From assembly GCF_001189955.1 (NCBI RefSeq), contig NZ_LFLT01000002.1, positions 186,001 through 250,000 on the forward strand: a stretch of 64,000 nt of DNA, in the 5' to 3' direction. A program made the translations under genes and the position numbers. Below the pieces are notes generated by a model. That model had not been told where the DNA came from and made no database searches. It worked only from the letters and a program-made list of their open reading frames with translations. This document shows, one piece after another, positions 1 through 64,000 of the stretch. Numbering within the stretch: position 1 is the stretch's first letter; each line of letters starts with the position of its first letter. This stretch comes from Herbaspirillum chlorophenolicum. Its GTDB lineage: Bacteria; Pseudomonadota; Gammaproteobacteria; Burkholderiales; Burkholderiaceae_D.

Positions 1-60
1 GCCAAGATCATCCAGGCGGCCAGCGACATGCTCAACGTGTTGTTCACGCTGGGCAATTAA
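1..60 (+). CDS. flgK: Flagellar hook-associated protein 1 FlgK, C-terminal end (partial)
   Basis: The window opens inside a plus-strand reading frame whose last 19 residues end in LFTLGN followed by TAA. The frame stops 25 bases before flgL. FlgK is the first hook-filament junction protein, and its helical C-terminus is an export and assembly region of the D0 domain. The identity rests mainly on position directly upstream of flgL and on a helical tail typical of axial proteins (AAS.ML..LFT). Everything N-terminal lies outside the window. Confidence 0.8.
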   Translation, partial: AKIIQAASDMLNVLFTLGN

Positions 61-85
61 TCGAAGATTTTGAGGGAAGACTGAC

Positions 86-1219
86 ATGCGTATTAGCACC
101 CAGATGTTGTATCAGATGAGCAATAACGATCTGACAAACATGCAAGGCCAGCTCCTTAAGCTGAACCAACAGGTTTCGGCCGGCCAGAAGGTGCTGGTGC
201 CATCGGACGACCCGGTGTCTTCCGCTCGTGCGCTGGACCTGAACCAGAGCCAGGCGCTGAACGACCAGTATAAAATCAACCGCCAGAACGCCAACAGTTC
301 ACTGGCGCAGGTTGCCAGTACGCTTTCCAGTTTCACCGACATGCTGACCAAGCTGAAGTCGGACGGGATCAAGGCCGGTAACCAGTCGTTCAGCAATGCC
401 GAACGCGCCAACCTGGCTGCCGAGCTGAAGGGCAATTTCCAGGAAGTGCTGGGCTACGCCAATGCAACCGATGGCCAGGGCAATTATCTGTTCTCCGGTT
501 TCAAGAGCACCACCCAGCCATTTACGCTGGATGGCAATGGCAATGCCGTGTACAACGGCGACCAGGGTTCGATGACCTTGCAGGTCGATTCGACCCGCCA
601 GATGGAAATCAGCGCTTCCGGCCAATCCATTTTCCAGGGCAATGGCCAGGATATTTTCCAGACCATGAACAACCTGATCAGCGTGCTGTCGGTGCCGGTG
701 ACCGAGGCCGCCAACAATGCCGACGAAACGGCCGCCAACACTTTTGAGTATCCTGCAGGTACAGGCCAGTTCCCGATCCAGGCATATAAGACTGCGCAGG
801 CGACGCTGGATGCAACCGATCCCAATGATCCCACCTATGCAGCCAAGTTTTCCGCGGCCGCGGCTGCCAAACTGAAGTCGGATGCCGCCGATGCGGCGCG
901 TACTCCGGTGGTCGGCAGCCAAGCCGCTCTGACACGCCAATTGGCCCAGTTCGGCACGCAGTTCGATGCCATGATCAATAACGTCGGCACCGCTACCGCA
1001 TCGGTCGGCGCACGCCAGAATGAGTTGGATAGCCTGGACGCCGCCGGCCTGGTCAAGAATGAGAACTACACTGCAACGATCAACAACCTGCTGGGCCGCA
1101 ATACTTCCGACGTGTCTGAACTGATCAGCGACCTGACGCTGAAGCAGACTTACCTGGCGGCGGCACAAAAAGTGTTTGTGTCGACCAGCAGCCTGACGTT
1201 GCTGAACTACCTGAAGTAA
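86..1219 (+). CDS. flgL: Flagellar hook-associated protein 3 FlgL
   Basis: FlgL (377 residues) is the second junction protein between hook and filament, exported by the flagellar type III apparatus. The N-terminus (MRISTQMLYQ, then LNQQVSAGQKV and PSDDPVSSARAL) is the conserved flagellin-like D0/D1 helix, and the C-terminal part ends in a helical LTLKQTYLAAAQ region that pairs with it. Length is close to the family norm, with an Ala-rich linker around residues 250-275. A GAGGGAAGA Shine-Dalgarno sequence lies just upstream of the ATG. It follows flgK by 25 bases and is closed by a strong terminator, so it is the last gene of a flg operon lying mostly to the left of the window. Confidence 0.95.
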   Translation: MRISTQMLYQMSNNDLTNMQGQLLKLNQQVSAGQKVLVPSDDPVSSARALDLNQSQALNDQYKINRQNANSSLAQVASTLSSFTDMLTKLKSDGIKAGNQSFSNAERANLAAELKGNFQEVLGYANATDGQGNYLFSGFKSTTQPFTLDGNGNAVYNGDQGSMTLQVDSTRQMEISASGQSIFQGNGQDIFQTMNNLISVLSVPVTEAANNADETAANTFEYPAGTGQFPIQAYKTAQATLDATDPNDPTYAAKFSAAAAAKLKSDAADAARTPVVGSQAALTRQLAQFGTQFDAMINNVGTATASVGARQNELDSLDAAGLVKNENYTATINNLLGRNTSDVSELISDLTLKQTYLAAAQKVFVSTSSLTLLNYLK

Positions 1220-1256
1220 TAAGAAGGCCCTGGCGCCCTCTGGGCGTGTATGTAGC

Positions 1257-1286
1257 AAAAAAGGCGAACCGTGGTTCGCCTTTTTT
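1257..1286. terminator. Bidirectional terminator between flgL and fliR
   Basis: A perfect inverted repeat: AAAAAAGGCGAACC, a 2-base spacer, then GGTTCGCCTTTTTT. It has a T-run on both strands and sits between the converging flgL (+) and fliR (-) genes, so it can end both transcripts. Confidence 0.93.
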
Positions 1287-1304
1287 GTTGGGGGAACGAT
1301 TTGC

Positions 1305-2108
1305 TCAGGGTTTGAAGCCAGCGGCAATGGGCGACATGTTGCTCAGCAGGCGCACCATTTCTATGCCGTCGGAGAGGAAGTGCTGCAGCGGCGTCAGCAT
1401 GTAAGGCAGGCCGAGGCCGATCAGGATGAAGCCGGACAGCATGGTGACTGAAAAGCCGATACCGAACAGGTTCAGTTGCGGCGCCGCGCGCGTCAGGATG
1501 CCCAGTGCAAAGTTGGTGATCAGCAGTGCGATCACTAGTGGCAGCGACAATTGAAGTCCCATGCTGAATATGCGCGTCCCCCACAGGGCAAGGCTGTGAA
1601 AGCCTTCCGCAGTGATGGGTTGGGCGGAGATGGGCAGGGTATGGAAACTTTCCGCCATGACCGAGAGCAGGATCAGGTGGCCGTTCAGGCTCAGGAACAC
1701 CATGGTCGCCAACAGCGAGAACACCTGGCTGATTACCGAGGTACGGCCTTGGGTTTGCGGATCGAAGAAGGCTGCGAATGACAGGCCCATGGTGGCGCTG
1801 GTAAATTCACCCGCTGCTTCGACGGCAGCGAACACGATGCGCATGGCTAAGCCCATGGACAGGCCGATGATCAGTTGCTGGGCCAGGACCAGCAATCCGG
1901 CCATCGACATGGGGTCGAGTGCAGCCGGTATCGGTACGTCAGGTCCGATCACCAGCGCTATCGCGATTCCCAGCATCACCTTGACCAGCATCGGTACGTT
2001 GGCACTGCCGAAGGGCGGCGCAGTCGCCAGCAGGCCCAGGATACGGGTAGTCGGCCAGATGAACATGGCGATCCACGTATAGAGTTGCTGGCTGGTGAAG
2101 TTGATCAT
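1305..2108 (-). CDS. fliR: Flagellar export gate protein FliR
   Basis: FliR (267 residues) is an inner-membrane component of the flagellar type III export gate, where it assembles with FliP and FliQ into the helical entry pore. The protein is strongly hydrophobic with about six membrane segments. It shows family-typical stretches such as PTTRILGLLATAPPFG near the N-terminus and ITNFALGILTRAAPQLN in the second half. It is the last gene of the minus-strand fliL-fliR series. fliQ is 66 bases upstream, and the bidirectional terminator at 1257 lies just downstream. Confidence 0.95.
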   Translation of the reverse strand: MINFTSQQLYTWIAMFIWPTTRILGLLATAPPFGSANVPMLVKVMLGIAIALVIGPDVPIPAALDPMSMAGLLVLAQQLIIGLSMGLAMRIVFAAVEAAGEFTSATMGLSFAAFFDPQTQGRTSVISQVFSLLATMVFLSLNGHLILLSVMAESFHTLPISAQPITAEGFHSLALWGTRIFSMGLQLSLPLVIALLITNFALGILTRAAPQLNLFGIGFSVTMLSGFILIGLGLPYMLTPLQHFLSDGIEMVRLLSNMSPIAAGFKP

Positions 2109-2174
2109 TTGAAGCGATGCCGCGGGCAGGCTGCGACGCCGCCCGCAAAGGAGGATGAACTCGCCGCAGTGGTT

Positions 2175-2444
2175 TTACTGAACCATGGCGGGGATGCCGG
2201 AAAACATGGTGCGCATATAGTCCAGGATGATGGTGAGCATCCACGGGCCGGCGATGATGAGCGCAAGGAATACGCCGACCAGTTTGGGAATGAACGACAG
2301 GGTCTGTTCATTGATCTGGGTGGCGGCCTGGAAGATGCTGACCAGCAAGCCGATGATCAGCGCCGTCAACAGCATCGGCGCTGCAATCAGCAGGGTAACC
2401 TCCATGGCCTGGCGGCCCATGTTCATGACGCTTTCAGGAGTCAT
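2175..2444 (-). CDS. fliQ: Flagellar export gate protein FliQ
   Basis: FliQ (89 residues) is the small two-helix membrane subunit of the FliPQR export gate. The sequence has the usual two long hydrophobic hairpin segments (about residues 16-38 and 53-74). The connecting loop QAATQINEQTLSFIPK is the most conserved part of the family. Length matches the family. It lies between fliP (9-base gap) and fliR (66-base gap) in the export-gate operon. Confidence 0.96.
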   Translation of the reverse strand: MTPESVMNMGRQAMEVTLLIAAPMLLTALIIGLLVSIFQAATQINEQTLSFIPKLVGVFLALIIAGPWMLTIILDYMRTMFSGIPAMVQ

Positions 2445-2453
2445 CAGGCTCTC

Positions 2454-3278
2454 CTAATAAAAACTTTGGGCAAGGGAGCCGATCAACAATTGCCAGCCGT
2501 CGACCAGCACGAACAGCATCAGTTTGAACGGCAATGAAACGATGGCCGGCGACATCATCATCATCCCCATGGACATGAGGATACTGGCCACCACCATGTC
2601 GATGATGAGGAAGGGGATGAAGATCGCAAAGCCGATCTGGAACGCGGTCTTGAGTTCGCTGGTGACGAAGGCTGGAATCAGGAGGCGCAGCGGCACGTCT
2701 TCCGGACCTTGCAGCGCAGGGCCGCGCGAGAGCTTGACGTAAAGCGCCAGGTCGGACTGGCGGGTCTGCTTGAGCATGAACTCCTTGAGCGGCGCGGCGC
2801 CCTTGTCCAGGGCCTCCATCATCTGGATCTTGTTTTCCGAGAAGGGCTGGTAAGCCTCGGTGTAGATGCGGTCGAACACCGGCCCCATCACGAAGAAAGT
2901 CAGAAACAGCGACAGCCCCACTAGCACCTGGGTGGGTGGCGTCGATTGCGTGCCCAGGGCCTGGCGCAGCAACGACAACACGATCACGATGCGGGTGAAG
3001 CATGTCATCATCAGCAGCGCCGCCGGAATGAACGACAGCGATGTCAGCAGGAGCATCGTCTGGATCGGCAGCGTGTAATTCGTGCCGCCGCCAGGCGCTG
3101 GCGTGCTGCTCAATGCGGGGATGCCTTGCTGGGCCGATGCCGCCAACGGCAGGCACAGCAGGAGAAGGAGCCAAAAACGGCCGGAGCGCAGCAGCGATGC
3201 CGCGCCGGCTGTCCATGGGTGAAGCCGGAAAGCGTGTCCGAATCGCGTCCCTTGCGGGTTAGGTTGTGCTGCCATCAT
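2454..3278 (-). CDS. fliP: Flagellar export gate protein FliP
   Basis: FliP forms the central pentamer of the flagellar protein-export pore. From the chosen ATG the product is 274 residues, with a probable cleaved signal peptide ending near ASA-QQ. Two membrane segments follow ([16 protein letters not shown] region), then a periplasmic stretch, and two further C-terminal membrane segments containing the conserved [18 protein letters not shown] block. The open frame extends further upstream, but that part lies inside fliO and has no signal-peptide logic. I chose the MM pair at 3278/3275, which overlaps the end of fliO by about 20 bases. The exact start is uncertain. Confidence 0.93.
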
Positions 3279-3813
3279 TGCCTGCGCGGCCACCGTTGGT
3301 GGCGTCGCTGTTACGTTTATCCATGGTTTGCCGGAGCCAGGACGAGAACGCCGGCCCATTTGTTTTGGCCGCCTGGGCCGCTGCGTGTTCCTGGCGCGGC
3401 ATCGTGGCCAGCGCATTGACGCGGCCAGGTGCAACGCCGACGACGATCCACTGGTCGCCGACCTCAATCACCATCACACGCTCACGCGTGCCCACGCTGA
3501 CGCCGCCGATTACCTTGGCAGCGGCATTGCCGGTCAGGTTCTGCGCCAGGCCAAAACGCTTGAACAGCCAGGCGATCCCGGCCATCAGCGCCAATACCGC
3601 AGTCAGGCCGAGCAGCATGGTGAGCACGCTGCCGCTGGAGGAGGGCAGCGACGATGCTACGGGCGTAGCTGTGCCGGCGTTGTCTGCCGCCCATGCCTGG
3701 TTGAGGTGGAGGATGCAGCCGGCGCCCAGAAGGAGCAGGGCGGACACAGGTTTGGAACCAGATGGCGTCCGCCGGGGGCTGCGTGAAGAGGATGCTGCGA
3801 AGAAGCGATTCAT
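3259..3813 (-). CDS. fliO: Flagellar biosynthesis protein FliO
   Basis: FliO is a poorly conserved bitopic membrane protein that helps the FliP ring assemble. This 184-residue protein has an N-terminal hydrophobic leader. A clear transmembrane segment follows at roughly residues 60-85 ([23 protein letters not shown]), and then a cytoplasmic domain with the family-typical [18 protein letters not shown] pattern. Identity is supported by its place between fliN and fliP. Its 3' end overlaps the chosen fliP start, consistent with translational coupling. Confidence 0.92.
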
Positions 3814-3832
3814 TGAGTGGCGGCCGTCGCGC

Positions 3833-4288
3833 TCAGCGGTTCAGCTTACGGATGCGTTCTGCCGGCGTGATGATGTCAGTCAGGCGGATACCGAATTTGT
3901 CGTTGACCACCACCACTTCGCCCTGGGCGATCAGGCAGCCGTTGACCAGCACGTCCATCGGCTCACCAGCCATGCCGTCCAGCTCGACCACCGAACCTTG
4001 CGCCAGTTGCAGCAGGTTCTTGATGGCGATCTTGGTACGGCCCAGTTCGACTGTCAGCTGAACCGGGATGTCGAGGATGAAATCGATGTCGTTAGGCGTG
4101 TTGGTCTGGATATCGGTCGAGCTCAGGTCTTTGAAGACGGTGGCTGCTGCCGGCTGGGCGGCGATGCCCTGCTCATCTTCCATCTGGCCTTTTTTCTGCT
4201 CTTCCTCGGCTTGCGTCTGTTCGGCCATGGCCGCGCCCCACGGATCATCCTCCGCCGCGGTTTGACCTTCTACGTTCTCATCAGCCAT
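3833..4288 (-). CDS. fliN: Flagellar motor switch protein FliN
   Basis: FliN (151 residues) forms most of the cytoplasmic C-ring and binds FliH to dock export substrates. The N-terminal 65 residues are acidic, Glu- and Ala-rich and low in complexity. The C-terminal SpoA-type domain carries the hallmark stretches ILDIPVQLTVELGRTKI, LLQLAQGSVVELDG and LVNGCLIAQGEVVVVND. It starts 2 bases after the fliM stop with an AAGGAG ribosome site inside the end of fliM, so the two are probably translationally coupled. Confidence 0.97.
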   Translation of the reverse strand: MADENVEGQTAAEDDPWGAAMAEQTQAEEEQKKGQMEDEQGIAAQPAAATVFKDLSSTDIQTNTPNDIDFILDIPVQLTVELGRTKIAIKNLLQLAQGSVVELDGMAGEPMDVLVNGCLIAQGEVVVVNDKFGIRLTDIITPAERIRKLNR

Positions 4289-4290
4289 TG

Positions 4291-5295
4291 CTACTCTCCT
4301 TGAAAGCTTTCCGGTGGTTCATTTTGGGTGATGGAAAGCAGCTTTTCGACGCGCAGGGCGTATTGGCCATTGAACTGGCCGTAGCTGCATTCCATCACTG
4401 GCACGCCATCGACCTGTGCATTGACGGTCTGCGTGGTTTGCAGCGGGATCACATCGCCGACTTTCATGTTGAGCAGGTCGGTAAAGGTAACGCGGGCAGT
4501 GCCGAAATTGACGATCAGTTCGACTTCAGCGGTCTGGATCTGCTGCTTCATCAGACGGATCCAGCGCTTGTCGACTTCCAGCGCTTCACCTTGCATGCTG
4601 CTGGTGAGGCGGTCACGCACCGGTTCGATCATCGAGTAGGGCGTGCAGATGTGGATTTCTCCGCTGACCGGACCAAGCTCGATGGTGAAGGTGGTGGCCA
4701 CAACCACTTCGTTGGGCGTGGCGATGTTGGCGAACTGGGTATTCATTTCCGAACGAATGAATTCGAATTCGATCGGATAGATCGGCTCCCAAGACTTGGA
4801 ATAGGTCTCGAAGGTGATTTCCAGCACGCGCATGATGATGCGCTGCTCGGTGGGCGTGAATTCGCGTCCTTCGATACGGGTATGGAAACGGCCGTCGCCG
4901 CCGAACATGTTGTCCACCAGCATGAACACGAACTGCGGGTCGAATACCACCAGGCCGATCCCGCGGAAGGGCTTGATGTGGACCAGGTTCAGGTTGGTCG
5001 GCACCACCAGGTTGCGGATGAACTCGCTGTACTTGGACACCTTCACCGGACCGACCGAGATCTCGGCGGTTCGGTGGATGAAGTTGAACAGGCCGATGCG
5101 GAACAGGCGGGCGAAACGCTCGTTGATGATTTCGAGCGTGGGCATGCGTCCGCGGACGATGCGTTCCTGCGTTGCCAGGTTGTAGGTACGTACCGTACCA
5201 GGAGCTTCTTCGACGACTTTGTCTTCGTCTTCATCTCCCGTCACACCCTTCAATAGGGCATCGACTTCTTCCTGTGATAGAAAGTGCTCGGCCAT
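4291..5295 (-). CDS. fliM: Flagellar motor switch protein FliM
   Basis: FliM (334 residues) links the chemotaxis signal to the switch. Its first residues (LSQEEVDALLKG) match the CheY-phosphate binding peptide, the middle domain binds FliG, and the C-terminal SpoA-like domain joins FliN. The middle domain has the conserved GLVVFDPQFVFMLVDNMFGGDG block with the GG turn used in FliG contact. Length matches orthologues. It sits between the frameshifted fliL (23-base gap) and fliN. Confidence 0.97.
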   Translation of the reverse strand: MAEHFLSQEEVDALLKGVTGDEDEDKVVEEAPGTVRTYNLATQERIVRGRMPTLEIINERFARLFRIGLFNFIHRTAEISVGPVKVSKYSEFIRNLVVPTNLNLVHIKPFRGIGLVVFDPQFVFMLVDNMFGGDGRFHTRIEGREFTPTEQRIIMRVLEITFETYSKSWEPIYPIEFEFIRSEMNTQFANIATPNEVVVATTFTIELGPVSGEIHICTPYSMIEPVRDRLTSSMQGEALEVDKRWIRLMKQQIQTAEVELIVNFGTARVTFTDLLNMKVGDVIPLQTTQTVNAQVDGVPVMECSYGQFNGQYALRVEKLLSITQNEPPESFQGE

Positions 5296-5318
5296 GGTAT
5301 TTGACTTCTCTTACGCTC

Positions 5319-5829
5319 TTACTGCTGTTGGATCACGAAGGACGTATAGAACACGTCGGTGATCGCGGGGCCCTTGCCGCTTCCGGAGAAGGGTTCGCCC
5401 AACTGGTCGATGATCTCGTCGGTCAATTTGCGCTTGCCTTCGCTGGTCAGGAGGTCAGATGCTTTCTTGCTCGACAACACCATCAGCAAGCGGCTGCGCA
5501 CCTGCGGCATGTACAGTTTGAGCGCTTCGGCGGTCGCTGTTGGGCACTTGCAGGGTCATGGCCACTTGCAGGTAGTGGTCGCCGGTTTCCTGCTGCAAGT
5601 TGACGACGAATGGTTCGATGACCACAAAGGTCGGCGCTTTGGCTTCGACCTTCTCTTCGGCATGCTCTTCGCTCTTCTTGCTCTTGCCGCCCATCATGAA
5701 GAACGCCGCCCCGCCAATCACCAGCACCAGGACGACGCCGACGATGATGAACAACAATTTCTTGCTGGATTTCGCTGGAGCCGCTTCTACTTCCGCACTC
5801 TTGGCCGGGGCTTTACCTTTTGTTGCCAT
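5319..5829 (-). pseudogene. fliL: Flagellar basal-body protein FliL, frameshifted
   Basis: FliL is a single-pass membrane protein around the stator that supports motor torque. The first frame (from ATG at 5829) encodes a Lys/Ala-rich N-terminus, one membrane helix (LLFIIVGVVLVLVIGGAAFFMM) and the start of the periplasmic domain up to TLQVPNSD. Near 5528-5535 the conserved continuation jumps frame: AEALKLYMPQVRSRLLMVLSSKK and the C-terminus to the stop at 5319 are in another frame. One extra base or two missing bases explain it. Joined, the product is about 169-170 residues, normal for FliL. The rest of the gene shows no decay, so a sequencing error is possible. As written the protein loses its conserved C-terminal third. 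Confidence 0.88.
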
Positions 5830-5873
5830 CTACTTTCCTTTCTGTTCGTCAGCGCGTGTTGCTTGATATGTGC

Positions 5874-5900
5874 TTATCGGCAAAGAATTCTTATTGTTGA
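5874..5900 (-). promoter_or_regulatory. Candidate sigma28 (FliA) promoter upstream of fliL
   Basis: On the minus strand a perfect GCCGATAA -10 element (5874-5881) is preceded, 15 bases upstream, by TCAA (5897-5900), a 3-of-4 match to the sigma28 -35 core TAAA. It lies 45 bases upstream of the fliL start in a 152-base gap after fliK. It could give the fliL-R series its own late flagellar promoter. The -35 is weak, so this is a moderate call. Confidence 0.55.
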
Positions 5901-5981
5901 GTCCGGCGCGGACGATAATTCGATTCCCCGGTACTGCCATATGCTTGCTGCCTGTTTTTCTTATGCTGTGCTTTGCTCAGC

Positions 5982-7277
5982 TCAGGCGAAGGTGTCGACC
6001 AAGCCCAGGCCGCTGCTGGTGACTGCGGCGTTGCCCGTGGCTGCCACCGCGATGTCGCCATCCTCGTCTTTGCCGCCGAAGCTGCCGGAAGAGGACGACT
6101 TGCGAGCCTGCTGGCCGCTGGCGCCTTGCTGTTGGTTGGGCATGCCGGTGTTGACCGTGGCCTGGCCCAGCTGGATGCCTGCCTGATCCATCATTTCACG
6201 CAGTTTGGGCATGGCGGCTTCCAGCGCCTGCTTGACTTCGGGTTGGGCGGTAATGAAGGTGGCGTCGGCATGCGAGTTGTTCACGCTGAGCACGACCTGC
6301 AGCGGACCGAGGTCAGGGGGATTGAGCGTCAGCGAAGCGCTTTGGATGCCACCGTTGACCATCCAGGTGACTTTCTGGCCGACCGCCTGGTCCCAGCCGG
6401 CGCTGCCGACGTTGGGCTGGATCTTGTCGGTATAGGCGGCGCCGAACACCGCTTGCGGCTGGTTGGCGGCAATGGTTTGTTGCATGGCCGGCATTGTTAC
6501 CGGGGCAGGCGCTGCCTGCAGCGCATCCTGCTTCACCGCAGCCAGCTCCGGCGCGGCTTTGGCGGTTTGGGCCCGGGCTGCCAATGTGCTGGTGTCTTCC
6601 TTTGGCGCCGCCTTGGCATCGGCGGTCAAATCGATGGCGGGTTTGTCGCCTTTGGTGGGGCGTGCGGCAGCATCGGTATCGGCATTTTGCTGCACGAGTT
6701 CGGGTGTGGCTTCCTTCTTGGCGTTGTTGGCGCTGACGCTGCTTTGCAGTGCCGAGAAGTCGATTTTCTTTCCCTTGCCATCGAGTGCCTGCGGCTGTTC
6801 ATCGCTATCGCTCTGCAGGGACAGCTTCGGCGTGCTGCGCTTGGCTTGCGCCAGCAGATCGGCATCGGTGTCTTCGCCCTTGTCGTTGGTGACCGGCTTG
6901 ACCACGTTCTGTCCGAGGTTGGCCACCAGAGCCAGCAGTTCGGCAGAAGCTTGGGCGGTGCTGTCGTCGGCCTTGTCATCCTCTTTGCCGTCGTCTTGCT
7001 TCTTGTCGGCCGAAGCGGTAGAGGTGGAAGTAGACGGTGTGGTGCTGCTGGCAGCGGCCGAAGATTGTACGGGTTGGCTCGGCTGCGCTGGCGCTTCGGC
7101 TGCGCGCGGCTTGTCCTGCGATTTGTTTTCGGCGTTGCGGTTACTGACCTGGCTGTTGAGCACCTGGTTGAATGGGACATCGGCCGTGAAACTGTCGGCC
7201 GGATTGGACGAACGCGAACCAGTGGCGGCGCTTTGCGAGCCGGTGATCACATTCAACAGCGGCAGGGATGTATTCAT
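5982..7277 (-). CDS. fliK: Flagellar hook-length control protein FliK
   Basis: FliK (431 residues) is the secreted molecular ruler that measures the hook and triggers the switch of export specificity through FlhB. About 290 N-terminal residues are low-complexity, rich in Ala, Ser, Asp, Lys and Gln, as expected of the ruler part. The C-terminal globular hook domain shows the family pattern SLTLNPPDLGPLQVVLSVN, then LREMMDQAGIQLGQATVN. It follows fliJ by 47 bases in the fliF-K series. A second gene with the same type of C-terminus lies at 14619-15794. Confidence 0.93.
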   Translation of the reverse strand: MNTSLPLLNVITGSQSAATGSRSSNPADSFTADVPFNQVLNSQVSNRNAENKSQDKPRAAEAPAQPSQPVQSSAAASSTTPSTSTSTASADKKQDDGKEDDKADDSTAQASAELLALVANLGQNVVKPVTNDKGEDTDADLLAQAKRSTPKLSLQSDSDEQPQALDGKGKKIDFSALQSSVSANNAKKEATPELVQQNADTDAAARPTKGDKPAIDLTADAKAAPKEDTSTLAARAQTAKAAPELAAVKQDALQAAPAPVTMPAMQQTIAANQPQAVFGAAYTDKIQPNVGSAGWDQAVGQKVTWMVNGGIQSASLTLNPPDLGPLQVVLSVNNSHADATFITAQPEVKQALEAAMPKLREMMDQAGIQLGQATVNTGMPNQQQGASGQQARKSSSSGSFGGKDEDGDIAVAATGNAAVTSSGLGLVDTFA

Positions 7278-7324
7278 GGGATAGGCCTGTCCAGTAACTT
7301 GCTGATCGTTGGTCGGTCGTTGGT

Positions 7325-7765
7325 TTATCGTTTGTAGAAGGTCATGCGCGACGCATGTTCATCCGTTGTCTTCTGGTCGCGGCGGTTTTCCTTCTGCAAT
7401 TCCTTTTCCTTGGCGCGTACTGCCAGTGTGTCATAGGACATGCGCTTGCGTTCACAGGCTTGCCATGCCAGCCGCGCATCGGCCACTCTCTGCTGGGTGC
7501 TGTACACCACGTCCTGCTGACCGGTGATCGCAGTATCGATCTTTTCGATGAAGAGCTGGAAGTTACGGTAGCTCAATGCCGTCAGTCCGGTCGTCAGGGT
7601 TTCCTGGAACCGCGCAGCGTAGTCGTCGCGATATTGTTGCAAGATAACAAGTTTTTGCTGCGCTTCCTCGCTCACGCGGATCGCCCGGCCGAGACGCTTG
7701 GTTGCATCGTCGGTTTCTTTGGTCGCCAAGTCGATCAGCGTCTCAAGTGCGGAGGGGGTAGCCAT
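7325..7765 (-). CDS. fliJ: Flagellar export chaperone-escort protein FliJ
   Basis: FliJ (146 residues) is a small coiled-coil protein that fits into the centre of the FliI ATPase ring and links it to the export gate. The sequence is almost entirely helical and highly charged, with heptad-like spacing over residues 1-120 and a basic Lys/Arg-rich C-terminus (KEKELQKENRRDQK). Length matches the family. It lies between fliI (37-base gap) and fliK. No clear Shine-Dalgarno sequence is visible before its ATG. Confidence 0.93.
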   Translation of the reverse strand: MATPSALETLIDLATKETDDATKRLGRAIRVSEEAQQKLVILQQYRDDYAARFQETLTTGLTALSYRNFQLFIEKIDTAITGQQDVVYSTQQRVADARLAWQACERKRMSYDTLAVRAKEKELQKENRRDQKTTDEHASRMTFYKR

Positions 7766-7802
7766 GATAGCTACGATTATATTTTTGGGGGCAGGCGCTC
7801 AA

Positions 7803-9209
7803 TCAACCGAATAGAGCGGTAAGTTGCCTCAAGCTCTCTGATACATCGGCACGCTCCTGAATTCCCTGCTGCAAAAACGCCTCAATTCTTGGCAATAATG
7901 CAATGGCTTCGTCCAGGACGGGGTCGCTGCCTGCCGCATAAGCGCCCACGCTGATGAGGTCGCGGTTGCGCTGGTAGCGGGAGTACAGTTGCTTCAGGTG
8001 GCGCGTGCGGCGCTGGTGATCTTCGTCGGTGATGCTATGCATGGCCCGGCTGATCGATTGTTCAATGTCGATGGCAGGGTAATGCCCGGCTTCGGCCAGT
8101 TGCCGGTTGAGCACAATGTGTCCGTCCAGGATCGCGCGCGCAGCGTCGGCAATCGGGTCCTGCTGGTCGTCGCCTTCGGTCAGCACGGTGTAGAAGGCAG
8201 TGATGGAGCCGCCGCCTTCTTCGCCGTTGCCGGCGCGCTCGACCAGGGCCGGCAGTTTGGCGAACACCGAAGGAGGGTAGCCCTTGGTGGCAGGCGGTTC
8301 ACCGATGGCCAAGGCGATTTCGCGCTGGGCCATGGCGTAGCGCGTGAGCGAATCCATGATCAGCAGCACATCCTTGCCCTGGTCGCGGAAATATTCGGCA
8401 ATCGCGGTGCAATAGGCGGCGCCTTGCAGGCGCATCAGCGGCGGGGTATCGGCCGGCGCGGCCACGACCACCGATCGCGCCAGGCCTTCAGGTCCAAGGA
8501 TCTGCTCGATGAATTCCTTTACTTCGCGGCCGCGTTCGCCGATCAGCCCGACCACGATCACATCGGCGCTGGTGTAGCGCGCCATCATCCCCAGCAAGAC
8601 GCTCTTGCCCACGCCCGAGCCTGCAAACAGGCCCATGCGCTGGCCCCGGCCGACAGTGAGCATCGTGTTGATGGCGCGTACGCCGGTATCGAGGATGTCG
8701 CGGATGGGGGCGCGGTTGAGCGGGTTGGCGGCGCGCACGGCCAGCGGCGCCGAGCGTTCGGTGTGCAGGGGGCCAAGGTTGTCGAGCGGGCGGCCGGCGC
8801 CGTCGAGTACGCGTCCGAGCAATTCGTCGCCGACCGGCAGGCGGCGGCTGTGCTCGTCGACGCGGCGCGGCGTAAAGCTGATGGGGCCGGTGCGCGGCGG
8901 CGGCTTGACCGGCTCGACGGGGAACACGCGGGTCCCCGGCACGATGCCTTCGACATCGCTTTGCGGCATCAGGAACAGGCGATCGTCCTGGAAGCCGACC
9001 ACTTCGGCTTCGATCATGGTGCCGTTGGGCAAGGGGACGTTGCAGGGGCTGCCGACCGGCAGTTTCAGGCCGACCGCTTCCATCACCAGGCCGGCGACGC
9101 GCGTGATGCGCCCGGCGGTCTGGGTGGCTTCGGTCATGTCGATCAGGCTGCGGCAGTTATGCAGGTAGGCTTGCCACAGGCTGCTGTGGGAGGGCATCGG
9201 GGAGTTCAT
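7803..9209 (-). CDS. fliI: Flagellum-specific ATPase FliI
   Basis: FliI (468 residues) is the hexameric ATPase that unloads export substrates at the flagellar type III gate, related to the F1 beta subunit. The Walker A motif GSGVGKS is at residues 197-203. The Walker B region [19 protein letters not shown] follows, and further on is the family signature [18 protein letters not shown]. The ATG at 9209 has AAGGGAG about 7 bases upstream. It lies 54 bases after fliH, its inhibitor and partner. Confidence 0.97.
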
Positions 9210-9263
9210 GTGGCGCTCCCTTGCAGGCGGTCGAATCGGGCCGGGCGGACGGACGGCATGGCG

Positions 9264-9968
9264 TCAGTCCAGCCAGTCAAGTTGCTTGGAGAGCGATTCT
9301 GCGAGGCGTTTCCAGCGCGTCTGCGTGGTGGCGTCGATCTGGTTGCTGCGGGTCTCGACGCGGCAGCCGCCGCGTTCGATCTGTGCATCTTCTTCGATCT
9401 TCCAATGGTGCTTGGCAAGCTCATCGCCCATGTGTTCACGCACCAGCGCGGCATCCTCGGGGTTGAGCGTGAGCGTGGCCGGCAATTGCAAAACCGGCAG
9501 CGAATGAATGGCTGCGCTGACGGTGGGAAGAACCAGTTCCGGACGCGCGTTGAGCGCGGTTTTCAGCATCGCCTTGGACAAGTCCAGTGCGAGATCGAGC
9601 AGCTCCGGCGCCATGGTTTCGCTGCATTGCGCGACTTCGGTGCCGAAGTTGACGGCGATCTGGCGGAAGTGCTGGATGGCTTCGTTGATTTCTTTCTGGC
9701 CTTGTTGCAGTCCGGCCATGTAGCCCTCGGCACGGCCCGCTTCCAGGCCGTGCTGGTGGCCTTCGGCGAAGCCCTCCTGGCGGGCAGCTTCGCGGATGGC
9801 GTCAAGCTGCTCGGCAGTCAATTGCGGCGGCGGAGGCGGCTCTTCGTCGAGCGGATCCTCGTAGGCCTGCGGCTCGGGCTCCGGCTCAGGTTCCGGCTCG
9901 TTGAAAGACGCCAGCTCCCATCGCTGGTAAGGCGTCATTTCTTCTTTGGGAATGATCTTCGCTCGCAT
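9264..9968 (-). CDS. fliH: Flagellar assembly protein FliH
   Basis: FliH (234 residues) is the peripheral-stalk-like regulator of FliI and tethers it to the C-ring via FliN. The start MRAKIIPKEE is typical. Residues about 25-50 are an acidic Glu-Pro repeat, followed by a Gly/Gln-rich helix with small-residue spacing (EGFAEGHQHGLEAGRAEGYMAGLQQG), the GxxxG-like repeats known from FliH. The C-terminal domain resembles the V/F-type delta subunit. It is encoded between fliG and fliI. Confidence 0.94.
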   Translation of the reverse strand: MRAKIIPKEEMTPYQRWELASFNEPEPEPEPEPQAYEDPLDEEPPPPPQLTAEQLDAIREAARQEGFAEGHQHGLEAGRAEGYMAGLQQGQKEINEAIQHFRQIAVNFGTEVAQCSETMAPELLDLALDLSKAMLKTALNARPELVLPTVSAAIHSLPVLQLPATLTLNPEDAALVREHMGDELAKHHWKIEEDAQIERGGCRVETRSNQIDATTQTRWKRLAESLSKQLDWLD

Positions 9969-9997
9969 GGCTCTACATTAACTCCAACCAGACAGCA

Positions 9998-10993
9998 TCA
10001 GATGAAGGCATCTTCGCCCTTGGCGCCCAGCACGATCTGTCCTTCGTCGGCCAGGCGGCGCACGATCTGCAGGATCGCCTTTTGCTGCGCATCGACTTCG
10101 GACAGCCGGACCGGTCCCTTGGACTCCAGGTCTTCCCTCATCATTTCAGCAGCGCGCTGCGACATGTTGGCGAAAATCTTGTCGCGCAGGCCCTGCGAGG
10201 CGCCCTTGAGCGCGACGATGAGCGATTCGGACTGGACTTCGCGCAGCAGCAGCTGGATGCCGCGGCCGTCGATGTCGATGATGTTCTCGAAGACGAACAT
10301 CTCGTCCATGATCTTCTGCGCCATGTCCTCGTCGTAGGAACGCAGGTTGTTCATGACCGAGGTTTCATTCTCGCCGGACATGAAGTTCAGGATCTCGGCC
10401 GCGGTGCGGATACCGCCCATCTGCTGTTTCTTCAGGCTTTCGTTGCCGGTCAGCAGCTTGGTCAGAACGTCGTTCAACTCCCGCAACGCCGCCGGCTGCA
10501 CGCCGTCCAGGGTTGCAATACGAAGGATCACGTCGTTGCGCAGACGTTCCGTGAAATTGTTGATGATGCCGCAGGCATGGTCGCGCTCCAGGTGAACCAG
10601 GATGGTGGCGATGATCTGCGGGTGTTCGTTGCGGATGAGTTCGGCCACCGACTGCGCGTCCATCCACTTGAGGCTTTCGATGCCGCTGGCATCGCGCCCG
10701 CCCAGGATACGGTTGAGCAGGGAGGTTGCCTTGTCGTCGCCCAGCGCCTTGGTAAGCACGCTGCGGATGTATTCGTCCGAATCCAGGCCGAGCGAGGAGG
10801 CCTGGCCGGTTTCGGCCACGAACGCTTCCAGCACGACATTGATTTCTTCAAAGCTGACGTTTTTGAGGGCCGACATGGCAGCGCCGAGCTTTTGGACTTC
10901 GCGCGGGCCGAGATATTTCATGACCTCGGCGGCCTCGTCCTCGCCCAGTGCCAACATCAGGATGGCACCTTTTTGAACGCCGTCGTTACTCAT
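9998..10993 (-). CDS. fliG: Flagellar motor switch protein FliG
   Basis: FliG (331 residues) is the rotor protein that touches the stator. It has the N-terminal FliF-binding domain, a middle domain with EHPQIIATILVHLE (the EHPQ motif that contacts FliM), and a C-terminal charged ridge (LREVQSESLIVALKGAS) that interacts with MotA. Length is exactly that of orthologues. Its start overlaps the end of fliF by 8 bases, which indicates translational coupling in the fliF-K series. Confidence 0.97.
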   Translation of the reverse strand: MSNDGVQKGAILMLALGEDEAAEVMKYLGPREVQKLGAAMSALKNVSFEEINVVLEAFVAETGQASSLGLDSDEYIRSVLTKALGDDKATSLLNRILGGRDASGIESLKWMDAQSVAELIRNEHPQIIATILVHLERDHACGIINNFTERLRNDVILRIATLDGVQPAALRELNDVLTKLLTGNESLKKQQMGGIRTAAEILNFMSGENETSVMNNLRSYDEDMAQKIMDEMFVFENIIDIDGRGIQLLLREVQSESLIVALKGASQGLRDKIFANMSQRAAEMMREDLESKGPVRLSEVDAQQKAILQIVRRLADEGQIVLGAKGEDAFI

Positions 10994-12770
10994 TATTCAC
11001 CCATGCCTTAATGATGCTTGCCACCAGTTTGGGATCGTTCTTGGCCCACTGCTTGGCGATTTCGAGGTTGGCCTTGTACTGGGCGCGCTCATCGATTTCG
11101 GCGTCGCTGCCGGACAGGCTGACGATGGCGTCCGGATCGTCCGGATCGAAGCCGGCGGCGACTGCGGCGGCCGCCGCAGCGGCTTCGGCCTCGGCCTTTT
11201 CCTTGGCCAGGCGTTCGCGCTCTTCGCGGCCGGACAGTTTCCAGATGATCGGGCGCAGCACGCCGAAGTAGAGGTACAGCAGCACGGCGGCCAGCAGCAC
11301 GTACTTGCCGATCTCCTTGGCCAGCTCGATCATGTTCGGCTGCTTCCACAGCGGCAGCTCCGGCTCGAGATCGGTGCTGAACTGGGTATTGACCACGTTG
11401 AGCGAGTCGCCGCGATCCTTGCTGTAGCCCATCGCTTCCTTGACCAGGTCGCTGATCTGGTTGCGTTCGGCTTCGGTCAGCGGACGCATGACGATCTTGC
11501 CGGTGTTGTCGATGGTGCGCTTGTAGTTCACCACCACGGCTACCGTCAGGCGGCGTACGCCACCCATGGGCTGCTGCGTATAACGGACGGTCTTGTCGAC
11601 TTCGTAGTTGACCGTTTCGTCCTTGCGCGAATTGCCGCTTGCCGTGGGGGCTGGGGCTGCGCCGTTAGGCGTTCCGGCTGCACCTGCCTGGCCCGGCGGT
11701 ACCGGGTTGACGATCTGGGCGGTAGCCGGGGCAGGGGGCTGGTTGGTCAGCGCGCCTGGAACGCCGGAGGTGCCGGTGGACGAGTTGGACGCTTCGCTGC
11801 TTTGCTTGCTGCGAACTGCGGCAGTGTCTTGCGTCTGGTTGGGCTTGTAGGTTTCAGCGGCTTGCTCGGTGCGCGAGAAGTCGACATCCGCGGTCGCCTC
11901 GGCACGCACGTTGCCATTGCCGACGATAGGAGCGATGATCGATTCGACGCGTTTGACGATGTCTTGCTGCAGGTCCTGGACGTATTTCAGCTGGGTCGGA
12001 TCCAGGGTATTGGTCTGGGTTTGCTTGGTGGTGTCGGAGAGCAGGTTGCCGTTTTGGTCGACGATGGTGACGGCCTTGGGCGAGAGCTCAGGCACGCTGC
12101 TGGCCACCAGGTGGACGATGGCGCTGACTTGCTGGCCATCCAGGAAGCGGCCGGGATAGAGGCTCAGTACGACGGATGCAGTCGGTTTTTGCTGGTCGCG
12201 CACGAATACCGAGGCTTTGGGCAGGGCCAGGTGCACACGGGCGGTTTGCACCGACGACAGCGATTGCACCGAGCGCGCCAGTTCGCCCTCAAGCGCGCGC
12301 TGGAAGTTGACTTGTTCAAGGAACTGGGAAATGCCGAGCTTCTGGTTTTCCATCAGCTCGAAGCCGACGTTGCCGCCCTTGGGCAAGCCTTGCGCCGCCA
12401 GTTTCAGGCGTGCGTCATGCACCATGTTCTCGGGAACGAGGATGGCCGTGCCGCCTTCCGAGTACTTGTAGGGCACGTTCATCTGCTGCAGAGAGGCTAC
12501 GATGGAGCCGCCATCGCGGTCATTGAAGTTGGAGAACAGAACCCGGTACTCGACCTTTTGGCTCCACATCCAGATACCGATCATCAGGGCGATGGTGGCC
12601 GCTGCGGCGACAATCAGCAGCACTCGCCTGCCTTGTTGCGAGCGCGCATAACCCAGCACGCCATTCTGGTTGGCGGTCATCTGATCGGACGCGGCACTTC
12701 CCGCAGTACCGTTCTCGTCTGCAGGGGAGTTTGCGTCGTTGGTCATCGTACCATCGGCTGCTACCGCCAT
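10986..12770 (-). CDS. fliF: Flagellar MS-ring protein FliF
   Basis: FliF builds the MS ring, the base plate of the motor. From the ATG at 12770 it has 594 residues. It shows one membrane helix near residues 55-75, a large periplasmic part with ring-building motifs (including YKYSEGGTAILVPENMVHDARLKLAAQGLPKGGNVGFE and LALPKASVFVRDQ), a second helix near residue 500, and a C-terminal cytoplasmic FliG-binding tail. The frame stays open 46 codons further upstream, but AGAGGGG sits 6-8 bases before the 12770 ATG, which decides the start. It leads the fliF-G-H-I-J-K series and diverges from fliE. Confidence 0.95.
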   Translation of the reverse strand: MAVAADGTMTNDANSPADENGTAGSAASDQMTANQNGVLGYARSQQGRRVLLIVAAAATIALMIGIWMWSQKVEYRVLFSNFNDRDGGSIVASLQQMNVPYKYSEGGTAILVPENMVHDARLKLAAQGLPKGGNVGFELMENQKLGISQFLEQVNFQRALEGELARSVQSLSSVQTARVHLALPKASVFVRDQQKPTASVVLSLYPGRFLDGQQVSAIVHLVASSVPELSPKAVTIVDQNGNLLSDTTKQTQTNTLDPTQLKYVQDLQQDIVKRVESIIAPIVGNGNVRAEATADVDFSRTEQAAETYKPNQTQDTAAVRSKQSSEASNSSTGTSGVPGALTNQPPAPATAQIVNPVPPGQAGAAGTPNGAAPAPTASGNSRKDETVNYEVDKTVRYTQQPMGGVRRLTVAVVVNYKRTIDNTGKIVMRPLTEAERNQISDLVKEAMGYSKDRGDSLNVVNTQFSTDLEPELPLWKQPNMIELAKEIGKYVLLAAVLLYLYFGVLRPIIWKLSGREERERLAKEKAEAEAAAAAAAVAAGFDPDDPDAIVSLSGSDAEIDERAQYKANLEIAKQWAKNDPKLVASIIKAWVNNE

Positions 12771-13026
12771 GATTTCCCCTCTGGCGCACCCTCGGTTGCC
12801 AGGTTGATAATGACTTTGTTCACTGCTTATTTGCCCTTGAATAGGATTTTTGCTTAGTGTGGATTGTCCGTTGAGCGAGGGAATTTGATCGGCCGAACAG
12901 AATGGCAAATTCCCCGCTTATTATTGCGAGTTGTAAATGCAATGATGTTAAGGTTCTGGTATAGAGGGCGGCATTGCGGGTAGCGTACCCAAAGCAATGA
13001 CGAAGACTGAAACCGCGAGGTGGGAT
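12771..13026. promoter_or_regulatory. Divergent control region between fliF and fliE
   Basis: This 256-base, comparatively AT-rich gap separates the divergent starts of fliF (-) and fliE (+) and must hold promoters for both. I see no convincing sigma28 site. A GG-N10-GC match near 12903-12918 resembles a sigma54 core but the flanking bases fit poorly. No open frame here looks real. Confidence 0.5.
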
Positions 13027-13383
13027 ATGGCAGTTGAGAGTGTAATTGATACCAGCAGGATTGAGGCAATGGTCGCGCAACTGAAAGCGGCTGCGGCCCG
13101 TGCGCAGGGTGCCGTGGCGCCGGTGGAGCCTTCTTCCAAAGCCGAGAAAGCCGCGCCGCGCGTGGATTTCTCCGATGTGCTCAAAGGTGCGATCAATCAG
13201 GTTAACGATTCGCAGCAGCAGGCAGCCAAAATGTCTCAGGCGTTTGCGTTGGGGGACGATAACATCAACCTTTCCGATGTCATGATTGCATCGCAGAAGG
13301 CCAGTATTTCTTTCCAGACCAGTATCCAGGTTCGCAACAAGCTGGTTTCGGCTTACCGCGACATCATGACGATGCAGGTTTAA
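13027..13383 (+). CDS. fliE: Flagellar hook-basal body protein FliE
   Basis: FliE (118 residues from this start) is the adaptor between the MS ring and the rod and is among the first substrates exported. The C-terminal two thirds match the family: VDFSDVLKGAINQVNDSQQQA, then the helical DVMIASQKASISFQTSIQVRNKLVSAYRDIMTMQV ending. A start 10 codons upstream is possible, but GAGGTGGG lies 4-11 bases before the ATG at 13027. It is a single-gene plus-strand unit divergent from fliF and closed by a terminator. Confidence 0.95.
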   Translation: MAVESVIDTSRIEAMVAQLKAAAARAQGAVAPVEPSSKAEKAAPRVDFSDVLKGAINQVNDSQQQAAKMSQAFALGDDNINLSDVMIASQKASISFQTSIQVRNKLVSAYRDIMTMQV

Positions 13384-13459
13384 CAGATTGTTGATATTGC
13401 AGCAGATGGTAATGCGCGGTTATTTTCTCGGAAAATGAGATTGTTGCTGTGATTGCAAT

Positions 13460-13489
13460 AAAAAAAGCCCGCAGATGCGGGCTTTTTTT
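13460..13489. terminator. Bidirectional terminator between fliE and ycgR
   Basis: Perfect stem GCCCGCA/TGCGGGC with a 2-base spacer, flanked by seven A and seven T. It lies between converging fliE (+) and ycgR (-) and serves both directions. Confidence 0.93.
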
Positions 13490-13508
13490 ATTCGGCAGCA
13501 CGTTTTGC

Positions 13509-14264
13509 TTAGAGCATGCCGGAGGCTTTCGCGTTTTGTTCGCGTTCCAGCTTGGTGATGAAACGTTGGACTGCGGCTTCAACCGCACGCGAGAGATTGA
13601 TGAATTCACAACCGAAGCGGTTGACCGTCTTGCCGGTAGCCATCTTGAATTCCTTGCAGTCGCGAATCTGCAGTTTGACCGAAACGAGAGTATTGTCGGC
13701 CAACTCCAGCTGGCAGTCTTCGTAGATCACGCCAGTGGTGGTCGGCAGGATCTTTTTTTCATCCGTAATGCCTACGCCGCCCCCGCTGATATTGTTGAGC
13801 AGGGTGATGATGGTGATGAAGGAGCCATCCGGTTGTGTGATGCGGAAGGTGCAGCGCAGCGGTTTGGCGATCGGCGTGGCGATACGGAAGTATTCGCGGC
13901 GCTGCAGGCGCACCAAGCTGGCCGGAATACCGACTTTCAGGGCCGGCCGGTTTTGGTATTCGACCTTATAGGCTTTGTCGGCGGTAAACGTGATGCGGAT
14001 GTTGTTGTACAGTGCCTCGAAGCCGATGCGGTTGCTGGTAACGATATTTTCGTTGAGCGACGCACTGGGGGCGGCATCGATGATCAGGGCATTGGCGGCT
14101 TCGTCGATTTCCAGTATCGAGGTGATGATGGACTCGTCACCACCTTTGATCAGCAGGCTCAGCAGCTGGTTTTTCTCCAGCATGTTGTTGAGGAGAGAAA
14201 TGATCTCCCTCCGTGAATGAACCCGGTATGGGCTGTCGTCATCGATCTCGTCGTTGTTGGCCAT
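13509..14264 (-). CDS. ycgR: Flagellar brake protein YcgR (PilZ domain)
   Basis: YcgR binds cyclic di-GMP and then slows the motor by acting on the FliG/MotA interface. The 251-residue protein has the YcgR N-terminal domain (residues about 15-115) followed by a PilZ domain. The c-di-GMP binding elements are visible: an Arg-rich RREYFR box near residue 122 and the NISGGG motif near residue 157. It is the last gene of the fliD-S-T block and probably co-expressed with it, linking motility to c-di-GMP levels. Confidence 0.92.
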   Translation of the reverse strand: MANNDEIDDDSPYRVHSRREIISLLNNMLEKNQLLSLLIKGGDESIITSILEIDEAANALIIDAAPSASLNENIVTSNRIGFEALYNNIRITFTADKAYKVEYQNRPALKVGIPASLVRLQRREYFRIATPIAKPLRCTFRITQPDGSFITIITLLNNISGGGVGITDEKKILPTTTGVIYEDCQLELADNTLVSVKLQIRDCKEFKMATGKTVNRFGCEFINLSRAVEAAVQRFITKLEREQNAKASGML

Positions 14265-14287
14265 CTGTGCGTCTTGTACGTCCGAAT

Positions 14288-14632
14288 TCAGCGAATAGGA
14301 TCGCTTTCCCCTGAGGTATTTTTAGTGTGGATTGACCCTGTATCATACATCACCGGTCCGCTTAATTGCATATTTTCAATACGATATAGCCAGGCCAGTA
14401 ATTCAGCGACGGTACGATATAACGCGGGGGGGATCTGCTGGTCCAGTTCGACTTGCATCAGCAATGAAACCAGTTCTTTCGATTCGTGGACATAGACGCC
14501 GCTTTCGCGGGCACGGGCGATGATGGCCTCCGCCACCAATCCGCTGCCTTTGGCGACGACCGTAGGGGCCGCCTGGCTGGCGTTATAGGCGAGCGCAACC
14601 GCGTTCTGCAGGGGGATATTAGGCTTCTCCAT
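14288..14632 (-). CDS. Stand-alone FlhB C-terminal domain protein (FhlB type)
   Basis: This 114-residue protein has no membrane segments and matches only the cytoplasmic domain of FlhB, the substrate-specificity switch of the export apparatus. Visible are NAVALAYN near the N-terminus, then VAKGSGLVAEAIIARARESGVYVHESKELVSLLMQVELDQQIPPALYRTVAELLAWLY. The autocleavage NPTH motif of true FlhB is not present. Stand-alone FlhB-C proteins occur beside flagellar genes in several Proteobacteria, and in Salmonella an FlhB C-domain influences switching, but the job of this one is inferred only. It overlaps the upstream hook-length-like gene by 14 bases, so the pair is probably translated together. Confidence 0.85.
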   Translation of the reverse strand: MEKPNIPLQNAVALAYNASQAAPTVVAKGSGLVAEAIIARARESGVYVHESKELVSLLMQVELDQQIPPALYRTVAELLAWLYRIENMQLSGPVMYDTGSIHTKNTSGESDPIR

Positions 14633-15794
14633 CTTGCTTGACGATCAGCGAGTCCAGGGACGTACCGGCGGCCGACATGGCATCGGCGAACATGGCGCTG
14701 TTGTTGCGCAGCGCGGCGGCGGTTTTTTCATTGTCTGTCTTGACCTGCACGTGGATCTGCTGGCCGATCAACCGGATCGACGCGGATACGCCGCCTAGGT
14801 GCTCGAAGTTGAAGCGCACCAGGCTATGCCAGGCAGGAGGCGCGGCTTCATCATCCTGTTGCTGGGCGTTGCCGTCCTGCTGTTCCTGGCTGATTTCCCA
14901 TTCCATGTGCTGGCCTGGCCAGACTTCGCCATGCCAGACGACACGCTGCTGCTCCAGCGCGTTGAGCTGCAGGTTGATGATTTGGCCCAACTGGCTTTGT
15001 GCCGGGTCGTTCTGGTTCAGCAGATTGATGTCGCCGGAATTCTGGCGGGCAACCAAGGCCTGTGGTTCCTTCATCAGTTCTTCTGCCGGCAGCTTCCCTT
15101 CAGCCCAGGCCGAGACATGGGATTCGTAAAATACGCCGCTGTAGGAGATGGCATCGTGCAGCGCCGCTGCGAGCTGGCTGGCCGGAGCCCCGGCCTGCGA
15201 TACCAGTGCGGCAGGGGAAGACACGTGGTTGGCGACGCTGCCTTGCTGGGAGGCCTGCAGCAAGCTGTCGATCAGTTTGCCGGCATTGCTGAGGGTGGTA
15301 GTGCTGCTGGCAGGGGCGTTGGATTGCGCTTGCCGGCCGCCTTTGGCACCTGCATCTAGCGGAACCTCTTCATTTTCGGCGACTTGGCCAGCCCCTTCGC
15401 GGGTGACTGCCTGAAGCGATCGCAGATCTTTCTGCATGGCGCGTCCGGCAGTGCTAAGCGAAACCGCGGCACTTTCTTCGTCGGCATGCAGGCTGCCTTC
15501 CTTGATGGCGAAGGTAGGGCGGGGATCCTTGGAGACAAGCGTCAGTATCAGCGCGTCGCCCGTGCGCGAACTGGGTGGCAGCACCATGCGCGCTGCCGTA
15601 TTGGCAATGCGAACCAGGTAGGTTCCGTCATTGAAATTGGAAAGGATGCGCCCGGCCATCTGCTGCCCGATGGCGATCTGCGCGAGGCGGCTGAAGGCTT
15701 CCTGCTTGGTATCTGCGACCGAAACGATTGCGGTCGTGGCTACGGCGGCGTTGACAGGCTGGACGGCGCTGGCGATATCGGCCCGCGGTAACAT
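14619..15794 (-). CDS. Second FliK-like flagellar hook-length control protein
   Basis: This 391-residue protein begins with a structured segment (IAIGQQMAGRILSNFNDGTYLVRIANTAARMVLPP), has a low-complexity middle, and ends with a FliK-type globular domain (WHSLVRFNFEHLGGVSASIRLIGQQIHVQVKTDNEKTAAALRNN). In true FliK the same domain talks to FlhB, and here the next gene is a stand-alone FlhB C-domain protein. It lies 2 bases after fliT, inside the fliD-S-T block. I infer an accessory role in export switching. It is clearly different in sequence from the canonical FliK at 5982-7277. Confidence 0.8.
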   Translation of the reverse strand: MLPRADIASAVQPVNAAVATTAIVSVADTKQEAFSRLAQIAIGQQMAGRILSNFNDGTYLVRIANTAARMVLPPSSRTGDALILTLVSKDPRPTFAIKEGSLHADEESAAVSLSTAGRAMQKDLRSLQAVTREGAGQVAENEEVPLDAGAKGGRQAQSNAPASSTTTLSNAGKLIDSLLQASQQGSVANHVSSPAALVSQAGAPASQLAAALHDAISYSGVFYESHVSAWAEGKLPAEELMKEPQALVARQNSGDINLLNQNDPAQSQLGQIINLQLNALEQQRVVWHGEVWPGQHMEWEISQEQQDGNAQQQDDEAAPPAWHSLVRFNFEHLGGVSASIRLIGQQIHVQVKTDNEKTAAALRNNSAMFADAMSAAGTSLDSLIVKQDGEA

Positions 15795-15796
15795 GA

Positions 15797-16132
15797 TCAG
15801 TTACCTATGCCGTAGGTGTTGAGCAGTTTTTGTTCGGTCTGGTTGCTTTGAATAAGCGCCGACAAACGGCGCAGGCCCGGTTCCGTCAAGTTGCGGATAT
15901 CTCGGTCATCCTCCAGGATTTTCCGGATGATATCGACTTTGCGGTTACGGTGCTGCTCAGAAAGGGAAACGTTATCCTCAAAGTTCTTGAGGGCCGCAAT
16001 ATGCTTGCCGCACTGGGTTTCCAGCGAGGTCAGCAGTTCCCAGTCGCCGGCATGCGCGGCAGACCGCATCTCGTCGGTCAATTTGGCGACCGACTCATAG
16101 ATGGCGATGACGTGGTCACCGTTCATATTCAC
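15797..16132 (-). CDS. fliT: Flagellar export chaperone FliT
   Basis: FliT (111 residues) is the chaperone for the FliD cap protein. In enterics it also binds FlhDC. The product is all-helical with the pattern expected for the family (IYESVAKLTDEMRSAAHAGDWELLTSLETQC near the N-terminus). Its first ATG overlaps the fliS stop by 4 bases (ATGA), a classic coupled pair. Sequence conservation in this family is low, so position fliD-fliS-fliT carries much of the weight. Confidence 0.87.
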   Translation of the reverse strand: MNMNGDHVIAIYESVAKLTDEMRSAAHAGDWELLTSLETQCGKHIAALKNFEDNVSLSEQHRNRKVDIIRKILEDDRDIRNLTEPGLRRLSALIQSNQTEQKLLNTYGIGN

Positions 16133-16599
16133 GCTTTCGCATAGCTGTTTTGGGGATGGCCGGCGTCATGCGCGACCGGCATTTTCGGTGCAGCATTTTC
16201 AGCCGCATTCGGCCCGATTTGTTCCCAGGCTGAACGGATGTCGTCGAGCAGTCCGTGGATCTCAGTCAGGATGGCCGGGTTGTTGCTTGCATTGGCTTCG
16301 AACAGGCGGCGGCTCATGTATTCGTACAACGCATCCAGGTTCAACGCCAGGTCGCCTCCGACATCCTTGTTGAGGCTGGCGCGCAGGCCATTGTCGATGA
16401 TCAGGATAGCTTTGGTGATGGACTCGCCCTTGTTCTTGATATCGCCTTCTGCCATGTACTTCTTTGCCAGCGCAATGGCCACCAATGCGCCATCGAACAG
16501 CATGGTAATGAGCTTGTGCGGGCTGGCGGCAAGTACACCGGTTTCCATGCCGATATTTGCGTAGGCATTTGCTCCGCGTTTCATGCTTCCGAACATCAT
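16129..16599 (-). CDS. fliS: Flagellin export chaperone FliS
   Basis: FliS (156 residues) binds the C-terminus of newly made flagellin and prevents early polymerisation. The family signature is clear: YANIGMETGVLAASPHKLITMLFDGAL at the N-terminus and ALYEYMSRRLFEANASNNPAIL in the second half. A Pro/Ala-rich tail of about 25 residues follows the usual fold. It lies 20 bases after fliD and overlaps fliT by 4 bases. Confidence 0.97.
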   Translation of the reverse strand: MMFGSMKRGANAYANIGMETGVLAASPHKLITMLFDGALVAIALAKKYMAEGDIKNKGESITKAILIIDNGLRASLNKDVGGDLALNLDALYEYMSRRLFEANASNNPAILTEIHGLLDDIRSAWEQIGPNAAENAAPKMPVAHDAGHPQNSYAKA

Positions 16600-16619
16600 G
16601 TTCTCCTATGTTCGCTGTG

Positions 16620-18698
16620 TCAGCTTGCCTTGGGCAGGTTTGCCAGTTGCTGGGTCAGGTAACTTTGCGTCGACGCCATGCTGGCCAGGGTAATGTTGAG
16701 CTGGTTGAACTGGTTGGTGTAGGAATCCTTCAGGTTCGACAAGCGGGTTTGCACCGCTGTCTGGCGATCCTGATTGATTTTCAAACTGGCTTGCAGACCG
16801 TTGGTTTTGCTCGCGATGATACCGCTGTCGCTCAGGATGCCGTCCAAGAGGGATTGCAGCTTGGTGACAATACCATTTTTGGATGAGGTGGTGTTGGTCG
16901 TGTCCGGGTCTGTGGCGTTGAAGAGGTTGGCAATTCCGGCAAAATTATTGGTTGCCGCAGTTGACAGCTTTGTTGCGTCAAGAGCAAGTGTGCCGTCTTT
17001 TTGGAAGGAAATGCCAATATCGGACAGGGTGCTGATGCCGTTGCCGCCGTCCACCGAACTGAAGAGCGTGCTGCGCAACTGGGTCATGATGTTTTGCACC
17101 GACGATTCGCTGGCCAGCGGCGAGGATGTCGTGGATTCCCCCAGGGTGGTCGAAGGGGTTTGCTGGGTCATGCTGGTGATTGCCTTGGCCAGCGTGTTGT
17201 ACGCAGAAACGAAGCTGTTGGCCGCCGTAGTGACGCCGGAAGTGTCGTTCGAAATATTCAGGGTGAAGTTATCGGCTGAAGTCGTGACCTTGGCCAGATT
17301 CAGTGTGACGCCGGAAATAACGTTTTCGACCTGGTTGCTGGCGCTGGTGACGGTCACGCCGTCAATCGACAGCTTGGCGTCTTGTGCTTTGAGCAATTGG
17401 CCCATGCCGCTCATGGTGAGGCCGGTGTAGTCGCCGGTGCCGGTCAGCGAGACGGCGCTGGTCGCCGCCGAGCCAGTCGGGGTCAGCACCAGGTGGTCGT
17501 TGCTGCCGTCGTTGCTGATGCTGGCCGTGACGTTGGCGCCGGCGGCATTGATCGAGGCCATCACTTCGCTCAGGCTGATCGAACCGTCGTTGTTGGCGTC
17601 ATTGAGGGTGATGGCAGTGGTCGTGTCGCCGACCTTCAGGCTTAGGGTGCCGTTGGTGAGGCTGTATGGCTGGCCCGGCGTCACATTGGGCGAGGAGAGC
17701 GTGCCGCTTGGGTCGAACGAGAAGGCAGCGTAATTGTCGGTGCCGGTGATCTTGATGGTGTTGGCGGCGCCGCTGTTCTTGGCCGTGATGACCAAGTGGT
17801 CGTTGGTGCCGTCGCTGACGATGGTGGCACTGACGCCGGCGTCGCTGGCGTTGATGGCATCGCGCACGCCCTGCAGGGTGTTGGTGGTCGGCTTGATGAT
17901 CGTGGTCGAGCCGGTACCCGTCTTGATCGCCAGCAGGCCCTTATCGAACGTAGTACCGGGAGCGAATCCGGCCGAACTCAGCTTTTGCGTCTGCGCCAGT
18001 TGGGAGACGGACACATTGTAGCTGCCCGAGGCTGCCTGGGATGCATCGCGCGGCGCCTGAATCTGGGCCATCGCACTCGGAGTCGAGCTGGACGGGTCGT
18101 AGGCAAAACGGGACAGAGTGTTGTTGGACGTGACCTTGATGGTATTGGCTGTGCCGCCGGTGTTTGATTCCAGCACCAAGTGATCGCCGTTGCCGTCGGT
18201 AACGATGGACGCGGTCACGCCTGCTTTGGAGGCATTGATTGCATCGCGTACGCCGCTCAGGGTTGCATTGGCCTGGAGCGTGACAAAGGTGGGCGAGTTC
18301 GTGCCGACCTTGATGGCGATCGAGTCGCCGGCATTGAATGTTGTACCGCTGGAAACTCCGTCGGATTGGATTTTCTGCGCGAGGATTTTGGTCGACGCGT
18401 CGGTATTGATGTCGGCGGTGAATGGATCGGTGGTGAGGCTGGTACCAGTGCCGGCATTGCTGACGCTGCTTTTTTGCGAGCTGAAGCTGGCGGCGGTCAG
18501 TGCTTTAATGGCGCTTTGATACGACGACAACGCACTCTTGAGGTTGCCGTAAGCGGAGATAAGAGTGTTGTAGCTGCTGGCTTGGGTCGTCAGCGGTGTC
18601 AGTTGGGACTGGCTTTCCGCTGACATCAGCTGGCTGACTAGCGTGGAAACATCAAGAGGACCCGCCGAGGTGGAGATGGTACCGGTGGAAGTCGCCAT
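16620..18698 (-). CDS. fliD: Flagellar filament cap protein FliD, enlarged by three internal repeats
   Basis: FliD caps the growing filament and folds flagellin subunits in place. The N-terminus (LDVSTLVSQLMSAESQ.L.PL) and the C-terminal coiled region (SLKINQDRQTAVQTRLSNLKDSYTNQFNQLN) are typical. At 692 residues it is much longer than the enteric protein (about 470). The extra length is three related segments at about residues 125-203, 253-331 and 350-428, each with a G.RDAIN or MASIN helix, ASIV.DG..DHLV strand and NTIK/AVSL strand. Residues 367-378 in the third form an EF-hand-like loop (D.N.DG.I...E). AGGAG lies before the ATG. It heads the fliD-S-T-fliK2-FlhB-C-ycgR block. Confidence 0.95.
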   Translation of the reverse strand: MATSTGTISTSAGPLDVSTLVSQLMSAESQSQLTPLTTQASSYNTLISAYGNLKSALSSYQSAIKALTAASFSSQKSSVSNAGTGTSLTTDPFTADINTDASTKILAQKIQSDGVSSGTTFNAGDSIAIKVGTNSPTFVTLQANATLSGVRDAINASKAGVTASIVTDGNGDHLVLESNTGGTANTIKVTSNNTLSRFAYDPSSSTPSAMAQIQAPRDASQAASGSYNVSVSQLAQTQKLSSAGFAPGTTFDKGLLAIKTGTGSTTIIKPTTNTLQGVRDAINASDAGVSATIVSDGTNDHLVITAKNSGAANTIKITGTDNYAAFSFDPSGTLSSPNVTPGQPYSLTNGTLSLKVGDTTTAITLNDANNDGSISLSEVMASINAAGANVTASISNDGSNDHLVLTPTGSAATSAVSLTGTGDYTGLTMSGMGQLLKAQDAKLSIDGVTVTSASNQVENVISGVTLNLAKVTTSADNFTLNISNDTSGVTTAANSFVSAYNTLAKAITSMTQQTPSTTLGESTTSSPLASESSVQNIMTQLRSTLFSSVDGGNGISTLSDIGISFQKDGTLALDATKLSTAATNNFAGIANLFNATDPDTTNTTSSKNGIVTKLQSLLDGILSDSGIIASKTNGLQASLKINQDRQTAVQTRLSNLKDSYTNQFNQLNITLASMASTQSYLTQQLANLPKAS

Positions 18699-18860
18699 TG
18701 TTCACTCCTGAATCTATGCGTTGCGCACGGCATCATGCAGGCTACGGCGCAGTCAAGAGTGACGATTGTTGGCTCTCAAGTACGGCGTCGGTGCAATAAG
18801 TTGACGCTGTGCAAAATAAATACTCGAATCCGTTATGAACTGTGGTGCACGAAACAAACA

Positions 18861-18886
18861 TGCGCAATGCGGACCACATTGGCGCA
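18861..18886 (-). terminator. Probable terminator after flaG
   Basis: On the minus strand TGCGCCAATG and CATTGCGCA form a 9-bp stem with one bulged base and a 7-base loop, followed by TGTTTGTTTC. It lies 35 bases beyond the flaG stop. The T-run is broken, so strength is uncertain. The rest of the 222-base gap up to fliD presumably holds the fliD promoter, but I found no clear sigma28 match there. Confidence 0.5.
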
Positions 18887-18920
18887 CGGCTCTTTCATGT
18901 CACTGCAGTTCGTACCAGAC

Positions 18921-19280
18921 TCAAACCTTGTGGTTGATCAGCAAGCCTTGCATCTTATCAATCGATTTTGCAATCGCAATCGCTTCTTCACTGGGAATCT
19001 GGCGAATGACGGTATCGGTAGCCGTATCGACAACCTTGATAATCGTTTTGCCGGTATCCTGATCTTTCGAGAAGTTCAAGGCCGATGCGTTGGCGGCAGC
19101 GAAATCATTCAACTTGCTAACAGCATCATTAACGTCGCTTTCAACTGCACGGCGGGCTTCCGGAGTCGCAGCCGGTGCAACGGTCGATACCACTGGATCT
19201 GGCTTTGCGGCAGTCTGCGGCAGCGCGTATGCGGTACCGGAGTCACCTGCAGCTGTTATATTAAGTGGGGCAATCGACAT
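18921..19280 (-). CDS. flaG: Flagellar protein FlaG
   Basis: FlaG (119 residues) is a small protein coded beside fliC/fliD in many polarly flagellated bacteria, where it affects filament length. Its precise role is not settled. The C-terminal half has the family pattern: VNDAVSKLNDFAAANASALNFSKDQDTGKTIIKVVDTATDTVIRQIPSEEAIAIAKSIDKMQGLLINHKV. The N-terminal 50 residues are Ala/Pro-rich. AAGGGAG lies 8 bases before the ATG. It follows fliC by 78 bases with a hairpin between them. Confidence 0.95.
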   Translation of the reverse strand: MSIAPLNITAAGDSGTAYALPQTAAKPDPVVSTVAPAATPEARRAVESDVNDAVSKLNDFAAANASALNFSKDQDTGKTIIKVVDTATDTVIRQIPSEEAIAIAKSIDKMQGLLINHKV

Positions 19281-19304
19281 GGTGTTACTCCCTTCCTTAA
19301 AGGA

Positions 19305-19337
19305 ACGTGCGGAGAATATTGTCTATCCTCCGCACGT
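19305..19337 (-). terminator. Hairpin between fliC and flaG
   Basis: A perfect 10-bp inverted repeat (ACGTGCGGAG and CTCCGCACGT) with a 13-base loop, 22 bases after the fliC stop. Only TCC-TTT follows on the minus strand, so it may be a partial terminator or an mRNA-stabilising 3' hairpin that lets flaG be made at a lower level than flagellin. Confidence 0.65.
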
Positions 19338-19358
19338 CATCCTACCTAGCTCTCAAGC

Positions 19359-20447
19359 TTATTTCAACAGCGAGAGAACCGACTGTGGCGAGGAGTTCGC
19401 TTGCGACAGCATTGCGGTACCAGCTTGTTGCAGGATCTGCGCACGGCTCAAGTTCGACGTTTCCGCAGCGTAGTCGGTATCCATGATACGGCTGCGCGAC
19501 GCGGTGATGTTCTCGCTCGACACTTGCAAGTTGCTGATGACCGCGGTGAAGCGGTTCTGCACAGCACCGAATTCCGCGCGCTTGGACGAAACCAGGTTGA
19601 TGGCCTTGTCCAGGTTCTTGATCGCGTTTTGCGCATCGCTTTGCGCGCTCGGGGCGGCAACTGCTGCATCCAGGCTCAGCTTGGCGCTGTCGATGGAAGC
19701 TTGCAGGGTCACAGCCGAGGAGGCCAGTGCGTCAGCGGTCAGTGTCGAACCAGTGGCGAACAGGTTGTCCAGAGCAGCCTTGGCCGAGGTATAGGTGGCT
19801 TGGGCAGTGCTGACGCCGGTAGTGTCGCCCAGACCGATCAGGCCCTTGGCGCTGGTGCCGATCACGCTGGAGATGGTGCCGTTGTTCGACAGGTCGTCCA
19901 GAGTGATGGTGATCTGGTCGTTCAGCTTGTTGTCAACGACGTTGGCGCCGACTTGGAACGACAGGGTCAGCGAAGACGAAACGCTGTTGGAATCGGAACC
20001 GACACCAGCCGAAGCACCTTGGCCCACGCCGGTGAACAGGTTCTGGCCGTTGAAGGAGGTGCCGTTCAGTACGCGGAAGACTTCTTGCGACAGTTGCGTG
20101 TATTCGTCGTTCAGGGTCTTGCGGTCCTGAGCGCCGTTGGTGCCGTTGGCTGCTTGAACAGCCAGCTCGCGCATACGCTGCAGGTTGTCGGTCACGGTCG
20201 ACAGAGCACCTTCAGCGGTTTGCGCCATCGAGATACCGTCGTTGGCGTTACGTTGTGCAACTGCCAAGCCCTTGATCTGGGCATTCATGCGGTCGGCAAT
20301 TGCCAGGCCGGCGGCATCGTCCTTGGCGCTGTTGACGCGCAGGCCGGAGGACAGGCGTTGGATGGAGGTATTCAGCGACGCTTGCGACGCACTCAGATTG
20401 CGTTGCGTATTGAGCGACGGAATATTGGTATTGATGATTGATGCCAT
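19359..20447 (-). CDS. fliC: Flagellin FliC
   Basis: Flagellin (362 residues) is the filament subunit. The conserved N-terminal D0/D1 region (MASIINTNIPSLNTQRNLS, then LSSGLRVNSAKDDAAGLAIADRM) and the C-terminal region (ENITASRSRIMDTDYAAETSNLSRAQILQQAGTAMLSQAN, ending SVLSLLK) are intact. The central variable part is short, about 120 residues and rich in Ser, Thr, Gly and Ala. AGGAG precedes the ATG. A sigma28-type promoter lies about 100 bases upstream. Only one flagellin gene is in this window. A glycosyltransferase gene lies directly upstream. Confidence 0.98.
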   Translation of the reverse strand: MASIINTNIPSLNTQRNLSASQASLNTSIQRLSSGLRVNSAKDDAAGLAIADRMNAQIKGLAVAQRNANDGISMAQTAEGALSTVTDNLQRMRELAVQAANGTNGAQDRKTLNDEYTQLSQEVFRVLNGTSFNGQNLFTGVGQGASAGVGSDSNSVSSSLTLSFQVGANVVDNKLNDQITITLDDLSNNGTISSVIGTSAKGLIGLGDTTGVSTAQATYTSAKAALDNLFATGSTLTADALASSAVTLQASIDSAKLSLDAAVAAPSAQSDAQNAIKNLDKAINLVSSKRAEFGAVQNRFTAVISNLQVSSENITASRSRIMDTDYAAETSNLSRAQILQQAGTAMLSQANSSPQSVLSLLK

Positions 20448-20547
20448 GCTAATTCTCCTAAGATTTGAGACCGATGATCCGAGTTTCAGTGCTTAACTTT
20501 GGTCTTCTACCCATGAGTCCCAGGCGTTTCAACCTCTGTTGTATGCG

Positions 20548-20574
20548 TTATCGGTTAGCCTTGGAAAAAGTTTA
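20548..20574 (-). promoter_or_regulatory. Sigma28 (FliA) promoter of fliC
   Basis: On the minus strand TAAACTTT (20567-20574), 11 bases, then ACCGATAA (20548-20555). This fits the sigma28 consensus TAAAGTTT-N11-GCCGATAA at 14 of 16 positions. Transcription would start near 20541, giving a leader of about 94 bases before the fliC ATG. Confidence 0.9.
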
Positions 20575-20762
20575 GGGCTATTCGCAAAAAATCTTTTCAG
20601 GGCTTTCCGAACCAAAACTGCGTGCTTAAAAAGTAACCAAGCAAATCCCTTTTCGGCGTCTTCGTCCAAAACTTTAGGCTTAATTGCGCAGCGGGAAGAT
20701 TCGATTGCAAAAAATCTGAGCCAAGAGGAGGGGCGAGTGCTTTTTTGTTGCCTGATTTGCAT

Positions 20763-20791
20763 TTTCAGGGTGTTTTGTGAGCACCCTGAAA
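20763..20791 (-). terminator. Hairpin downstream of the TPR-glycosyltransferase gene
   Basis: Perfect 10-bp inverted repeat TTTCAGGGTG/CACCCTGAAA with a 9-base loop, 90 bases past the stop of the upstream minus-strand gene. No proper T-run follows, so termination is plausible but not certain. Confidence 0.45.
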
Positions 20792-20880
20792 TGGACCAAT
20801 CAAGGGGGTAAAGCCTCGTTTTTTAGGGGGGAGAGGGGCAAAAATATTGATCCAACTCTCGTTTTGCACGCCAGTGGTTT

Positions 20881-22830
20881 TTAGCGATTGCGCATGGAAG
20901 TAAGTTCGATTGCCATTTTGTCAATGACGGCTTCCCAGTTGCCTTCTTCCGGTTGGCGGAATAGTCGAGTGTTCGGATACCACACGCAGTCGTCACGATC
21001 GAGCAGCCAGCGCCAGTCTGGCGTATGCGGCAGCATTACCCAAGCGGGGCCGCCGAGTGCGCCCGCCAAGTGCACGACCGATGTGTCGACGCTGATGACG
21101 ACATCGAGATTGGCGATCACCGCCGCCGTATCGGCAAAATCCGTGCATTCGTCGCCCAGGTTGAAGACAGGGAGGCCGGGTTGCAGGTTTTTCAGGTCCT
21201 CGGTGGGTTTGCCTTTTTGTAGCGAAAAATAGTCGATGCCAGGAAGATTGAACAGTGGCAGCAGCTTGGCCAGCGGGATGGAGCGGCGGCGGTCGTTGCC
21301 GTGCTCCGGGTTGCCGCCCCAGACAAAACCGACACGCAGATTTCCCGGCTTGGACAGTTTTTCGATCTTGTCTTGCCAGATTGCCTTGTTGTCCGTTTCG
21401 GCCGACAAATAGGAGGGAAGGACGGGAATGTCGTCAATGGTATCGGTGCCTAATGCATGAGGCAGGCTCATCAGCATGTAGGCGTAATCGCAGCGGGGTA
21501 TCGGGTCGCTCTCGCGAACCAGCATGATGTCCGGTGAATAGCTCTGGAACAGGCGATACAGGGGATTTTTGACGTGTACAGCAACCTCTGCCCCCAGATC
21601 CAGGACCAGCTTGGCATAGCGCAGGAACTGGATGCTGTCGCCAAAGCCTTGTTCGTGCATCAGGAAGATGCGCTTGCCCTTGAGCGGGGAGAGGCCATCC
21701 CATTTGGGGATGATCTTGAACAACTTGTGGACCACGCGATAGACCTCAGCCCGTTCGCGTGTGACCAGGCGGCTTTCATGGTTTGCCCAGCCTTCTTTCA
21801 GGTTGCCTTGCAGCAGCTGGCTCAGCGCCAGGTTGTGCATGGCGGTCGAGTAATTCGGCTTGAGTTCCAGCGCCTTTCTGAAATAGGGGATGGCTTCTTC
21901 GCGGCGGCCATGGTCGTGCATGATGGCGCCGATGTTGTTGTAAGTCAGGGCGTGGCACGGATCGAGTTCGAGCGCCTTGTTGAACAAGGCCAGCGCCTCG
22001 TCGACGCGATCCTGTGCGTTTGCCAGGCTGACGGCCAATTTGGCATAACTGTTGGCATCGTTGGGTATCAGTTCGATGACGCGCCGGTAATGCTCATGCG
22101 CCTTGTCGATCTCATCGAGCTTCAGGTAGGTGTCAGCGATCTTGTAATGCGCATAGGTGTCCGTTGAGTCCAGCAGCAAGGAGGTCTTGTGCGACTCAAT
22201 GGCTTCCTTGTACATGTTCATGGCATAGAAGGCCTCACCCAGCGCGGTATGGGCGGGGGCGAAGCTGATCTGCAGCTCGAGCGACTTCATGATCGTCGAT
22301 ACTGCTTCGTTCAAGCGTTTGGCGTCAATCAGGGCCCGTCCCAGGTGGCTTAGCGGGCCCGGCGCGCCGGGCTCGCGCGCTACTGCGTCTTCAAAATAGG
22401 CAATCGTCGCCTCGGGATCGTTCTTTTCATGCAGGGCGTTGGCCAGGCCGATGCGGGCATCGCGGTTGTCATGGTCGCAGGCGATGGCGCGTTCGAAAAG
22501 CTTGATCGCTTCATCGACGCGATCCTGCCTGAGGACGCAATTTGCCAGGCTGGTGGCGTATTCCGCGTTATTCGGATCTCCGTCCATGGCTTTCCTCAGC
22601 CATTTTTCGCCCAGCGCATAATCGTATTCCTGTACGGCAATCAATCCACGGGCATTGTGGGCGAAGATCAGATTGGGGGCGCGCTTGAGCACCGCATCGC
22701 ACTTTTGCCGGGCTTCGGCAAGCTTGCGCGATTCAAGCAGATCAAGGCTGGCGCGAACGTCAAGCAGATCTTGCAACTGGTATTTCGATGGTGGGGGAGA
22801 TGCTTTTGATTTGCCCTTGCGCGTAGACAT
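20881..22830 (-). CDS. TPR-repeat glycosyltransferase, probable flagellin modifier
   Basis: The 649-residue protein has about ten tetratricopeptide repeats in residues 30-370 (for example AHYKIADTYLKLDEIDKAHEHYRRVIELIPND and YNNIGAIMHDHGRREEAIPYFRKALELKPNY). A C-terminal glycosyltransferase domain of the GT9/GT41-like type follows (HEQGFGDSIQFLRYAKLV, GFVWGGNPEHGNDRRRSI, VISVDTSVVHLAGALGGPAWVMLP). Such fusions resemble bacterial O-linked protein glycosyltransferases. Location directly before fliC suggests flagellin as substrate; the donor sugar is unknown. The ATG at 22830 has AGGAA 6 bases upstream. The frame also allows a TTG one codon earlier. Confidence 0.85.
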   Translation of the reverse strand: MSTRKGKSKASPPPSKYQLQDLLDVRASLDLLESRKLAEARQKCDAVLKRAPNLIFAHNARGLIAVQEYDYALGEKWLRKAMDGDPNNAEYATSLANCVLRQDRVDEAIKLFERAIACDHDNRDARIGLANALHEKNDPEATIAYFEDAVAREPGAPGPLSHLGRALIDAKRLNEAVSTIMKSLELQISFAPAHTALGEAFYAMNMYKEAIESHKTSLLLDSTDTYAHYKIADTYLKLDEIDKAHEHYRRVIELIPNDANSYAKLAVSLANAQDRVDEALALFNKALELDPCHALTYNNIGAIMHDHGRREEAIPYFRKALELKPNYSTAMHNLALSQLLQGNLKEGWANHESRLVTRERAEVYRVVHKLFKIIPKWDGLSPLKGKRIFLMHEQGFGDSIQFLRYAKLVLDLGAEVAVHVKNPLYRLFQSYSPDIMLVRESDPIPRCDYAYMLMSLPHALGTDTIDDIPVLPSYLSAETDNKAIWQDKIEKLSKPGNLRVGFVWGGNPEHGNDRRRSIPLAKLLPLFNLPGIDYFSLQKGKPTEDLKNLQPGLPVFNLGDECTDFADTAAVIANLDVVISVDTSVVHLAGALGGPAWVMLPHTPDWRWLLDRDDCVWYPNTRLFRQPEEGNWEAVIDKMAIELTSMRNR

Positions 22831-22967
22831 CAAATTTCCTTGCTATATGGATCAGTACCGTTCGCGAAGACGAAGGGGGAATGCGACAGCTAGGCATGAT
22901 ATGTGGCTACGCGGCTGGATGAAAGTGCGAACAGAAAGCGAAACAGGGCGTTTTTGCTCAGACTCAA

Positions 22968-23007
22968 ACTTCGTTTTGCCGCGCCGACGTGGCATGCAAA
23001 ACGAAGT
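22968..23007 (-). terminator. Hairpin downstream of lexA
   Basis: Perfect 12-bp inverted repeat ACTTCGTTTTGC/GCAAAACGAAGT with a 16-base loop, 35 bases after the lexA stop. On the minus strand only TTTGAG follows, so it is a probable but weak terminator. Confidence 0.55.
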
Positions 23008-23042
23008 GGTAGCGCGATGGAGGGGGCGCAGGGGCGAGCAAC

Positions 23043-23699
23043 TTACCAGCTACGCAGCAACCCTACTGCGAGCCCTTCGAGCGCGAAGTCTTGCTCATCC
23101 TGGTGAATGACGATGGGTTTGAAGTCTGGATTTTCTGGCAGCAGGGTAATCGTGGCGCCGGATTTCTGGTAGCGCTTGACGGTGACGTCGTCTGCCAGGC
23201 GGGCAACAACAATCTGGCCATTGCGCGCCTGATCGGCTTTTTTGACTGCCAACAAATCGCCATCGAGGATGCCTGCGTCGCGCATGGACATGCCGCGTAC
23301 TTTCAGGAGGTAGTCGGGTTTGCCGGAAAACAGCGCTGGATCTACCTGGTAGGTTTTTTCCACATGCTCTTGCGCGAGAATGGGGGAGCCGGCTGCGACA
23401 CGGCCGACCAGCGGTAGGCTCAATTGCATCAGGGCGGGGTGGGGGAGTGCCATCTGGCGGCTGCCTGGCAGGCCGGCGACTGCCCCCGATTCCCGCAGCC
23501 GGATGCCGCGCGAAGTGCCGGGGGAGATTTCAATGGCGCCCTTGCGGGCCAGTGCCTGCAAATGCTCTTCGGCAGCGTTGGCGGAGCGAAATCCCAGTTC
23601 AGAGGCAATCTCGGCGCGCGTCGGGGGGAAGCCGGTATTTTCAATGGCATTCTTGATCAGATTGAGGATCTGTTCCTGGCGCGCGGTAAGCTTGAGCAT
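23043..23699 (-). CDS. lexA: SOS-response repressor LexA
   Basis: LexA represses DNA-damage genes and is inactivated when RecA filaments promote its self-cleavage. From MLKLTARQ the protein has 218 residues. It has a winged-helix DNA-binding domain ([26 protein letters not shown]) and an S24-type protease domain. The cleavage site is Ala103-Gly104 (VAAGSP). The catalytic pair is Ser138 in [10 protein letters not shown] and Lys175 in DVTVKRYQ. The open frame runs 13 codons further upstream into the SOS boxes, but AAAGG lies upstream of the 23699 ATG and the conserved domain begins there. Confidence 0.97.
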
Positions 23700-23725
23700 G
23701 TAAGGTGCCTTTCTGTGGGGAAATG

Positions 23726-23741
23726 CTGTTTTTATCAACAG
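23726..23741. promoter_or_regulatory. LexA operator (SOS box 1)
   Basis: CTGT-N8-ACAG palindrome, 27 bases upstream of the lexA start. It matches the proteobacterial SOS-box consensus and implies autoregulation. Confidence 0.92.
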
Positions 23742-23742
23742 T

Positions 23743-23758
23743 CTGTATTTTTATACAG
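23743..23758. promoter_or_regulatory. LexA operator (SOS box 2)
   Basis: A second CTGT-N8-ACAG palindrome with an all-AT centre, separated from box 1 by a single base. The 17-base spacing of box centres puts the two operators about 1.6 helical turns apart. Confidence 0.93.
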
Positions 23759-23910
23759 TTACCATCTTTGTGTCAACGGCAACATGTGGCGATGCAACGG
23801 ATATCGCCCCTTATATATAAACAGAATGAAAATCAGTGGGAGGATCCACCCATTGTCGGGCACCGCAAGCCAACTTGTCGCCGCCAAGCCTCGCCAAATC
23901 CTTGCCAGGA

Positions 23911-23939
23911 TTGCTGTTTGGCCAGATATCTTGTATGAT
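23911..23939 (+). promoter_or_regulatory. Promoter of the rpsF-priB-rpsR-rplI operon
   Basis: TTGCTG (-35), a 17-base spacer, and TATGAT (-10) fit a sigma70-type promoter. Transcription would start near 23946, giving a leader of about 70 bases before rpsF. Confidence 0.7.
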
Positions 23940-24013
23940 TGCCGGCTTTCCTCTTCCCACACTCGTCTTGACGCCGGGGTGGGCGTTTTGTCAATAGTCC
24001 AAAAGGAGTCTAC

Positions 24014-24379
24014 ATGCGTCATTATGAAATCGTATTTATCGTCCACCCGGACCAAAGCGAGCAAGTGCCTGCGATGATCGAGCGTTACAAGGGCATCGTC
24101 ACCACCCGCGGCGGCAAGGTTCACCGTGTCGAAGATTGGGGCCGTCGTCAACTGGCCTACCAGATCCAGAAGCTGGCCAAGGCACACTACGTCTGCCTGA
24201 ACATCGAAGTCGACAGCGAAACGCTGGCCGAAATCGAAACCGGCTTCAAGTTCAACGATGCTGTCCTGCGCCACCTGACCGTCAAGATGAAGAAGGCCGA
24301 AACCGGTCCTTCCCCGATCCTGAAGGCAGTGCAAAAGGAAGACGCAGCCAAGAGCCGCACCGAAGCACCGGCAGCCTGA
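24014..24379 (+). CDS. rpsF: 30S ribosomal protein S6
   Basis: S6 (121 residues) binds with S18 to the central domain of 16S rRNA. The start [25 protein letters not shown] and the [13 protein letters not shown] segment are characteristic. The C-terminal 25 residues are a Lys/Ala-rich extension. AAAGGAG lies 6 bases before the ATG. It leads the operon rpsF-priB-rpsR-rplI. Confidence 0.98.
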
Positions 24380-24416
24380 TTGCGCAGCGCGATTGCATTG
24401 TGATCCATAGCGGAGA

Positions 24417-24710
24417 GTGAACCAGCTTCAAGTCATCGCCAGCCTGGCCGAACGTGATGTATTGCGTTATACGCCGGCCGGTATTCCGATTGTCACTGCC
24501 AGGTTGCAGCACCAGTCGGAGCAGATGGAAGCGGGGATCAAGCGCCTGGTGGAGTTTGACATTGCGGCCATGGCCGTCGGAGAAATCTCCGGTCGACTCA
24601 ACAAGGCGGCGCTGGGAGCCATGTTCCAATTCACTGGTTTTCTGGCCCGCAGGAATCGCAACAGCAAGAGCGTCGTGTTTCACATCGTTGATTTTGATCC
24701 CGTCGGCTAG
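24417..24710 (+). CDS. priB: Primosomal replication protein N (PriB)
   Basis: PriB (97 residues) is a small OB-fold single-strand-binding protein that stabilises PriA on forked DNA during replication restart. The start region [25 protein letters not shown] and the [28 protein letters not shown] stretch match the family. The start codon is GTG, and an in-frame stop at 24408-24410 leaves no room for an earlier start. The only Shine-Dalgarno candidate (GGAGA, 24412-24416) directly abuts the GTG, so initiation is probably weak or coupled to rpsF. priB between rpsF and rpsR is the usual arrangement. Confidence 0.95.
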
Positions 24711-24754
24711 GCCGACACCGATCTCACCCAATTTATAGATACAGGAGCCTGATC

Positions 24755-25039
24755 ATGGCATTCGGTAAAAAGTTCGATAAAAGCAAACTGAAGCAAAAGC
24801 GCCAACAGCAAAACCCGCTGTTCAAGCGTAAGAAATTCTGCCGTTTCACCGCCGCTGGCGTTGAACAGGTCGATTACAAGGACGTGGACACCCTGAAGGA
24901 CTTCGTTCAGGAAAACGGCAAGATCATGCCGGCACGCCTGACCGGCACCAAGGCCCACTACCAGCGTCAAGTTGACACCGCGATCAAGCGTGCTCGTTAC
25001 CTGGCCCTGCTGCCGTACACCGATCTGCACAACGCGTAA
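24755..25039 (+). CDS. rpsR: 30S ribosomal protein S18
   Basis: S18 (94 residues) partners with S6 on the small subunit. Hallmarks are [32 protein letters not shown] and the basic ending [15 protein letters not shown]. The single Cys in KKFCRF is the only remnant of a zinc-type motif, so this is the zinc-independent form. AGGAG precedes the ATG. Confidence 0.98.
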
Positions 25040-25065
25040 TCGCCGCCGAGAAATAGGAGAAAAAC

Positions 25066-25518
25066 ATGCAAGTCATTCTGTTGGAAAAAATCGTTAATCT
25101 CGGTGGTCTGGGTGATGTCGTGCGCGTCAAGGACGGTTTCGCACGTAACTTCCTGATCCCGCAACGCAAAGCCCGCCGCGCTACCGATGCAGCCATCGCT
25201 GAATTCGAAGCCAAGCGTGCCGACCTGGAAAAGGCCGCCGCTGAAAAGCTGGCAGCTGCGCAAGCCCAAGGCGAAAAGCTGAACGGCACCACCATCGAAA
25301 TCTCGCAAAAAGCGGGCGTCGACGGCCGTCTGTTCGGTTCGGTCACCAACTTCGACATCGCTGAAGCGCTGGGCAAGCAAGGCTTCGCAGTGGAGAAGTC
25401 GCTGGTTCGCCTGCCTAACGGTCCGCTGAAGACCGTTGGCGAGCACCCGGTTGCAGTTGCCCTGCACACTGACGTGGTGGTCGATGTGACCATCGCAGTC
25501 AAGGGCGAGCAAGCGTAA
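25066..25518 (+). CDS. rplI: 50S ribosomal protein L9
   Basis: L9 (150 residues) spans between ribosomes and affects frame maintenance. The N-terminal RNA-binding domain has the classic [32 protein letters not shown] signature. A long connecting helix with Ala/Lys/Glu follows (residues 45-75), then the C-terminal domain with [17 protein letters not shown]. It is the last gene of the ribosomal operon, ending at a terminator. Confidence 0.98.
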
Positions 25519-25552
25519 GCATTGCATTCGCTGCAATTCAATTTGCAATAAG

Positions 25553-25577
25553 AAAGCCGGGTTCGCCTGGCTTTTTT
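25553..25577 (+). terminator. Terminator of the rpsF-rplI operon
   Basis: AAAGCCGGG-TTCG-CCTGGCTTT forms a 9-bp stem with one G-T pair and a tetraloop, followed by more T. It lies 35 bases after rplI. Confidence 0.88.
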
Positions 25578-25717
25578 ATTGCCGTCCGCCATCAAGGTGG
25601 ACGCATTGCCGGCCGTATCACCAGGTCGGGATGGTCAAGTCCGGCAAACGGAAATGACCATGAAGATGTGGGCCGCGATTTGCCTCCGGCCTGAAACGGC
25701 CAACCCCCATAGCAGGT

Positions 25718-25723
25718 TATAAT
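25718..25723 (+). promoter_or_regulatory. Candidate -10 element just before dnaB
   Basis: A perfect TATAAT lies 8 bases before the ATG at 25731, with only a poor -35 match 17 bases upstream. If used, transcription would begin at or next to that ATG. Confidence 0.4.
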
Positions 25724-25730
25724 GCGCGCC

Positions 25731-27176
25731 ATGAAAGAATCATCCCGCGCCAAGAAAGACTCCTTTCCATCGTTCCGCGGCCCCAGAGACTCCTCTGATC
25801 CCGAGGTCGATTCGTTACGCGTACCGCCACACTCCATCGAATCCGAGCAATCGGTCCTCGGCGGCTTGCTGCTGGACAACGCGGCATGGGATCGTATCGC
25901 CGATTTTGTCAGTCCTGACGACTTCTACCGTTACGACCACCGCATCATCTTCGAACATATCGTCAAGCTGATCAACGGCAGCAAGCCGGCTGACGTCATT
26001 ACCGTCTACGAAGCTTTGTCCACCAGCGGCAAGGCCGAAGAAGTGGGCGGCCTGGTCTACCTCAACGCATTGGCGCAGAACACGCCGTCGGCTGCCAATA
26101 TCCGTCGCTACGCCGAAATCGTGCGCGACCGCGGCGTCCTGCGCAAACTCATTACGGTGGCCGACGAGATTTCCGGCGATGCGTTCAATCCGCAAGGCAA
26201 GGACGTCAAGCAGATGCTGGACGAGGCCGAATCCAAGATTTTTGCCATCGCTGAAGAGGGTTCGCGTGGTTCGCAAGGCTTCATGGAGATCCAGCCGCTG
26301 TTGACACAGGTGGTCGAGCGTATCGATGAGCTGTACAACCGTGACAACACCAGCGACATCACCGGGGTACCTACCGGATTTATCGACCTCGATAAGATGA
26401 CCTCGGGCCTGCAGCCAGGTGACCTGATCATCGTCGCGGGGCGTCCCTCCATGGGTAAGACGGCATTCTCGATCAACATCGGCGAAAACGTCGCCATCGA
26501 CAGTGGCCTGCCTGTGGCGGTGTTCTCGATGGAAATGGGCGGAACCCAGCTCGCCATGCGTATGCTGGGCTCGGTCGGCCGTCTGGACCAGCACCGTCTG
26601 CGTACCGGCCGCCTGCTGGATGAGGACTGGCCTCGCCTGACGCATGCCATCCAGAAAATGAACGATGCGCAGTTCTACATCGATGAAACACCGGCATTGA
26701 GCCCGATCGAATTGCGTGCGCGCTCGCGCCGCCTGGCGCGCCAATGCGGCAAGCTGGGCCTGATCATCATTGACTACCTGCAACTGATGTCCGGCAACGG
26801 CGGCAGCTCTTCCGAGAACCGCGCTTCTGAAATCTCGGAAATTTCGCGGAGCCTGAAGGGCTTGGCCAAGGAGCTCAACTGCCCGGTGATCGCGCTTTCG
26901 CAGCTGAACCGTTCGCTGGAGCAACGCCCCAACAAGCGCCCCGTGATGTCCGACTTGCGTGAATCCGGCGCTATCGAGCAGGATGCCGACGTGATTTTGT
27001 TCATTTACCGGGATGAGGTTTACAATCCGGACTCACCTGACAAGGGGACGGCGGAAATCATCATCGGCAAGCAGCGTAACGGGCCGATCGGCAGTATCCG
27101 CCTGTCATTCCTGGGCATGTATACCAAGTACGACAATTACATCGGTAATCTGGCCCAGCCTTACGGCGGCGATTGA
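25731..27176 (+). CDS. dnaB: Replicative DNA helicase DnaB
   Basis: DnaB (481 residues from this start) is the hexameric 5'-3' helicase at the fork. The N-terminal domain (VPPHSIESEQSVLGGLLLDN) interacts with primase. The RecA-like C-terminal domain has Walker A GRPSMGKT, the Walker B region LGLIIIDYLQLMSG, and the QLNRSLEQRPNKRPVMSDLRESGAIEQDADV block. An ATG three codons earlier (25722) overlaps the TATAAT box. Neither ATG has a good Shine-Dalgarno sequence, so the start is uncertain. dnaB after rplI is the usual order. Confidence 0.96.
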   Translation: MKESSRAKKDSFPSFRGPRDSSDPEVDSLRVPPHSIESEQSVLGGLLLDNAAWDRIADFVSPDDFYRYDHRIIFEHIVKLINGSKPADVITVYEALSTSGKAEEVGGLVYLNALAQNTPSAANIRRYAEIVRDRGVLRKLITVADEISGDAFNPQGKDVKQMLDEAESKIFAIAEEGSRGSQGFMEIQPLLTQVVERIDELYNRDNTSDITGVPTGFIDLDKMTSGLQPGDLIIVAGRPSMGKTAFSINIGENVAIDSGLPVAVFSMEMGGTQLAMRMLGSVGRLDQHRLRTGRLLDEDWPRLTHAIQKMNDAQFYIDETPALSPIELRARSRRLARQCGKLGLIIIDYLQLMSGNGGSSSENRASEISEISRSLKGLAKELNCPVIALSQLNRSLEQRPNKRPVMSDLRESGAIEQDADVILFIYRDEVYNPDSPDKGTAEIIIGKQRNGPIGSIRLSFLGMYTKYDNYIGNLAQPYGGD

Positions 27177-27224
27177 CGCATCATTTTTCGGCCGCGCGCA
27201 ATGCCGGCGGCCATGAAGGGAACC

Positions 27225-27247
27225 ACGGGCGGCTTTTTGCCGCTCGT
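27225..27247 (+). terminator. Possible terminator hairpin after dnaB
   Basis: ACGGGCGGC-TTTTT-GCCGCTCGT forms a 9-bp stem with one G-T pair, 49 bases past the dnaB stop. No T-run follows, so this may be a Rho-type or structural hairpin only. Confidence 0.35.
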
Positions 27248-27390
27248 GTCGTGTAAATAAGGCGCGGAGCCAGTCGGTTCGGCGCGCAAGACGGGCAGGG
27301 CGGGTTTTCGCGGGATGGGAGCGGAGCCCCGTATCGCCGGTCCGAAACAGCGCTTCATGCAAGCGCGAATCATTGACGAGAGAGTGAAAC

Positions 27391-28017
27391 ATGTTTGGAC
27401 GATTGATGCCGACTGAAGGCAAATTCTTTGACCTTTTCAATCAGCATGCCGAATTGGGGGTTAAAGGCGCAAAGGAAATGGTCGCGCTGATGACCAATTT
27501 CGATGACCTCGAAATCCGCGTGCACGCGATTGAAACCGTCGAGAAGCAGGCCGATAAGGTGACCCATACAACCATCGACCTGCTGCACAAAACCTTCATC
27601 ACACCGCTCGACCGCGACGACATCCACCAACTGATCACCCGCATGGACGACATCCTCGACCTGCTCGAAGATGCGGCCCAGACCATCTCCCTGTACGACA
27701 TCAAATCCATTACTCCCGAGGCCAAGCGCCTGGCGGAGCTGTGCCTGGCTTGTACCGAGAAGGTGCAGGCCGCCGTGGGCCTGCTGCACAACATGGACAA
27801 TTCGCGCCAGATCCTGGCGATCTGCCAGGAAATCGACCGCCTCGAATCGGATGCCGACCATGTGATGCGCGCGGCAATGTCCAAGCTGTTCCGCGACGAG
27901 CCCGATGTGCGCACGCTGATCAAGCTCAAGGCCATCTACGAAATCCTGGAAACCGTCACCGACCGCTGCGAAGACGTGGCCAACATCATTGAAGGCATCA
28001 TCGTCGAAAACGCCTGA
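27391..28017 (+). CDS. DUF47 / PhoU-like regulator of phosphate transport
   Basis: This 208-residue all-helical protein belongs to the DUF47 (PhoU-related, TIGR00153-type) family typically coded next to Pit transporters. The fold shows as repeated helices with conserved acidic pairs (HAIETVEKQADKVTH, RMDDILDLLEDAAQ, EIDRLESDADHVMRAAM, ETVTDRCEDVANIIEGI), which in PhoU relatives bind metal clusters. It precedes pit by 87 bases on the same strand. Its role as a modulator of Pit uptake is inferred from this pairing. No PhoB box was recognised upstream. Confidence 0.9.
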   Translation: MFGRLMPTEGKFFDLFNQHAELGVKGAKEMVALMTNFDDLEIRVHAIETVEKQADKVTHTTIDLLHKTFITPLDRDDIHQLITRMDDILDLLEDAAQTISLYDIKSITPEAKRLAELCLACTEKVQAAVGLLHNMDNSRQILAICQEIDRLESDADHVMRAAMSKLFRDEPDVRTLIKLKAIYEILETVTDRCEDVANIIEGIIVENA

Positions 28018-28104
28018 TGCAGGTTGCCCGGCAGTTGCGGCAGCCGCCGCGCCTGCCGGTAACCTGGCCATGGCTGCGGGGCGGCCTCAAACAACGGTTT
28101 ATCC

Positions 28105-29118
28105 ATGCATACAGTTCAAATCAGCTTACATATCCTCGTACTACTGATCGTCTTGGCCTTACTGTTCGACTTCATGAACGGTTTCCACGATGCAGCCAAT
28201 GCCATCGCCACCGTGGTGTCCACCGGTGTGCTGCGTCCGCAGACGGCAGTGGCCATGGCGGCGTTCTTCAACCTCGCCGCCGTCTTCGTGTTCCACCAGC
28301 TGCATGTGGCGGCCTCGGTGGGCAAGGGGACGATCGAGCCGGCCGTGGTTGACCATTACGTGGTCTTTGGCGCGCTCATCGGCGCCATTTTCTGGAACCT
28401 GGTCACGTGGTACTACGGTATCCCATCGTCGTCCTCGCACGCGCTGATCGGCGGCCTGGTCGGTTCGGCCGTGGCCAAGGCCGGCACCGGCGCGCTGATC
28501 TCCTCGGGCTTGCTCAAGACGATCCTGTTCATCGTGCTGTCGCCTTTGCTGGGCCTGCTGTTCGGTTCGATCATGATGCTCATGGTGTCATGGATATTCT
28601 TCCGCTCCACGCCGCGCAAGATCGATGGCTGGTTCCGTCGCCTGCAGCTATTGTCGGCCTCGATGTATAGCCTGGGCCACGGCGGCAATGACGCGCAGAA
28701 GACGATCGGCGTCATCTGGATGTTGCTCATTGCGGCGGGATATTCCAGTGCCGGCGCCGAAGCGCCGCCGATGTGGGTCATCATTTCCTGCTATTGCGCG
28801 ATCAGCCTGGGGACGCTGTTCGGTGGCTGGCGCATCGTCAAGACCATGGGCCAGAAAATCACCAAGTTGAAGCCGGTGGGCGGTTTTTGCGCTGAAACCG
28901 GTGGTGCGATTACGCTGTTCATTGCCACGGCGCTTGGCATTCCGGTGTCGACCACCCATACCATCACCGGTGCCATCGTCGGCGTAGGCGCTTCGCAGAA
29001 GATGTCCGCAGTGCGCTGGGGCGTGGCCGGCAATATTGTCTGGGCATGGATTTTCACGATTCCTGCCTCGGCGTTCGTCGCTGCAATCGCATGGTGGGTC
29101 GGCGTCCGGATCCTCTGA
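28105..29118 (+). CDS. pit: Low-affinity inorganic phosphate transporter (Pit/PiT family)
   Basis: A 337-residue membrane protein with about ten hydrophobic segments. It carries the duplicated PiT signature: FDFMNGFHDAANAIATVVSTGVL near the N-terminus and SLGHGGNDAQKTIGVIWMLL plus GIPVSTTHTITGAIVGVG in the second half. It imports metal-phosphate with protons. It is shorter than E. coli PitA (about 500), as in the short PiT class paired with DUF47 proteins. It ends at a strong bidirectional terminator. Confidence 0.95.
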   Translation: MHTVQISLHILVLLIVLALLFDFMNGFHDAANAIATVVSTGVLRPQTAVAMAAFFNLAAVFVFHQLHVAASVGKGTIEPAVVDHYVVFGALIGAIFWNLVTWYYGIPSSSSHALIGGLVGSAVAKAGTGALISSGLLKTILFIVLSPLLGLLFGSIMMLMVSWIFFRSTPRKIDGWFRRLQLLSASMYSLGHGGNDAQKTIGVIWMLLIAAGYSSAGAEAPPMWVIISCYCAISLGTLFGGWRIVKTMGQKITKLKPVGGFCAETGGAITLFIATALGIPVSTTHTITGAIVGVGASQKMSAVRWGVAGNIVWAWIFTIPASAFVAAIAWWVGVRIL

Positions 29119-29151
29119 TCCTGCGCATGCCCTGATTCCTGCGATGCCAAC

Positions 29152-29179
29152 AAAAAAGCCACCTTGCGGTGGCTTTTTT
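29152..29179. terminator. Bidirectional terminator between pit and phoH
   Basis: AAAAAAGCCACC-TTGC-GGTGGCTTTTTT, a perfect 12-bp repeat between converging pit (+) and the PhoH gene (-). Confidence 0.94.
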
Positions 29180-29204
29180 GTTGGGCATGAATATCCCGCT
29201 TACA

Positions 29205-30890
29205 TCACAGTACATCGCTGGCATGGTCCGCCAGGCGCGAGCGTTCGCCACGCGCCAGGGTTACATGGCCGCTGTGCGACCAGCCCTTGAAGCGGTCGAC
29301 CACATAGGTCAGGCCGCTGGAGCCTTCGGTCAGGTAGGGCGTATCGATCTGTGCGATGTTGCCAAGGCAGATGATCTTGGTGCCGGGGCCGGCACGGGTG
29401 ACCAGCGTCTTCATTTGCTTGGGCGTCAGGTTCTGCGCTTCATCGATGATCAGGAACTTGTTGACGAAGGTGCGGCCGCGCATGAAGTTGAGCGACTTGA
29501 TCTTGATGCGCGAGCGGATCAGGTCCTGGGTTGCGGCACGGCCCCATTCGCCGGCATCGCCATCGGATTTGTTGAGCACTTCGAGGTTGTCGTCGAAGGC
29601 GCCCATCCACGGCCCCATTTTTTCTTCTTCAGTGCCTGGCAGGAAACCGATATCTTCGCCCACCGGCACTGTCACGCGGGTGACGATGATCTCGTTGTAG
29701 AGCTTGGTTTCCAGCACCTGTGCCAGGCCTGCCGCCAGCGCCAGCAGGGTTTTGCCGGTACCGGCCTGGCCCAGCAGCGTGACGAAATCGCACTCGGGAT
29801 TCATCAGCAGGTTCAGCGCGAAGTTCTGCTCGCGGTTGCGGGCAGTGATGCCCCACACGCTGTTCTTGACGTGGCCGTAGTCGCGCAGGGTCTGCAGCAC
29901 GGCGGTCTTGCCGTTGATCTGCGAGACCTGCCCATAGAAGGCCGGTTCGCCGTTCTTCGGCTCGATGAACACGAACTGGTTGACCAGCAGCGACGGCACA
30001 TACGGACCGGTCACGCGATAGTAGGTGAGGCTGCTGCCATGCTTGTTTTCCTGCCAGGACTCCATGCCCTTGCCATGCTTGGTCCAGAAGTCGTCCGGCA
30101 GTTGCTGGATGCCCGAGTACAGAAGGTCGGTGTCTTCCAGCACATGGTCGTTGAAATAGTCTTCGGCGGGCAAGCCGATCGCGCGCGCCTTGAGGCGCAT
30201 GTTGATGTCCTTGGACACCAGCACCACCGGACGGTCCGGATATTGCTGGTCCAGCGCCCGTACCACGCCCAGGATCTGGTTGTCGGCCTTGCCTTCGGGC
30301 AGGCCTTCAGGCAGCGCGGCATTCTGCAGCTTGGTCTGGAAGAACAAGCGGCCCTTGGCATCCTTGTTGCCCAGCTTGGCCAGCGGGATGCCAAGGTCGA
30401 TCGCATCTTCGGCAATATCGGAAACCAGCGCATCCAGCGAACGTGAGATCTGGCGCGCATTGCGGGCAACTTCCGACATGCCTTTCTTGTGGTTGTCCAG
30501 CTCTTCCAGCGTGATCATCGGCAAGTAGATGTCATGCTCTTCGAAGCGGAACAGCGAGGTCGGATCGTGCATCAGCACGTTGGTATCGAGCACGAACAGC
30601 TTGGACACGCCCAGCTTGTCGGCCGTGCGGCTGGTGGGGGATTTCGCGCGCGATTCCAGGTTTTTGGGCGCAGTTTTCGGTTTTTCCGCGATCGGACTCT
30701 TGCCGCCAATGCGCGCGCGCGGTTCTGTGATCTTTGCTTCAGGAGCGACGAGTGCTGCAACAGCTGGTTTTGGGGCAGGTGCTTCGACGAGAGTGATGTT
30801 CGGTTTGACAGTTTTATTGCGTTCAGCCTTGGGGTAGTCCGCGGGAGACAACAACGCAGCTGGCTTGCTCGGCATTTTGGGCAGGGGCAT
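29205..30890 (-). CDS. PIN-PhoH fusion protein (PhoH2 type)
   Basis: From the ATG at 30890 the product has 561 residues. A basic, Pro/Ala-rich leader of about 95 residues is followed by a PIN-type nuclease domain (KLFVLDTNVLMHDP, then ITLEELDNHKKG with further acidic residues). The C-terminal PhoH ATPase domain has Walker A GQAGTGKT and the LNFMRGRTFVNKFLIIDEAQNLTP block. PhoH2 proteins are reported as RNA helicase/RNase enzymes, also found with toxin-antitoxin context; no antitoxin partner is visible here. The open frame starts 10 codons earlier, but GAGG 6-9 bases upstream supports 30890. It follows bcp at a distance, after a terminator. Confidence 0.93.
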   Translation of the reverse strand: MPLPKMPSKPAALLSPADYPKAERNKTVKPNITLVEAPAPKPAVAALVAPEAKITEPRARIGGKSPIAEKPKTAPKNLESRAKSPTSRTADKLGVSKLFVLDTNVLMHDPTSLFRFEEHDIYLPMITLEELDNHKKGMSEVARNARQISRSLDALVSDIAEDAIDLGIPLAKLGNKDAKGRLFFQTKLQNAALPEGLPEGKADNQILGVVRALDQQYPDRPVVLVSKDINMRLKARAIGLPAEDYFNDHVLEDTDLLYSGIQQLPDDFWTKHGKGMESWQENKHGSSLTYYRVTGPYVPSLLVNQFVFIEPKNGEPAFYGQVSQINGKTAVLQTLRDYGHVKNSVWGITARNREQNFALNLLMNPECDFVTLLGQAGTGKTLLALAAGLAQVLETKLYNEIIVTRVTVPVGEDIGFLPGTEEEKMGPWMGAFDDNLEVLNKSDGDAGEWGRAATQDLIRSRIKIKSLNFMRGRTFVNKFLIIDEAQNLTPKQMKTLVTRAGPGTKIICLGNIAQIDTPYLTEGSSGLTYVVDRFKGWSHSGHVTLARGERSRLADHASDVL

Positions 30891-31332
30891 CAGAACCTCG
30901 GTAGTAAATGAAGAAAACACCGCTTTGTCAGAGCGAACAGGTATTGCGGTACGGCTAACAGCGAAGGGAACATCGACTGAGCAATGGCACCGCAGGATCT
31001 AATGAAGACCTTCTGATGGCCTGCCATGCCGGAAAACGGCATCGTGGCATGGGAAAAACCATGGGATAGGAGGGCTTGATTAGGGGCAGCGGCGATTTGA
31101 AAAGTAAAAAAGCCGTTTCGGCAGGCCTTCGGCCTAAACCAGAAACGGCTTTCAAAAAACGTTTTTCTATTTGAATTCAATGGCTTGTATCGATTGACCG
31201 CATATTCGTCGAACGCGGCAGCATCGCTTGCCAGGCGATCCTGACACGGCCTGTCGCCATCGTTCGGGCAGATTCGCACTGCACGATTCCGGTAGTGTCG
31301 ACAGATGGCACTACAAGATTTCCGACGGTTTT
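30891..31332. other. 442-base intergenic region between phoH and bcp
   Basis: Both flanking genes are on the minus strand. The region holds the bcp terminator (31109-31152) and then about 215 bases that must carry the phoH promoter and leader. I see no gene, no recognised operator and no confident -35/-10 pair. Confidence 0.6.
31109..31152 (-). terminator. Terminator after bcp
   Basis: On the minus strand AAAGCCGTTTC and GAAACGGCTTT form a perfect 11-bp stem with a nested AGGCC/GGCCT hairpin in its 22-base loop, followed by TTTACTTTT. It lies 180 bases beyond the bcp stop. Confidence 0.85.
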
Positions 31333-31809
31333 TCAGGCAATGGTTTTGATGAAGGCCAGCACTTCATCCACGTGGGCTGGAACCTTGACTCCACGCCATT
31401 CTTTCACCACTTTGCCCGATCCGTCAATCACAAACGTGCTGCGTTCGACGCCGCGAACTTGCTTGCCATACATATTTTTCATCTTCATGACATCGAACAT
31501 GGTGCACAGCGTTTCGTCAGGATCCGAGATCAGTTCAAAGGGCATGTCCAGCTTGCCTTTGAAATTTTCGTGCGACTTCAAGCTGTCGCGGCTGATGCCG
31601 AAAATGTCGGTGTTGTGCCGCTGGAATTCCGGGTGCAAATCCCTGAATTGCATCCCTTCGGTCGTACACCCGGGAGTGTTGTCCTTCGGGTAAAAGTAAA
31701 GCACCAGGTTGCGGCCCTTGTAATCGGCAAGGTGGAAGTCCTTGCCGCCGGTCATGCTGGCCGAAAAATCAGGCACGGTCTTGTTCAGGATGGTTGGTCT
31801 GTTGGTCAA
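31333..31809 (-). CDS. bcp: Thioredoxin-dependent peroxiredoxin Bcp
   Basis: Bcp (158 residues) reduces hydrogen and organic peroxides through a peroxidatic Cys. The active site is YFYPKDNTPGCTTEG with the catalytic Cys near residue 48. The resolving Cys present five residues later in many Bcp proteins (CT.E.C) is absent, so recycling may use another Cys such as the one in ETLCTMFD, or an external thiol. The conserved ERSTFVIDGSGKVVKEWRGVKV is present. It is the gene after arnD on the minus strand (74-base gap). Confidence 0.93.
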   Translation of the reverse strand: MTNRPTILNKTVPDFSASMTGGKDFHLADYKGRNLVLYFYPKDNTPGCTTEGMQFRDLHPEFQRHNTDIFGISRDSLKSHENFKGKLDMPFELISDPDETLCTMFDVMKMKNMYGKQVRGVERSTFVIDGSGKVVKEWRGVKVPAHVDEVLAFIKTIA

Positions 31810-31883
31810 AATGGCGCCCCGTCTATCGGTTATCGTGAGTGTGTCGGTATTGCGTATGCCTGCAATTGCGGAGGTGGCTGGCG

Positions 31884-32825
31884 TTACATCGCCTGCACGA
31901 TCATGTCGCCCGAGCGACCTGGCAATTCGCCCCAGCTGATCGGCAGGATGGGCAGCACATCGTCTTTCACGCTTTCGTAATAATCGCCCATGGAAACCAG
32001 CTCATAGTCTTGCGCACGCCAGCCTGCCAGCAGTTGCTCGAAAATGGGGGCGAGTTTCTGCCCTTCAAGTTCCGCGTGCAGGGTGAAGACGTGGTCGCGT
32101 GGCTGTTTGGTCAGTTCCAGCAGCAGTTCGGCGGCATTGCCGGCGTCGATCAGTTTGCCGCGGATGGTACGGCCGAGGATCTCGTCAAGCGTCGGCAGCG
32201 TAGTAGGAAGTTGCACGCAGGACAAAGGTTTTCCAAAGGCCGACAGGCGATGCGGCCCGGCATCGGGATCGGCCAGCCGGCCGTCTTCGCGCAACTGCGA
32301 GCGACCGTCGGAAGAATAGGCGATGCCGAACTGGTCGAGCTGTACGAAAGCGTGATCGTTCATCTGCCAGCCGGCCGCGCCGTGGGTGACCGGCGCACGT
32401 CCGAAGATGTCGTGGTAGCGGCCGTAGGACTGCTGCATGGTTTCCTGCGTCCATTGCGCATCGGCGGTACGGGCGTTGTCTTGCCAGACGCGGTGGTCCC
32501 AGGTATGGATACCGCACTCAAAGCCGGCATCGTAGGCTTCGCGCATGAAGTCGGCGCAGGTCTTGCCGATATCCGGCGCAGGCAGCAGCGTGCCGTACAT
32601 CAGCGTCTTCAGGCCGTAGTGTTCGACTACCGAGGTACGCGATACCTTGCTGAAGAAGCCGGGGCGGAAAATTTGCTTCAACGCCCAGCCGGTATGATCC
32701 GGGCCCAACGAGAACAGGAAGGTGGCGCCAGCGCCATGCCGGCGCAGTTGGGTAATCAGGTTGGGGACGCCCACGCGGGTGCCGCGGTAGGTATCGGCGT
32801 CAATCTTGAGTGTAAGTTTGGGCAA
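31884..32825 (-). CDS. arnD: 4-deoxy-4-formamido-L-arabinose-phosphoundecaprenol deformylase ArnD
   Basis: ArnD is a polysaccharide-deacetylase-type enzyme that removes the formyl group from the lipid-linked Ara4FN on the inner membrane. Signature stretches are KIDADTYRGTRVGVPNL at the N-terminus, CGIHTWDHRVWQ (metal-binding His), AAGWQMND and QLPTTLPTLDEILGR. There is no ATG in the first part of the frame. Candidate starts are TTG at 32825 (313 residues, chosen because it directly precedes the conserved domain) or TTG at 32882; neither has a visible Shine-Dalgarno. It is separated from the other arn genes by a terminator at 32955-32982. Confidence 0.88.
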   Translation of the reverse strand: MPKLTLKIDADTYRGTRVGVPNLITQLRRHGAGATFLFSLGPDHTGWALKQIFRPGFFSKVSRTSVVEHYGLKTLMYGTLLPAPDIGKTCADFMREAYDAGFECGIHTWDHRVWQDNARTADAQWTQETMQQSYGRYHDIFGRAPVTHGAAGWQMNDHAFVQLDQFGIAYSSDGRSQLREDGRLADPDAGPHRLSAFGKPLSCVQLPTTLPTLDEILGRTIRGKLIDAGNAAELLLELTKQPRDHVFTLHAELEGQKLAPIFEQLLAGWRAQDYELVSMGDYYESVKDDVLPILPISWGELPGRSGDMIVQAM

Positions 32826-32954
32826 TGTCTGCGAATCGGAAAGGTGGCGGGGGAGTAAAGGCAATCCCGGAAATTGCTGCAATGCGGCTCAGACTGGGAG
32901 ACTAGCACCCCATGCCGCCCAGAACAATATACAGACGAAAAATGCTATCGCGAA

Positions 32955-32982
32955 AAAAGAAAACCGCGCCGTAGCGCGGTTT
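32955..32982 (-). terminator. Terminator after the arn operon decarboxylase gene
   Basis: On the minus strand AAACCGCGC-TACG-GCGCGGTTT is a perfect 9-bp stem followed by TCTTTTTT. It lies 27 bases after the stop of the ArnA-type decarboxylase gene and before arnD. Confidence 0.9.
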
Positions 32983-33008
32983 CTTCTGGCAAATCGAATG
33001 CTTGATGG

Positions 33009-34064
33009 TCAGTCGACCAGTGCACGCGCTTCGGCTACCTGGCTGCGATAAGCGTCGAAGATGTTGCGCAGGGTGTCGGCCATGGTGGTCTGCGGCTTCC
33101 AGTTCAGTTCGTCACAGGTATTGGTGATCTTGGGCACGCGGTTCTGTACGTCCTGGTAACCCTTGCCATAGTAGGCGGCGGAGGTTGTTTCGATCAGCTT
33201 CACCTGCTTGGCGGTGTCGGCGTACTCGGGGTACTCGGCCGCCAGCTTCAGCATCATGTCGGCCAGTTCCTTGATTGAGTAGTTGTTGACCGGGTTGCCG
33301 ATGTTGTAGATCTTGCCCGTTGCCACGCCGCCTTCGTTGGCGATGATCTTCATCAGCGCGTCGATGCCGTCGTCGATATAGGTGAAGGCGCGCTTCTGCT
33401 GGCCGCCGTCGACCAGCGAGATGTTCTCGCCGCGCACGATGTGGCCGAAGAACTGGGTCACCACGCGCGAGCTGCCTTCCTTCGGGGTATGGATCGAATC
33501 CAGGCCGGCGCCGATCCAGTTGAACGGGCGGAACAGCGTGAAGTTGAGGTTGTCTTCCATGCCGTAGCCCCAGATCACGCGGTCCATCAGCTGCTTGGCG
33601 CAGGAATAGATCCAGCGCGGCTTGTTGATAGGGCCGCAGATCAGCTCGGACTCTTCCGGATCGAATTCCTCGTCGTGGCACATGCCATAGACTTCCGAGG
33701 TCGACGGAAACACCAGGTGCTTACCGTACTTGGCGGCCGAACGCACGATCGGCAGGTTGGCTTCGAAGTCCAGCTCGAACACGCGCAGCGGCTTGTTGAC
33801 GTAGGTCGACGGCGTGGCGATAGCCACCAGCGGCAGGATTACGTCGCATTTCTTGACGTGGTACTCGACCCATTCCTTGTTGATCGTGATGTCGCCTTCG
33901 AAGAAGTGCATGCGCGACTTGTAGGCCTCGTTTTCCAGAATGTCTGTGATGCGGTCGGTCATCATGTCCATGCCGTAGACGTGCCAATCCGTGGTTTCCA
34001 GGATGCGCTTGGACAAGTGGTGGCCGATAAAGCCGTTGACGCCGAGAATGAGGACTTTTTTCAT
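33009..34064 (-). CDS. UDP-glucuronate oxidative decarboxylase, ArnA C-domain type (UDP-4-keto-pentose synthase)
   Basis: A 351-residue extended short-chain dehydrogenase. It has the NAD motif GVNGFIG (residues 8-14), the catalytic Tyr153-Lys157 in WIYSCAKQ, and the Ser-Glu pair in STSEVYG (123-124), equivalent as I recall to the decarboxylation residues Ser433/Glu434 of ArnA. A late NRVPKI supplies the expected Arg. It oxidises and decarboxylates UDP-GlcA to UDP-4-keto-pentose for ArnB. In enterics this domain is fused to the formyltransferase; here it is separate. A close Ralstonia relative also makes UDP-xylose, so a dual role is possible. It lies 27 bases after the formyltransferase gene. 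Confidence 0.93.
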   Translation of the reverse strand: MKKVLILGVNGFIGHHLSKRILETTDWHVYGMDMMTDRITDILENEAYKSRMHFFEGDITINKEWVEYHVKKCDVILPLVAIATPSTYVNKPLRVFELDFEANLPIVRSAAKYGKHLVFPSTSEVYGMCHDEEFDPEESELICGPINKPRWIYSCAKQLMDRVIWGYGMEDNLNFTLFRPFNWIGAGLDSIHTPKEGSSRVVTQFFGHIVRGENISLVDGGQQKRAFTYIDDGIDALMKIIANEGGVATGKIYNIGNPVNNYSIKELADMMLKLAAEYPEYADTAKQVKLIETTSAAYYGKGYQDVQNRVPKITNTCDELNWKPQTTMADTLRNIFDAYRSQVAEARALVD

Positions 34065-34091
34065 ATTGAGAGCAGTGTGAATGGCCGGACT

Positions 34092-35009
34092 TCAGGAGGC
34101 CATGTATTTCAGGTAATTGTTGAGCGATGCATCCCGGTCATTGATCTGGATGCCCAGTATCTGGAGGAAGTTGCCGTCGCCGCAGCGCGCGTATAGCTTG
34201 CCTCCTTCAAAGAACTTGTCTTGCATGCCATGCGCCTTCTGCAGGGCAGGATGGGCGGATGGCGGAACCAGCCGGGTTTTGGTGACCGTAATTTTATCAC
34301 CCGCGATTTCTTCGAAGGCGCCGGGATAGGGCGGGGCCACTGCACGCACCAGGTTATGCACCTCGCGCGCGGTGCGGCGCCACTCAATACGGCCATCTTC
34401 CGGCTTGCGTCCGCCGAAGTAGCTACCTTTGGTAAGGTCGTTGGGCAGGCGCGGGGTACGGTCCGACAGCATGGCCGGCAGCACGTTCCAGAGCGTTTGC
34501 TCGGCCGCCACGACGACCTTGCCGAAGACCTCATAGGCCGTGTCTTCCGGCAGGATCGGCACGGCGGTCTGCGCCACGATGGCGCCGGCGTCGGGCTTGG
34601 CCGTCATTTCATGCAGGGTGGCGCCGGTTTCGGTCTCGCCGTGCAACACCGCCCAGTTGATCGGCACGCGGCCGCGGTACTTGGGCAGCAGCGAACCGTG
34701 CATGTTGTAGGCGCCGCGCTTGGCCGCGGCCAGCAGCTCCACCGGCAGCATGTGGCGGTAGTAGAAGCTGAAGATGAAGTCCGGTTGCGCGGCCTGCACC
34801 TGCGCCAGCAATTGCGGCGACTTGGCGTCGGCCGGTGTGATGAACGGGATCCCATTGTCGCGGCACACGCCGGCCACCGAACCGAACCAGATGTTTTCGG
34901 TGGCGCTGTCTTCATGCGTGACCACCAGCGACACCTGCACGCCGCGTGCGAGCAGCACCTTCAGGCAGCGCACACCCACGTCATGGTAAGCGAATACGAC
35001 GGCGTTCAT
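34092..35009 (-). CDS. UDP-Ara4N formyltransferase, ArnA N-domain type
   Basis: This 305-residue protein corresponds to the N-terminal half of ArnA, which formylates UDP-L-Ara4N using 10-formyl-tetrahydrofolate. The catalytic residues Asn102, His104 (YNMHGSLLPKYRG) and Asp140 (KPDAG) fall at the same numbers as in E. coli ArnA. The C-terminal OB-like domain follows. Its start overlaps the arnC stop by 4 bases (ATGA). Because the decarboxylase is a separate gene downstream, the two-domain enzyme is split here. Confidence 0.93.
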   Translation of the reverse strand: MNAVVFAYHDVGVRCLKVLLARGVQVSLVVTHEDSATENIWFGSVAGVCRDNGIPFITPADAKSPQLLAQVQAAQPDFIFSFYYRHMLPVELLAAAKRGAYNMHGSLLPKYRGRVPINWAVLHGETETGATLHEMTAKPDAGAIVAQTAVPILPEDTAYEVFGKVVVAAEQTLWNVLPAMLSDRTPRLPNDLTKGSYFGGRKPEDGRIEWRRTAREVHNLVRAVAPPYPGAFEEIAGDKITVTKTRLVPPSAHPALQKAHGMQDKFFEGGKLYARCGDGNFLQILGIQINDRDASLNNYLKYMAS

Positions 35010-35965
35010 GATGTCTGCCTGTCCTCTTCTGAGGATTGCTCAAGAATGGCCTGCACCACATAGCGCGGGCGCGCGCGCACCTGCATGTAGATGCGGCCGA
35101 TGTATTCGCCCAACAGGCCGATGGAAAACAGGATCACGCCCATCAGGAAGAAGGTGATCGCAAACAGGGTAAACACGCCGCCCACTTCAGCGCCGATCAG
35201 CAGGCGCCGGACCACGATCAGGATGAACAGCGCCGCCGAGGCGAACGACAGGAAGATGCCCAGCAGCGAGAAGAACTGCAGCGGCACCAGCGAGAAGCCG
35301 GTGACCAGGTCGAAGTTCAGGCGGATCAGGCTGTAGAACGAATACTTGGATTCGCCGGCCGAGCGCTCTTCGTGCTCGACCGTAATCTCGGTCGGCTTGC
35401 GGGCGAAGGTGTAGGCCAGCGCCGGGACGAAAGTGTTGACTTCGCGGCATTGGTTGACCAGGTCGATCACGTTGCGGCCGTAGGCGCGCAGCATGTTGCC
35501 CTGGTCGGTCATCTTGATGCGGGTGATTTTCTCGCGCAGGCGGTTCATGGCCTTGGACGCGACGGTGCGCCAGGCCGAATCCTGGCGCTTGCGGCGGATC
35601 GAGCCGACGTAGTCGTAGCCTTCGCGCATCTTGGCGACCAGGTTGCCGATTTCCTCGGGCGGGTTCTGCAAGTCGGCGTCCAGCGTCACCACGATATCGC
35701 CGCGGGTGGCTTCAAAGCCGGCCATGATGGCCATATGCTGGCCGTAGTTGCCATTGAACAGCACCACGCGGGTGACATCGGGACGGATGCGGTATTGCTC
35801 GGCCAGGATACCGGCCGAGCGGTCGCGGCTGCCATCGTTGACGAAGAGGATTTCATAGCTGTAGCCCAAGGCGTCCAACGCCGGATAGAGGCGTTCGAAC
35901 AGCTTGGCGAGGCCGGATTCCTCGTTGTAAACCGGGATGACGACGGACAGTTCTGGTTTCATCAA
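35006..35965 (-). CDS. arnC: Undecaprenyl-phosphate Ara4FN transferase ArnC
   Basis: ArnC (319 residues) moves Ara4FN from UDP to undecaprenyl phosphate at the inner membrane. It is a GT2 enzyme: LSVVIPVYNEESGLAKLFERL at the N-terminus, the DADLQNPPEEI metal-binding motif near residue 98, and two C-terminal membrane helices (residues about 230-255 and 265-290). Its stop overlaps the formyltransferase start. arnB lies 124 bases upstream. Confidence 0.94.
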   Translation of the reverse strand: MMKPELSVVIPVYNEESGLAKLFERLYPALDALGYSYEILFVNDGSRDRSAGILAEQYRIRPDVTRVVLFNGNYGQHMAIMAGFEATRGDIVVTLDADLQNPPEEIGNLVAKMREGYDYVGSIRRKRQDSAWRTVASKAMNRLREKITRIKMTDQGNMLRAYGRNVIDLVNQCREVNTFVPALAYTFARKPTEITVEHEERSAGESKYSFYSLIRLNFDLVTGFSLVPLQFFSLLGIFLSFASAALFILIVVRRLLIGAEVGGVFTLFAITFFLMGVILFSIGLLGEYIGRIYMQVRARPRYVVQAILEQSSEEDRQTS

Positions 35966-36089
35966 TGCCTGATACTGAAATATGTCAAAGGCCCGAAGCC
36001 GCGGCGACCGCTCGGTGTCGCGACATTCAGGCCCGCTTGGAACTGAAATTGCTAATAGTGCCGAATTTAAACGGAAAATTGCCGCAAAA

Positions 36090-37211
36090 TCAACGCAATA
36101 CCGATTTTACCGTCGCGACTGCGCGCTCCACGTCATCTTTACTCATTGCATTGAACATCGGCAAGGAGACGATGCGCTGGCCCACGCGCTCAGCCACCGG
36201 GAACATGCCGTCCTTGAAACCGCGCTCGCGGTAAAGCTTCAGCAAGTGAATGGCCGGATAGTGATAGCCGATGCCGACTTGCTTTTCCATCATCTTTTCC
36301 ATGAAGGCGGCGCGTGTGATGCGCTCGGGCAGCACCAGCTGGAACATGTGCCAGTTGGAATTCTCGAAGTCGGCCACCGGCAGCTGGGCGCCGTATTCGG
36401 CTTCGAAATCGGCGCCGAAGGTGGCGAAGTAATGCTTGGCCAGCGCCTTGCGGTGGGCGGTGATGGCATCGATATGGGCGAACTGGCCCAGGCCGATGGC
36501 GGCGGCGACGTCGGTCATGTTGAACTTGCCGCCCAGCACATCCACTTCCAGGCCATCGAAGCCGCTGCGGGTTACGCCCTGCAGGCGGTACTTCTCGGCC
36601 AGTTTGGCTTCATCGGCATTGTTGAGTACCAGGAAGCCGCCTTCGGAACTCGTGATGTTCTTGTTGGCTTGCAGGCTGAACGAGACGAAATCGCCGAAGG
36701 CGCCGATGCGCTTGCCGTTCCAGGTGGAACCCAGCGCCTGGGCGGCGTCTTCCACCACGCGCAGATTGTGTTTCCCGGCGATCGCGTACAGGCGATCCAT
36801 GTCCACCGGCAGGCCCGACAGGTAGACCGGAATCACCGCCTTGGTGCGCGGGGTGATCGCGGCTTCCAGCTTGTCCAGGTCGATGTTGCGGGTGACCGGA
36901 TCGATGTCGGCGAACACTGGCGTGGCGCCGGTTTCAATGATCACGTTGGCGGTCGCTACCCACGAGATCGGCGTGGTGATGACTTCGTCGCCCGGACCTA
37001 CGCCGGCGATGCGCAGCGCGATTTCCATCGTGCAGGTGCCGGAGTTGAAGGTGCGTACGATGCGCCCGCCCAGGTAGTCGGACAGCGCCTTTTCAAAGGC
37101 CTGCACCTTGGGGCCGCTGGTGATCCAGCCGGAACGCAGCACGTCGGCGACGGCGGCGATGGTAGGTTCGTCGATGGTGGGTTTGGCGAACGGCAGGAAA
37201 GGCAGGCTCAT
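36090..37211 (-). CDS. arnB: UDP-4-keto-pentose aminotransferase ArnB
   Basis: ArnB (373 residues) is a PLP enzyme of the DegT/DnrJ/EryC1 class that transaminates UDP-4-keto-pentose to UDP-L-Ara4N using glutamate. The start FLPFAKPTIDEPTIAAV, the FNSGTCTMEIAL loop, the EDAAQALGS PLP-binding stretch and the Schiff-base Lys184 in QANKNITSSEGG are all present. Length fits the family. It lies 82 bases after the SMR-type gene and leads the B-C-A order. Confidence 0.95.
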   Translation of the reverse strand: MSLPFLPFAKPTIDEPTIAAVADVLRSGWITSGPKVQAFEKALSDYLGGRIVRTFNSGTCTMEIALRIAGVGPGDEVITTPISWVATANVIIETGATPVFADIDPVTRNIDLDKLEAAITPRTKAVIPVYLSGLPVDMDRLYAIAGKHNLRVVEDAAQALGSTWNGKRIGAFGDFVSFSLQANKNITSSEGGFLVLNNADEAKLAEKYRLQGVTRSGFDGLEVDVLGGKFNMTDVAAAIGLGQFAHIDAITAHRKALAKHYFATFGADFEAEYGAQLPVADFENSNWHMFQLVLPERITRAAFMEKMMEKQVGIGYHYPAIHLLKLYRERGFKDGMFPVAERVGQRIVSLPMFNAMSKDDVERAVATVKSVLR

Positions 37212-37293
37212 GAGTGTGTTTCTCGGTCAGGCTATAACGTAAATGGGCGTCGGACGTGGCCGTGCCGGACGCGTGGCTGCGCGCTATTGTAAA

Positions 37294-37665
37294 TCAGCTT
37301 CTGGTCAGCAAAACCACGCCGACGATGATCACCCCGATGGCCAGCAAACGCTGGGCAGAGACGACTTCACCGAGGAAATACCAGGCGCCGACAGCGTTGA
37401 TGATGTAACCCAATGACAGCATCGGGTAGGCGATGGTCACGTCCACACGCGACAAGCCGATGATCCATACCACCACCGAAATCACATAGCACGACAAACC
37501 GCCGATGATCGGCAACTGCGTGGCAAGCTTCAGGCCCGTGGAAAACCAGTTCTCCGCCGTCAGGTGGATCGCGCCCACGGCATTGGTGCCTGCCTTGAGC
37601 AGAAGCTGTGCCACGGCATTGAGGCAGATGCCGACGAAGATGAAACCGAAAGTGGCCAGGTTCAT
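37294..37665 (-). CDS. SMR/EamA-type membrane protein, ArnE/ArnF-like flippase subunit
   Basis: A 123-residue protein with four hydrophobic helices. It has the small-multidrug-resistance pattern LNAVAQLLLKAGTNAVG near the N-terminus and VTIAYPMLSLGYIINAVGAWYFLGE in helix 3-4. In enterics two such proteins (ArnE and ArnF) form the flippase that moves undecaprenyl-P-Ara4N to the periplasm. Only one is coded here, and it may act as a homodimer. It overlaps the arnT stop by 4 bases, which ties it to lipid A modification rather than drug export. Confidence 0.85.
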   Translation of the reverse strand: MNLATFGFIFVGICLNAVAQLLLKAGTNAVGAIHLTAENWFSTGLKLATQLPIIGGLSCYVISVVVWIIGLSRVDVTIAYPMLSLGYIINAVGAWYFLGEVVSAQRLLAIGVIIVGVVLLTRS

Positions 37666-39398
37666 TGTGCCGCTTTCTTGCCGTCGTCGGTAGCGGCGGC
37701 ATCCGCATCGGGGGCCGGGTCATTGGCCACAATCACGCGGCGCGGATCCTGCCCGATCAGGCGCATCGGCAGCTTGCGTTCCTGCAACTGCTTGTAGAGG
37801 GTGGGATCGACGATGGCGATATCCTTCTTGCCGGCCGTGTGGTCAGCCACCCATTGGGCGACAAAAGCGTCCACCGTGGGGAGCCAGAGTTGCGGTTCCT
37901 GTTTCAGCCCGAACTCCATTTCGTCGGCGTGCTGCACCAGCGTCATCGTGCGGCGCAGGTAGAAAGGCAGCGCCTGCTCATAGCGGCCCACCAGGTAAAT
38001 CGGGGTTTCCGGCTTCAATTCCGCCTGCAGTGCGGGGACGTAGTCGACACCGGCGGAGTAGCGGCCCTGCGGATCGTGCCCCAGCATCAGCACCTGGCCG
38101 GCGAGGAAAGCGGTGGCGGCCAACGCGGTCACCGCCGCGTCCTTGTGCCGGCGTGCCAGGCGGATAGCGGCGATGCCGCCGATGAAGAAGATCAGCGTGG
38201 CGGCATAGATATACGGCACATGCGCCTCGACCAGCGGGCGCGAGAAGGCGTCCTTGGCCAGCGAGGGGACGCGCGGAATGAACGCCAACCCAACCGCGCA
38301 CGGCACCGCCACCAGCGAGCCGGCCCAGGCCAGCGCCTTGTAGTCGGCCTTTTCCAGGTAACAGGCGACCAGCAGCGCCAGGGCCGGGAAGATCGGCAGG
38401 ATGTAGGAGGGCAGCTTCGAATCCGAGATGCTGAAGAAGACGAAGATGAATACGGCCCAGATCAGCAGCAGTTTCTTCGGCTGGAAATGCCCGCCGTTGA
38501 GGCTGTTGTAGGCAGCGGTGTCACGCTGCTCGCGCATGCCTTGCCACAAGCCCTGGAAGAACACGCCCAGCCACGGGATCACGCCCAGCAGCAGGATGGG
38601 AATGAAGTAGTACCAGGGGCCGGTACGGCTGTGGATCTTGGTGGTGAAGCGCTGGAAGTGCTCGTGGATGAAGAAGAACTGGGGGAATTCAGGATTCTTC
38701 AGCGAGACGGCCACGAACCACGGCGTGGTAATGGCGAAAAACAGGAGCAGGCCCTTGACCAGGTGCAGCCGCTTCCAGATCGCCCAGTCGCGCGAGAACA
38801 GCGTGTACAGCACCAGTACCGCGCCCGGCAGCACGACGCCGATCAGGCCCTTGGACAGCACCGCCAGCGCCATCCCGGCCCAGCACAGCAGCATCCAGTT
38901 GCGCTGGCTTTCACGCGAGGCCTCGTTGCGCTGCGCCATCAGCAGCGCGCACAGCGCGATGGTCATCATGCCCGACAGGCCCATGTCCAGCGTGTTGATA
39001 TGGCCCATGCCGGCCCAGAAGAAGCTCGACGCCAGCACCAGTGCGGCATAGAAGCCGACGCGGCCGCTGAACACGCGGGTGCCGGTGTAGGCAGCAAGGC
39101 CGATGCCGAGCAAGCCGCACAGGCCGGTCCACAGGCGCGCCTGCCATTCACCCAGGCCGAACAGCTCGAAGGTGATGGCATTCATCCAGGTTTGCAGCGG
39201 CGGCTTTTCGAAATACTTGATGCCGTTCAGGCGGGTGGTGATCCAGTCCTGGGTGGCGACCATTTCGCGCGCCATTTCCGCATAGCGGCCCTCATCGGTG
39301 GGCACCAGGGTGCGGGCGCCCAGCATGTAGAACCACACCAGCAAAAACAGGATAAGCAGCGTCCAGACGAACGCCTTCGATTTGTACAGTTCGCGCAT
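37662..39398 (-). CDS. arnT: Lipid A Ara4N transferase ArnT (GT83 family)
   Basis: ArnT transfers Ara4N from undecaprenyl phosphate to lipid A phosphates in the periplasm, lowering the negative charge and so polymyxin binding. The 578-residue protein has about twelve membrane helices. It has the conserved first periplasmic loop (VPTDEGRYAEMAREMV...WITTRLNGIKYFEKPPLQTWMNA), including the acidic Asp-Glu typical of GT-C enzymes. The C-terminal 150 residues form a periplasmic domain. It starts the coupled arnT-SMR pair. Confidence 0.92.
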   Translation of the reverse strand: MRELYKSKAFVWTLLILFLLVWFYMLGARTLVPTDEGRYAEMAREMVATQDWITTRLNGIKYFEKPPLQTWMNAITFELFGLGEWQARLWTGLCGLLGIGLAAYTGTRVFSGRVGFYAALVLASSFFWAGMGHINTLDMGLSGMMTIALCALLMAQRNEASRESQRNWMLLCWAGMALAVLSKGLIGVVLPGAVLVLYTLFSRDWAIWKRLHLVKGLLLFFAITTPWFVAVSLKNPEFPQFFFIHEHFQRFTTKIHSRTGPWYYFIPILLLGVIPWLGVFFQGLWQGMREQRDTAAYNSLNGGHFQPKKLLLIWAVFIFVFFSISDSKLPSYILPIFPALALLVACYLEKADYKALAWAGSLVAVPCAVGLAFIPRVPSLAKDAFSRPLVEAHVPYIYAATLIFFIGGIAAIRLARRHKDAAVTALAATAFLAGQVLMLGHDPQGRYSAGVDYVPALQAELKPETPIYLVGRYEQALPFYLRRTMTLVQHADEMEFGLKQEPQLWLPTVDAFVAQWVADHTAGKKDIAIVDPTLYKQLQERKLPMRLIGQDPRRVIVANDPAPDADAAATDDGKKAAQ

Positions 39399-39454
39399 TG
39401 ACGGCGGTTCCTTGTGCGTGTCTTGGGTTTTTTATCGCGGCAGGCCGAAGCCGC

Positions 39455-39835
39455 TCAGCTCTTGGGGGAAATGATCAGCGCCAGCGCCACCTTGCGGCCT
39501 TCGGCCATCAGGATGTTATAGGTGCGGCAGGCAGCCTGGTTGTCCATGCACTCGACGCCGATGCGGCGCGCGGTCAGGGCGGCGATCAGCTTGGGATGGA
39601 TGAAGCGCTGGCGCTCGCCGGTACCGAGGATGACCACGTCGGGCTGGGTAGCGTCGATCTGGGCAAAGTCGGCCGCGCTGAGCGCCTCGAAGCTTTCCAC
39701 GGGCCATGGCGCCGGTTCGGTTTCGGGCAGCACTACCAGGCTGTGGATGAAACGGATGGCATTGAGCTCGACGCCGTCTTCATCGTAAGCGGTGACAGTC
39801 TGGTATTGCTTGGTTTCGGTTGAATGAAGCTTCAT
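39455..39835 (-). CDS. Mth938-like domain protein (DUF498 family)
   Basis: A 126-residue soluble protein of the Mth938/NDUFAF3-like family. Matching parts are FIHSLVVLPE, PDVVILGTGERQRFIHPKLIAALTARRIGVECMDNQAACRTYNILMAEGRKVALALI. The family has no defined bacterial activity; in betaproteobacteria it is often found near lipid or secretion genes. It lies 56 bases upstream of arnT on the same strand and could be co-transcribed with the arn genes. Confidence 0.85.
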   Translation of the reverse strand: MKLHSTETKQYQTVTAYDEDGVELNAIRFIHSLVVLPETEPAPWPVESFEALSAADFAQIDATQPDVVILGTGERQRFIHPKLIAALTARRIGVECMDNQAACRTYNILMAEGRKVALALIISPKS

Positions 39836-40250
39836 CGCAAGATGGGCTGGAAGGCGGGCGGATCATCGGCCGGCGGGGAACGCCGGGATGTCATTCCGAC
39901 ATGCATTGCAGCAATCTGGTCGTAAAGTGCTGCATTGTAGCCGTTTCCTTATCCGGCGCACGCCTATTTGATTGATAAAACGGACAGCTTTGGGCAAAAT
40001 GGCCGGTTCCCGGCCGGTGGGTAATGGGCGCTCAGAAGCGTGTTTTCCGCCGCTTTTCATTGCGCCGCACGAATGCGCATCAAGCGAAGCCGCCACGGGA
40101 GTTGCCGGAAGGCACCGGATGTAAATCAAAGAATGCGCCGTGATGGAGACGCGGGAGCCCGAAAGGTTCCTTGTCCGCCTGGCGCCAAGCGAAACGGATT
40201 CAGCCCGGCATGCCGCGGCGTCCCGCTTCAGAACAAGTAGAGGAATGGCT
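39836..40250. other. 415-base divergent intergenic region
   Basis: This gap separates the minus-strand Mth938/arn run from plus-strand alaA and should carry promoters for both. The open frame of alaA extends about 100 bases into it, but that part has no Shine-Dalgarno or conserved protein features. I found no confident promoter, operator or RNA gene. Confidence 0.5.
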
Positions 40251-41480
40251 GTGCGACCGATTCAGAAATCCAAGAAACTGGCAGATGTTTGTTACGACAT
40301 TCGTGGTCCCGTGCTGGAAAAAGCGCGTCAGATGGAGGAAGAGGGTCACAAGATCATCAAGCTCAACATCGGCAACCTGGCCGCCTTTGGCTTCGACGCC
40401 CCGGACGAGATCGTCCAGGACATGATCCGCAACATGGGCAATGCCTCCGGCTATACCGATTCCAAGGGCTTGTTCGCGCCGCGCAAGTCGGTCATGCACT
40501 ACACCCAGCAAAAGAAGATCGAGGGCGTCACCATCGATGACATCTACTTGGGCAACGGCGCTTCCGAGCTGATCGTCATGAGCGTCAACGCGCTCCTCAA
40601 TACCGGCGACGAAGTGCTGGTGCCGTCGCCCGACTATCCGCTGTGGACCGCTGCGGTCAGCCTCTCGGGCGGCACCCCGGTGCACTATGTGTGCGACGAG
40701 CAGCAAGGCTGGCAGCCCGATATCGCCGATATCAAGAAGAAGATCACGCCCAACACCAAGGCGATCGTGGTCATCAACCCCAACAATCCGACCGGCGCGC
40801 TCTACTCGGTCGAGGTGCTGAAGGAAATCATCGAACTGGCGCGCCAGCACCAGTTGATCATCCTGGCCGACGAGATCTACGACAAGGTGCTCTACGACGG
40901 CAACGCGCACACCTCGCTGGCTTCGCTGGCCGACGACGTGCTGTTCATCACCTTCAACGGCCTGTCCAAGAACTACCGCTCATGCGGCTATCGTGCCGGC
41001 TGGATGGTAGTTTCGGGCGAGAAGAAGCACGCCAAGGACTACATCGAGGGCCTCAACATGCTGGCTTCGATGCGCCTGTGCGCCAACGCGCCGGGCCAGT
41101 TTGCAATCCAGACCGCGCTGGGCGGCTACCAGAGCATCAACGACCTGGTCGGCCCGAACGGCCGCCTGACCAAGCAGCGCGACCTGGCGCACAAGCTGTT
41201 GACCGATATCCCGGGCGTGAGCTGCGTCAAGCCGAAGTCGGCGTTGTACATGTTCCCGCGCCTCGATCCGGAAATCTATCCGATCAAGGACGACCAGGAG
41301 TTCGCCTACGAACTGCTGGCCGAAGAGAAGGTGCTGATCGTGCAGGGCACGGGCTTCAACTGCCCGACGCCAGATCACTTCCGCGTGGTGTTCCTGCCCA
41401 ATACCGATGACCTGACCGAATCCATGGGCCGCATCGCTCATTTCCTCGAAGGCTATCGCCGTCGTCACGGCACCGCCTGA
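40251..41480 (+). CDS. alaA: Alanine/glutamate-pyruvate aminotransferase (AlaA type)
   Basis: A fold-type I PLP aminotransferase (409 residues from this start) resembling E. coli AlaA, which makes alanine from pyruvate and glutamate. Features are IRGPVLEKARQMEEEGHKIIKLNIGNLA, VINPNNPTGALYS, ADEIYDKVLYDG and the Schiff-base Lys in GLSKNYRSCGYRAGW. The start is decided by AGAGGA at 40239-40244: it is 6 bases from GTG 40251 but directly abuts ATG 40245, so GTG is preferred. The open frame reaches 40140. It precedes hom, with a terminator between. Confidence 0.9.
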   Translation: MRPIQKSKKLADVCYDIRGPVLEKARQMEEEGHKIIKLNIGNLAAFGFDAPDEIVQDMIRNMGNASGYTDSKGLFAPRKSVMHYTQQKKIEGVTIDDIYLGNGASELIVMSVNALLNTGDEVLVPSPDYPLWTAAVSLSGGTPVHYVCDEQQGWQPDIADIKKKITPNTKAIVVINPNNPTGALYSVEVLKEIIELARQHQLIILADEIYDKVLYDGNAHTSLASLADDVLFITFNGLSKNYRSCGYRAGWMVVSGEKKHAKDYIEGLNMLASMRLCANAPGQFAIQTALGGYQSINDLVGPNGRLTKQRDLAHKLLTDIPGVSCVKPKSALYMFPRLDPEIYPIKDDQEFAYELLAEEKVLIVQGTGFNCPTPDHFRVVFLPNTDDLTESMGRIAHFLEGYRRRHGTA

Positions 41481-41558
41481 TCCATCGGCAGCGCATCAAG
41501 GATCGCCGCGCGGCAACGTGGCAAGGCCGCACGGCGATTACCGTTTTACTTGCAGTAC

Positions 41559-41591
41559 CCGTCCTGTTCCGTGAACAGGGCGGCAATTTTT
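41559..41591 (+). terminator. Terminator hairpin immediately before hom
   Basis: CCGTCCTGTTC-CGT-GAACAGGGCGG is an 11-bp stem with one T-G pair, followed by CAATTTTT. It ends 19 bases before the hom ATG, leaving no room for a promoter between. It may end alaA transcription or act as an attenuator for hom. Confidence 0.75.
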
Positions 41592-41610
41592 CACCAACCA
41601 CGAAGACAAT

Positions 41611-42921
41611 ATGAAATCCATCAAAGTAGGTTTGCTCGGCATCGGCACCGTGGGTTCCGGTACTTTCAATGTTCTCAAGCGCAACCAGGAAGAGATTGCG
41701 GGCCGCGCCGGCCGGGGCATTGAAATTACCATGGTGGCCGATCTCAACACCGAGCGCGCCACCGAACTGACCAATGGAGAAGTCAAGGTTGTCAACGACG
41801 CCAACCTGGTGGTGAACGCCCCTGACATCGACATCGTCATCGAGCTGATCGGCGGCTACGGCATCGCCAAGGACCTGGTCCTGAAGGCGATTGCCAACGG
41901 CAAGCACGTGGTCACCGCCAACAAGGCGCTGATCGCCACGCACGGCAACGAGATCTTCAAGGCGGCGCAAGAAAAGGGCGTGATGGTCGCGTTCGAAGCG
42001 GCCGTGGCCGGCGGCATCCCCATCATCAAGGCGCTGCGCGAAGGCCTGACCGCCAACCGCATCCAGTGGATCGCCGGCATCATCAACGGCACCACCAACT
42101 TCATTCTGTCCGAGATGCGCGACAAGGGCCTGGACTTCGACGTGGTGCTCAAGGAAGCGCAACGCCTGGGCTACGCCGAAGCCGACCCGACCTTCGATAT
42201 CGAAGGCGTGGACGCCGCCCACAAGCTGACCATCATGGCTTCGATCGCCTTCGGTATTCCGGTGCAGTTCGGCAAAGCGCACGTGGAAGGCATCACCAAG
42301 CTGCAGGCCAGCGACATCACCTACGCCGAGCAACTGGGCTACCGCATCAAGCTGCTGGGCATCACGCGCCAGACCGAGAAGGGCATCGAACTGCGCGTGC
42401 ACCCGACGCTGATCCCGGCACAGCGCCTGATTGCCAATGTCGAAGGTGCGATGAACGCAGTGGTGGTGCGCGGCGACGCCGTCGGCGAGACCCTGTACTA
42501 CGGCAAGGGCGCCGGCGCCGAGCCGACCGCTTCGGCGGTCATCGCCGATCTGGTCGACATCACCCGCCTGGCCACTGCCGATCCGGAACACCGCGTGCCT
42601 TACCTGGCGTTCCAGCCCGGCGCCATGGCCGATACTCCGGTGCTGCCGATGGCCGAGGTCACCACCAGCTACTACCTGCGCATGCGCGTGGCCGACAAGC
42701 CGGGCGTGCTGGCCGACGTTACCCGCATCCTGGCGGACTCGTCGATTTCGATCGATGCCATGCTGCAGAAGGAGCCTGCCGAAGGCGAGCAGCAGACCGA
42801 CATCATCATGCTGACCCACCAGACCCAGGAAAAGAACATCGAGGCGGCCATCGCCAAGATTGAAGCGCTGGAGACTATCGTCGGCAAGACCACCAAGATC
42901 CGTCTGGAAGAGCTGAACTGA
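41611..42921 (+). CDS. hom: Homoserine dehydrogenase
   Basis: This 436-residue enzyme reduces aspartate semialdehyde to homoserine on the way to threonine and methionine. It has the NAD(P) motif GIGTVGSG near residue 10, the catalytic region GGIPIIKALREGLTANRIQWIAGIINGTTNFIL, and a C-terminal ACT domain (residues about 350-425, MRVADKPGVLADVTRILADSSISI) that usually senses threonine. It is the monofunctional form, not fused to aspartokinase. In related genomes thrC follows directly; here about 5.9 kb intervene. Confidence 0.97.
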   Translation: MKSIKVGLLGIGTVGSGTFNVLKRNQEEIAGRAGRGIEITMVADLNTERATELTNGEVKVVNDANLVVNAPDIDIVIELIGGYGIAKDLVLKAIANGKHVVTANKALIATHGNEIFKAAQEKGVMVAFEAAVAGGIPIIKALREGLTANRIQWIAGIINGTTNFILSEMRDKGLDFDVVLKEAQRLGYAEADPTFDIEGVDAAHKLTIMASIAFGIPVQFGKAHVEGITKLQASDITYAEQLGYRIKLLGITRQTEKGIELRVHPTLIPAQRLIANVEGAMNAVVVRGDAVGETLYYGKGAGAEPTASAVIADLVDITRLATADPEHRVPYLAFQPGAMADTPVLPMAEVTTSYYLRMRVADKPGVLADVTRILADSSISIDAMLQKEPAEGEQQTDIIMLTHQTQEKNIEAAIAKIEALETIVGKTTKIRLEELN

Positions 42922-42948
42922 ACGGCGGGGCAAAATGGCCCGCCAATG

Positions 42949-42978
42949 AAAAACGGAGCCGTATGGCTCCGTTTTTTT
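42949..42978. terminator. Terminator between hom and the adhesin-E-like gene
   Basis: AAAAACGGAGCC-GTAT-GGCTCCGTTTTT, a perfect 12-bp repeat with extra T, placed between converging genes. The plus-strand T-run is longest, so it mainly serves hom. Confidence 0.93.
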
Positions 42979-43006
42979 ATGCTTGATGCAGGGTGGGGCG
43001 GGAGGC

Positions 43007-43447
43007 TTACTTCTTCTTGATCTCGTAGCCGCACACTGCTTGCATCATGGCATCACCGACCGACATCGGCTTGGGTTTGGTGAACTCCATGCCCTTGAGT
43101 GCGTCGGAATGGTCGCGCTTGTCGCCCTTGCCGTCGTTCTCGGCGAAGATGATCTCACGCACCAGCTTCATGGTGCCGGCCTTGCAGTTGTACTGGTGCA
43201 AATCCTTGTAGGACTTCAGGCTGGGGAAGCTGGTGTCGCCGGTGTTGGGACGGGCTTCCTTGAAATTCCACATCGACCATGCTTCACGAATGCCGCCGCT
43301 TTCAACGATGGAATCGGTATCGACCAGCAGCGTCGACTGGTCCGAATCCCCCAGCGATTGCCAGTTTTCCGCGTGCGCCGGGGCGCCAGCCAGCAAGGCG
43401 CCGAATGCACCGGAGATCGCCAGCAAGGTCTTGATCTTTTGTTTCAT
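43007..43447 (-). CDS. Secreted surface-adhesin-E-like protein
   Basis: A 146-residue protein with a clear signal peptide cleaved after APAHA (about residue 26). The mature part (NWQSLGDSDQSTLLVDTDSIVESGGIREAWSMWNFKEA, with Cys near residues 87 and 139) fits the pattern of the Haemophilus protein-E family (Adhesin_E domain). In Haemophilus it binds host proteins, but most environmental members have unknown roles. AAGGATGG lies before the ATG. It follows the CsgG/LpoB-fold gene after 198 bases. Confidence 0.75.
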   Translation of the reverse strand: MKQKIKTLLAISGAFGALLAGAPAHAENWQSLGDSDQSTLLVDTDSIVESGGIREAWSMWNFKEARPNTGDTSFPSLKSYKDLHQYNCKAGTMKLVREIIFAENDGKGDKRDHSDALKGMEFTKPKPMSVGDAMMQAVCGYEIKKK

Positions 43448-43539
43448 GCCGTTTCCATCCTTCTTGAGTTAATGCCGTCTTTGATGTGGCTGCCGTGCAG
43501 GAGTTTCCGCCGGAGCGGATGCACGAAGTGCCGCAGCAT

Positions 43540-43558
43540 AGCCCGGCGTTGCCGGGCT
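43540..43558. repeat. Hairpin between the envelope module and the adhesin-E-like gene
   Basis: Perfect 8-bp stem AGCCCGGC/GCCGGGCT with a 3-base loop in the 198-base gap. It has no T-run on the minus strand, so it may slow or end transcription only weakly. Confidence 0.4.
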
Positions 43559-43645
43559 TTCAAGGGTGGTAACGTTTTATTTCATCTGGCCGGGCGCAAT
43601 TTGTTTTCTTTTTGGAAATAAATCGCAGCCCGGCATAGAGGTATG

Positions 43646-44503
43646 TCACTTGAAGACCACGGTGCGCTCTTCCTGCGCCGATGCGCCGGCCGGTCCCGCA
43701 TTGCGCGATGCGCGGGAAGCGCGTGTGGAGGCGGCCGGGTTGAATTGCGCCTCCATTTCGCTGGCCACGGCATCGCCCAGCGAGCGCGAGACCTCCTGCA
43801 TTACCTTGCTCTTGTTGAGCGCGATCCGGGTTCCGGCGGAATTGGCCAGGCGCGTGTCAGAACCTTCGCCCATGGCCGAGAAGGCAGCCTTGATTTCATA
43901 GGTCTTGGTGTTGATCAGCGAGAACTCGCCCACCAGTTCCAGCGCCAGCGAGAACGACACCGCATTGGATCCCTGGATGGGATTGGTTTCCTGGCGGAAG
44001 TCGATATTGTTGATGCTGCCGAACAGCACATAGTCCGCGCCGGGGTAATAGCCTTGCTTGATGCGGGCGATGATGTCGTACAGTTTTTCCGTGTTTTGCT
44101 GCGTCCACGGCTTGCCTTGCACCAAACGGTATGAGCCGGACTTGAGCAGTTCCCCCTTGATGTCGGCGGTAAATTTGCGCAGTTCGCCGCGGCTGATGAC
44201 GGTGATGCTGCCCGAGGCCGCCACGACCGAGCTTTCACCGCGGCTCGACGAGCGCTCGGAGGCTGAGCCCGAGGAGCTGTTGGCCGAATCGCGGAACTGG
44301 CCGCTGGAAGATGAGCGGTTGTCGTGCTTCTCGCGCGCTTCGTAGTATTGGAAATACTCCTTCACTTGCTCTTCATACGACAGGTCGGTGACGGCGATCT
44401 TGGGCAGGTTCTGGGCCACGGCTGCCGAAGAGGCCAGCACGGAGCAGGCCAGGCAGCCGATCGCGGAAGCAGTGCGCAAGGCGCGCAGGATGGATGGGTG
44501 CAT
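43646..44503 (-). CDS. Periplasmic CsgG/LpoB-fold protein, divergent
   Basis: A 285-residue protein with a signal peptide (cleavage near AAVAQ) and no lipobox. The mature N-terminus PKIAVTDLSYEEQVKEYF resembles the first strand of CsgG/LpoB-type domains. A Ser/Arg-rich insert (residues about 58-95) interrupts the fold, which resumes with RKFTADIKGELLKSGSYRLVQG and GADYVLFGSINNIDF, parallel to GAQYRIEGNITSI in the LpoB-like protein coded upstream. The C-terminus is Ala/Arg-rich. It lies 21 bases after lpoB. I infer a soluble partner or paralogue of LpoB; function is unknown. Confidence 0.7.
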   Translation of the reverse strand: MHPSILRALRTASAIGCLACSVLASSAAVAQNLPKIAVTDLSYEEQVKEYFQYYEAREKHDNRSSSSGQFRDSANSSSGSASERSSSRGESSVVAASGSITVISRGELRKFTADIKGELLKSGSYRLVQGKPWTQQNTEKLYDIIARIKQGYYPGADYVLFGSINNIDFRQETNPIQGSNAVSFSLALELVGEFSLINTKTYEIKAAFSAMGEGSDTRLANSAGTRIALNKSKVMQEVSRSLGDAVASEMEAQFNPAASTRASRASRNAGPAGASAQEERTVVFK

Positions 44504-44524
44504 GAGAGTTCCCTGAAGCGGTGG

Positions 44525-45136
44525 TCAGCGGCGCGAGGTCTTGCGGATTTCCTTCTCGTCGGCCCATTCGATGGTGCCGGCCTCGATGTCGGTCATGATC
44601 AGGCTGAACTTGTAATAGACATCCTTGACATCGCCGCCGCGCTTGACGATGGAAGTGATGTTGCCTTCGATGCGATATTGCGCGCCTTGCATCTTGCCGA
44701 CCTTGGCGGTAGCCGATTTCTTGTACAGGCCGCTGTTGTTCTGGCGGGTCAGTTCGTCGGTCTGGTTCTGCATGGCGTCGATATCGGTGGCGAAGCGCAT
44801 GGTGCCGCTCTTGATCAGTTGAGTGCGGATCGAATCGCTGATGGAGCGCGTATCGATGTATTCGCTGGTCTTGTTCTTGACGTCGGCGAAGGTGACCAGC
44901 GGCTTGCTCTTGTAGCCGCTGGCCGATTGCGCCAGCGAGCGCGCCATCGATTCGGCGATGGTTTGCAGGTCGGTCGAGCCGAATTCATTGGTGACTTGCT
45001 CCACGGCTTTGGCGTCGCCGTACTGGACGTTGCTGCCGACGGTCGGCGTGCCGGGCGTGGCGCAGCCGAACAGGGTGGCGCACAAGGCGCACAGGGCCGT
45101 GTAGCGAAGCTGGTGGGAGTGGAGGATGGCGTACAT
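44525..45136 (-). CDS. lpoB: LpoB-like lipoprotein, penicillin-binding-protein activator family
   Basis: From the ATG at 45136 (AAGGAA upstream) the product has 203 residues and is a lipoprotein: lipobox LFGC with Cys25. The mature domain matches LpoB/YcfM (LVTFADVKNKTSEYIDTRSISDSIRTQLIKSGTMRFA, then GAQYRIEGNITSIVKRGGDVKDVYYKFSLIMTDIEAGTIEWADEKEIRK). In E. coli outer-membrane LpoB reaches through peptidoglycan to activate PBP1b. Here the long Pro-rich linker of enteric LpoB is absent. The upstream open frame of 32 codons is not conserved. Partner upstream is a YcfL-like protein, as in enterics. Confidence 0.88.
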   Translation of the reverse strand: MYAILHSHQLRYTALCALCATLFGCATPGTPTVGSNVQYGDAKAVEQVTNEFGSTDLQTIAESMARSLAQSASGYKSKPLVTFADVKNKTSEYIDTRSISDSIRTQLIKSGTMRFATDIDAMQNQTDELTRQNNSGLYKKSATAKVGKMQGAQYRIEGNITSIVKRGGDVKDVYYKFSLIMTDIEAGTIEWADEKEIRKTSRR

Positions 45137-45209
45137 AGGGTATTTCCTTTGGAATGGCGAATAAGGGTGTTCTGTGGGGCGAGAATGCCGCCCCAGCCGT
45201 TTCAGCAGG

Positions 45210-45623
45210 TCATGGGCTGTTGCCGGAAGCACTGGGCTGGCTCAGCGGACGGTTATCGGTGGCGCTGAACTGGATCTTGAAGTCGCGCGCCTTGGTGGTC
45301 GGCGCGACAATCTGCAGCGTCAGTTTTTGCGCGCCGTGCAGCAGCACCGGTTTCCAGGCTTCGTCGTCCCATACCTGGAAACCGGACTCATCCAGCCATT
45401 GCACCCGGTAATAGGCGCTTTGCTGGCGGGTGTCGAGATTGGAGAGTTCGGCCTGTATCCGGAGCAGGCCGTTCTGTTCGCGCATGCGCAAACCGGTGAA
45501 TTGCAGCGAGGCCGGCTCGCCCATGGTTTCGATCTTGGATGCGATGGTCTGGCCTACGGCCGGTGGCGCAGCAACCAGCGCGCAGGATGCTGCCAGCACG
45601 ATGTTGCGTAAAAAAAATTGCAT
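45210..45623 (-). CDS. YcfL family protein (DUF1425)
   Basis: A 137-residue exported protein with an N-terminal signal peptide; a possible but marginal lipobox involves Cys14. The mature domain fits DUF1425: LQFTGLRMREQNGLLRIQAELSNLDTRQQSAYYRVQWLDESGFQVWDDEAWKPVLLHGAQKLTLQIVAPTTKARDFKIQF, a predicted beta-sandwich. E. coli ycfL is likewise next to lpoB (ycfM), and its role is unknown. It lies 73 bases before lpoB and 48 bases after the COG3014 gene. Confidence 0.88.
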   Translation of the reverse strand: MQFFLRNIVLAASCALVAAPPAVGQTIASKIETMGEPASLQFTGLRMREQNGLLRIQAELSNLDTRQQSAYYRVQWLDESGFQVWDDEAWKPVLLHGAQKLTLQIVAPTTKARDFKIQFSATDNRPLSQPSASGNSP

Positions 45624-45671
45624 CTGGATTCTCCGATGTGTCGATGTCGTGATGGCGTTGCCGGATGGCCG

Positions 45672-47282
45672 TTATTCGTTGGCCGACGCCGAGACCGGCA
45701 CGATGGCCTTCTTCTTGGCGGCGGCGCTGGCCAGCGCCTTTTCTTTGGCCGCCGCAGCCGCTTTGGCGGCATTGTTCGGCGCGGCTTTCTTGCCGCCCTT
45801 GGCGACCTTGGCCGGCGGCGTGTCCGGGGCGGCCAGGGCCAATGCGGCTTTTTGTTCGTCGAAAGGCGTCTGGGCGAGATAGAGCGACGGCCCGGAGGTG
45901 CGCATGGTCACCACGGCGTAATTGCCGGAGAGCTTCACTTCCCGTGTCAGTTGTCCGGCGCCGGACAGCAGGCTGATGGTGTGGGCGCCGACCGGCAGCT
46001 TGACCCGTGCCACCGAGAAGAAGCCAGGCAGGGTGCGCCAGGTACGTTCATCGGCCACTTCCGTCACTACCGTGCCGACCTTGGCCGCCAGGCTCAGCAG
46101 CGAGCCGAAGGCGCCCATCGAACCGGCGTTGTCGTCGATGGCTTTCTGTGCGACGCCACGCGTGATGGCGCGCACCGAGGAGCGCGCGATGATGCCGGGC
46201 ATTTCGTCGGAAAGCGCCTTGCGCGCCATCTGGTCGACGCTGGTCAGCAGGGCGACCGGTGCGGATTGGCCGTCGATGTTGATGGCAGACGGCACCATCG
46301 AGCTGTCCGCGGCGCGGATCACCGGCCAGGAAATCGGCGTGGCGATGATGGACAAACCACTGCGTCCCGGAATCGGCAGCATGATGGGCAGGGTCATGGA
46401 CGTGATGGCCGGGGCGCTGCCCGACTCGATCACGATCAGCGTATCCACCAGCTTGGGCGAGCGCGCGCGTACGCGGCCGTCCAGTCCCTTGAGCCCGTCT
46501 TCCAGCACCGGCTCGCCAGGGCGCATCTCGATTGCCTTGCGGTAGCCTGCCGCAGCCAGCGAAGGCTCGCCCAGGCTTTCATAGACGAAGCCGGCCAGGT
46601 AGTTGGCGATCGCGGATTCATAGGAATTCTTCAGCGCCTGCACTTGCGGGTCGGTCAGGGTCTCGACCGGATAGCCGTTGAGTTCCTTGAAGGAGGTCGT
46701 CTTCAGCCCCTTGGATTCCGCGCTGCCTTTGGCTTCTTCCAGTTCCTTGCTGCGGAACTCGGCGATGATGGCCTCGCGCTCGTGCATCTTCTTGATCTCG
46801 GTACGCGCCGAATCCCAGTCGCCGATGGCCAGATGGTCCAGCGCCAGCCGCAGGTTGATGAACGTCTTTTCGTAATCGCGGCCGTCATAGCGGCGCGTGG
46901 TGTCGTTGAGCACGAAGGAGCCGATATCGCCGAACAATTTGGACGGATCGGTCTTGGCCTGGTCTTCCCAGCCGCGCACTTTCTCGTCGGCGGCCAGCCA
47001 GCTTTCCTTGCTGCTCTCGTAGGAACCCTTCATGCGCAGCAGCTCGCCCTTCTCCATGAAGTAGAGCAAGTCCTTCTCTTTGTCGGGATTCTGCTGTTCG
47101 AGCGCTTGCAGCGCGATGTCGGGATTGCCGCCTTGCATGGCGCCGACAGTGCTGCTGGCCTTGTTGTCGTAGCCCTGGGTGGCGCAACCGGCAATCAGTC
47201 CTGCTGCCATGGCCCCCGCACACAGCCGTTTGCCCAAATAGAGGGCGGCAGTTGCCCTCCGGTAGTTTTGCTTGTTTTTCAT
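45672..47282 (-). CDS. COG3014-type lipoprotein with helical repeats
   Basis: A 536-residue lipoprotein: basic N-terminus, hydrophobic stretch and lipobox LIAGC with Cys33. Residues about 45-270 are helical with TPR-like spacing (NPDIALQALEQQNPDKEKDLLYFMEKGELLRMKGSYESSKESWLAAD; ANYLAGFVYESLGEPSLAAAGYRKAIEMRPGEP). Then follows a domain with VDTLIVIESGSAPAITSMTLPIMLP. The C-terminal 60 residues are Ala/Lys-rich. I recognise it as the uncharacterised COG3014 family, which I recall near LpoB/YcfL genes. It leads a four-gene minus-strand unit. Confidence 0.8.
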   Translation of the reverse strand: MKNKQNYRRATAALYLGKRLCAGAMAAGLIAGCATQGYDNKASSTVGAMQGGNPDIALQALEQQNPDKEKDLLYFMEKGELLRMKGSYESSKESWLAADEKVRGWEDQAKTDPSKLFGDIGSFVLNDTTRRYDGRDYEKTFINLRLALDHLAIGDWDSARTEIKKMHEREAIIAEFRSKELEEAKGSAESKGLKTTSFKELNGYPVETLTDPQVQALKNSYESAIANYLAGFVYESLGEPSLAAAGYRKAIEMRPGEPVLEDGLKGLDGRVRARSPKLVDTLIVIESGSAPAITSMTLPIMLPIPGRSGLSIIATPISWPVIRAADSSMVPSAINIDGQSAPVALLTSVDQMARKALSDEMPGIIARSSVRAITRGVAQKAIDDNAGSMGAFGSLLSLAAKVGTVVTEVADERTWRTLPGFFSVARVKLPVGAHTISLLSGAGQLTREVKLSGNYAVVTMRTSGPSLYLAQTPFDEQKAALALAAPDTPPAKVAKGGKKAAPNNAAKAAAAAKEKALASAAAKKKAIVPVSASANE

Positions 47283-47502
47283 GATGTGTTTCTCCCCGGA
47301 ATTACCTGCACCCTCAGCCTTGCATGTCTCCTGACAATTGCTTTTGTGAAAAAGCGAGCCGGTTGAGTGTTGAGCAAGAGAAAATTCTAGAGAAACGCAA
47401 CAGAAAAAGCCTCATCCGTTTGAATGAGAAAGTGAAATGTTCTATCCTCGGAGCGGGGTAGGCCAATCAAGTCGCCATTGTGAGCGGCACGGGGATAAAA
47501 CA
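47283..47502. promoter_or_regulatory. Divergent region between the envelope module and luxR-type gene
   Basis: A 220-base gap with the divergent starts of the COG3014 gene (-) and the LuxR-type regulator (+). The middle is AT-rich. No convincing -35/-10 pair or operator was identified, but shared control by the regulator is possible. Confidence 0.45.
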
Positions 47503-48642
47503 ATGAAAACCGCCAATCAGGAACGGCAGTTCGATCATCTGGTCGGGCTGATTTACGAGTCGGTGCACAATGTCGGGCAACTGGTGCCGGCCATGGAGTT
47601 GATGTGCGATGAGCTTGGCGCGATCGCCGGACATTACCTCCACATGGATATGTCGAGCAGGGAAGTGTTCAGCTCAGTCATCAGCGATCCTGCATTCAAC
47701 GCGGCCGATGCCGAATACCGGACTTATTACAACAGTGTCGACGAGCGTCTGCCGTGGGTCGCCACCGGCGCCGTCGGCGAGTGGCGCGCGGACTACGAGC
47801 GCTTCGACGAAGGCTTCGTTCGCCGCAGCGAGATCTATAACGATTTCCTGTTCAAGTACGGCGCACGCCACATGGTCCTCGGCCGCATCGGCGGCGAGGC
47901 TTCGGAGAATGAAATACTGTCGTTCCTGCGTCCGGTCGGCGCCGAGCAATACGATGCGGATGATCTCCAGTTCCTGACGCGCATCACCGGGCACATGATC
48001 CGCTCCTCCATGCTGCGGCGGCGCCTGCGGGCTCTGGAAAGCCAGCAGCAGGCCGACCAGACCCTGTTGCAATACTTTCCTTACGGTACGGTATGGGTCG
48101 ATGCTGCCTGCCGCGTGGTGTCGTTCAACAATGTCGCGGCAGACATGCTGGCCGGCGCCGATGGCATTTGCGTGAAAGCGCAGCGGTTGCGCATGGCCGA
48201 CCCCGGCGCCGATTGCATGCTGGCTACCGCCATCGGGCAGGCCACCGGCGCCGAAGGCCGGCGCGGGCAATGGTTTGCTGCCCGCCGCGAGCGGGACGGG
48301 CAGCCGCTGGTCGTGTCGGTCATCCCGGCGCAGCCGGATCGCCAGACCGAACTTGCCAATAGCGGCGGGCCGCTGGCCCTGGTGATCCTGCAGGACATGA
48401 GCCGGCAGCATCTGCCGCGCAGCGCCATATTGCGCAAGATGTTCGGTTTGACGCCGGCCGAAGCCCGGTTGGCCGAAGCGCTGCTTGATAACGAGACTAT
48501 CGAAAGTTACGCGCAAAAAGCCAGTGTCAGCCGCAATACGGTGCGCACCCATATGGCCAGTTTGTTCTCCAAGACAGGCACGCGGCGCCAGGCGGAACTC
48601 TTGCGTATCCTGATGATGGCTGAGCCGCCGATCCATATCTGA
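47503..48642 (+). CDS. LuxR-family transcriptional regulator
   Basis: A 380-residue protein from MKTANQ. The N-terminal 200 residues form a sensor-like region (HLVGLIYESVHNVGQLVPAMELMCDELGA...) with no recognisable receiver aspartate pattern. A PAS-like middle part follows (GTVWVDAACRVVSFNNVAADML). The C-terminal helix-turn-helix (FGLTPAEARLAEALLDNETIESYAQKASVSRNTVRTHMASLFSKTG) is clearly LuxR/NarL type. The signal is unknown. It is divergent from the lipoprotein module and upstream of thrC. The open frame reaches 22 codons further upstream, so the start is tentative. Confidence 0.85.
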   Translation: MKTANQERQFDHLVGLIYESVHNVGQLVPAMELMCDELGAIAGHYLHMDMSSREVFSSVISDPAFNAADAEYRTYYNSVDERLPWVATGAVGEWRADYERFDEGFVRRSEIYNDFLFKYGARHMVLGRIGGEASENEILSFLRPVGAEQYDADDLQFLTRITGHMIRSSMLRRRLRALESQQQADQTLLQYFPYGTVWVDAACRVVSFNNVAADMLAGADGICVKAQRLRMADPGADCMLATAIGQATGAEGRRGQWFAARRERDGQPLVVSVIPAQPDRQTELANSGGPLALVILQDMSRQHLPRSAILRKMFGLTPAEARLAEALLDNETIESYAQKASVSRNTVRTHMASLFSKTGTRRQAELLRILMMAEPPIHI

Positions 48643-48719
48643 AACGCATCCAGGCATCTATTCCGGGCTGCCGGCTGCAACAAGCTGGGGCAAAAGTGAG
48701 CGCGGCAGTGGCGGGGCGC

Positions 48720-48725
48720 TATAAT
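48720..48725 (+). promoter_or_regulatory. Candidate -10 element of thrC
   Basis: A perfect TATAAT 53 bases before the thrC ATG; the -35 candidate 17 bases upstream (TGAGCG) is weak. It would give thrC its own promoter after the LuxR-type gene. Confidence 0.5.
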
Positions 48726-48778
48726 GTCGGACTTCTCCGATTCCCCCGCATTCACGCATCCTGCAGCCATTACACGTC

Positions 48779-50239
48779 ATGCAATACGTATCCACTCGCG
48801 GTCATTCTGCTACTCCTTCCTTTTCTGAAATCCTGCTGGGCGGCCTGGCGCCGGATGGCGGCTTGTACTTGCCGCGCGAATATCCGCAAGTGAGCAATGC
48901 CGAGCTGGACCAGTGGCGCAAACTCTCCTACGCCGACCTGGCGTTTGAAGTGCTGAAGAAATTCGCCACCGACATTCCCGAGGCAGACCTGAAAGCCCTG
49001 GCGCACAAGACCTATACCGCCGATACCTACCGCAACACCCACGCCGGTGAAGACGCATCGCAGATCACTCCGCTGCGCACGCTGGAAGACAAGGATGGCA
49101 AGAAGCTGGTGCTGCAAGGCTTGTCCAACGGCCCGACCCTGGCCTTCAAGGACATGGCCATGCAATTGCTGGGCAACCTGTTCGAATACGCGCTGGCCAA
49201 GAAGGGCGCGGAACTGAATATCGTCGGCGCCACCTCGGGCGACACCGGCAGCGCCGCTGAATATGCGATGCGCGGCAAGCAGGGCATCCGCGTGTTCATG
49301 CTGTCGCCGCACAAGAAGATGAGCGCCTTCCAGACCGCGCAGATGTTCAGCCTGCAGGACCCCAACATCTTCAACATCGCCATCGAAGGCGTGTTCGACG
49401 ATTGCCAGGACATCGTCAAGGCGATTTCCAACGACCTGGAATACAAGGCCGCCAAGAAGATCGGCACCGTCAACTCGATCAACTGGGCGCGCGTCGTGGC
49501 GCAGGTGGTGTACTACTTCCGCGGTTACCTGGCGGCGACCACCTCGAATGAACAGAAGGTCTCGTTCACGGTTCCATCCGGCAACTTCGGCAATATCTGC
49601 GCCGGCCACATCGCGCGCATGATGGGTCTGCCGATCGACAAGCTGGTGGTGGCCACCAACGAGAACGACGTGCTCGACGAGTTTTTCCGCACCGGCGTCT
49701 ACCGTGTGCGCAAGTCGGCCGAGACCTACCACACCAGCAGCCCCAGCATGGACATCAGCAAGGCCTCGAACTTCGAGCGCTTCATCTACGACCTGCTGGG
49801 CCGCGACAGCGATCGCGTCAAGGCGCTGTTCCACAAGGTCGAGACCGCCGGCGGCTTCGACCTGACCGGCAAGCCCGGCAGCGATGGCAACGAATTCACC
49901 AGCGTGATCAAGTACGGTTTTGCATCCGGAAAGTCGACCCATGCCGACCGCCTGGACACCATCCGCTTTGCGGAAGAGCGTTACGGCATCACGGTCGATA
50001 CCCACACCGCCGACGGCATCAAGGTGGCGCGCGAGAACCTGGCGCAGGGCGTGACCATGATCGTGCTGGAAACCGCCTTGCCGGCCAAGTTCAACGAAAC
50101 CATCCGCGAAGCGCTGGGCCGCGACGCCGACCGTCCGGCCGGGTTCGAGAACATCGAGGCGCTGCCGCAGCGCTTCGAAGTCATGCCGGCCGACGCCGCC
50201 AGCGTCAAGAATTTCGTGGCGCAGCACACCGGCCTGTAA
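48779..50239 (+). CDS. thrC: Threonine synthase
   Basis: Threonine synthase (486 residues) converts O-phosphohomoserine to threonine with PLP. It has the class I N-terminus (MQYVSTRGHSATPSFSEILLGGLAPDGGLYLPREYP), the Schiff-base Lys in NGPTLAFKDMAMQLLGNLFEY, and the phosphate-cup stretch GATSGDTGSAAEYAMRG. Length fits the long proteobacterial form. It acts one step (via homoserine kinase) after Hom, coded 5.9 kb upstream. Confidence 0.97.
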   Translation: MQYVSTRGHSATPSFSEILLGGLAPDGGLYLPREYPQVSNAELDQWRKLSYADLAFEVLKKFATDIPEADLKALAHKTYTADTYRNTHAGEDASQITPLRTLEDKDGKKLVLQGLSNGPTLAFKDMAMQLLGNLFEYALAKKGAELNIVGATSGDTGSAAEYAMRGKQGIRVFMLSPHKKMSAFQTAQMFSLQDPNIFNIAIEGVFDDCQDIVKAISNDLEYKAAKKIGTVNSINWARVVAQVVYYFRGYLAATTSNEQKVSFTVPSGNFGNICAGHIARMMGLPIDKLVVATNENDVLDEFFRTGVYRVRKSAETYHTSSPSMDISKASNFERFIYDLLGRDSDRVKALFHKVETAGGFDLTGKPGSDGNEFTSVIKYGFASGKSTHADRLDTIRFAEERYGITVDTHTADGIKVARENLAQGVTMIVLETALPAKFNETIREALGRDADRPAGFENIEALPQRFEVMPADAASVKNFVAQHTGL

Positions 50240-50257
50240 GTCTCATCGGCATAGCGG

Positions 50258-50295
50258 ACGCCGCCCGGGCCGAGCAGGCCTGCGCGGCGTTTTTT
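50258..50295 (+). terminator. Terminator of thrC
   Basis: ACGCCGC and GCGGCGT pair around a nested GGCC/GGCC hairpin, followed by TTTTT. It lies 19 bases after the thrC stop. Confidence 0.85.
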
Positions 50296-50412
50296 CATGC
50301 GGGAAATCCCGTACGAGGTGATACCGGCCTGCCGTGTCGATTGCATTAAAATGGCAGGTCGCTATATCCAGGCGAAATCAGCGAAAACCAGTCAACAGGC
50401 AACAGGCGAAAC

Positions 50413-51684
50413 ATGCAAGCACCGAACCCAACCGACAAGCCGGCGCCATCGGCGCGCCCACCGCTGCAAAGCGTGGAGCAGGCGCTCAACACCTTGCTGG
50501 CCGCTGCCGTGCCGGTGCAAGGCAGCCAGACCATCTCCACGCTCGACGCCTGCGGCCGCGTGCTGGCGGAGCCTGTGCAAGCGCACATCAACGTGCCCGG
50601 CATGGACAATTCGCAGATGGACGGCTATGCGGTGCGCGCCGCCGATTGCACCTCGGGCCAGGCGCGCCTGCGCGTGTCGCAGCGCATTCCCGCCGGCCAT
50701 GTCGGCCAGCCATTGGAGGCCGGCACCGCTGCGCGCATCTTTACCGGCGCGATGATGCCCGAAGGCGCGGATGCGGTGGTCATGCAGGAAGCCTGTGAAA
50801 GCGAAGGCGAATACGTCATCGTGCGCCACGTCCCGAAGCGGGGCGAATGGGTGCGCTACGTCGGAGAAGATATTCGCCAGGGCAGCACGATCCTTGAAGC
50901 CGGCACCCGCTTGCGTCCGCAGGAGCTGGGGTTGGCGGCGTCGGTGGGGCAGGCTGAACTCTCCGTCTGGCGCCGCTTGCGCGTGGCGGTGTTCTTCACC
51001 GGCGATGAGTTGGCCATGCCTGGCCAGCCGCTGAAGCCCGGCGCCATCTATAACTCCAACCGTTTCCTGCTGCGCGGTCTGCTGGAAAAACTGGGCTGCG
51101 ACATCACCGACTACGGCATCGTCCCGGACAACCTGGACGCCACCCGCAAGACACTGCGCGACGCGGCACAACAGCATGACCTGATCATCACCAGCGGCGG
51201 CGTGTCGGTGGGCGAGGAAGACCACGTCAAGCCGGCGGTGGAAGCGGAAGGGCGCATCAACATGTGGCAGATCGCCATGAAGCCGGGCAAGCCGCTGGCC
51301 TTCGGCGAAGTGAACCGCCAGACGGCGCAAGAGGGGCGCGCCTTCTTCATCGGCCTGCCGGGCAATCCGGTGTCGTCCTTCGTTACCTTCCTGATCTTTG
51401 TGCGGCCCTTCCTGCTGCGGCTGCAGGGGCTGCCGCGTGAGGCCGTGCTGCCGCAAGCGGTGTCCATGCGTGCCGACTTCGCCTGGCCGAAGGCCGACAA
51501 GCGGCAGGAATTCCTGCGCGTGCGCCGCAACGCCAACGGCGGGCTCGACCTGTTTCCCAGCCAGGGCTCCAACGTGCTGACCTCCACCGCATGGGCCGAT
51601 GGCGTCATCGACAATCCGCCGGGCAAGACCATTGCTGCGGGCGATATTGTCTCCTTCATTTCTTTCCAGGATTTGCTCTCATGA
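50413..51684 (+). CDS. moeA: Molybdopterin molybdenumtransferase MoeA
   Basis: MoeA (423 residues) inserts molybdate into adenylylated molybdopterin. Signature parts are NVPGMDNSQMDGYAVRA, then ARIFTGAMMPEGADAVVMQE in domain III, YNSNRFLLRGLLEKLGCDITDYGIVPD and IITSGGVSVGEEDHVKPAVE in the MogA-like domain, and a C-terminal beta domain. Its stop overlaps the moaD start (ATGA), so these cofactor genes are coupled. Confidence 0.96.
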   Translation: MQAPNPTDKPAPSARPPLQSVEQALNTLLAAAVPVQGSQTISTLDACGRVLAEPVQAHINVPGMDNSQMDGYAVRAADCTSGQARLRVSQRIPAGHVGQPLEAGTAARIFTGAMMPEGADAVVMQEACESEGEYVIVRHVPKRGEWVRYVGEDIRQGSTILEAGTRLRPQELGLAASVGQAELSVWRRLRVAVFFTGDELAMPGQPLKPGAIYNSNRFLLRGLLEKLGCDITDYGIVPDNLDATRKTLRDAAQQHDLIITSGGVSVGEEDHVKPAVEAEGRINMWQIAMKPGKPLAFGEVNRQTAQEGRAFFIGLPGNPVSSFVTFLIFVRPFLLRLQGLPREAVLPQAVSMRADFAWPKADKRQEFLRVRRNANGGLDLFPSQGSNVLTSTAWADGVIDNPPGKTIAAGDIVSFISFQDLLS

Positions 51685-51938
51685 AAATCGAACTGCGTTT
51701 CTTCGCCAGCGTGCGCGAGGCACTCCAGACCACGCAGGAAGTCATCGAGCTGCCGCCCAGCGTCAAGACCATTGGCGACGTGCGCGCTTTCCTGATCGGC
51801 CGTGGCGGCATCTGGGCCGAAGTGCTGGGGCCGGAAAAGAATTTGCGCATGGCTTACGACCATGTCATGACTGAGGCCGATACCGAGGTCGTCGATGGCG
51901 GCGAAGTGGCGTTCTTCCCGCCGGTGACCGGCGGCTGA
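51681..51938 (+). CDS. moaD: Molybdopterin synthase sulfur-carrier subunit MoaD
   Basis: MoaD (85 residues) is a ubiquitin-like protein whose C-terminal Gly-Gly carries the thiocarboxylate used to build molybdopterin. The sequence starts MKIELRFFASVREALQTTQE and ends VAFFPPVTGG, the required tail. The ATG at 51681 overlaps the moeA stop by 4 bases; the open frame continues upstream within moeA but is a different frame there. Its partner MoaE is about 3 kb downstream rather than adjacent. Confidence 0.96.
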   Translation: MKIELRFFASVREALQTTQEVIELPPSVKTIGDVRAFLIGRGGIWAEVLGPEKNLRMAYDHVMTEADTEVVDGGEVAFFPPVTGG

Positions 51939-51947
51939 GGGGCGGCC

Positions 51948-52583
51948 GTGAGCGAGCGCAACAACGCCTCGGCCGGCACGCTGGGCCACTATCAGCGAAA
52001 CGCATCGGGTTTCCGCGAGGGGACTTGGGCGCACGACGTCAGCCAGAACATTGCCGCCTTGCTGGAAGCGTTGGCCGGGCGCGATGGCGCTTCAAGCGTG
52101 GCGCGATTTTCGATTCTCGACTTCGGCTGCGGCCCGGGGCGCGACTTGCTGGCACTGTCGCGCCTGGGGCATGAGGCGGTCGGCCTGGACGGCGCCGAAG
52201 AGTTCGTGCGCATGGCGCGCGAAGCCTCGGGATGTGAAGTGTGGCATCAGGACTTCTTGCAGCTGGATTTGCCGGTATCGCGCTTTGACGGCATCTTTGC
52301 CAATGCCTCCCTGTTCCATGTACCGTCAGCCGATTTGCCGCGCGTGCTGGGGCAACTGCGCGATACGCTCAAGGCGGATGGCATCCTGTTCAGTTCCAAT
52401 CCGCGCGGCCAGGATGTCGAAGGATGGAGCGGCGAACGCTATGGCGTGTGGCACAGCCTGGAAGGATGGCGCCGCTATCTGCAGGATGCGGGATTTGCCG
52501 AATTGAGGCATTATTACCGGCCAGATGGCCTTCCCCGTGAACAGCAGCCCTGGCTGGCCAGCGTGTGGGGCAAAGTCGCCTGA
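51948..52583 (+). CDS. Class I SAM-dependent methyltransferase
   Basis: A 211-residue protein with a methyltransferase fold. Motif I is ILDFGCGPGRDLLALSRLGHEAVGLDGAEEFVRMA (residues about 55-90), and then come FDGIFANASLFHVP and LKADGILFSSNPRGQ. The N-terminus TLGHYQRNASGF is typical of small-molecule (type 11/12) methyltransferases. The substrate cannot be told from the sequence. The start is GTG, 9 bases after moaD, so it may be translated from the moeA-moaD transcript. Confidence 0.85.
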   Translation: MSERNNASAGTLGHYQRNASGFREGTWAHDVSQNIAALLEALAGRDGASSVARFSILDFGCGPGRDLLALSRLGHEAVGLDGAEEFVRMAREASGCEVWHQDFLQLDLPVSRFDGIFANASLFHVPSADLPRVLGQLRDTLKADGILFSSNPRGQDVEGWSGERYGVWHSLEGWRRYLQDAGFAELRHYYRPDGLPREQQPWLASVWGKVA

Positions 52584-52619
52584 AGTCCGATTTGCCGATA
52601 CTAAAAATTCCGCTACCTC

Positions 52620-53263
52620 ATGACGCTGCAGACTTTCTTCCTCTACGTTGCTGCCGTATTCGTGCTCACCGTCACGCCTGGCCCTGCGGTGCTGATGTGC
52701 ATCACCAACGGCATCCATTACGGGACTCGCCGGGCCCTGGCCGGTGCGCTGGGCAGCCTGACCGCAGTGTGCGCGATCATGGCCGTGTCGGCCGCCGGAC
52801 TGGGGGCGTTCTTGCAACTTCCGAGAAGGTCTTTCTCATCCTGAAGTGGTCCGGTGTGGCCTATCTCGCGTATATTGGCGCGCGGACGTTTTTCTCGCGC
52901 GACAGCGGGTTCGACGTCGCCGGTGACGAGCAGCACGCGGCATCGGCCGCACCCAGGCAGCGCAGCGTCCTGTCGCTGTATGTGCAGGGGCTGCTGGTCG
53001 GCGGCAGCAATCCGAAGGCCTTGCTGTTTTTCACTGCATTCTTTCCCCAGTTCCTCAATCCGGATGCGCCGCAATTGCCGCAATTCCTGGTGCTGGGGCT
53101 GACCTTCATCTGCTTCGAGCTGTTCTGGCTGACCTTCTATGCCCACTTCGCATCGCGTGTGGCGCCGTGGTTGCGTACGCCCGGACGCGCGCGCATGTTC
53201 AACCGCCTGGCCGGAGCGACTTTCCTCGGCGCCAGTGCGTTGCTGGCCGGCGTGCGCAGATAG
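52620..53263 (+). pseudogene. RhtB/LysE-family amino-acid exporter, frameshifted
   Basis: The first frame (ATG 52620) gives the typical exporter N-terminus: FLYVAAVFVLTVTPGPAVLMCITNGIHYGTRRALAGALGSL, up to SAAGLGA. Near 52808 the conserved continuation VLATSEKVFLILKWSGVAYLAYIGARTFF moves to the next frame and runs to the stop at 53263. A single missing base next to GGGGGCG explains it. Restored, the protein has 214 residues and about six membrane helices, normal for the family. Either a recent inactivation or a sequencing error. It lies 36 bases after the methyltransferase. Confidence 0.88.
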
Positions 53264-53386
53264 GGGCGCTGCACAATCCGTTTTTTGGGAGGAGACAGGG
53301 CATGCGCCAAACATGCCTGACCGAGGGGATGCACTAGACATCGTTCAACGATGCGCATTCATCCACACCTGAAGAAGGAACACATT

Positions 53387-54757
53387 GTGATATCAACCCA
53401 ACTGGCCGCCTGGGCGGCACAGGATACCCAGCTCTTGCTGGTGACCTTGCTGGCGCTGGTCGCCATCGTGGTGCTGATCAGTTTTCTCAGCATCGCTCCC
53501 TTCCTCTCCATCCTGATCGGCACCTTCGTGGCCGGCATCGGCGCCGGCCTGCCGCTGGAAGAAATCGCCAAGGCATTCAGCAAGGGCGCCGGCAGCATCC
53601 TCGGCGAAGCCGGCATCATCATCGCCCTGGGCGCCATGCTGGGCGCGCTGATGGCCGATTCCGGCTCCGCCGACAAGATCGTCACCACCTTGCTGCGCTA
53701 CGCGCGCGGCCGCGCCATCCCCTGGATGATGGCAGTAGTGGCGCTGGTGATCGGCCTGCCGCTGTTCTTTGAAGTCGGCCTGGTGATGATGGCGCCGATC
53801 ATCTTCGTCATGGCGCGCCGCTCCGGCTTGCCCATCATGCGCGTGGCCATTCCCGCGCTGGCCGGCATGACCACGCTGCACGCCTTGCTGCCGCCGCACC
53901 CGGGCCCGCTGATTGCGGTGAGCGCGTTGCATGCCGATCTTGGCACCACCATGCTGCTGGGTTTCCTGGTGGCGATACCGGCGGTGATCATCGCCGGTCC
54001 CTTGTACGGCAATTTCCTGGCGCCGCGCCTGAACGTGGCCGAGCCGGACCAGATCGGCAAGCTGTTCGCCGAGCGCGAGCAGAAATCGCAGCCGGGTTTC
54101 GTGCCGGCGCTGGTGACCATCCTGCTGCCGGTGGTGCTGATGCTGGGCCGCACCGTGGCGCGCATCTGGGTCACGCCCAAGACCGAGCTGTATGAGATGC
54201 TGAACTTCTTCGGCGAGCCCATCATCGCGCTGACCGTCACGGTCCTGTTTGCCGTGGTGGTGCTGGGCTGGGGCCAGGGCACCAGTCGTTTCGATGTCGG
54301 CGCCACTTTGCGTAAGGCCTTGCCGCCGATCGCCGGCCTGCTGTTGACCATCGGTGCAGGCGGCGGCCTGAAGCAGGCGCTGTTGACCGCAGGCATTAGC
54401 GACACCATCACCAAGATCGCTGCCGGCACCCATGTGCCGCTGATCCTGCTGGCCTGGATCATCGCCGTGGCGCTGCGCCAAGCGACCGGTTCGGCCACGG
54501 TGGCGACCACCGCTACCGCCGGTATCGTGGCGCCGCTGGTGGCGGGCCTCTCGGCCACCCACAACTCGTTGATGGCGCTGGCTATCGGCGCCGGTTCGGT
54601 GTTCTTCTGCCACGTCAATGACGCCGGTTTCTGGATGGTCAAGGAATACTTCGGCCTGAACCTGAAACAGACGCTGGCGACCTGGTCGGTGATCCAGACC
54701 CTGGTGTCGGTGATCGGGTTGGGGATGACGCTGCTGTTGTGGGGCATACTGGTTTAA
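53387..54757 (+). CDS. Gluconate:H+ symporter, GntP family
   Basis: A 456-residue membrane protein with about 12-14 hydrophobic helices. It shows family features ILGEAGIIIALGAMLGALMADSGSADKI, MTTLHALLPPHPGPLIAVSAL, and RQATGSATVATTATAGIVAPL near the end. GntP members take up gluconate or related sugar acids with protons. No gluconate kinase is coded nearby, so the substrate is not fixed. The start is GTG 53387 with AAGGAA 6 bases upstream; an ATG 12 codons earlier lacks such a site. Confidence 0.9.
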   Translation: MISTQLAAWAAQDTQLLLVTLLALVAIVVLISFLSIAPFLSILIGTFVAGIGAGLPLEEIAKAFSKGAGSILGEAGIIIALGAMLGALMADSGSADKIVTTLLRYARGRAIPWMMAVVALVIGLPLFFEVGLVMMAPIIFVMARRSGLPIMRVAIPALAGMTTLHALLPPHPGPLIAVSALHADLGTTMLLGFLVAIPAVIIAGPLYGNFLAPRLNVAEPDQIGKLFAEREQKSQPGFVPALVTILLPVVLMLGRTVARIWVTPKTELYEMLNFFGEPIIALTVTVLFAVVVLGWGQGTSRFDVGATLRKALPPIAGLLLTIGAGGGLKQALLTAGISDTITKIAAGTHVPLILLAWIIAVALRQATGSATVATTATAGIVAPLVAGLSATHNSLMALAIGAGSVFFCHVNDAGFWMVKEYFGLNLKQTLATWSVIQTLVSVIGLGMTLLLWGILV

Positions 54758-54780
54758 ACGCCGGCGAGACACCGCCAGCG

Positions 54781-54861
54781 GCGCTGGGTCCCGACTTTCA
54801 TCAGGACGACGGAGGAGCGCCAAGTCTTCCTGTCGTCCCGGCGGAAGCCGGGGCCCAGTGC
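54781..54861. repeat. REP-like imperfect palindrome between gntP-type gene and moaE
   Basis: Two arms of about 27-30 bases (54781-54810 and 54832-54861) face each other across a 21-base centre. Each reads as GGGnCCCGnCTTnC...GGACGAC or its complement; the differences are almost all transitions that still allow G-T pairing. Motifs of this GTCGTCCCGGC-type are common dispersed palindromes in Proteobacteria. It may also work as a terminator for gntP. Confidence 0.75.
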
Positions 54862-54929
54862 CGTTTACGTCGCTTATGCGTCCGCAGGCGCTGTTAGAAT
54901 CTATTACTTATCCCATTCTTTCTGCCGCC

Positions 54930-55382
54930 ATGCCTGTACGCGTACAAACCGCCGATTTCGATCTCTCCGCCGAAGTGGCGCAACTGCGCCTGGCCAATCC
55001 CAAGGTCGGCGCGGTGGCGGCATTCGTGGGCACGGTACGCGACCTGAATGATGGTGCGGAAGTGTCCGGGATGGAGCTGGAACATTATCCGGAGATGACC
55101 GAGCGCGCACTGGAGCAGATCGTGGAGCAAGCCAAGGTGCGCTGGCCGATCTTCGACGCGCTGGTGATCCATCGCGTCGGCCCCATGACGCCGCTGGAAC
55201 AGATCGTGCTGGTGGCCGTGACTGCACGCCATCGCGGCGAAGCCTTCGCCGCCTGCGAATTCATCATGGATTACCTCAAGACCCAGGCGCCGTTCTGGAA
55301 GAAGGAGCAGACGCCGGAGGGCGCCCGCTGGGTCGACGCGCGCGAAAGCGATGACGCCGCATTGGGCAAGTGGGATAACTGA
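54930..55382 (+). CDS. moaE: Molybdopterin synthase catalytic subunit MoaE
   Basis: MoaE (150 residues from MPVRVQTADF) transfers sulfur from MoaD thiocarboxylate to precursor Z. Family stretches are VGAVAAFVGTVRDLNDGAEVSGMELEHYPEM, VIHRVGPMTPLEQIVLVAVTARHRGEAFAACEFIMDYLKTQAPFWKKE with the active-site lysines, and GARWVDARESD. The open frame extends 24 codons upstream into the palindrome; that part is not conserved. It is separated from moaD by three other genes. Confidence 0.94.
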   Translation: MPVRVQTADFDLSAEVAQLRLANPKVGAVAAFVGTVRDLNDGAEVSGMELEHYPEMTERALEQIVEQAKVRWPIFDALVIHRVGPMTPLEQIVLVAVTARHRGEAFAACEFIMDYLKTQAPFWKKEQTPEGARWVDARESDDAALGKWDN

Positions 55383-55430
55383 CGCCCAATGAAGCCGCCG
55401 CACCGATAAGAATCGAGGGGAAGCCAGCTC

Positions 55431-56777
55431 TTGCCATTTACATTCCGATTGCCGCGCATTCCGGGTTTGCCGACCACTGCGACGGCGCCTTTCTGTCCAT
55501 CTGAAGTTGCCGGTACGGTGGATGTGCCGGCCACCGCCTCGGTCTGGCAAAAACTCAAGCTCTATGTCGGCCCGGGGCTGCTGGTGTCGATCGGTTACAT
55601 GGACCCGGGCAACTGGGCTACCTCGATCCAGGCAGGTTCCCAGTTCGGCTACCAACTGCTGTTCGTGGTGATGTTGTCCAGCCTGGCGGCGATCGTGCTG
55701 CAATGCCTGTGCGCGCGGCTGGGCATCGCCACCGGCAAGGACCTCGCCGTGCATTCGCGCGAGCACTATCCTCCAATGGTCGGACGCGGCATGTGGGTGT
55801 TGGCCGAACTGTCCATCATCGCCTGCGACCTGGCTGAAGTGCTGGGCTGCGCACTGGCGTTCAACCTGCTGCTGGGCGTGTCGCTGCCGGTGGGCGTCAT
55901 GCTGACAGCGCTGGACACGCTGATCGTGCTGGGCCTGAAGGGGCGGGGTTTCCGCCAGGTGGAGGCGATCATCCTGGCGCTGGTACTCACCATCGCCGTG
56001 TGCCTGCTGGCGCAACTGGCCTTCGTCAAGGCCGACTGGCACGCGGTGGTGCTGGGCTTCGTGCCGTCGCTGCAGGCCATTTCCAGCCGCGAACCGCTCT
56101 ACCTTGCCATCGGCATCATCGGCGCCACCGTGATGCCGCACAACCTTTACCTGCATTCCTCCATCGTGCAGACGCGCACGGTGCGGCGCGATCCTGCTTC
56201 GTTGAAGGATGCCGTGCGCTACACCCGCATCGACACCGTCGTCTCGCTGCTGCTGGCCATGGTGATCAATGCCGCGATCCTGGTCCTGGCGGCCTCGGCC
56301 TTTCACCAGAGCGGCAACACGCAGGTGACGGAGTTGGATGAGGCGTACCACTTGCTGGACCCGATCACCGGTTCCGCGGCTGCCGCCATCCTGTTCGGCG
56401 TCGGTTTGTTCGCGGCCGGGCAGAGTTCAACCTTCACCGGCACTATCGCCGGCCAGGTGATCATGGAAGGTTTCCTGAAGATGAAGATCCCGTGCTGGCA
56501 GCGCCGCATCATTACCCGCGGGTTGGCGTTGATTCCGGCGCTGATAGGGGTAGTGACGCTGGGCCCGCACTCGGTGGGCAAGCTGCTGGTGCTGAGCCAG
56601 GTGGTGTTGAGTCTGCAACTGCCATTTGCCATGTATCCGCTGATCCGCCTGACCAGCCGGCGCGACCTGATGGGGGCACTGGCCAATCCGTGGTGGGTGG
56701 CGTTGACTGCGTGGATATTGTTTGCGGCGATTTCAGCGGCTAATGTCTGGCTGGTGGTGCAGGTGTTTGCCGGCTGA
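55431..56777 (+). CDS. mntH: Nramp-family divalent metal (manganese) transporter
   Basis: A 448-residue transporter with about 11 helices. The two metal-site motifs are present: DPGN at residues 58-61 in helix 1 (GYMDPGNWATSIQAG) and MPHN in helix 6 (ATVMPHNLYLHSS). Nramp proteins import Mn2+ or Fe2+ with protons. The start appears to be TTG, with AGGGGAA about 10 bases upstream. The N-terminus is longer than in E. coli MntH. It is 48 bases after moaE. No MntR or Fur box was recognised. Confidence 0.92.
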   Translation: MPFTFRLPRIPGLPTTATAPFCPSEVAGTVDVPATASVWQKLKLYVGPGLLVSIGYMDPGNWATSIQAGSQFGYQLLFVVMLSSLAAIVLQCLCARLGIATGKDLAVHSREHYPPMVGRGMWVLAELSIIACDLAEVLGCALAFNLLLGVSLPVGVMLTALDTLIVLGLKGRGFRQVEAIILALVLTIAVCLLAQLAFVKADWHAVVLGFVPSLQAISSREPLYLAIGIIGATVMPHNLYLHSSIVQTRTVRRDPASLKDAVRYTRIDTVVSLLLAMVINAAILVLAASAFHQSGNTQVTELDEAYHLLDPITGSAAAAILFGVGLFAAGQSSTFTGTIAGQVIMEGFLKMKIPCWQRRIITRGLALIPALIGVVTLGPHSVGKLLVLSQVVLSLQLPFAMYPLIRLTSRRDLMGALANPWWVALTAWILFAAISAANVWLVVQVFAG

Positions 56778-56818
56778 GCGCCAGGTTTCGGCCTCGATGC
56801 TTGCGATGCGGGTGGATG

Positions 56819-56858
56819 AAAAAAGCGGGCGGATGAGAAATCATCCGCCCGCTTTTTT
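56819..56858. terminator. Bidirectional terminator after mntH
   Basis: An 18-bp perfect repeat (AAAAAAGCGGGCGGATGA and its complement) with a GAAA loop, between mntH (+) and the efflux operon (-). It is the strongest terminator in the window. Confidence 0.96.
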
Positions 56859-56879
56859 GTTACCCGAGAATCCTGGAAC

Positions 56880-57866
56880 TCAGCTCTTGGATGCCGGCGC
56901 AGTCTGCTTTTTCTCCTTGCCGCTACCCGGTTCCAGCACCACGGTACAGGTCAGGCCGGAAGCCAGCAATACATCTTTCGGCACTTCGTCCAGGTGGATG
57001 CGCACCGGGATGCGCTGGGCCAGGCGCACCCAGTTGAAGGTCGGGTTGACGTCGGCGATCAGCTCGCGGCTTTGCGGGTTGTCGCGGTCGTAGATGCCGC
57101 GCGCGATGCTGTCGACATGGCCGGAGAGGGTGGCGCCGTTGATCAGCTGGATATTGGCCTTGTCGCCCACGGACAGCAGCGGCAGCTTGGTTTCTTCGAA
57201 GTAGGCGTAGACCCAGAACGAATGGCTGTCGATCACTGCGATCTTGGCCGCGCCGGCGGTGGCATAGTCGCCGCGGCGCACGTTCAGGTTGGTAATGTAG
57301 CCGTCCACCGGCGAGAACACCTTGGTGCGCTCCAGGTTCAGCTTGGCGGTGTCGCGCTGGGCGACGGCGGCCTGGTACTGCGCCTGGGCCGACTGTAGCT
57401 GCGCTTGCGCGGCCTGGAACTGGGCCTCGGAGGAGGTGACCTGGGTGCCGGCGTCTTCGCGGGCTTCGCGCGAGACGACCAGCGCATCCATGTCGGCACG
57501 GCGGCGGGCCTGGGCGCGGCGCATGCTCAGGTCGGCGCGGCGCACGTCGATGTCGGCGCGGCGCACATCGAGATCGGACTTGCGCGCCGCCACGGCGGCA
57601 TCGGCCTGCTGCAGCGCCAGTTGGTAGCGCGCTGGATCGATCTCCATCAGCAGGTCGCCTTTCTTGACCAACTGGTTATCGCGTACCGGCAGCTCGACCA
57701 CCTGGCCGGAGACGTCCGGCGCGATGTTGACCACATCGGCGCGCACGCGCCCGTCGCGGGTCCACGGCGAGACCATGTAATGCTGCCATAGCGTCCAGGC
57801 GAGGAAGATGGCCAGCAGGAAAATCAGCAGGGTGATGGCGAGGCGAAAAATCGATTTGACCGACAT
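56880..57866 (-). CDS. HlyD-family membrane fusion protein of an AaeA/EmrA-type efflux pump
   Basis: A 328-residue periplasmic adaptor with one N-terminal membrane helix (residues 7-26), a lipoyl-like half (VSGQVVELPVRDNQLVKKGDLLMEID), a long coiled-coil hairpin (residues about 85-185), and a beta-barrel domain (FSPVDGYITNLNVRRGDYATAG). The hairpin contains tandem seven-residue units with DVRRADx at residues 100-127. It is the last gene of the minus-strand order NodT-FUSC-DUF1656-HlyD, the make-up of the E. coli AaeAB aromatic-acid pump with its own outer-membrane channel. Confidence 0.92.
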   Translation of the reverse strand: MSVKSIFRLAITLLIFLLAIFLAWTLWQHYMVSPWTRDGRVRADVVNIAPDVSGQVVELPVRDNQLVKKGDLLMEIDPARYQLALQQADAAVAARKSDLDVRRADIDVRRADLSMRRAQARRRADMDALVVSREAREDAGTQVTSSEAQFQAAQAQLQSAQAQYQAAVAQRDTAKLNLERTKVFSPVDGYITNLNVRRGDYATAGAAKIAVIDSHSFWVYAYFEETKLPLLSVGDKANIQLINGATLSGHVDSIARGIYDRDNPQSRELIADVNPTFNWVRLAQRIPVRIHLDEVPKDVLLASGLTCTVVLEPGSGKEKKQTAPASKS

Positions 57867-57956
57867 GATGAACTACTCCTGAATGTTTCTTTATCTTTTC
57901 GTATTGCGTGTTTGGTGCTTGTTATAGGTTGGCGCGGCAGGCGTTGGGATACTCAG

Positions 57957-58157
57957 CTAGGCATACACGTACAGCCCCATCAGAGAGGCGAAGCAGACGA
58001 ACATGCTCACGCGGAACAGCGCCGGATGCCATACCAGGTTGTACAGGCCGATGCGTACCAGGATGCGGTCGGCCACGAAGGCCACGGCGCCGGCCGCAAT
58101 CACCAGCAGCAACAGCGTGGGGATATAGGCGTCGAAAAAGGAAATCTCACGTGGCAT
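57957..58157 (-). CDS. DUF1656 small membrane protein (AaeX-like)
   Basis: A 66-residue protein with two hydrophobic segments. It matches the DUF1656/AaeX family: MPREISFFDAYIPTLLLLVIAAGAV at the start and RIGLYNLVWHPALFRVSMFVCFASLM in the second half. It is nearly always found with FUSC/AaeB and HlyD genes, with unknown role. The ATG at 58157 lies within the end of the FUSC gene (11-base overlap); an upstream ATG at 58190 is less likely. Confidence 0.9.
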   Translation of the reverse strand: MPREISFFDAYIPTLLLLVIAAGAVAFVADRILVRIGLYNLVWHPALFRVSMFVCFASLMGLYVYA

Positions 58158-60375
58158 GGCGGGCTCCGGAATGCGTGGTGTTGGCTGCACCGTCGCGCAT
58201 TGTGTGCAATGGCGACTGCTGGTCCAGCAGGGCGGTGCGGATGAAATGCAGGTAGCTCAGCGTGCGTTGCAGCCGGTGGCGTTCGCTGCGTTCGCGGTAG
58301 TGCGGGCCGATGGTTTGCTGCACCTGGGCAATCGCATGGTCGTTGGCGGCCAGGGCGTCTGCGAACGTATCGCGGTTGGGTGTACTGAACAGCGCAGGGA
58401 TGGTTTCACGCAGGCGGTTCAGCGCGGCATAGGCCTCGGCCGACAGCAGGTCGGGGCGTTCGGTGCGGATGCCGTTGAGTTCGGTGCGCAGTTCGATGAT
58501 GGCGTGGCCGACTTCCAGCGTGGCGAACGTCCAGCCGAATGCATTCTGGCGCAGTGCCGGGCGGCTGCTGGTGAGCATGGTGATCTGGTGCATCAGGTCG
58601 CGGGTGCCGCTTTCGAATTTCAGCGCCAGGTGGCCGAGCTTGCCGAAACAGGCGTCCACCACTTGTTTGCGTAGCTGTTTCTCCAGTACGCGCACAGTCC
58701 AGTCGGTGGTCGGCGGCAGCAGCAGCATGAAGGAGACGGCGGTGACGATGAGCGACACCAGCAAGGCGATCGATTCGTTGAGATAACCGGCGGCATTGAA
58801 ATGCGCGAAGTTGTCCGGTACCGCGAGGAAGGGGAAGAAAATGCAGATCCCCAGGCCATAGCCGGCCCATTTCGGTTTGGTGGTCAGCCACACGGCCAGC
58901 ATCAGCGCGGGCATGAGCATCGCCGCCAGCATCCAGTAGCCGTCGGTGCGCGGCAGCAGGTGGAAGGTATAGATGTAGCCGGCAATGGCGGCAAACACCA
59001 CGCCGATGGCTACCGTGCGCGTGGCTCTGGCCGGATCGGGCGCGGCCGAGGTGATGGCGCAGAAGGCGGCGGCATTGAGTGCGGCCACGTCGCCGCTGGG
59101 CCAGCCGCTGGCGAGCCAGAAGGCCGAGAGCAGGAGCAGCGTGATGGCGGCGCGGGCGCCGGCGATCAGTGCGGTGGTCATGCTGGTCTTGGAGGCGTAT
59201 GCGTGTTCCCATTGCTCGCGCTCATGGCGGCGCTGGTTCAGCGAAGCATAGGTCAGCGTGTAGGCGTGCAGTTCTTCGATGACGCGGTAGAGCAGTTCGG
59301 ATGCGGTGTCGAAGTCCAGCATGGCGGCATCGCTGTCGAGCTGCAGCGTGTTGCGGGTGGCGCGCACGCGGCGCGGCAGTTCGCGCTTGTAGGTTTCCAG
59401 CTTCAGCGCGGCATCGGCGGCGTCTACCGCGCTCATCACCGGTTCGCCGCTCTCGCGGGTCAAGAGCGGCTGCACTTCCTTGAAATAGGGGGAAATGGCG
59501 TCGATGATGATCTGCGCGCTGGGCGCGGGATTGGCATGCAGCCGGTTCATCAGTTGATGCAGCGCGTGCACGCGGGTCGACAACGCCATGAACTCGCTGT
59601 TCATGCGCGTCAGGCGGCCGCTGCGCAGGCGGATTTCCGGGTCTTCGAAGATGGCCGAGCTGCGCAGCGCTTCCAGGCCGATGATGTCGCCGACGAAACG
59701 GGCATTGGCGATATCGAGTTGCTTGCGGTCGGTGGTGCCGCCCAGGGTGGCGCCGATCAGGTCGACGAAGGCGGTGAAGCGGCCGCGGATGATGCGCACC
59801 AGGCCAGGGGCGCTGGCTTGCGGAAACACCAGTGCGCTGACCAGGCCGGCGCATACGATGCCCACGGTGATTTCGGTGCCGCGGGTCATGACCGAATCGA
59901 AAGTGATGCCAGGATTAAGCGCGGCCGGCAGGCCGATCAGGGCCACCGTATAGCCCGACAGCACAAAGCCGTAGGAGCGGAAGTTGCGGTTGTGCGCCGA
60001 GCCCACGGTGCACAGGCCGATCCAAAGCGCCGACGCGATCAGGAACAGTTCGGGCGTCTGCGCGAACAGGCCGACGAACACGATGATGGCGACCGAGCCG
60101 ACCAGGGTGCCGATCACGCGGTAGAAGCTCTTGGCCAGGATCATGCCGCTTTGCGGCTGCATCACGATGAACACCGTGATCAGCGCCGAACGCGGCGATT
60201 CGAGGTCGAGCGCGTAGCCGATGCCGAGCGCCAGCAGGCCGGCGAACACCATCTTGAAGACGTAGATCCAGGTCGGCCGTTCATTCTGCCACCAGTCGCT
60301 GGCGGCGTCGTGCAGCTGCGCCCCGAAGGACGGGCGCGGTGCGGCTGCTGCGGTGGTGTTGGCGGGCTGGTTCAT
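58147..60375 (-). CDS. FUSC-family inner-membrane transporter (AaeB/YccS-like)
   Basis: A 742-residue protein with two sets of membrane helices (about residues 35-195 and 395-545), each followed by a soluble helical region, as in AaeB-type aromatic acid exporters. Distinct parts are FKMVFAGLLALGIGYALDLESPRSALITVFIVMQPQSGMILAKSFYRVIGTLVGS and the second-half repeat RAAITLLLLSAFWLASGWPSGDVAALNAAAFC. It overlaps the NodT gene by 4 bases and DUF1656 by 11, so these are translationally coupled. Substrate is likely aromatic carboxylates, by family only. Confidence 0.93.
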   Translation of the reverse strand: MNQPANTTAAAAPRPSFGAQLHDAASDWWQNERPTWIYVFKMVFAGLLALGIGYALDLESPRSALITVFIVMQPQSGMILAKSFYRVIGTLVGSVAIIVFVGLFAQTPELFLIASALWIGLCTVGSAHNRNFRSYGFVLSGYTVALIGLPAALNPGITFDSVMTRGTEITVGIVCAGLVSALVFPQASAPGLVRIIRGRFTAFVDLIGATLGGTTDRKQLDIANARFVGDIIGLEALRSSAIFEDPEIRLRSGRLTRMNSEFMALSTRVHALHQLMNRLHANPAPSAQIIIDAISPYFKEVQPLLTRESGEPVMSAVDAADAALKLETYKRELPRRVRATRNTLQLDSDAAMLDFDTASELLYRVIEELHAYTLTYASLNQRRHEREQWEHAYASKTSMTTALIAGARAAITLLLLSAFWLASGWPSGDVAALNAAAFCAITSAAPDPARATRTVAIGVVFAAIAGYIYTFHLLPRTDGYWMLAAMLMPALMLAVWLTTKPKWAGYGLGICIFFPFLAVPDNFAHFNAAGYLNESIALLVSLIVTAVSFMLLLPPTTDWTVRVLEKQLRKQVVDACFGKLGHLALKFESGTRDLMHQITMLTSSRPALRQNAFGWTFATLEVGHAIIELRTELNGIRTERPDLLSAEAYAALNRLRETIPALFSTPNRDTFADALAANDHAIAQVQQTIGPHYRERSERHRLQRTLSYLHFIRTALLDQQSPLHTMRDGAANTTHSGARHAT

Positions 60376-61871
60376 TTTGCGGCAGCCTTGATGGTGTCGC
60401 CGCCGGCATCAGCATCAGGCGCGGCAGCCGGCTCCAGGCCGCCGCCCAAGGCAGCGATCAGCGCGGCATAGGCAGCCAGGTTCTGGGCCTGCAACTGTTG
60501 CACGATCTGTTGCTGGCGCAGCCATTGGGTCTGCGCTTGCAGCACATTGAGGTAGTCGGTGAGGCCGCGCTGGTAGGCGCGGATGGCGATGTCGACGTTC
60601 TTTTGCGCGGCGGTGACCGATTCATGCGCTTGCTGCTGCTGGCGGGCCACGGACTGCAGTGTCACGACCTGGTCGGAGATGGACTTCAATGCTTGCGACA
60701 GCAGGGCGTTGTAATGCTCGACCTCGATGTCGTAGCCGGCGGTGGTGGCGCCCAGCTGGCCGCGCAGGCGGCCGCCTTCGAAGATCGGCAGAGAGATCGC
60801 CGGTCCGTAGGTGGTTTGCCAGTTTTTCATGCTGAGGAAAGACAGTATGCTGCCGCCGGCGGCGGCCGGGCCGATGCCTGCCATCAGGTTGATGTTGGGA
60901 TAGAAGGCGGCCTTGGCCACGGCGATGCCCTTGGCCGCGGCTTCCACGCGCCAGCGCGCGGCGCTGATGTCGGGACGGCGGCCGATCAGGTCGGCAGGCA
61001 GCGCGTTGGGCAGGCCGATGGCCGTGTGCAACGCCAGCACCGGCCGGGCGATGCTGTCGCCGGCGCCCGGGCCTTCGCCCAGCAGGGCGGCCAACTGGTT
61101 GCGCACCAGCGCAATGCTTTCATTGAGGGCTTCGATCTGGCGGCGGGTTTCCGGCAGCGGGGATTCGGCCTGGGTGATTTCCAGCTGGGTGCCGATGCCG
61201 CAGGTGAAGCGGCGGTGCGCCAGGCCGAGGATTTTCTGTTCTTCCTTGAGCATCGCCTCGGTGTTGTCCAACAAGCCGTATTGCAGCGCCAATTGGACGT
61301 AGGTGCGCACCACGTTGCTTTCCAGGTCGAGCTGGGCGGCGCGGGCATCGGCAGCGATCGCGTGCAACTCATCCTGGGCGCGTTCGGTAGTGTTCTTGTT
61401 GCGGTCCCACAGGTCAACGTTGTAGGCCAGGCTCAGGGTAGCGGTGTTGTTCCAGGTCAGCTTGTCGCGAAAGCTGGCGCCGTAATAGATGTTGTCGGAC
61501 CAGTCCTTGCGGCCGACGGCGGCGTCCAGTTGCGCATTGGGCAATTCGCCGGCATGCGCCACCACCACCATCGATTGCGCCTGGCGCACGCGGGCGGCGG
61601 CGATGGCCATGCTGGGGTTGCCGGCTACGGCTTTTTGCACCAGCGCATCGAGTTGCGGGTCGTTATAGGCCTGCCACCATGCACGTTGCGGCCAGCCGGC
61701 TTCGGCGCCGGCCTGGCGAATGGCCTGGCCGGCATCCAGGGTGGCGATGTCGCGGACTTGCGCTTGCGGTTTGATGCCTCCCTGGTCGGCGCAGCCGGCG
61801 ATTGTCAAAACTATCAGCGATAGCGCAATGACGGTCAGGGCAGACAAATGGCGGTAGGAGAGGCGGTTCAT
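60372..61871 (-). CDS. NodT-family outer-membrane efflux lipoprotein
   Basis: A TolC-like outer-membrane channel subunit (499 residues from ATG 61871) with a lipobox TIAGC, Cys27. The two repeated outer-membrane-factor domains are seen as WWQAYNDPQLDALVQKAVAGNPSMAIAAARVRQAQ and RPDISAARWRVEAAAKGIAVAKAAFYPNINLMAGIG. The upstream 25 codons of open frame run into the AT-rich control region and are not part of the lipoprotein signal. It is the first gene of the efflux operon, divergent from a LysR regulator. Confidence 0.93.
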   Translation of the reverse strand: MNRLSYRHLSALTVIALSLIVLTIAGCADQGGIKPQAQVRDIATLDAGQAIRQAGAEAGWPQRAWWQAYNDPQLDALVQKAVAGNPSMAIAAARVRQAQSMVVVAHAGELPNAQLDAAVGRKDWSDNIYYGASFRDKLTWNNTATLSLAYNVDLWDRNKNTTERAQDELHAIAADARAAQLDLESNVVRTYVQLALQYGLLDNTEAMLKEEQKILGLAHRRFTCGIGTQLEITQAESPLPETRRQIEALNESIALVRNQLAALLGEGPGAGDSIARPVLALHTAIGLPNALPADLIGRRPDISAARWRVEAAAKGIAVAKAAFYPNINLMAGIGPAAAGGSILSFLSMKNWQTTYGPAISLPIFEGGRLRGQLGATTAGYDIEVEHYNALLSQALKSISDQVVTLQSVARQQQQAHESVTAAQKNVDIAIRAYQRGLTDYLNVLQAQTQWLRQQQIVQQLQAQNLAAYAALIAALGGGLEPAAAPDADAGGDTIKAAAK

Positions 61872-62085
61872 GAAATTACCCCAAAATATGCAAATATCAG
61901 ATGATATGTATTGTATTTTGTAATTATCTTGGGAGAAATCCGACAATTTGCAATTGTTTATCCTATAAATTGAAATAATAACTAAGCCGTTTTAGGTAAC
62001 AATGCTGTCATCCGCCAGTCCGGAAAATGCGAGCACGGCTCAGTGCAGCTTACCCGAGAACTGGCCACAGCATAGGATTAAGAGT
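61872..62085. promoter_or_regulatory. Divergent control region with palindromes (efflux operon / LysR)
   Basis: This 214-base AT-rich gap holds promoters for the NodT operon (-) and lysR gene (+). Two perfect inverted repeats stand out: ATATCA-GA-TGATAT at 61894-61907 and ACAATT-TGC-AATTGT at 61943-61957. Either could be the operator of the LysR regulator; the second has the general form of a LysR box. Confidence 0.6.
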
Positions 62086-63066
62086 ATGGATACCTTGCAA
62101 AACATGCGCGTGTTTGTGCGCGTGGTCGATGCCGGCAGTTTTACCTCTGCGGCGCAGCAGATGGGCTTGACCACGGCCCATGTATCGCGCGCCGTGGCCG
62201 ACCTGGAAAGGCATTTGCGCACCCGCCTGCTGAACCGCACCACCCGCCGCATTGCCTTGACGGAAGCCGGCGAGCGCTATCTATTGCGTTGCCAGCAGAT
62301 CATGTCTTATGTCGAAGAGGCAGAAGCCGAGGCCAGCGCTGCCTATGTCAAGCCTTCCGGGCGTTTGCGAATCCACGCGATGACCAGTTTCGGCCAGCGC
62401 TACGTGATCCCGGCCATTTCCAGCTACCAGAAGCGCTATCCTGACGTGGCGGTGGAGTTGACCCTGGCCCAGCGCATTCCGGACATGCTGGAGGAGGGCT
62501 ATGACGTCTCGCTGGTGCTGGCGCGCGAATTGCCGGATTCCGGCCTCATTTTTCGCCAGCTCGGCAGTACGTTCAGCATGCTGTGCGCCTCGCCCGCATA
62601 TATCGACAAGCATGGCATGCCGCAAAAGCCGGCCGATCTGGCGAACTACACCTGCCTGCAACTGGTCAGCCCGGTTTCGCCACTGGACGAATGGGTGATC
62701 GAAGGGCCGGAAGGCATGGACACGATCGCCGTCAAGAGCAATTTCCAGGTCAACGTGGCCGAGGCCATGCTGGCCAGCATCCGCGAAGGCATGGGTATCG
62801 GCGTGCTGCCCATCTATTCGGCAGTGGACCCGTTGCGGGCCGGCACCATCGTGCGCGTGCTGCCGCAGCACCGCATGCAGCACATGGGCGTGTATGCGCT
62901 GTACCCGTCGCGCCAGTACCTGGACGCCAAGATCAGCACCTGGGTCGACTGGATGCACGAGAGCGTAGACAAGGCGCTGCAGGAAGACCATCAGGCGCTG
63001 GAGCGCATTGGATCGCTGCGTGAAGAAATGCAGGGGATTGTTACCGCCCAGGAACACATTTCCTGA
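62086..63066 (+). CDS. LysR-family transcriptional regulator (AaeR/DmlR-like)
   Basis: A 326-residue regulator: N-terminal winged helix-turn-helix (MDTLQNMRVFVRVVDAGSFTSAAQQMGLTTAHVSRAVADLERHLRTRLLNRTTRRIALTEAG) and a substrate-binding-like effector domain (residues about 90-300). The start pattern MDTLQNMRVFVRVV is typical of the CrgA/DmlR branch. Divergent placement from the efflux operon suggests it controls that operon, probably in response to an aromatic acid. The ATG at 62086 was chosen over the frame start at 62002 because the conserved domain begins there. Confidence 0.93.
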   Translation: MDTLQNMRVFVRVVDAGSFTSAAQQMGLTTAHVSRAVADLERHLRTRLLNRTTRRIALTEAGERYLLRCQQIMSYVEEAEAEASAAYVKPSGRLRIHAMTSFGQRYVIPAISSYQKRYPDVAVELTLAQRIPDMLEEGYDVSLVLARELPDSGLIFRQLGSTFSMLCASPAYIDKHGMPQKPADLANYTCLQLVSPVSPLDEWVIEGPEGMDTIAVKSNFQVNVAEAMLASIREGMGIGVLPIYSAVDPLRAGTIVRVLPQHRMQHMGVYALYPSRQYLDAKISTWVDWMHESVDKALQEDHQALERIGSLREEMQGIVTAQEHIS

Positions 63067-63143
63067 GAGAGCACTGAGGTGGCTGGCCGGGACTATTGCA
63101 GTTTCTGGCATCATCGCAGCAGAGAACAAGACGAGGAGGCGGC

Positions 63144-63518
63144 ATGGGATGGCTGGCGGTGGGCGTGGGAGCGACATTGGGGGCATGGCTGCGCTGGCGG
63201 CTCTCGGTGGTGTATAACGTCGGCGGCCATCTGGTGCCGATCGGCACGCTGGCGGCCAACTGGATAGGCGGTTATGTGATCGGTTTTCTGGTCGCCTATT
63301 TCGAGCAGCATCCAGGCCTGTCGCCGGAATGGCGCCTGTTTGCCATCACGGGTTTCCTCGGCGGATTGACCACCTTTTCCACCTTCTCCGCCGAGGCCAT
63401 GATCCTGCTGCAGCGGGGCGACTATCTTTGGGCCATTGGCCATTCGGCGTTGCACTTGCTCGGCTCCATCGCGTTGTGCGTTGCCGGCTTTGCAACTTAC
63501 CGCGCGCTGGCCGGATAA
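63144..63518 (+). CDS. crcB: Fluoride ion channel CrcB/Fluc
   Basis: CrcB (124 residues) forms a dual-topology dimeric channel that lets fluoride leave the cell. Four helices are visible, with the conserved GATLGAWLRWRLS start, GTLAANWIGGYVIGFLVAYF (key Asn), and GFLGGLTTFSTFSAEAM, which carries the Phe and Thr/Ser track. GAGGAGG lies 5-6 bases before the ATG. No fluoride riboswitch pattern was recognised in the 77 bases upstream. A single crcB suffices because the channel is a homodimer. Confidence 0.95.
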   Translation: MGWLAVGVGATLGAWLRWRLSVVYNVGGHLVPIGTLAANWIGGYVIGFLVAYFEQHPGLSPEWRLFAITGFLGGLTTFSTFSAEAMILLQRGDYLWAIGHSALHLLGSIALCVAGFATYRALAG

Positions 63519-63580
63519 CGAGGGACGAGCATGGGGTGTTGCGGGCATGATGCAAATCAAATTTCCGCACCGGCACTTTG

Positions 63581-63608
63581 CTTGAAAATCAAATGTCCGG
63601 CCCAATTT
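63581..63608 (+). promoter_or_regulatory. Sigma32 heat-shock promoter of clpB
   Basis: CTTGAAA (63581-63587), 13 bases, then CCCAATTT (63601-63608). This is close to the sigma32 consensus CTTGAAA-N11-16-CCCCATnT. Transcription would start near 63615, about 22 bases before the clpB ATG. Confidence 0.88.
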
Positions 63609-63636
63609 TCATTACATTGAAAAATTGGAGCGAACC

Positions 63637-64000
63637 ATGCGTCTCGACAAACTCACCACAAAATTGCAGGAAGCGCTGGCCGACGCGCAATCCCAGGCGG
63701 TCGGCCACGATAACCAATACATCGAACCGGTACACCTCGTCATCGCCCTGTTGAACCAGGACGATGGCGGCGCGCGCTCGCTGTTGCAGCGCGCGGGCGT
63801 GAACGTGAACGGCCTGTCCATTGCTTTGCAGGGCGCCTTGCAACGCCTGCCGCAAGTGTCGGGCAACGGCGGCGAAGTGCAGATCGGCCGCGAACTGGTG
63901 GCCTTGCTGAACCTGGCCGACAAGGAAGCGCAAAAGCATGGCGACCAGTTCGTCGCCAGCGAAATGGTGCTGCTCGGCCTGGTGGACGACAAGTCCGACG
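63637..64000 (+). CDS. clpB: Disaggregase chaperone ClpB, N-terminal part (cut by window edge)
   Basis: The first 121 residues of ClpB, the Hsp100 AAA+ disaggregase that works with DnaK. The start MRLDKLTTKLQEALADAQSQAVGHDNQYIEPVHLVIALL and the second half of the Clp N-domain repeat (ALLNLADKEAQKHGDQFVASEMVLLGLV) are plain. GGAG lies 6-9 bases before the ATG and a sigma32 promoter upstream. The gene continues beyond the right end. Confidence 0.96.
   Translation, partial: MRLDKLTTKLQEALADAQSQAVGHDNQYIEPVHLVIALLNQDDGGARSLLQRAGVNVNGLSIALQGALQRLPQVSGNGGEVQIGRELVALLNLADKEAQKHGDQFVASEMVLLGLVDDKSD

Follow-up and report, generated by a model that had tools for sequence, protein, structure and literature searches.

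LpoB is the textbook case of outer-membrane control over cell-wall synthesis. In Escherichia coli, its partner is PBP1b with the docking domain UB2H, and LpoB has been portrayed as an innovation confined to enterobacteria that arose recently alongside that domain (PMC3060616). In Vibrio cholerae, lpoB shows synthetic lethality with mrcA and lpoA and is reported to act genetically in the PBP1b pathway (PMC4063736), so LpoB does serve PBP1b in that species. A related lipoprotein operon, cj0089-cj0090-cj0091, has been characterised in Campylobacter jejuni; its genes are reported to be co-transcribed and followed by a stem-loop, and the operon is assigned a role in adherence and chicken colonisation, Cj0091 being described as an adhesin and Cj0089 as associated with the inner membrane (PMC3100323). 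HP1457, the Helicobacter orthologue of Cj0091, is termed an LpoB homologue, and HP0018 of Helicobacter pylori is termed a homologue of Cj0089 (PMC11394524). According to the same study, homologues of hp0018 and hp1457 adjoin in many enterohepatic Helicobacter species, hp0018 is an operon alone in H. pylori, deletion of HP0018 changes shape as well as vesiculation, and co-purification points to AmiA and MltD as potential partners; a link to peptidoglycan was proposed by its authors (PMC11394524).

The four-gene locus and its products

The window analysed here, a stretch of 64,000 nucleotides from Herbaspirillum chlorophenolicum, contains four open reading frames on the minus strand at 43646-47282, separated by gaps of 48, 73 and 21 bases (Table 1). 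We refer to the last of them as P4. The preliminary description had placed these adjacent genes, as one block, between hom and thrC and next to a divergent LuxR-type gene, and all coordinates agree. It had also assigned signal peptides to all four products and clear lipoboxes to two, which was borne out when the sequences were judged by eye and with a simple pattern. The starts of YcfL and P4 are signal-peptide-like and end in small-residue sites, and by the same means no convincing lipobox was found in either protein, the pattern also flagging weak Cys sites inside both. Promoter-like sites were no more frequent than expected by chance (1 found versus 1.5 expected), and 11 terminator-like sites were found versus 6.3 expected, none of them on the minus strand after P4. 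The neighbouring Adhesin_E-domain gene is also present in genomes that lack the module, and it was therefore not counted as part of it.

Table 1. Features of the Herbaspirillum locus, with coordinates in the window.
Feature	Coordinates	Strand	Evidence and remarks
COG3014-type TPR lipoprotein, 536 aa	45672..47282	-	Lipobox LIAGC
YcfL family (DUF1425), 137 aa	45210..45623	-	PF07233 3.1e-21; signal peptide, without convincing lipobox
LpoB family lipoprotein, 203 aa	44525..45136	-	PF13036 1.3e-40; TIGR02722 above cut-off; lipobox LFGC; short linker
P4, periplasmic LpoB/CsgG-fold protein, 285 aa	43646..44503	-	PF13036 above gathering score; AlphaFold2 model; Ser-rich insert ~54-102
LuxR-type regulator gene, divergent	47437..48642	+	Weak GerE match 0.0057, below cut-off
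Adhesin_E-domain protein	43007..43447	-	PF16747 1.8e-21; neighbour, outside module
hom	41611-42921	+	Flank of module
thrC	48779-50239	+	Flank of module

The COG3014 name of the largest protein is taken over from the preliminary description. Pfam gave only TPR matches below cut-offs, and the family profile matched, among solved structures, only designed proteins over one TPR-like stretch. One of five models exceeded a mean pLDDT of 50; it predicts a TPR-like superhelix at about residues 37-274 and a beta-rich C-terminal region. YcfL scored 75.5 bits against PF07233 (cut-off 28.3), and its family profile matched the solved structures 3o0l and 4gio, the latter (tabulated as Cj0090 in a review; PMC7857515) at 3e-6. 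As described, the cj0089-cj0090-cj0091 operon resembles the module in its TPR lipoprotein, small lipoprotein and LpoB homologue, in the same order; however, it has three genes, and only the YcfL-Cj0090 link was compared by sequence. For HP0018 and HP1457, no P4 is described in the available text of the Helicobacter study, and kinship to the COG3014 protein runs through the description of Cj0089. The earlier statement that YcfL and COG3014 have no assigned function needs qualifying: these families are not entirely unstudied, since the related Campylobacter operon and HP0018 have been characterised.

LpoB scored 139.1 bits against PF13036 (cut-off 22.3) and 127.1 bits against the NCBIfam model TIGR02722 (cut-off 110.55). 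The ATG at 45136 is the preferred start; a start at GTG 45232, as listed, would make the gene overlap ycfL. Based on alignment with E. coli LpoB, about 11 residues separate lipid Cys25 from the conserved VxYGDAKAVE motif, consistent with the earlier observation that the long Pro-rich linker of the E. coli protein is missing. Across 23 loci, LpoB shows the strongest conservation, with a mean identity of 71% versus 45-53% for the other three proteins. Mirror-tree correlations among the four are 0.88-0.97 at these loci, but we do not count them as proof because shared descent alone could yield them.

The earlier view of P4 as another LpoB/CsgG-fold protein, soluble rather than lipid-anchored, gained support from a PF13036 match and from predicted structure, and its insert is Ser-rich. 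P4 scored 24.8 bits against PF13036 (gathering score 22.3), with only profile positions 48-119 matched, and 8 of 11 aligned P4 proteins match this family at E ≤ 0.01. Against the LpoB equivalog TIGR02722 it scored 13.5 bits, under the cut-off of 110.55, and the CsgG family PF03783 gave no match to P4 at E ≤ 1 and none among the 11 aligned proteins at 0.01. Profile-profile probability was 95% versus a mixed LpoB alignment and 52% versus a close one. The LpoB profile trained here takes in P4 proteins, so its P4 scores are circular and were left unused, a circularity that does not touch the Pfam and profile-profile results. VIA-align assigned the AlphaFold2 model of P4, whose core reaches only pLDDT 75-85, to the same predicted fold as CsgG, the TolB N-domain and PelC (Z about 9-13 over 114-175 residues), and Foldseek gave an E of 2e-6. 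Among the VIA-align matches listed are the flagellar LPHT-ring protein FlgT (Z 12.8), CsgG (11.7), PelC (11.0) and the TraT decamer (9.5), together with the TolB N-domain, LptE and PqiC; LpoB itself is absent from the 50 entries listed, which tells nothing either way. Searches of solved structures with LpoB, P4 and their profiles gave nothing useful. Although P4 shares its fold with the CsgG, PelC, FlgT and TolB-N families, it differs from them in having no Pfam CsgG match, no lipobox and, following its first strand and helix, an insert in which 17 of 49 residues are Ser.

Conservation of the gene order and pairing of LpoB with COG3014

Of 13 P4 loci from other families of the phylum (own locus left out), 12 have the complete order COG3014-YcfL-LpoB-P4; at the exception (G200), COG3014 lies on another contig and no YcfL was found. 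Three P4-bearing genomes (G168, G200 and G220) are incomplete drafts. All six Pseudomonas-like loci inspected, which lie outside profile training, have the same order. A separate set from named genomes comprised 12 loci, from which a 4-kb fragment (L022) was left out; 10 of the remaining 11 have all four genes, and the 11th (L015) ends inside P4 at a contig end. Because the order is conserved at distant loci, the four-gene set is more than chance, which supports the earlier proposal that the genes form one unit.

Within Herbaspirillum, 7 of 25 genomes carry the module between hom and thrC, with all four genes seen in each, and the four genes are gained or lost together. The LuxR-type gene lies beside thrC in all seven; two genomes without the module have the LuxR gene only (G001) or a decayed copy (G003), and no match to it was found at loci L017-L019. 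The module is also patchy in a Pseudomonas-like genus (83 of 159 genomes). A plasmid or mobile origin is unsupported by tblastn, which covered plasmids and returned no P4; its one COG3014 match was weak (25.5% identity) and lay on a 4.9 Mb Aeromonas record.

LpoB matches at 1e-3 occur in 111 genomes, of which we counted the 79 that reach E ≤ 1e-15; weaker matches were dropped because most are partial. One genome with only a weak LpoB beside COG3014 (G160) was entered as a COG3014 genome without strong LpoB. Judging from gene content, we read family f31 as enterobacterial, f34 as Vibrio-like and genus g52 as Pseudomonas-like. Outside f31, every one of the 63 genomes with LpoB also has COG3014: the first search found it in 58, and closer inspection with a sensitive profile in the other 5, each of which has a divergent COG3014 close to LpoB. 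COG3014 lies within 2.5 kb of LpoB for 57 of 59 genes. Within f31, the same sensitive profile found COG3014 around LpoB in none of 16 genomes, and PBP1b is present in all 16. Loci L103-L122 were among those on which the COG3014 profile was trained, which makes the matches at G126, G330 and G342 partly circular; those at G141, G212 and G160 are not, and the 15 f31 loci scanned last also lie outside training. In E. coli and f31, both LpoB and YcfL were picked up by the corresponding profiles from this set.

The gene order in E. coli is hinT-ycfL-lpoB-thiK-nagZ-ycfP-ndh, and that in an f34 genome is HIT-COG3014-YcfL-LpoB-APH-UPF0227-oxidoreductase. The E. coli locus keeps the YcfL-LpoB order, and its flanks correspond to the f34 locus, which still holds COG3014; in E. 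coli, however, COG3014 and P4 are absent there and LpoB has its long Pro-rich linker. This synteny suggests that COG3014 was lost from the E. coli hinT-ycfL-lpoB-thiK operon. The Herbaspirillum set had previously been suggested to be a variant envelope system; instead, pairing of LpoB with COG3014 is the usual arrangement in our sample, and E. coli looks reduced. Our literature searches turned up neither the P4 branch nor the COG3014-LpoB rule.

PBP1b and other synthases

Four frames with a transglycosylase domain were identified in the own genome: two PBP1a-type and one PBP1c-type bifunctional synthases, none with UB2H, and a fourth frame of 244 aa. PBP1b with UB2H is absent from this genome, where the sole UB2H-like match is Mfd. 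The PBP1a- and PBP1c-type synthases, and the genetic tie of lpoB to the PBP1b pathway in V. cholerae (PMC4063736), leave the earlier idea of a possibly PBP-independent system unsupported. We rejected matches to UB2H (PF14814) as a sign of PBP1b: 36 of 41 relatives matched, but the own-genome match is Mfd. Of 38 matches, 35 fall in frames of 1145-1383 aa (the others in frames of 502, 704 and 826) and cover only ~1-43 of 85 positions, and the model also matched 6 of 14 control genomes.

With at most two candidates scored per genome, 11 of 14 P4-bearing genomes had no PBP1b over the cut-off; in the own genome, the two candidates scored in this search did not include the best-scoring synthases. 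PBP1b absences outside the own genome (G000) are soft, as are absences from the other genome searches, which scored at most six or at most three candidates per genome. LpoB occurs with PBP1b in 45 of the 79 genomes of the whole sample and in 29 of 63 outside f31, both more than chance expects (Fisher; relatedness ignored). There are 29 COG3014-LpoB genomes without PBP1b, of which family f52 supplies 14 and two more (G181, G197) have full-length PBP1b matches just under the cut-off. A protein with the LpoA C-terminal domain is found in all 25 Herbaspirillum genomes, with or without the module.

Possible functions of the module

We favour, at a probability of roughly 45%, the reading that the module is an outer-membrane regulator complex for peptidoglycan enzymes, working via PBP1a-type synthases or hydrolases. 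Under the lipoprotein +2 rule, absence of Asp after the lipid Cys leads to outer-membrane sorting. The COG3014 and LpoB lipoboxes have no Asp after the Cys, and this sorting is therefore expected for both. COG3014 would serve as scaffold, with client enzymes held by its TPR superhelix and partners by either its C-terminal beta part or the Ig-like YcfL; LpoB and its relative P4 would pair as regulatory heads. Because PBP1b is absent, it is not the client in the own genome, and the likeliest clients may be PBP1a-type synthases or hydrolases (amidase or lytic transglycosylase), as suggested for HP0018. The short linker implies that LpoB stays near the outer membrane, so that either the client comes to LpoB or contact runs through COG3014. 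Judging from its position, the LuxR-type gene probably has a part in adjusting expression in Herbaspirillum. On this reading, E. coli LpoB is a reduced form that lost COG3014, gained the long linker and retained PBP1b as its client. The reports on Cj0091 as adhesin and on inner-membrane Cj0089 (PMC3100323) fit poorly with a cell-wall role confined to the outer membrane.

More tentatively, we propose that LpoB began as the regulatory head of an outer-membrane complex scaffolded by COG3014 and independent of PBP1b. The E. coli LpoB-PBP1b pair would then be a reduced offshoot that lost the COG3014 scaffold, and the Herbaspirillum/Pseudomonas branch would have added P4 to give a hetero-oligomeric, possibly ring-shaped cell-wall regulator. 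If LpoB is an old COG3014 partner in the families where no PBP1b was seen, E. coli is the exception, the automatic annotation "PBP activator" misleads in genomes of those families, and the true partner of the older system becomes a question that experiments could address directly; through the linkage, the little-studied lipoproteins of Campylobacter and Helicobacter would also join a common module.

It is less probable that this is a conventional LpoB system, in which a class A PBP, here PBP1a, is activated by LpoB contacting it directly and the other three genes are accessories. The strong conservation of LpoB, the PBP1a-type synthases in the genome and the V. cholerae genetics reported for PBP1b (PMC4063736) agree with such a system, but the own-genome synthases lack the UB2H docking domain, the linker falls short of what the E. 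coli mode requires, and the LpoA-domain protein is a more obvious PBP1a helper. Somewhat less probable again is a CsgG/PelC/FlgT-like outer-membrane ring or pore built by P4 and LpoB, with COG3014 as gate or plug, that has its role in export or in a cell-surface structure and not in building the cell wall. The ring-formers FlgT, CsgG, PelC and TraT are among the best structural neighbours of P4 listed, yet the fold also occurs in the TolB N-domain, LptE and PqiC, none of which, to our knowledge, forms rings. At 9 of 16 other COG3014-LpoB loci scanned, there is a CsgG-family neighbour (four above and one just under the PF03783 cut-off) or an LPP20-family neighbour (four); flanking genes were identified in part, and a conserved export substrate could be among the remainder. 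The adhesin report for Cj0091 (PMC3100323) would also suit a surface structure, whereas the missing lipobox and PF03783 match of P4, and the modest confidence of its model core, speak against a pore.

We consider it improbable that the genes are an accessory cassette for the cell surface or for niche adaptation that has no direct part in cell-wall processes and that selection maintains in some habitats, with loss elsewhere. Such a cassette would accord with the patchy occurrence in Herbaspirillum and the Pseudomonas-like genus and with decay of the regulator after module loss, but P4 was not found on plasmids, and the high conservation of LpoB across families, together with the constant gene order, favours a defined machine.

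The four-gene unit and its products

The module between hom and thrC comprises four adjacent minus-strand genes, encoding COG3014, YcfL, LpoB and P4 (a periplasmic protein of LpoB/CsgG fold), with intergenic gaps of 48, 73 and 21 bases. Genes, gaps and the two lipoboxes agree with the preliminary description, and the remaining two products have signal-peptide-like starts. The genes form one unit, based on the order kept across loci.

Genes of the module and its neighbors in the window
Gene	Coordinates	Strand	Features
COG3014-type	45672-47282	-	lipobox present
YcfL	45210-45623	-	clear family member; signal-peptide-like start, no convincing lipobox
LpoB	44525-45136	-	clear family member; lipobox present
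P4	43646-44503	-	Pfam LpoB gathering score reached; signal-peptide-like start, no convincing lipobox
Adhesin_E-domain protein	43007-43447		between hom and thrC
LuxR-type regulator	47437-48642	+	divergent from the module

The proposed co-occurrence of all four genes was borne out in three sets of loci. A COG3014 scan of named genomes identified 12 loci, one of them (L022) a 4-kb fragment; all four genes occur in order at 10 of the other 11, and the stretch at L015 stops inside P4. In the 398-genome phylum sample, the P4 profile matched 14 genomes, counting the source genome of the window, and the order is complete at 12 of the 13 other P4 loci. Within a Pseudomonas-like genus, P4 is present in 83 of 159 genomes, with the same order at all six loci inspected. 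In genome G200, LpoB and P4 are adjacent, COG3014 is on a separate contig (contigs G200:C133 and G200:C137) and YcfL was not found; either the module is split in this genome or the draft assembly makes it look so. Genome G144 has a strong COG3014, YcfL and LpoB set, yet the profile search found no P4 match. The four-gene unit is real; how it works mechanistically we infer. The general kind of system is already known, albeit poorly understood, and the four-gene form is a new variation on it. Searches of a literature that included few subscription papers turned up no paper using the term “COG3014” and no account of the four-gene form or the general LpoB-COG3014 pairing; five papers there mention YcfL together with LpoB.

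Locus L050 (1888-4885) has a tandem pair of COG3014 genes upstream of YcfL-LpoB-P4. In one Pseudomonas-like genome (G445:C4:1359802-1361162), a P4 gene is followed in tandem by three extra 123-aa frames that match the C-terminal portion of P4.

At E≤0.01, the Pfam LpoB model matched 8 of 11 aligned P4 proteins. P4 was modelled from an alignment of 11 rows (pLDDT about 75-85 in the core and 61 on average). The predicted topology is strand-helix-helix-strand-helix-three long strands-helix, and the model aligns with FlgT (Z 12.8), CsgG (Z 11.7) and PelC (Z 11.0); a Ser-rich stretch at residues about 54-102 has pLDDT <50. P4 and LpoB had been proposed to share a fold, and unrelated folds were not borne out, given the P4 model and the Pfam family of LpoB. 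The COG3014 model (mean pLDDT 63) combines a TPR-like superhelix (about 37-274) with a C-terminal region rich in beta structure; the remaining four models have mean pLDDT of 43-46. The YcfL family profile matched structures 4gio and 3o0l; a table in a review gives 4gio as C. jejuni Cj0090 (PMC7857515). The genes cj0089-cj0091 were characterized by Oakland et al. (PMC3100323), and Rosinke et al., studying HP0018, put forward a peptidoglycan link with the LpoB homologue HP1457 (PMC11394524).

LpoB as a partner of COG3014

Most useful among the results is the pairing seen beyond the enterobacterial family, the source genome included: there, LpoB is a partner of COG3014. A strong LpoB (E≤1e-15) occurs in 79 of the 398 sample genomes and a COG3014 match in 59, with an overlap of 58 genomes; in 57 of the 59, the COG3014 gene lies within 2.5 kb of LpoB. 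Outside f31, the family that we read as enterobacterial-type from gene content and sizes, the first profile identified COG3014 in 58 of 63 LpoB genomes, and on closer inspection each of the other five has a divergent COG3014 near LpoB. Within f31, the genome search found COG3014 in 0 of 16 LpoB genomes and PBP1b in all 16; closer inspection around LpoB also found COG3014 in 0 of 16, with one stretch stopping just past LpoB. YcfL, present in 46 of the 79 strong-LpoB genomes, adjoins LpoB in 13 of the 16 f31 genomes. None was seen in the stretches read at the f31 LpoB loci L174 (G157), L180 (G312) and L181 (G335), and the genome search of these three found no DUF1425 match.

The gene order in E. 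coli K-12 is hinT-ycfL-lpoB-thiK-nagZ-ycfP-ndh, and that in a genome of family f34, which we read as Vibrio-like, is HIT-COG3014-YcfL-LpoB-APH-UPF0227-oxidoreductase. The simplest reading is that COG3014 was lost in the E. coli line. E. coli LpoB has a long Pro-rich linker, whereas the others aligned from outside f31 have a short spacer; in the alignment, P4-type LpoBs and the f34 LpoB share a VxYGDA.AVE..FGSTDLQ-like motif.

One or more neighbor genes were scanned in 16 of 20 COG3014-LpoB stretches. A CsgG-family neighbor occurs at four loci (L103, L104, L114 and L118, with L105 just below the cut-off), an LPP20-family neighbor at four (L110, L111, L112 and L119) and a DUF6844 neighbor at three (L105, L114 and L118). 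A further CsgG/LpoB-group protein or an LPP20 lipoprotein is thus a recurrent partner, in a slot similar to that occupied by P4 in its own branch. A patatin-like gene is present at L109.

Peptidoglycan synthases in module-bearing genomes

PBP1b, which LpoB targets in E. coli through the UB2H docking domain, is absent from the source genome. This genome encodes two PBP1a-type synthases, one PBP1c-type synthase and a 244-aa transglycosylase-only frame, and UB2H is absent from all three bifunctional synthases. A UB2H-like match in this genome was rejected as PBP1b, as the protein is Mfd. The UB2H model PF14814 also matched 6 of 14 control genomes, including B. subtilis; a UB2H match alone is thus no evidence of PBP1b.

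PBP1b was called by TIGR02071 over cut-off, with at most two candidates scored per genome; absences are soft because of this limit and because the best-scoring synthases of the source genome were missed. It was called in 93 of the 398 sample genomes overall and, among the 14 with P4, in three (three of the other 11 are drafts <80% complete), with no association between P4 and PBP1b in either direction. LpoB and PBP1b occur together above chance (45/79; 29/63 outside f31), based on Fisher tests that ignore relatedness. The 58 genomes with COG3014 and LpoB span 18 families, and 29 have PBP1b over cut-off; of the 29 without, two have full-length matches just below cut-off, and a single family, f52, accounts for 14. 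The LpoB-COG3014 partnership probably exists in several families without PBP1b.

Typas et al. described LpoB and UB2H as confined to enterobacteria under stringent cut-offs (PMC3060616). In V. cholerae, genetics placed lpoB in the PBP1b pathway (PMC4063736); P. aeruginosa relies on LpoP, a distinct activator (PMC7267771). All 25 of 25 Herbaspirillum genomes encode a protein containing the C-terminal domain of LpoA, which thus does not follow module presence; among the P4 genomes other than the source genome, 10 of 13 have a match to this domain family.

The hom-thrC site in Herbaspirillum

Seven of 25 Herbaspirillum genomes carry P4, each with all four genes, and at the hom-thrC site all seven have LuxR and the module. 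The G001 site has LuxR and Adhesin_E genes without the module. In G003, which also lacks the module, the LuxR gene between Adhesin_E and thrC is fragmented and has lost its middle (L154, G003:C14, 990-1528); this broken LuxR is a scar of loss. Eleven genomes have hom, Adhesin_E and thrC, with Adhesin_E-thrC spacing of about 240-350 bases; in two, Adhesin_E and thrC were seen but hom was not, within the stretch read, and in three thrC alone was seen. These patterns indicate that the module is an all-or-none block in the genus, with LuxR as its linked neighbor in Herbaspirillum. LuxR had no match at L017-L019, and among five loci kept from genomes outside the family, hom lies close before thrC in four. 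Adhesin_E was not seen in the stretch read of three Herbaspirillum loci (L145-L147); the gene between hom and thrC occurs in Herbaspirillum both with and without the module.
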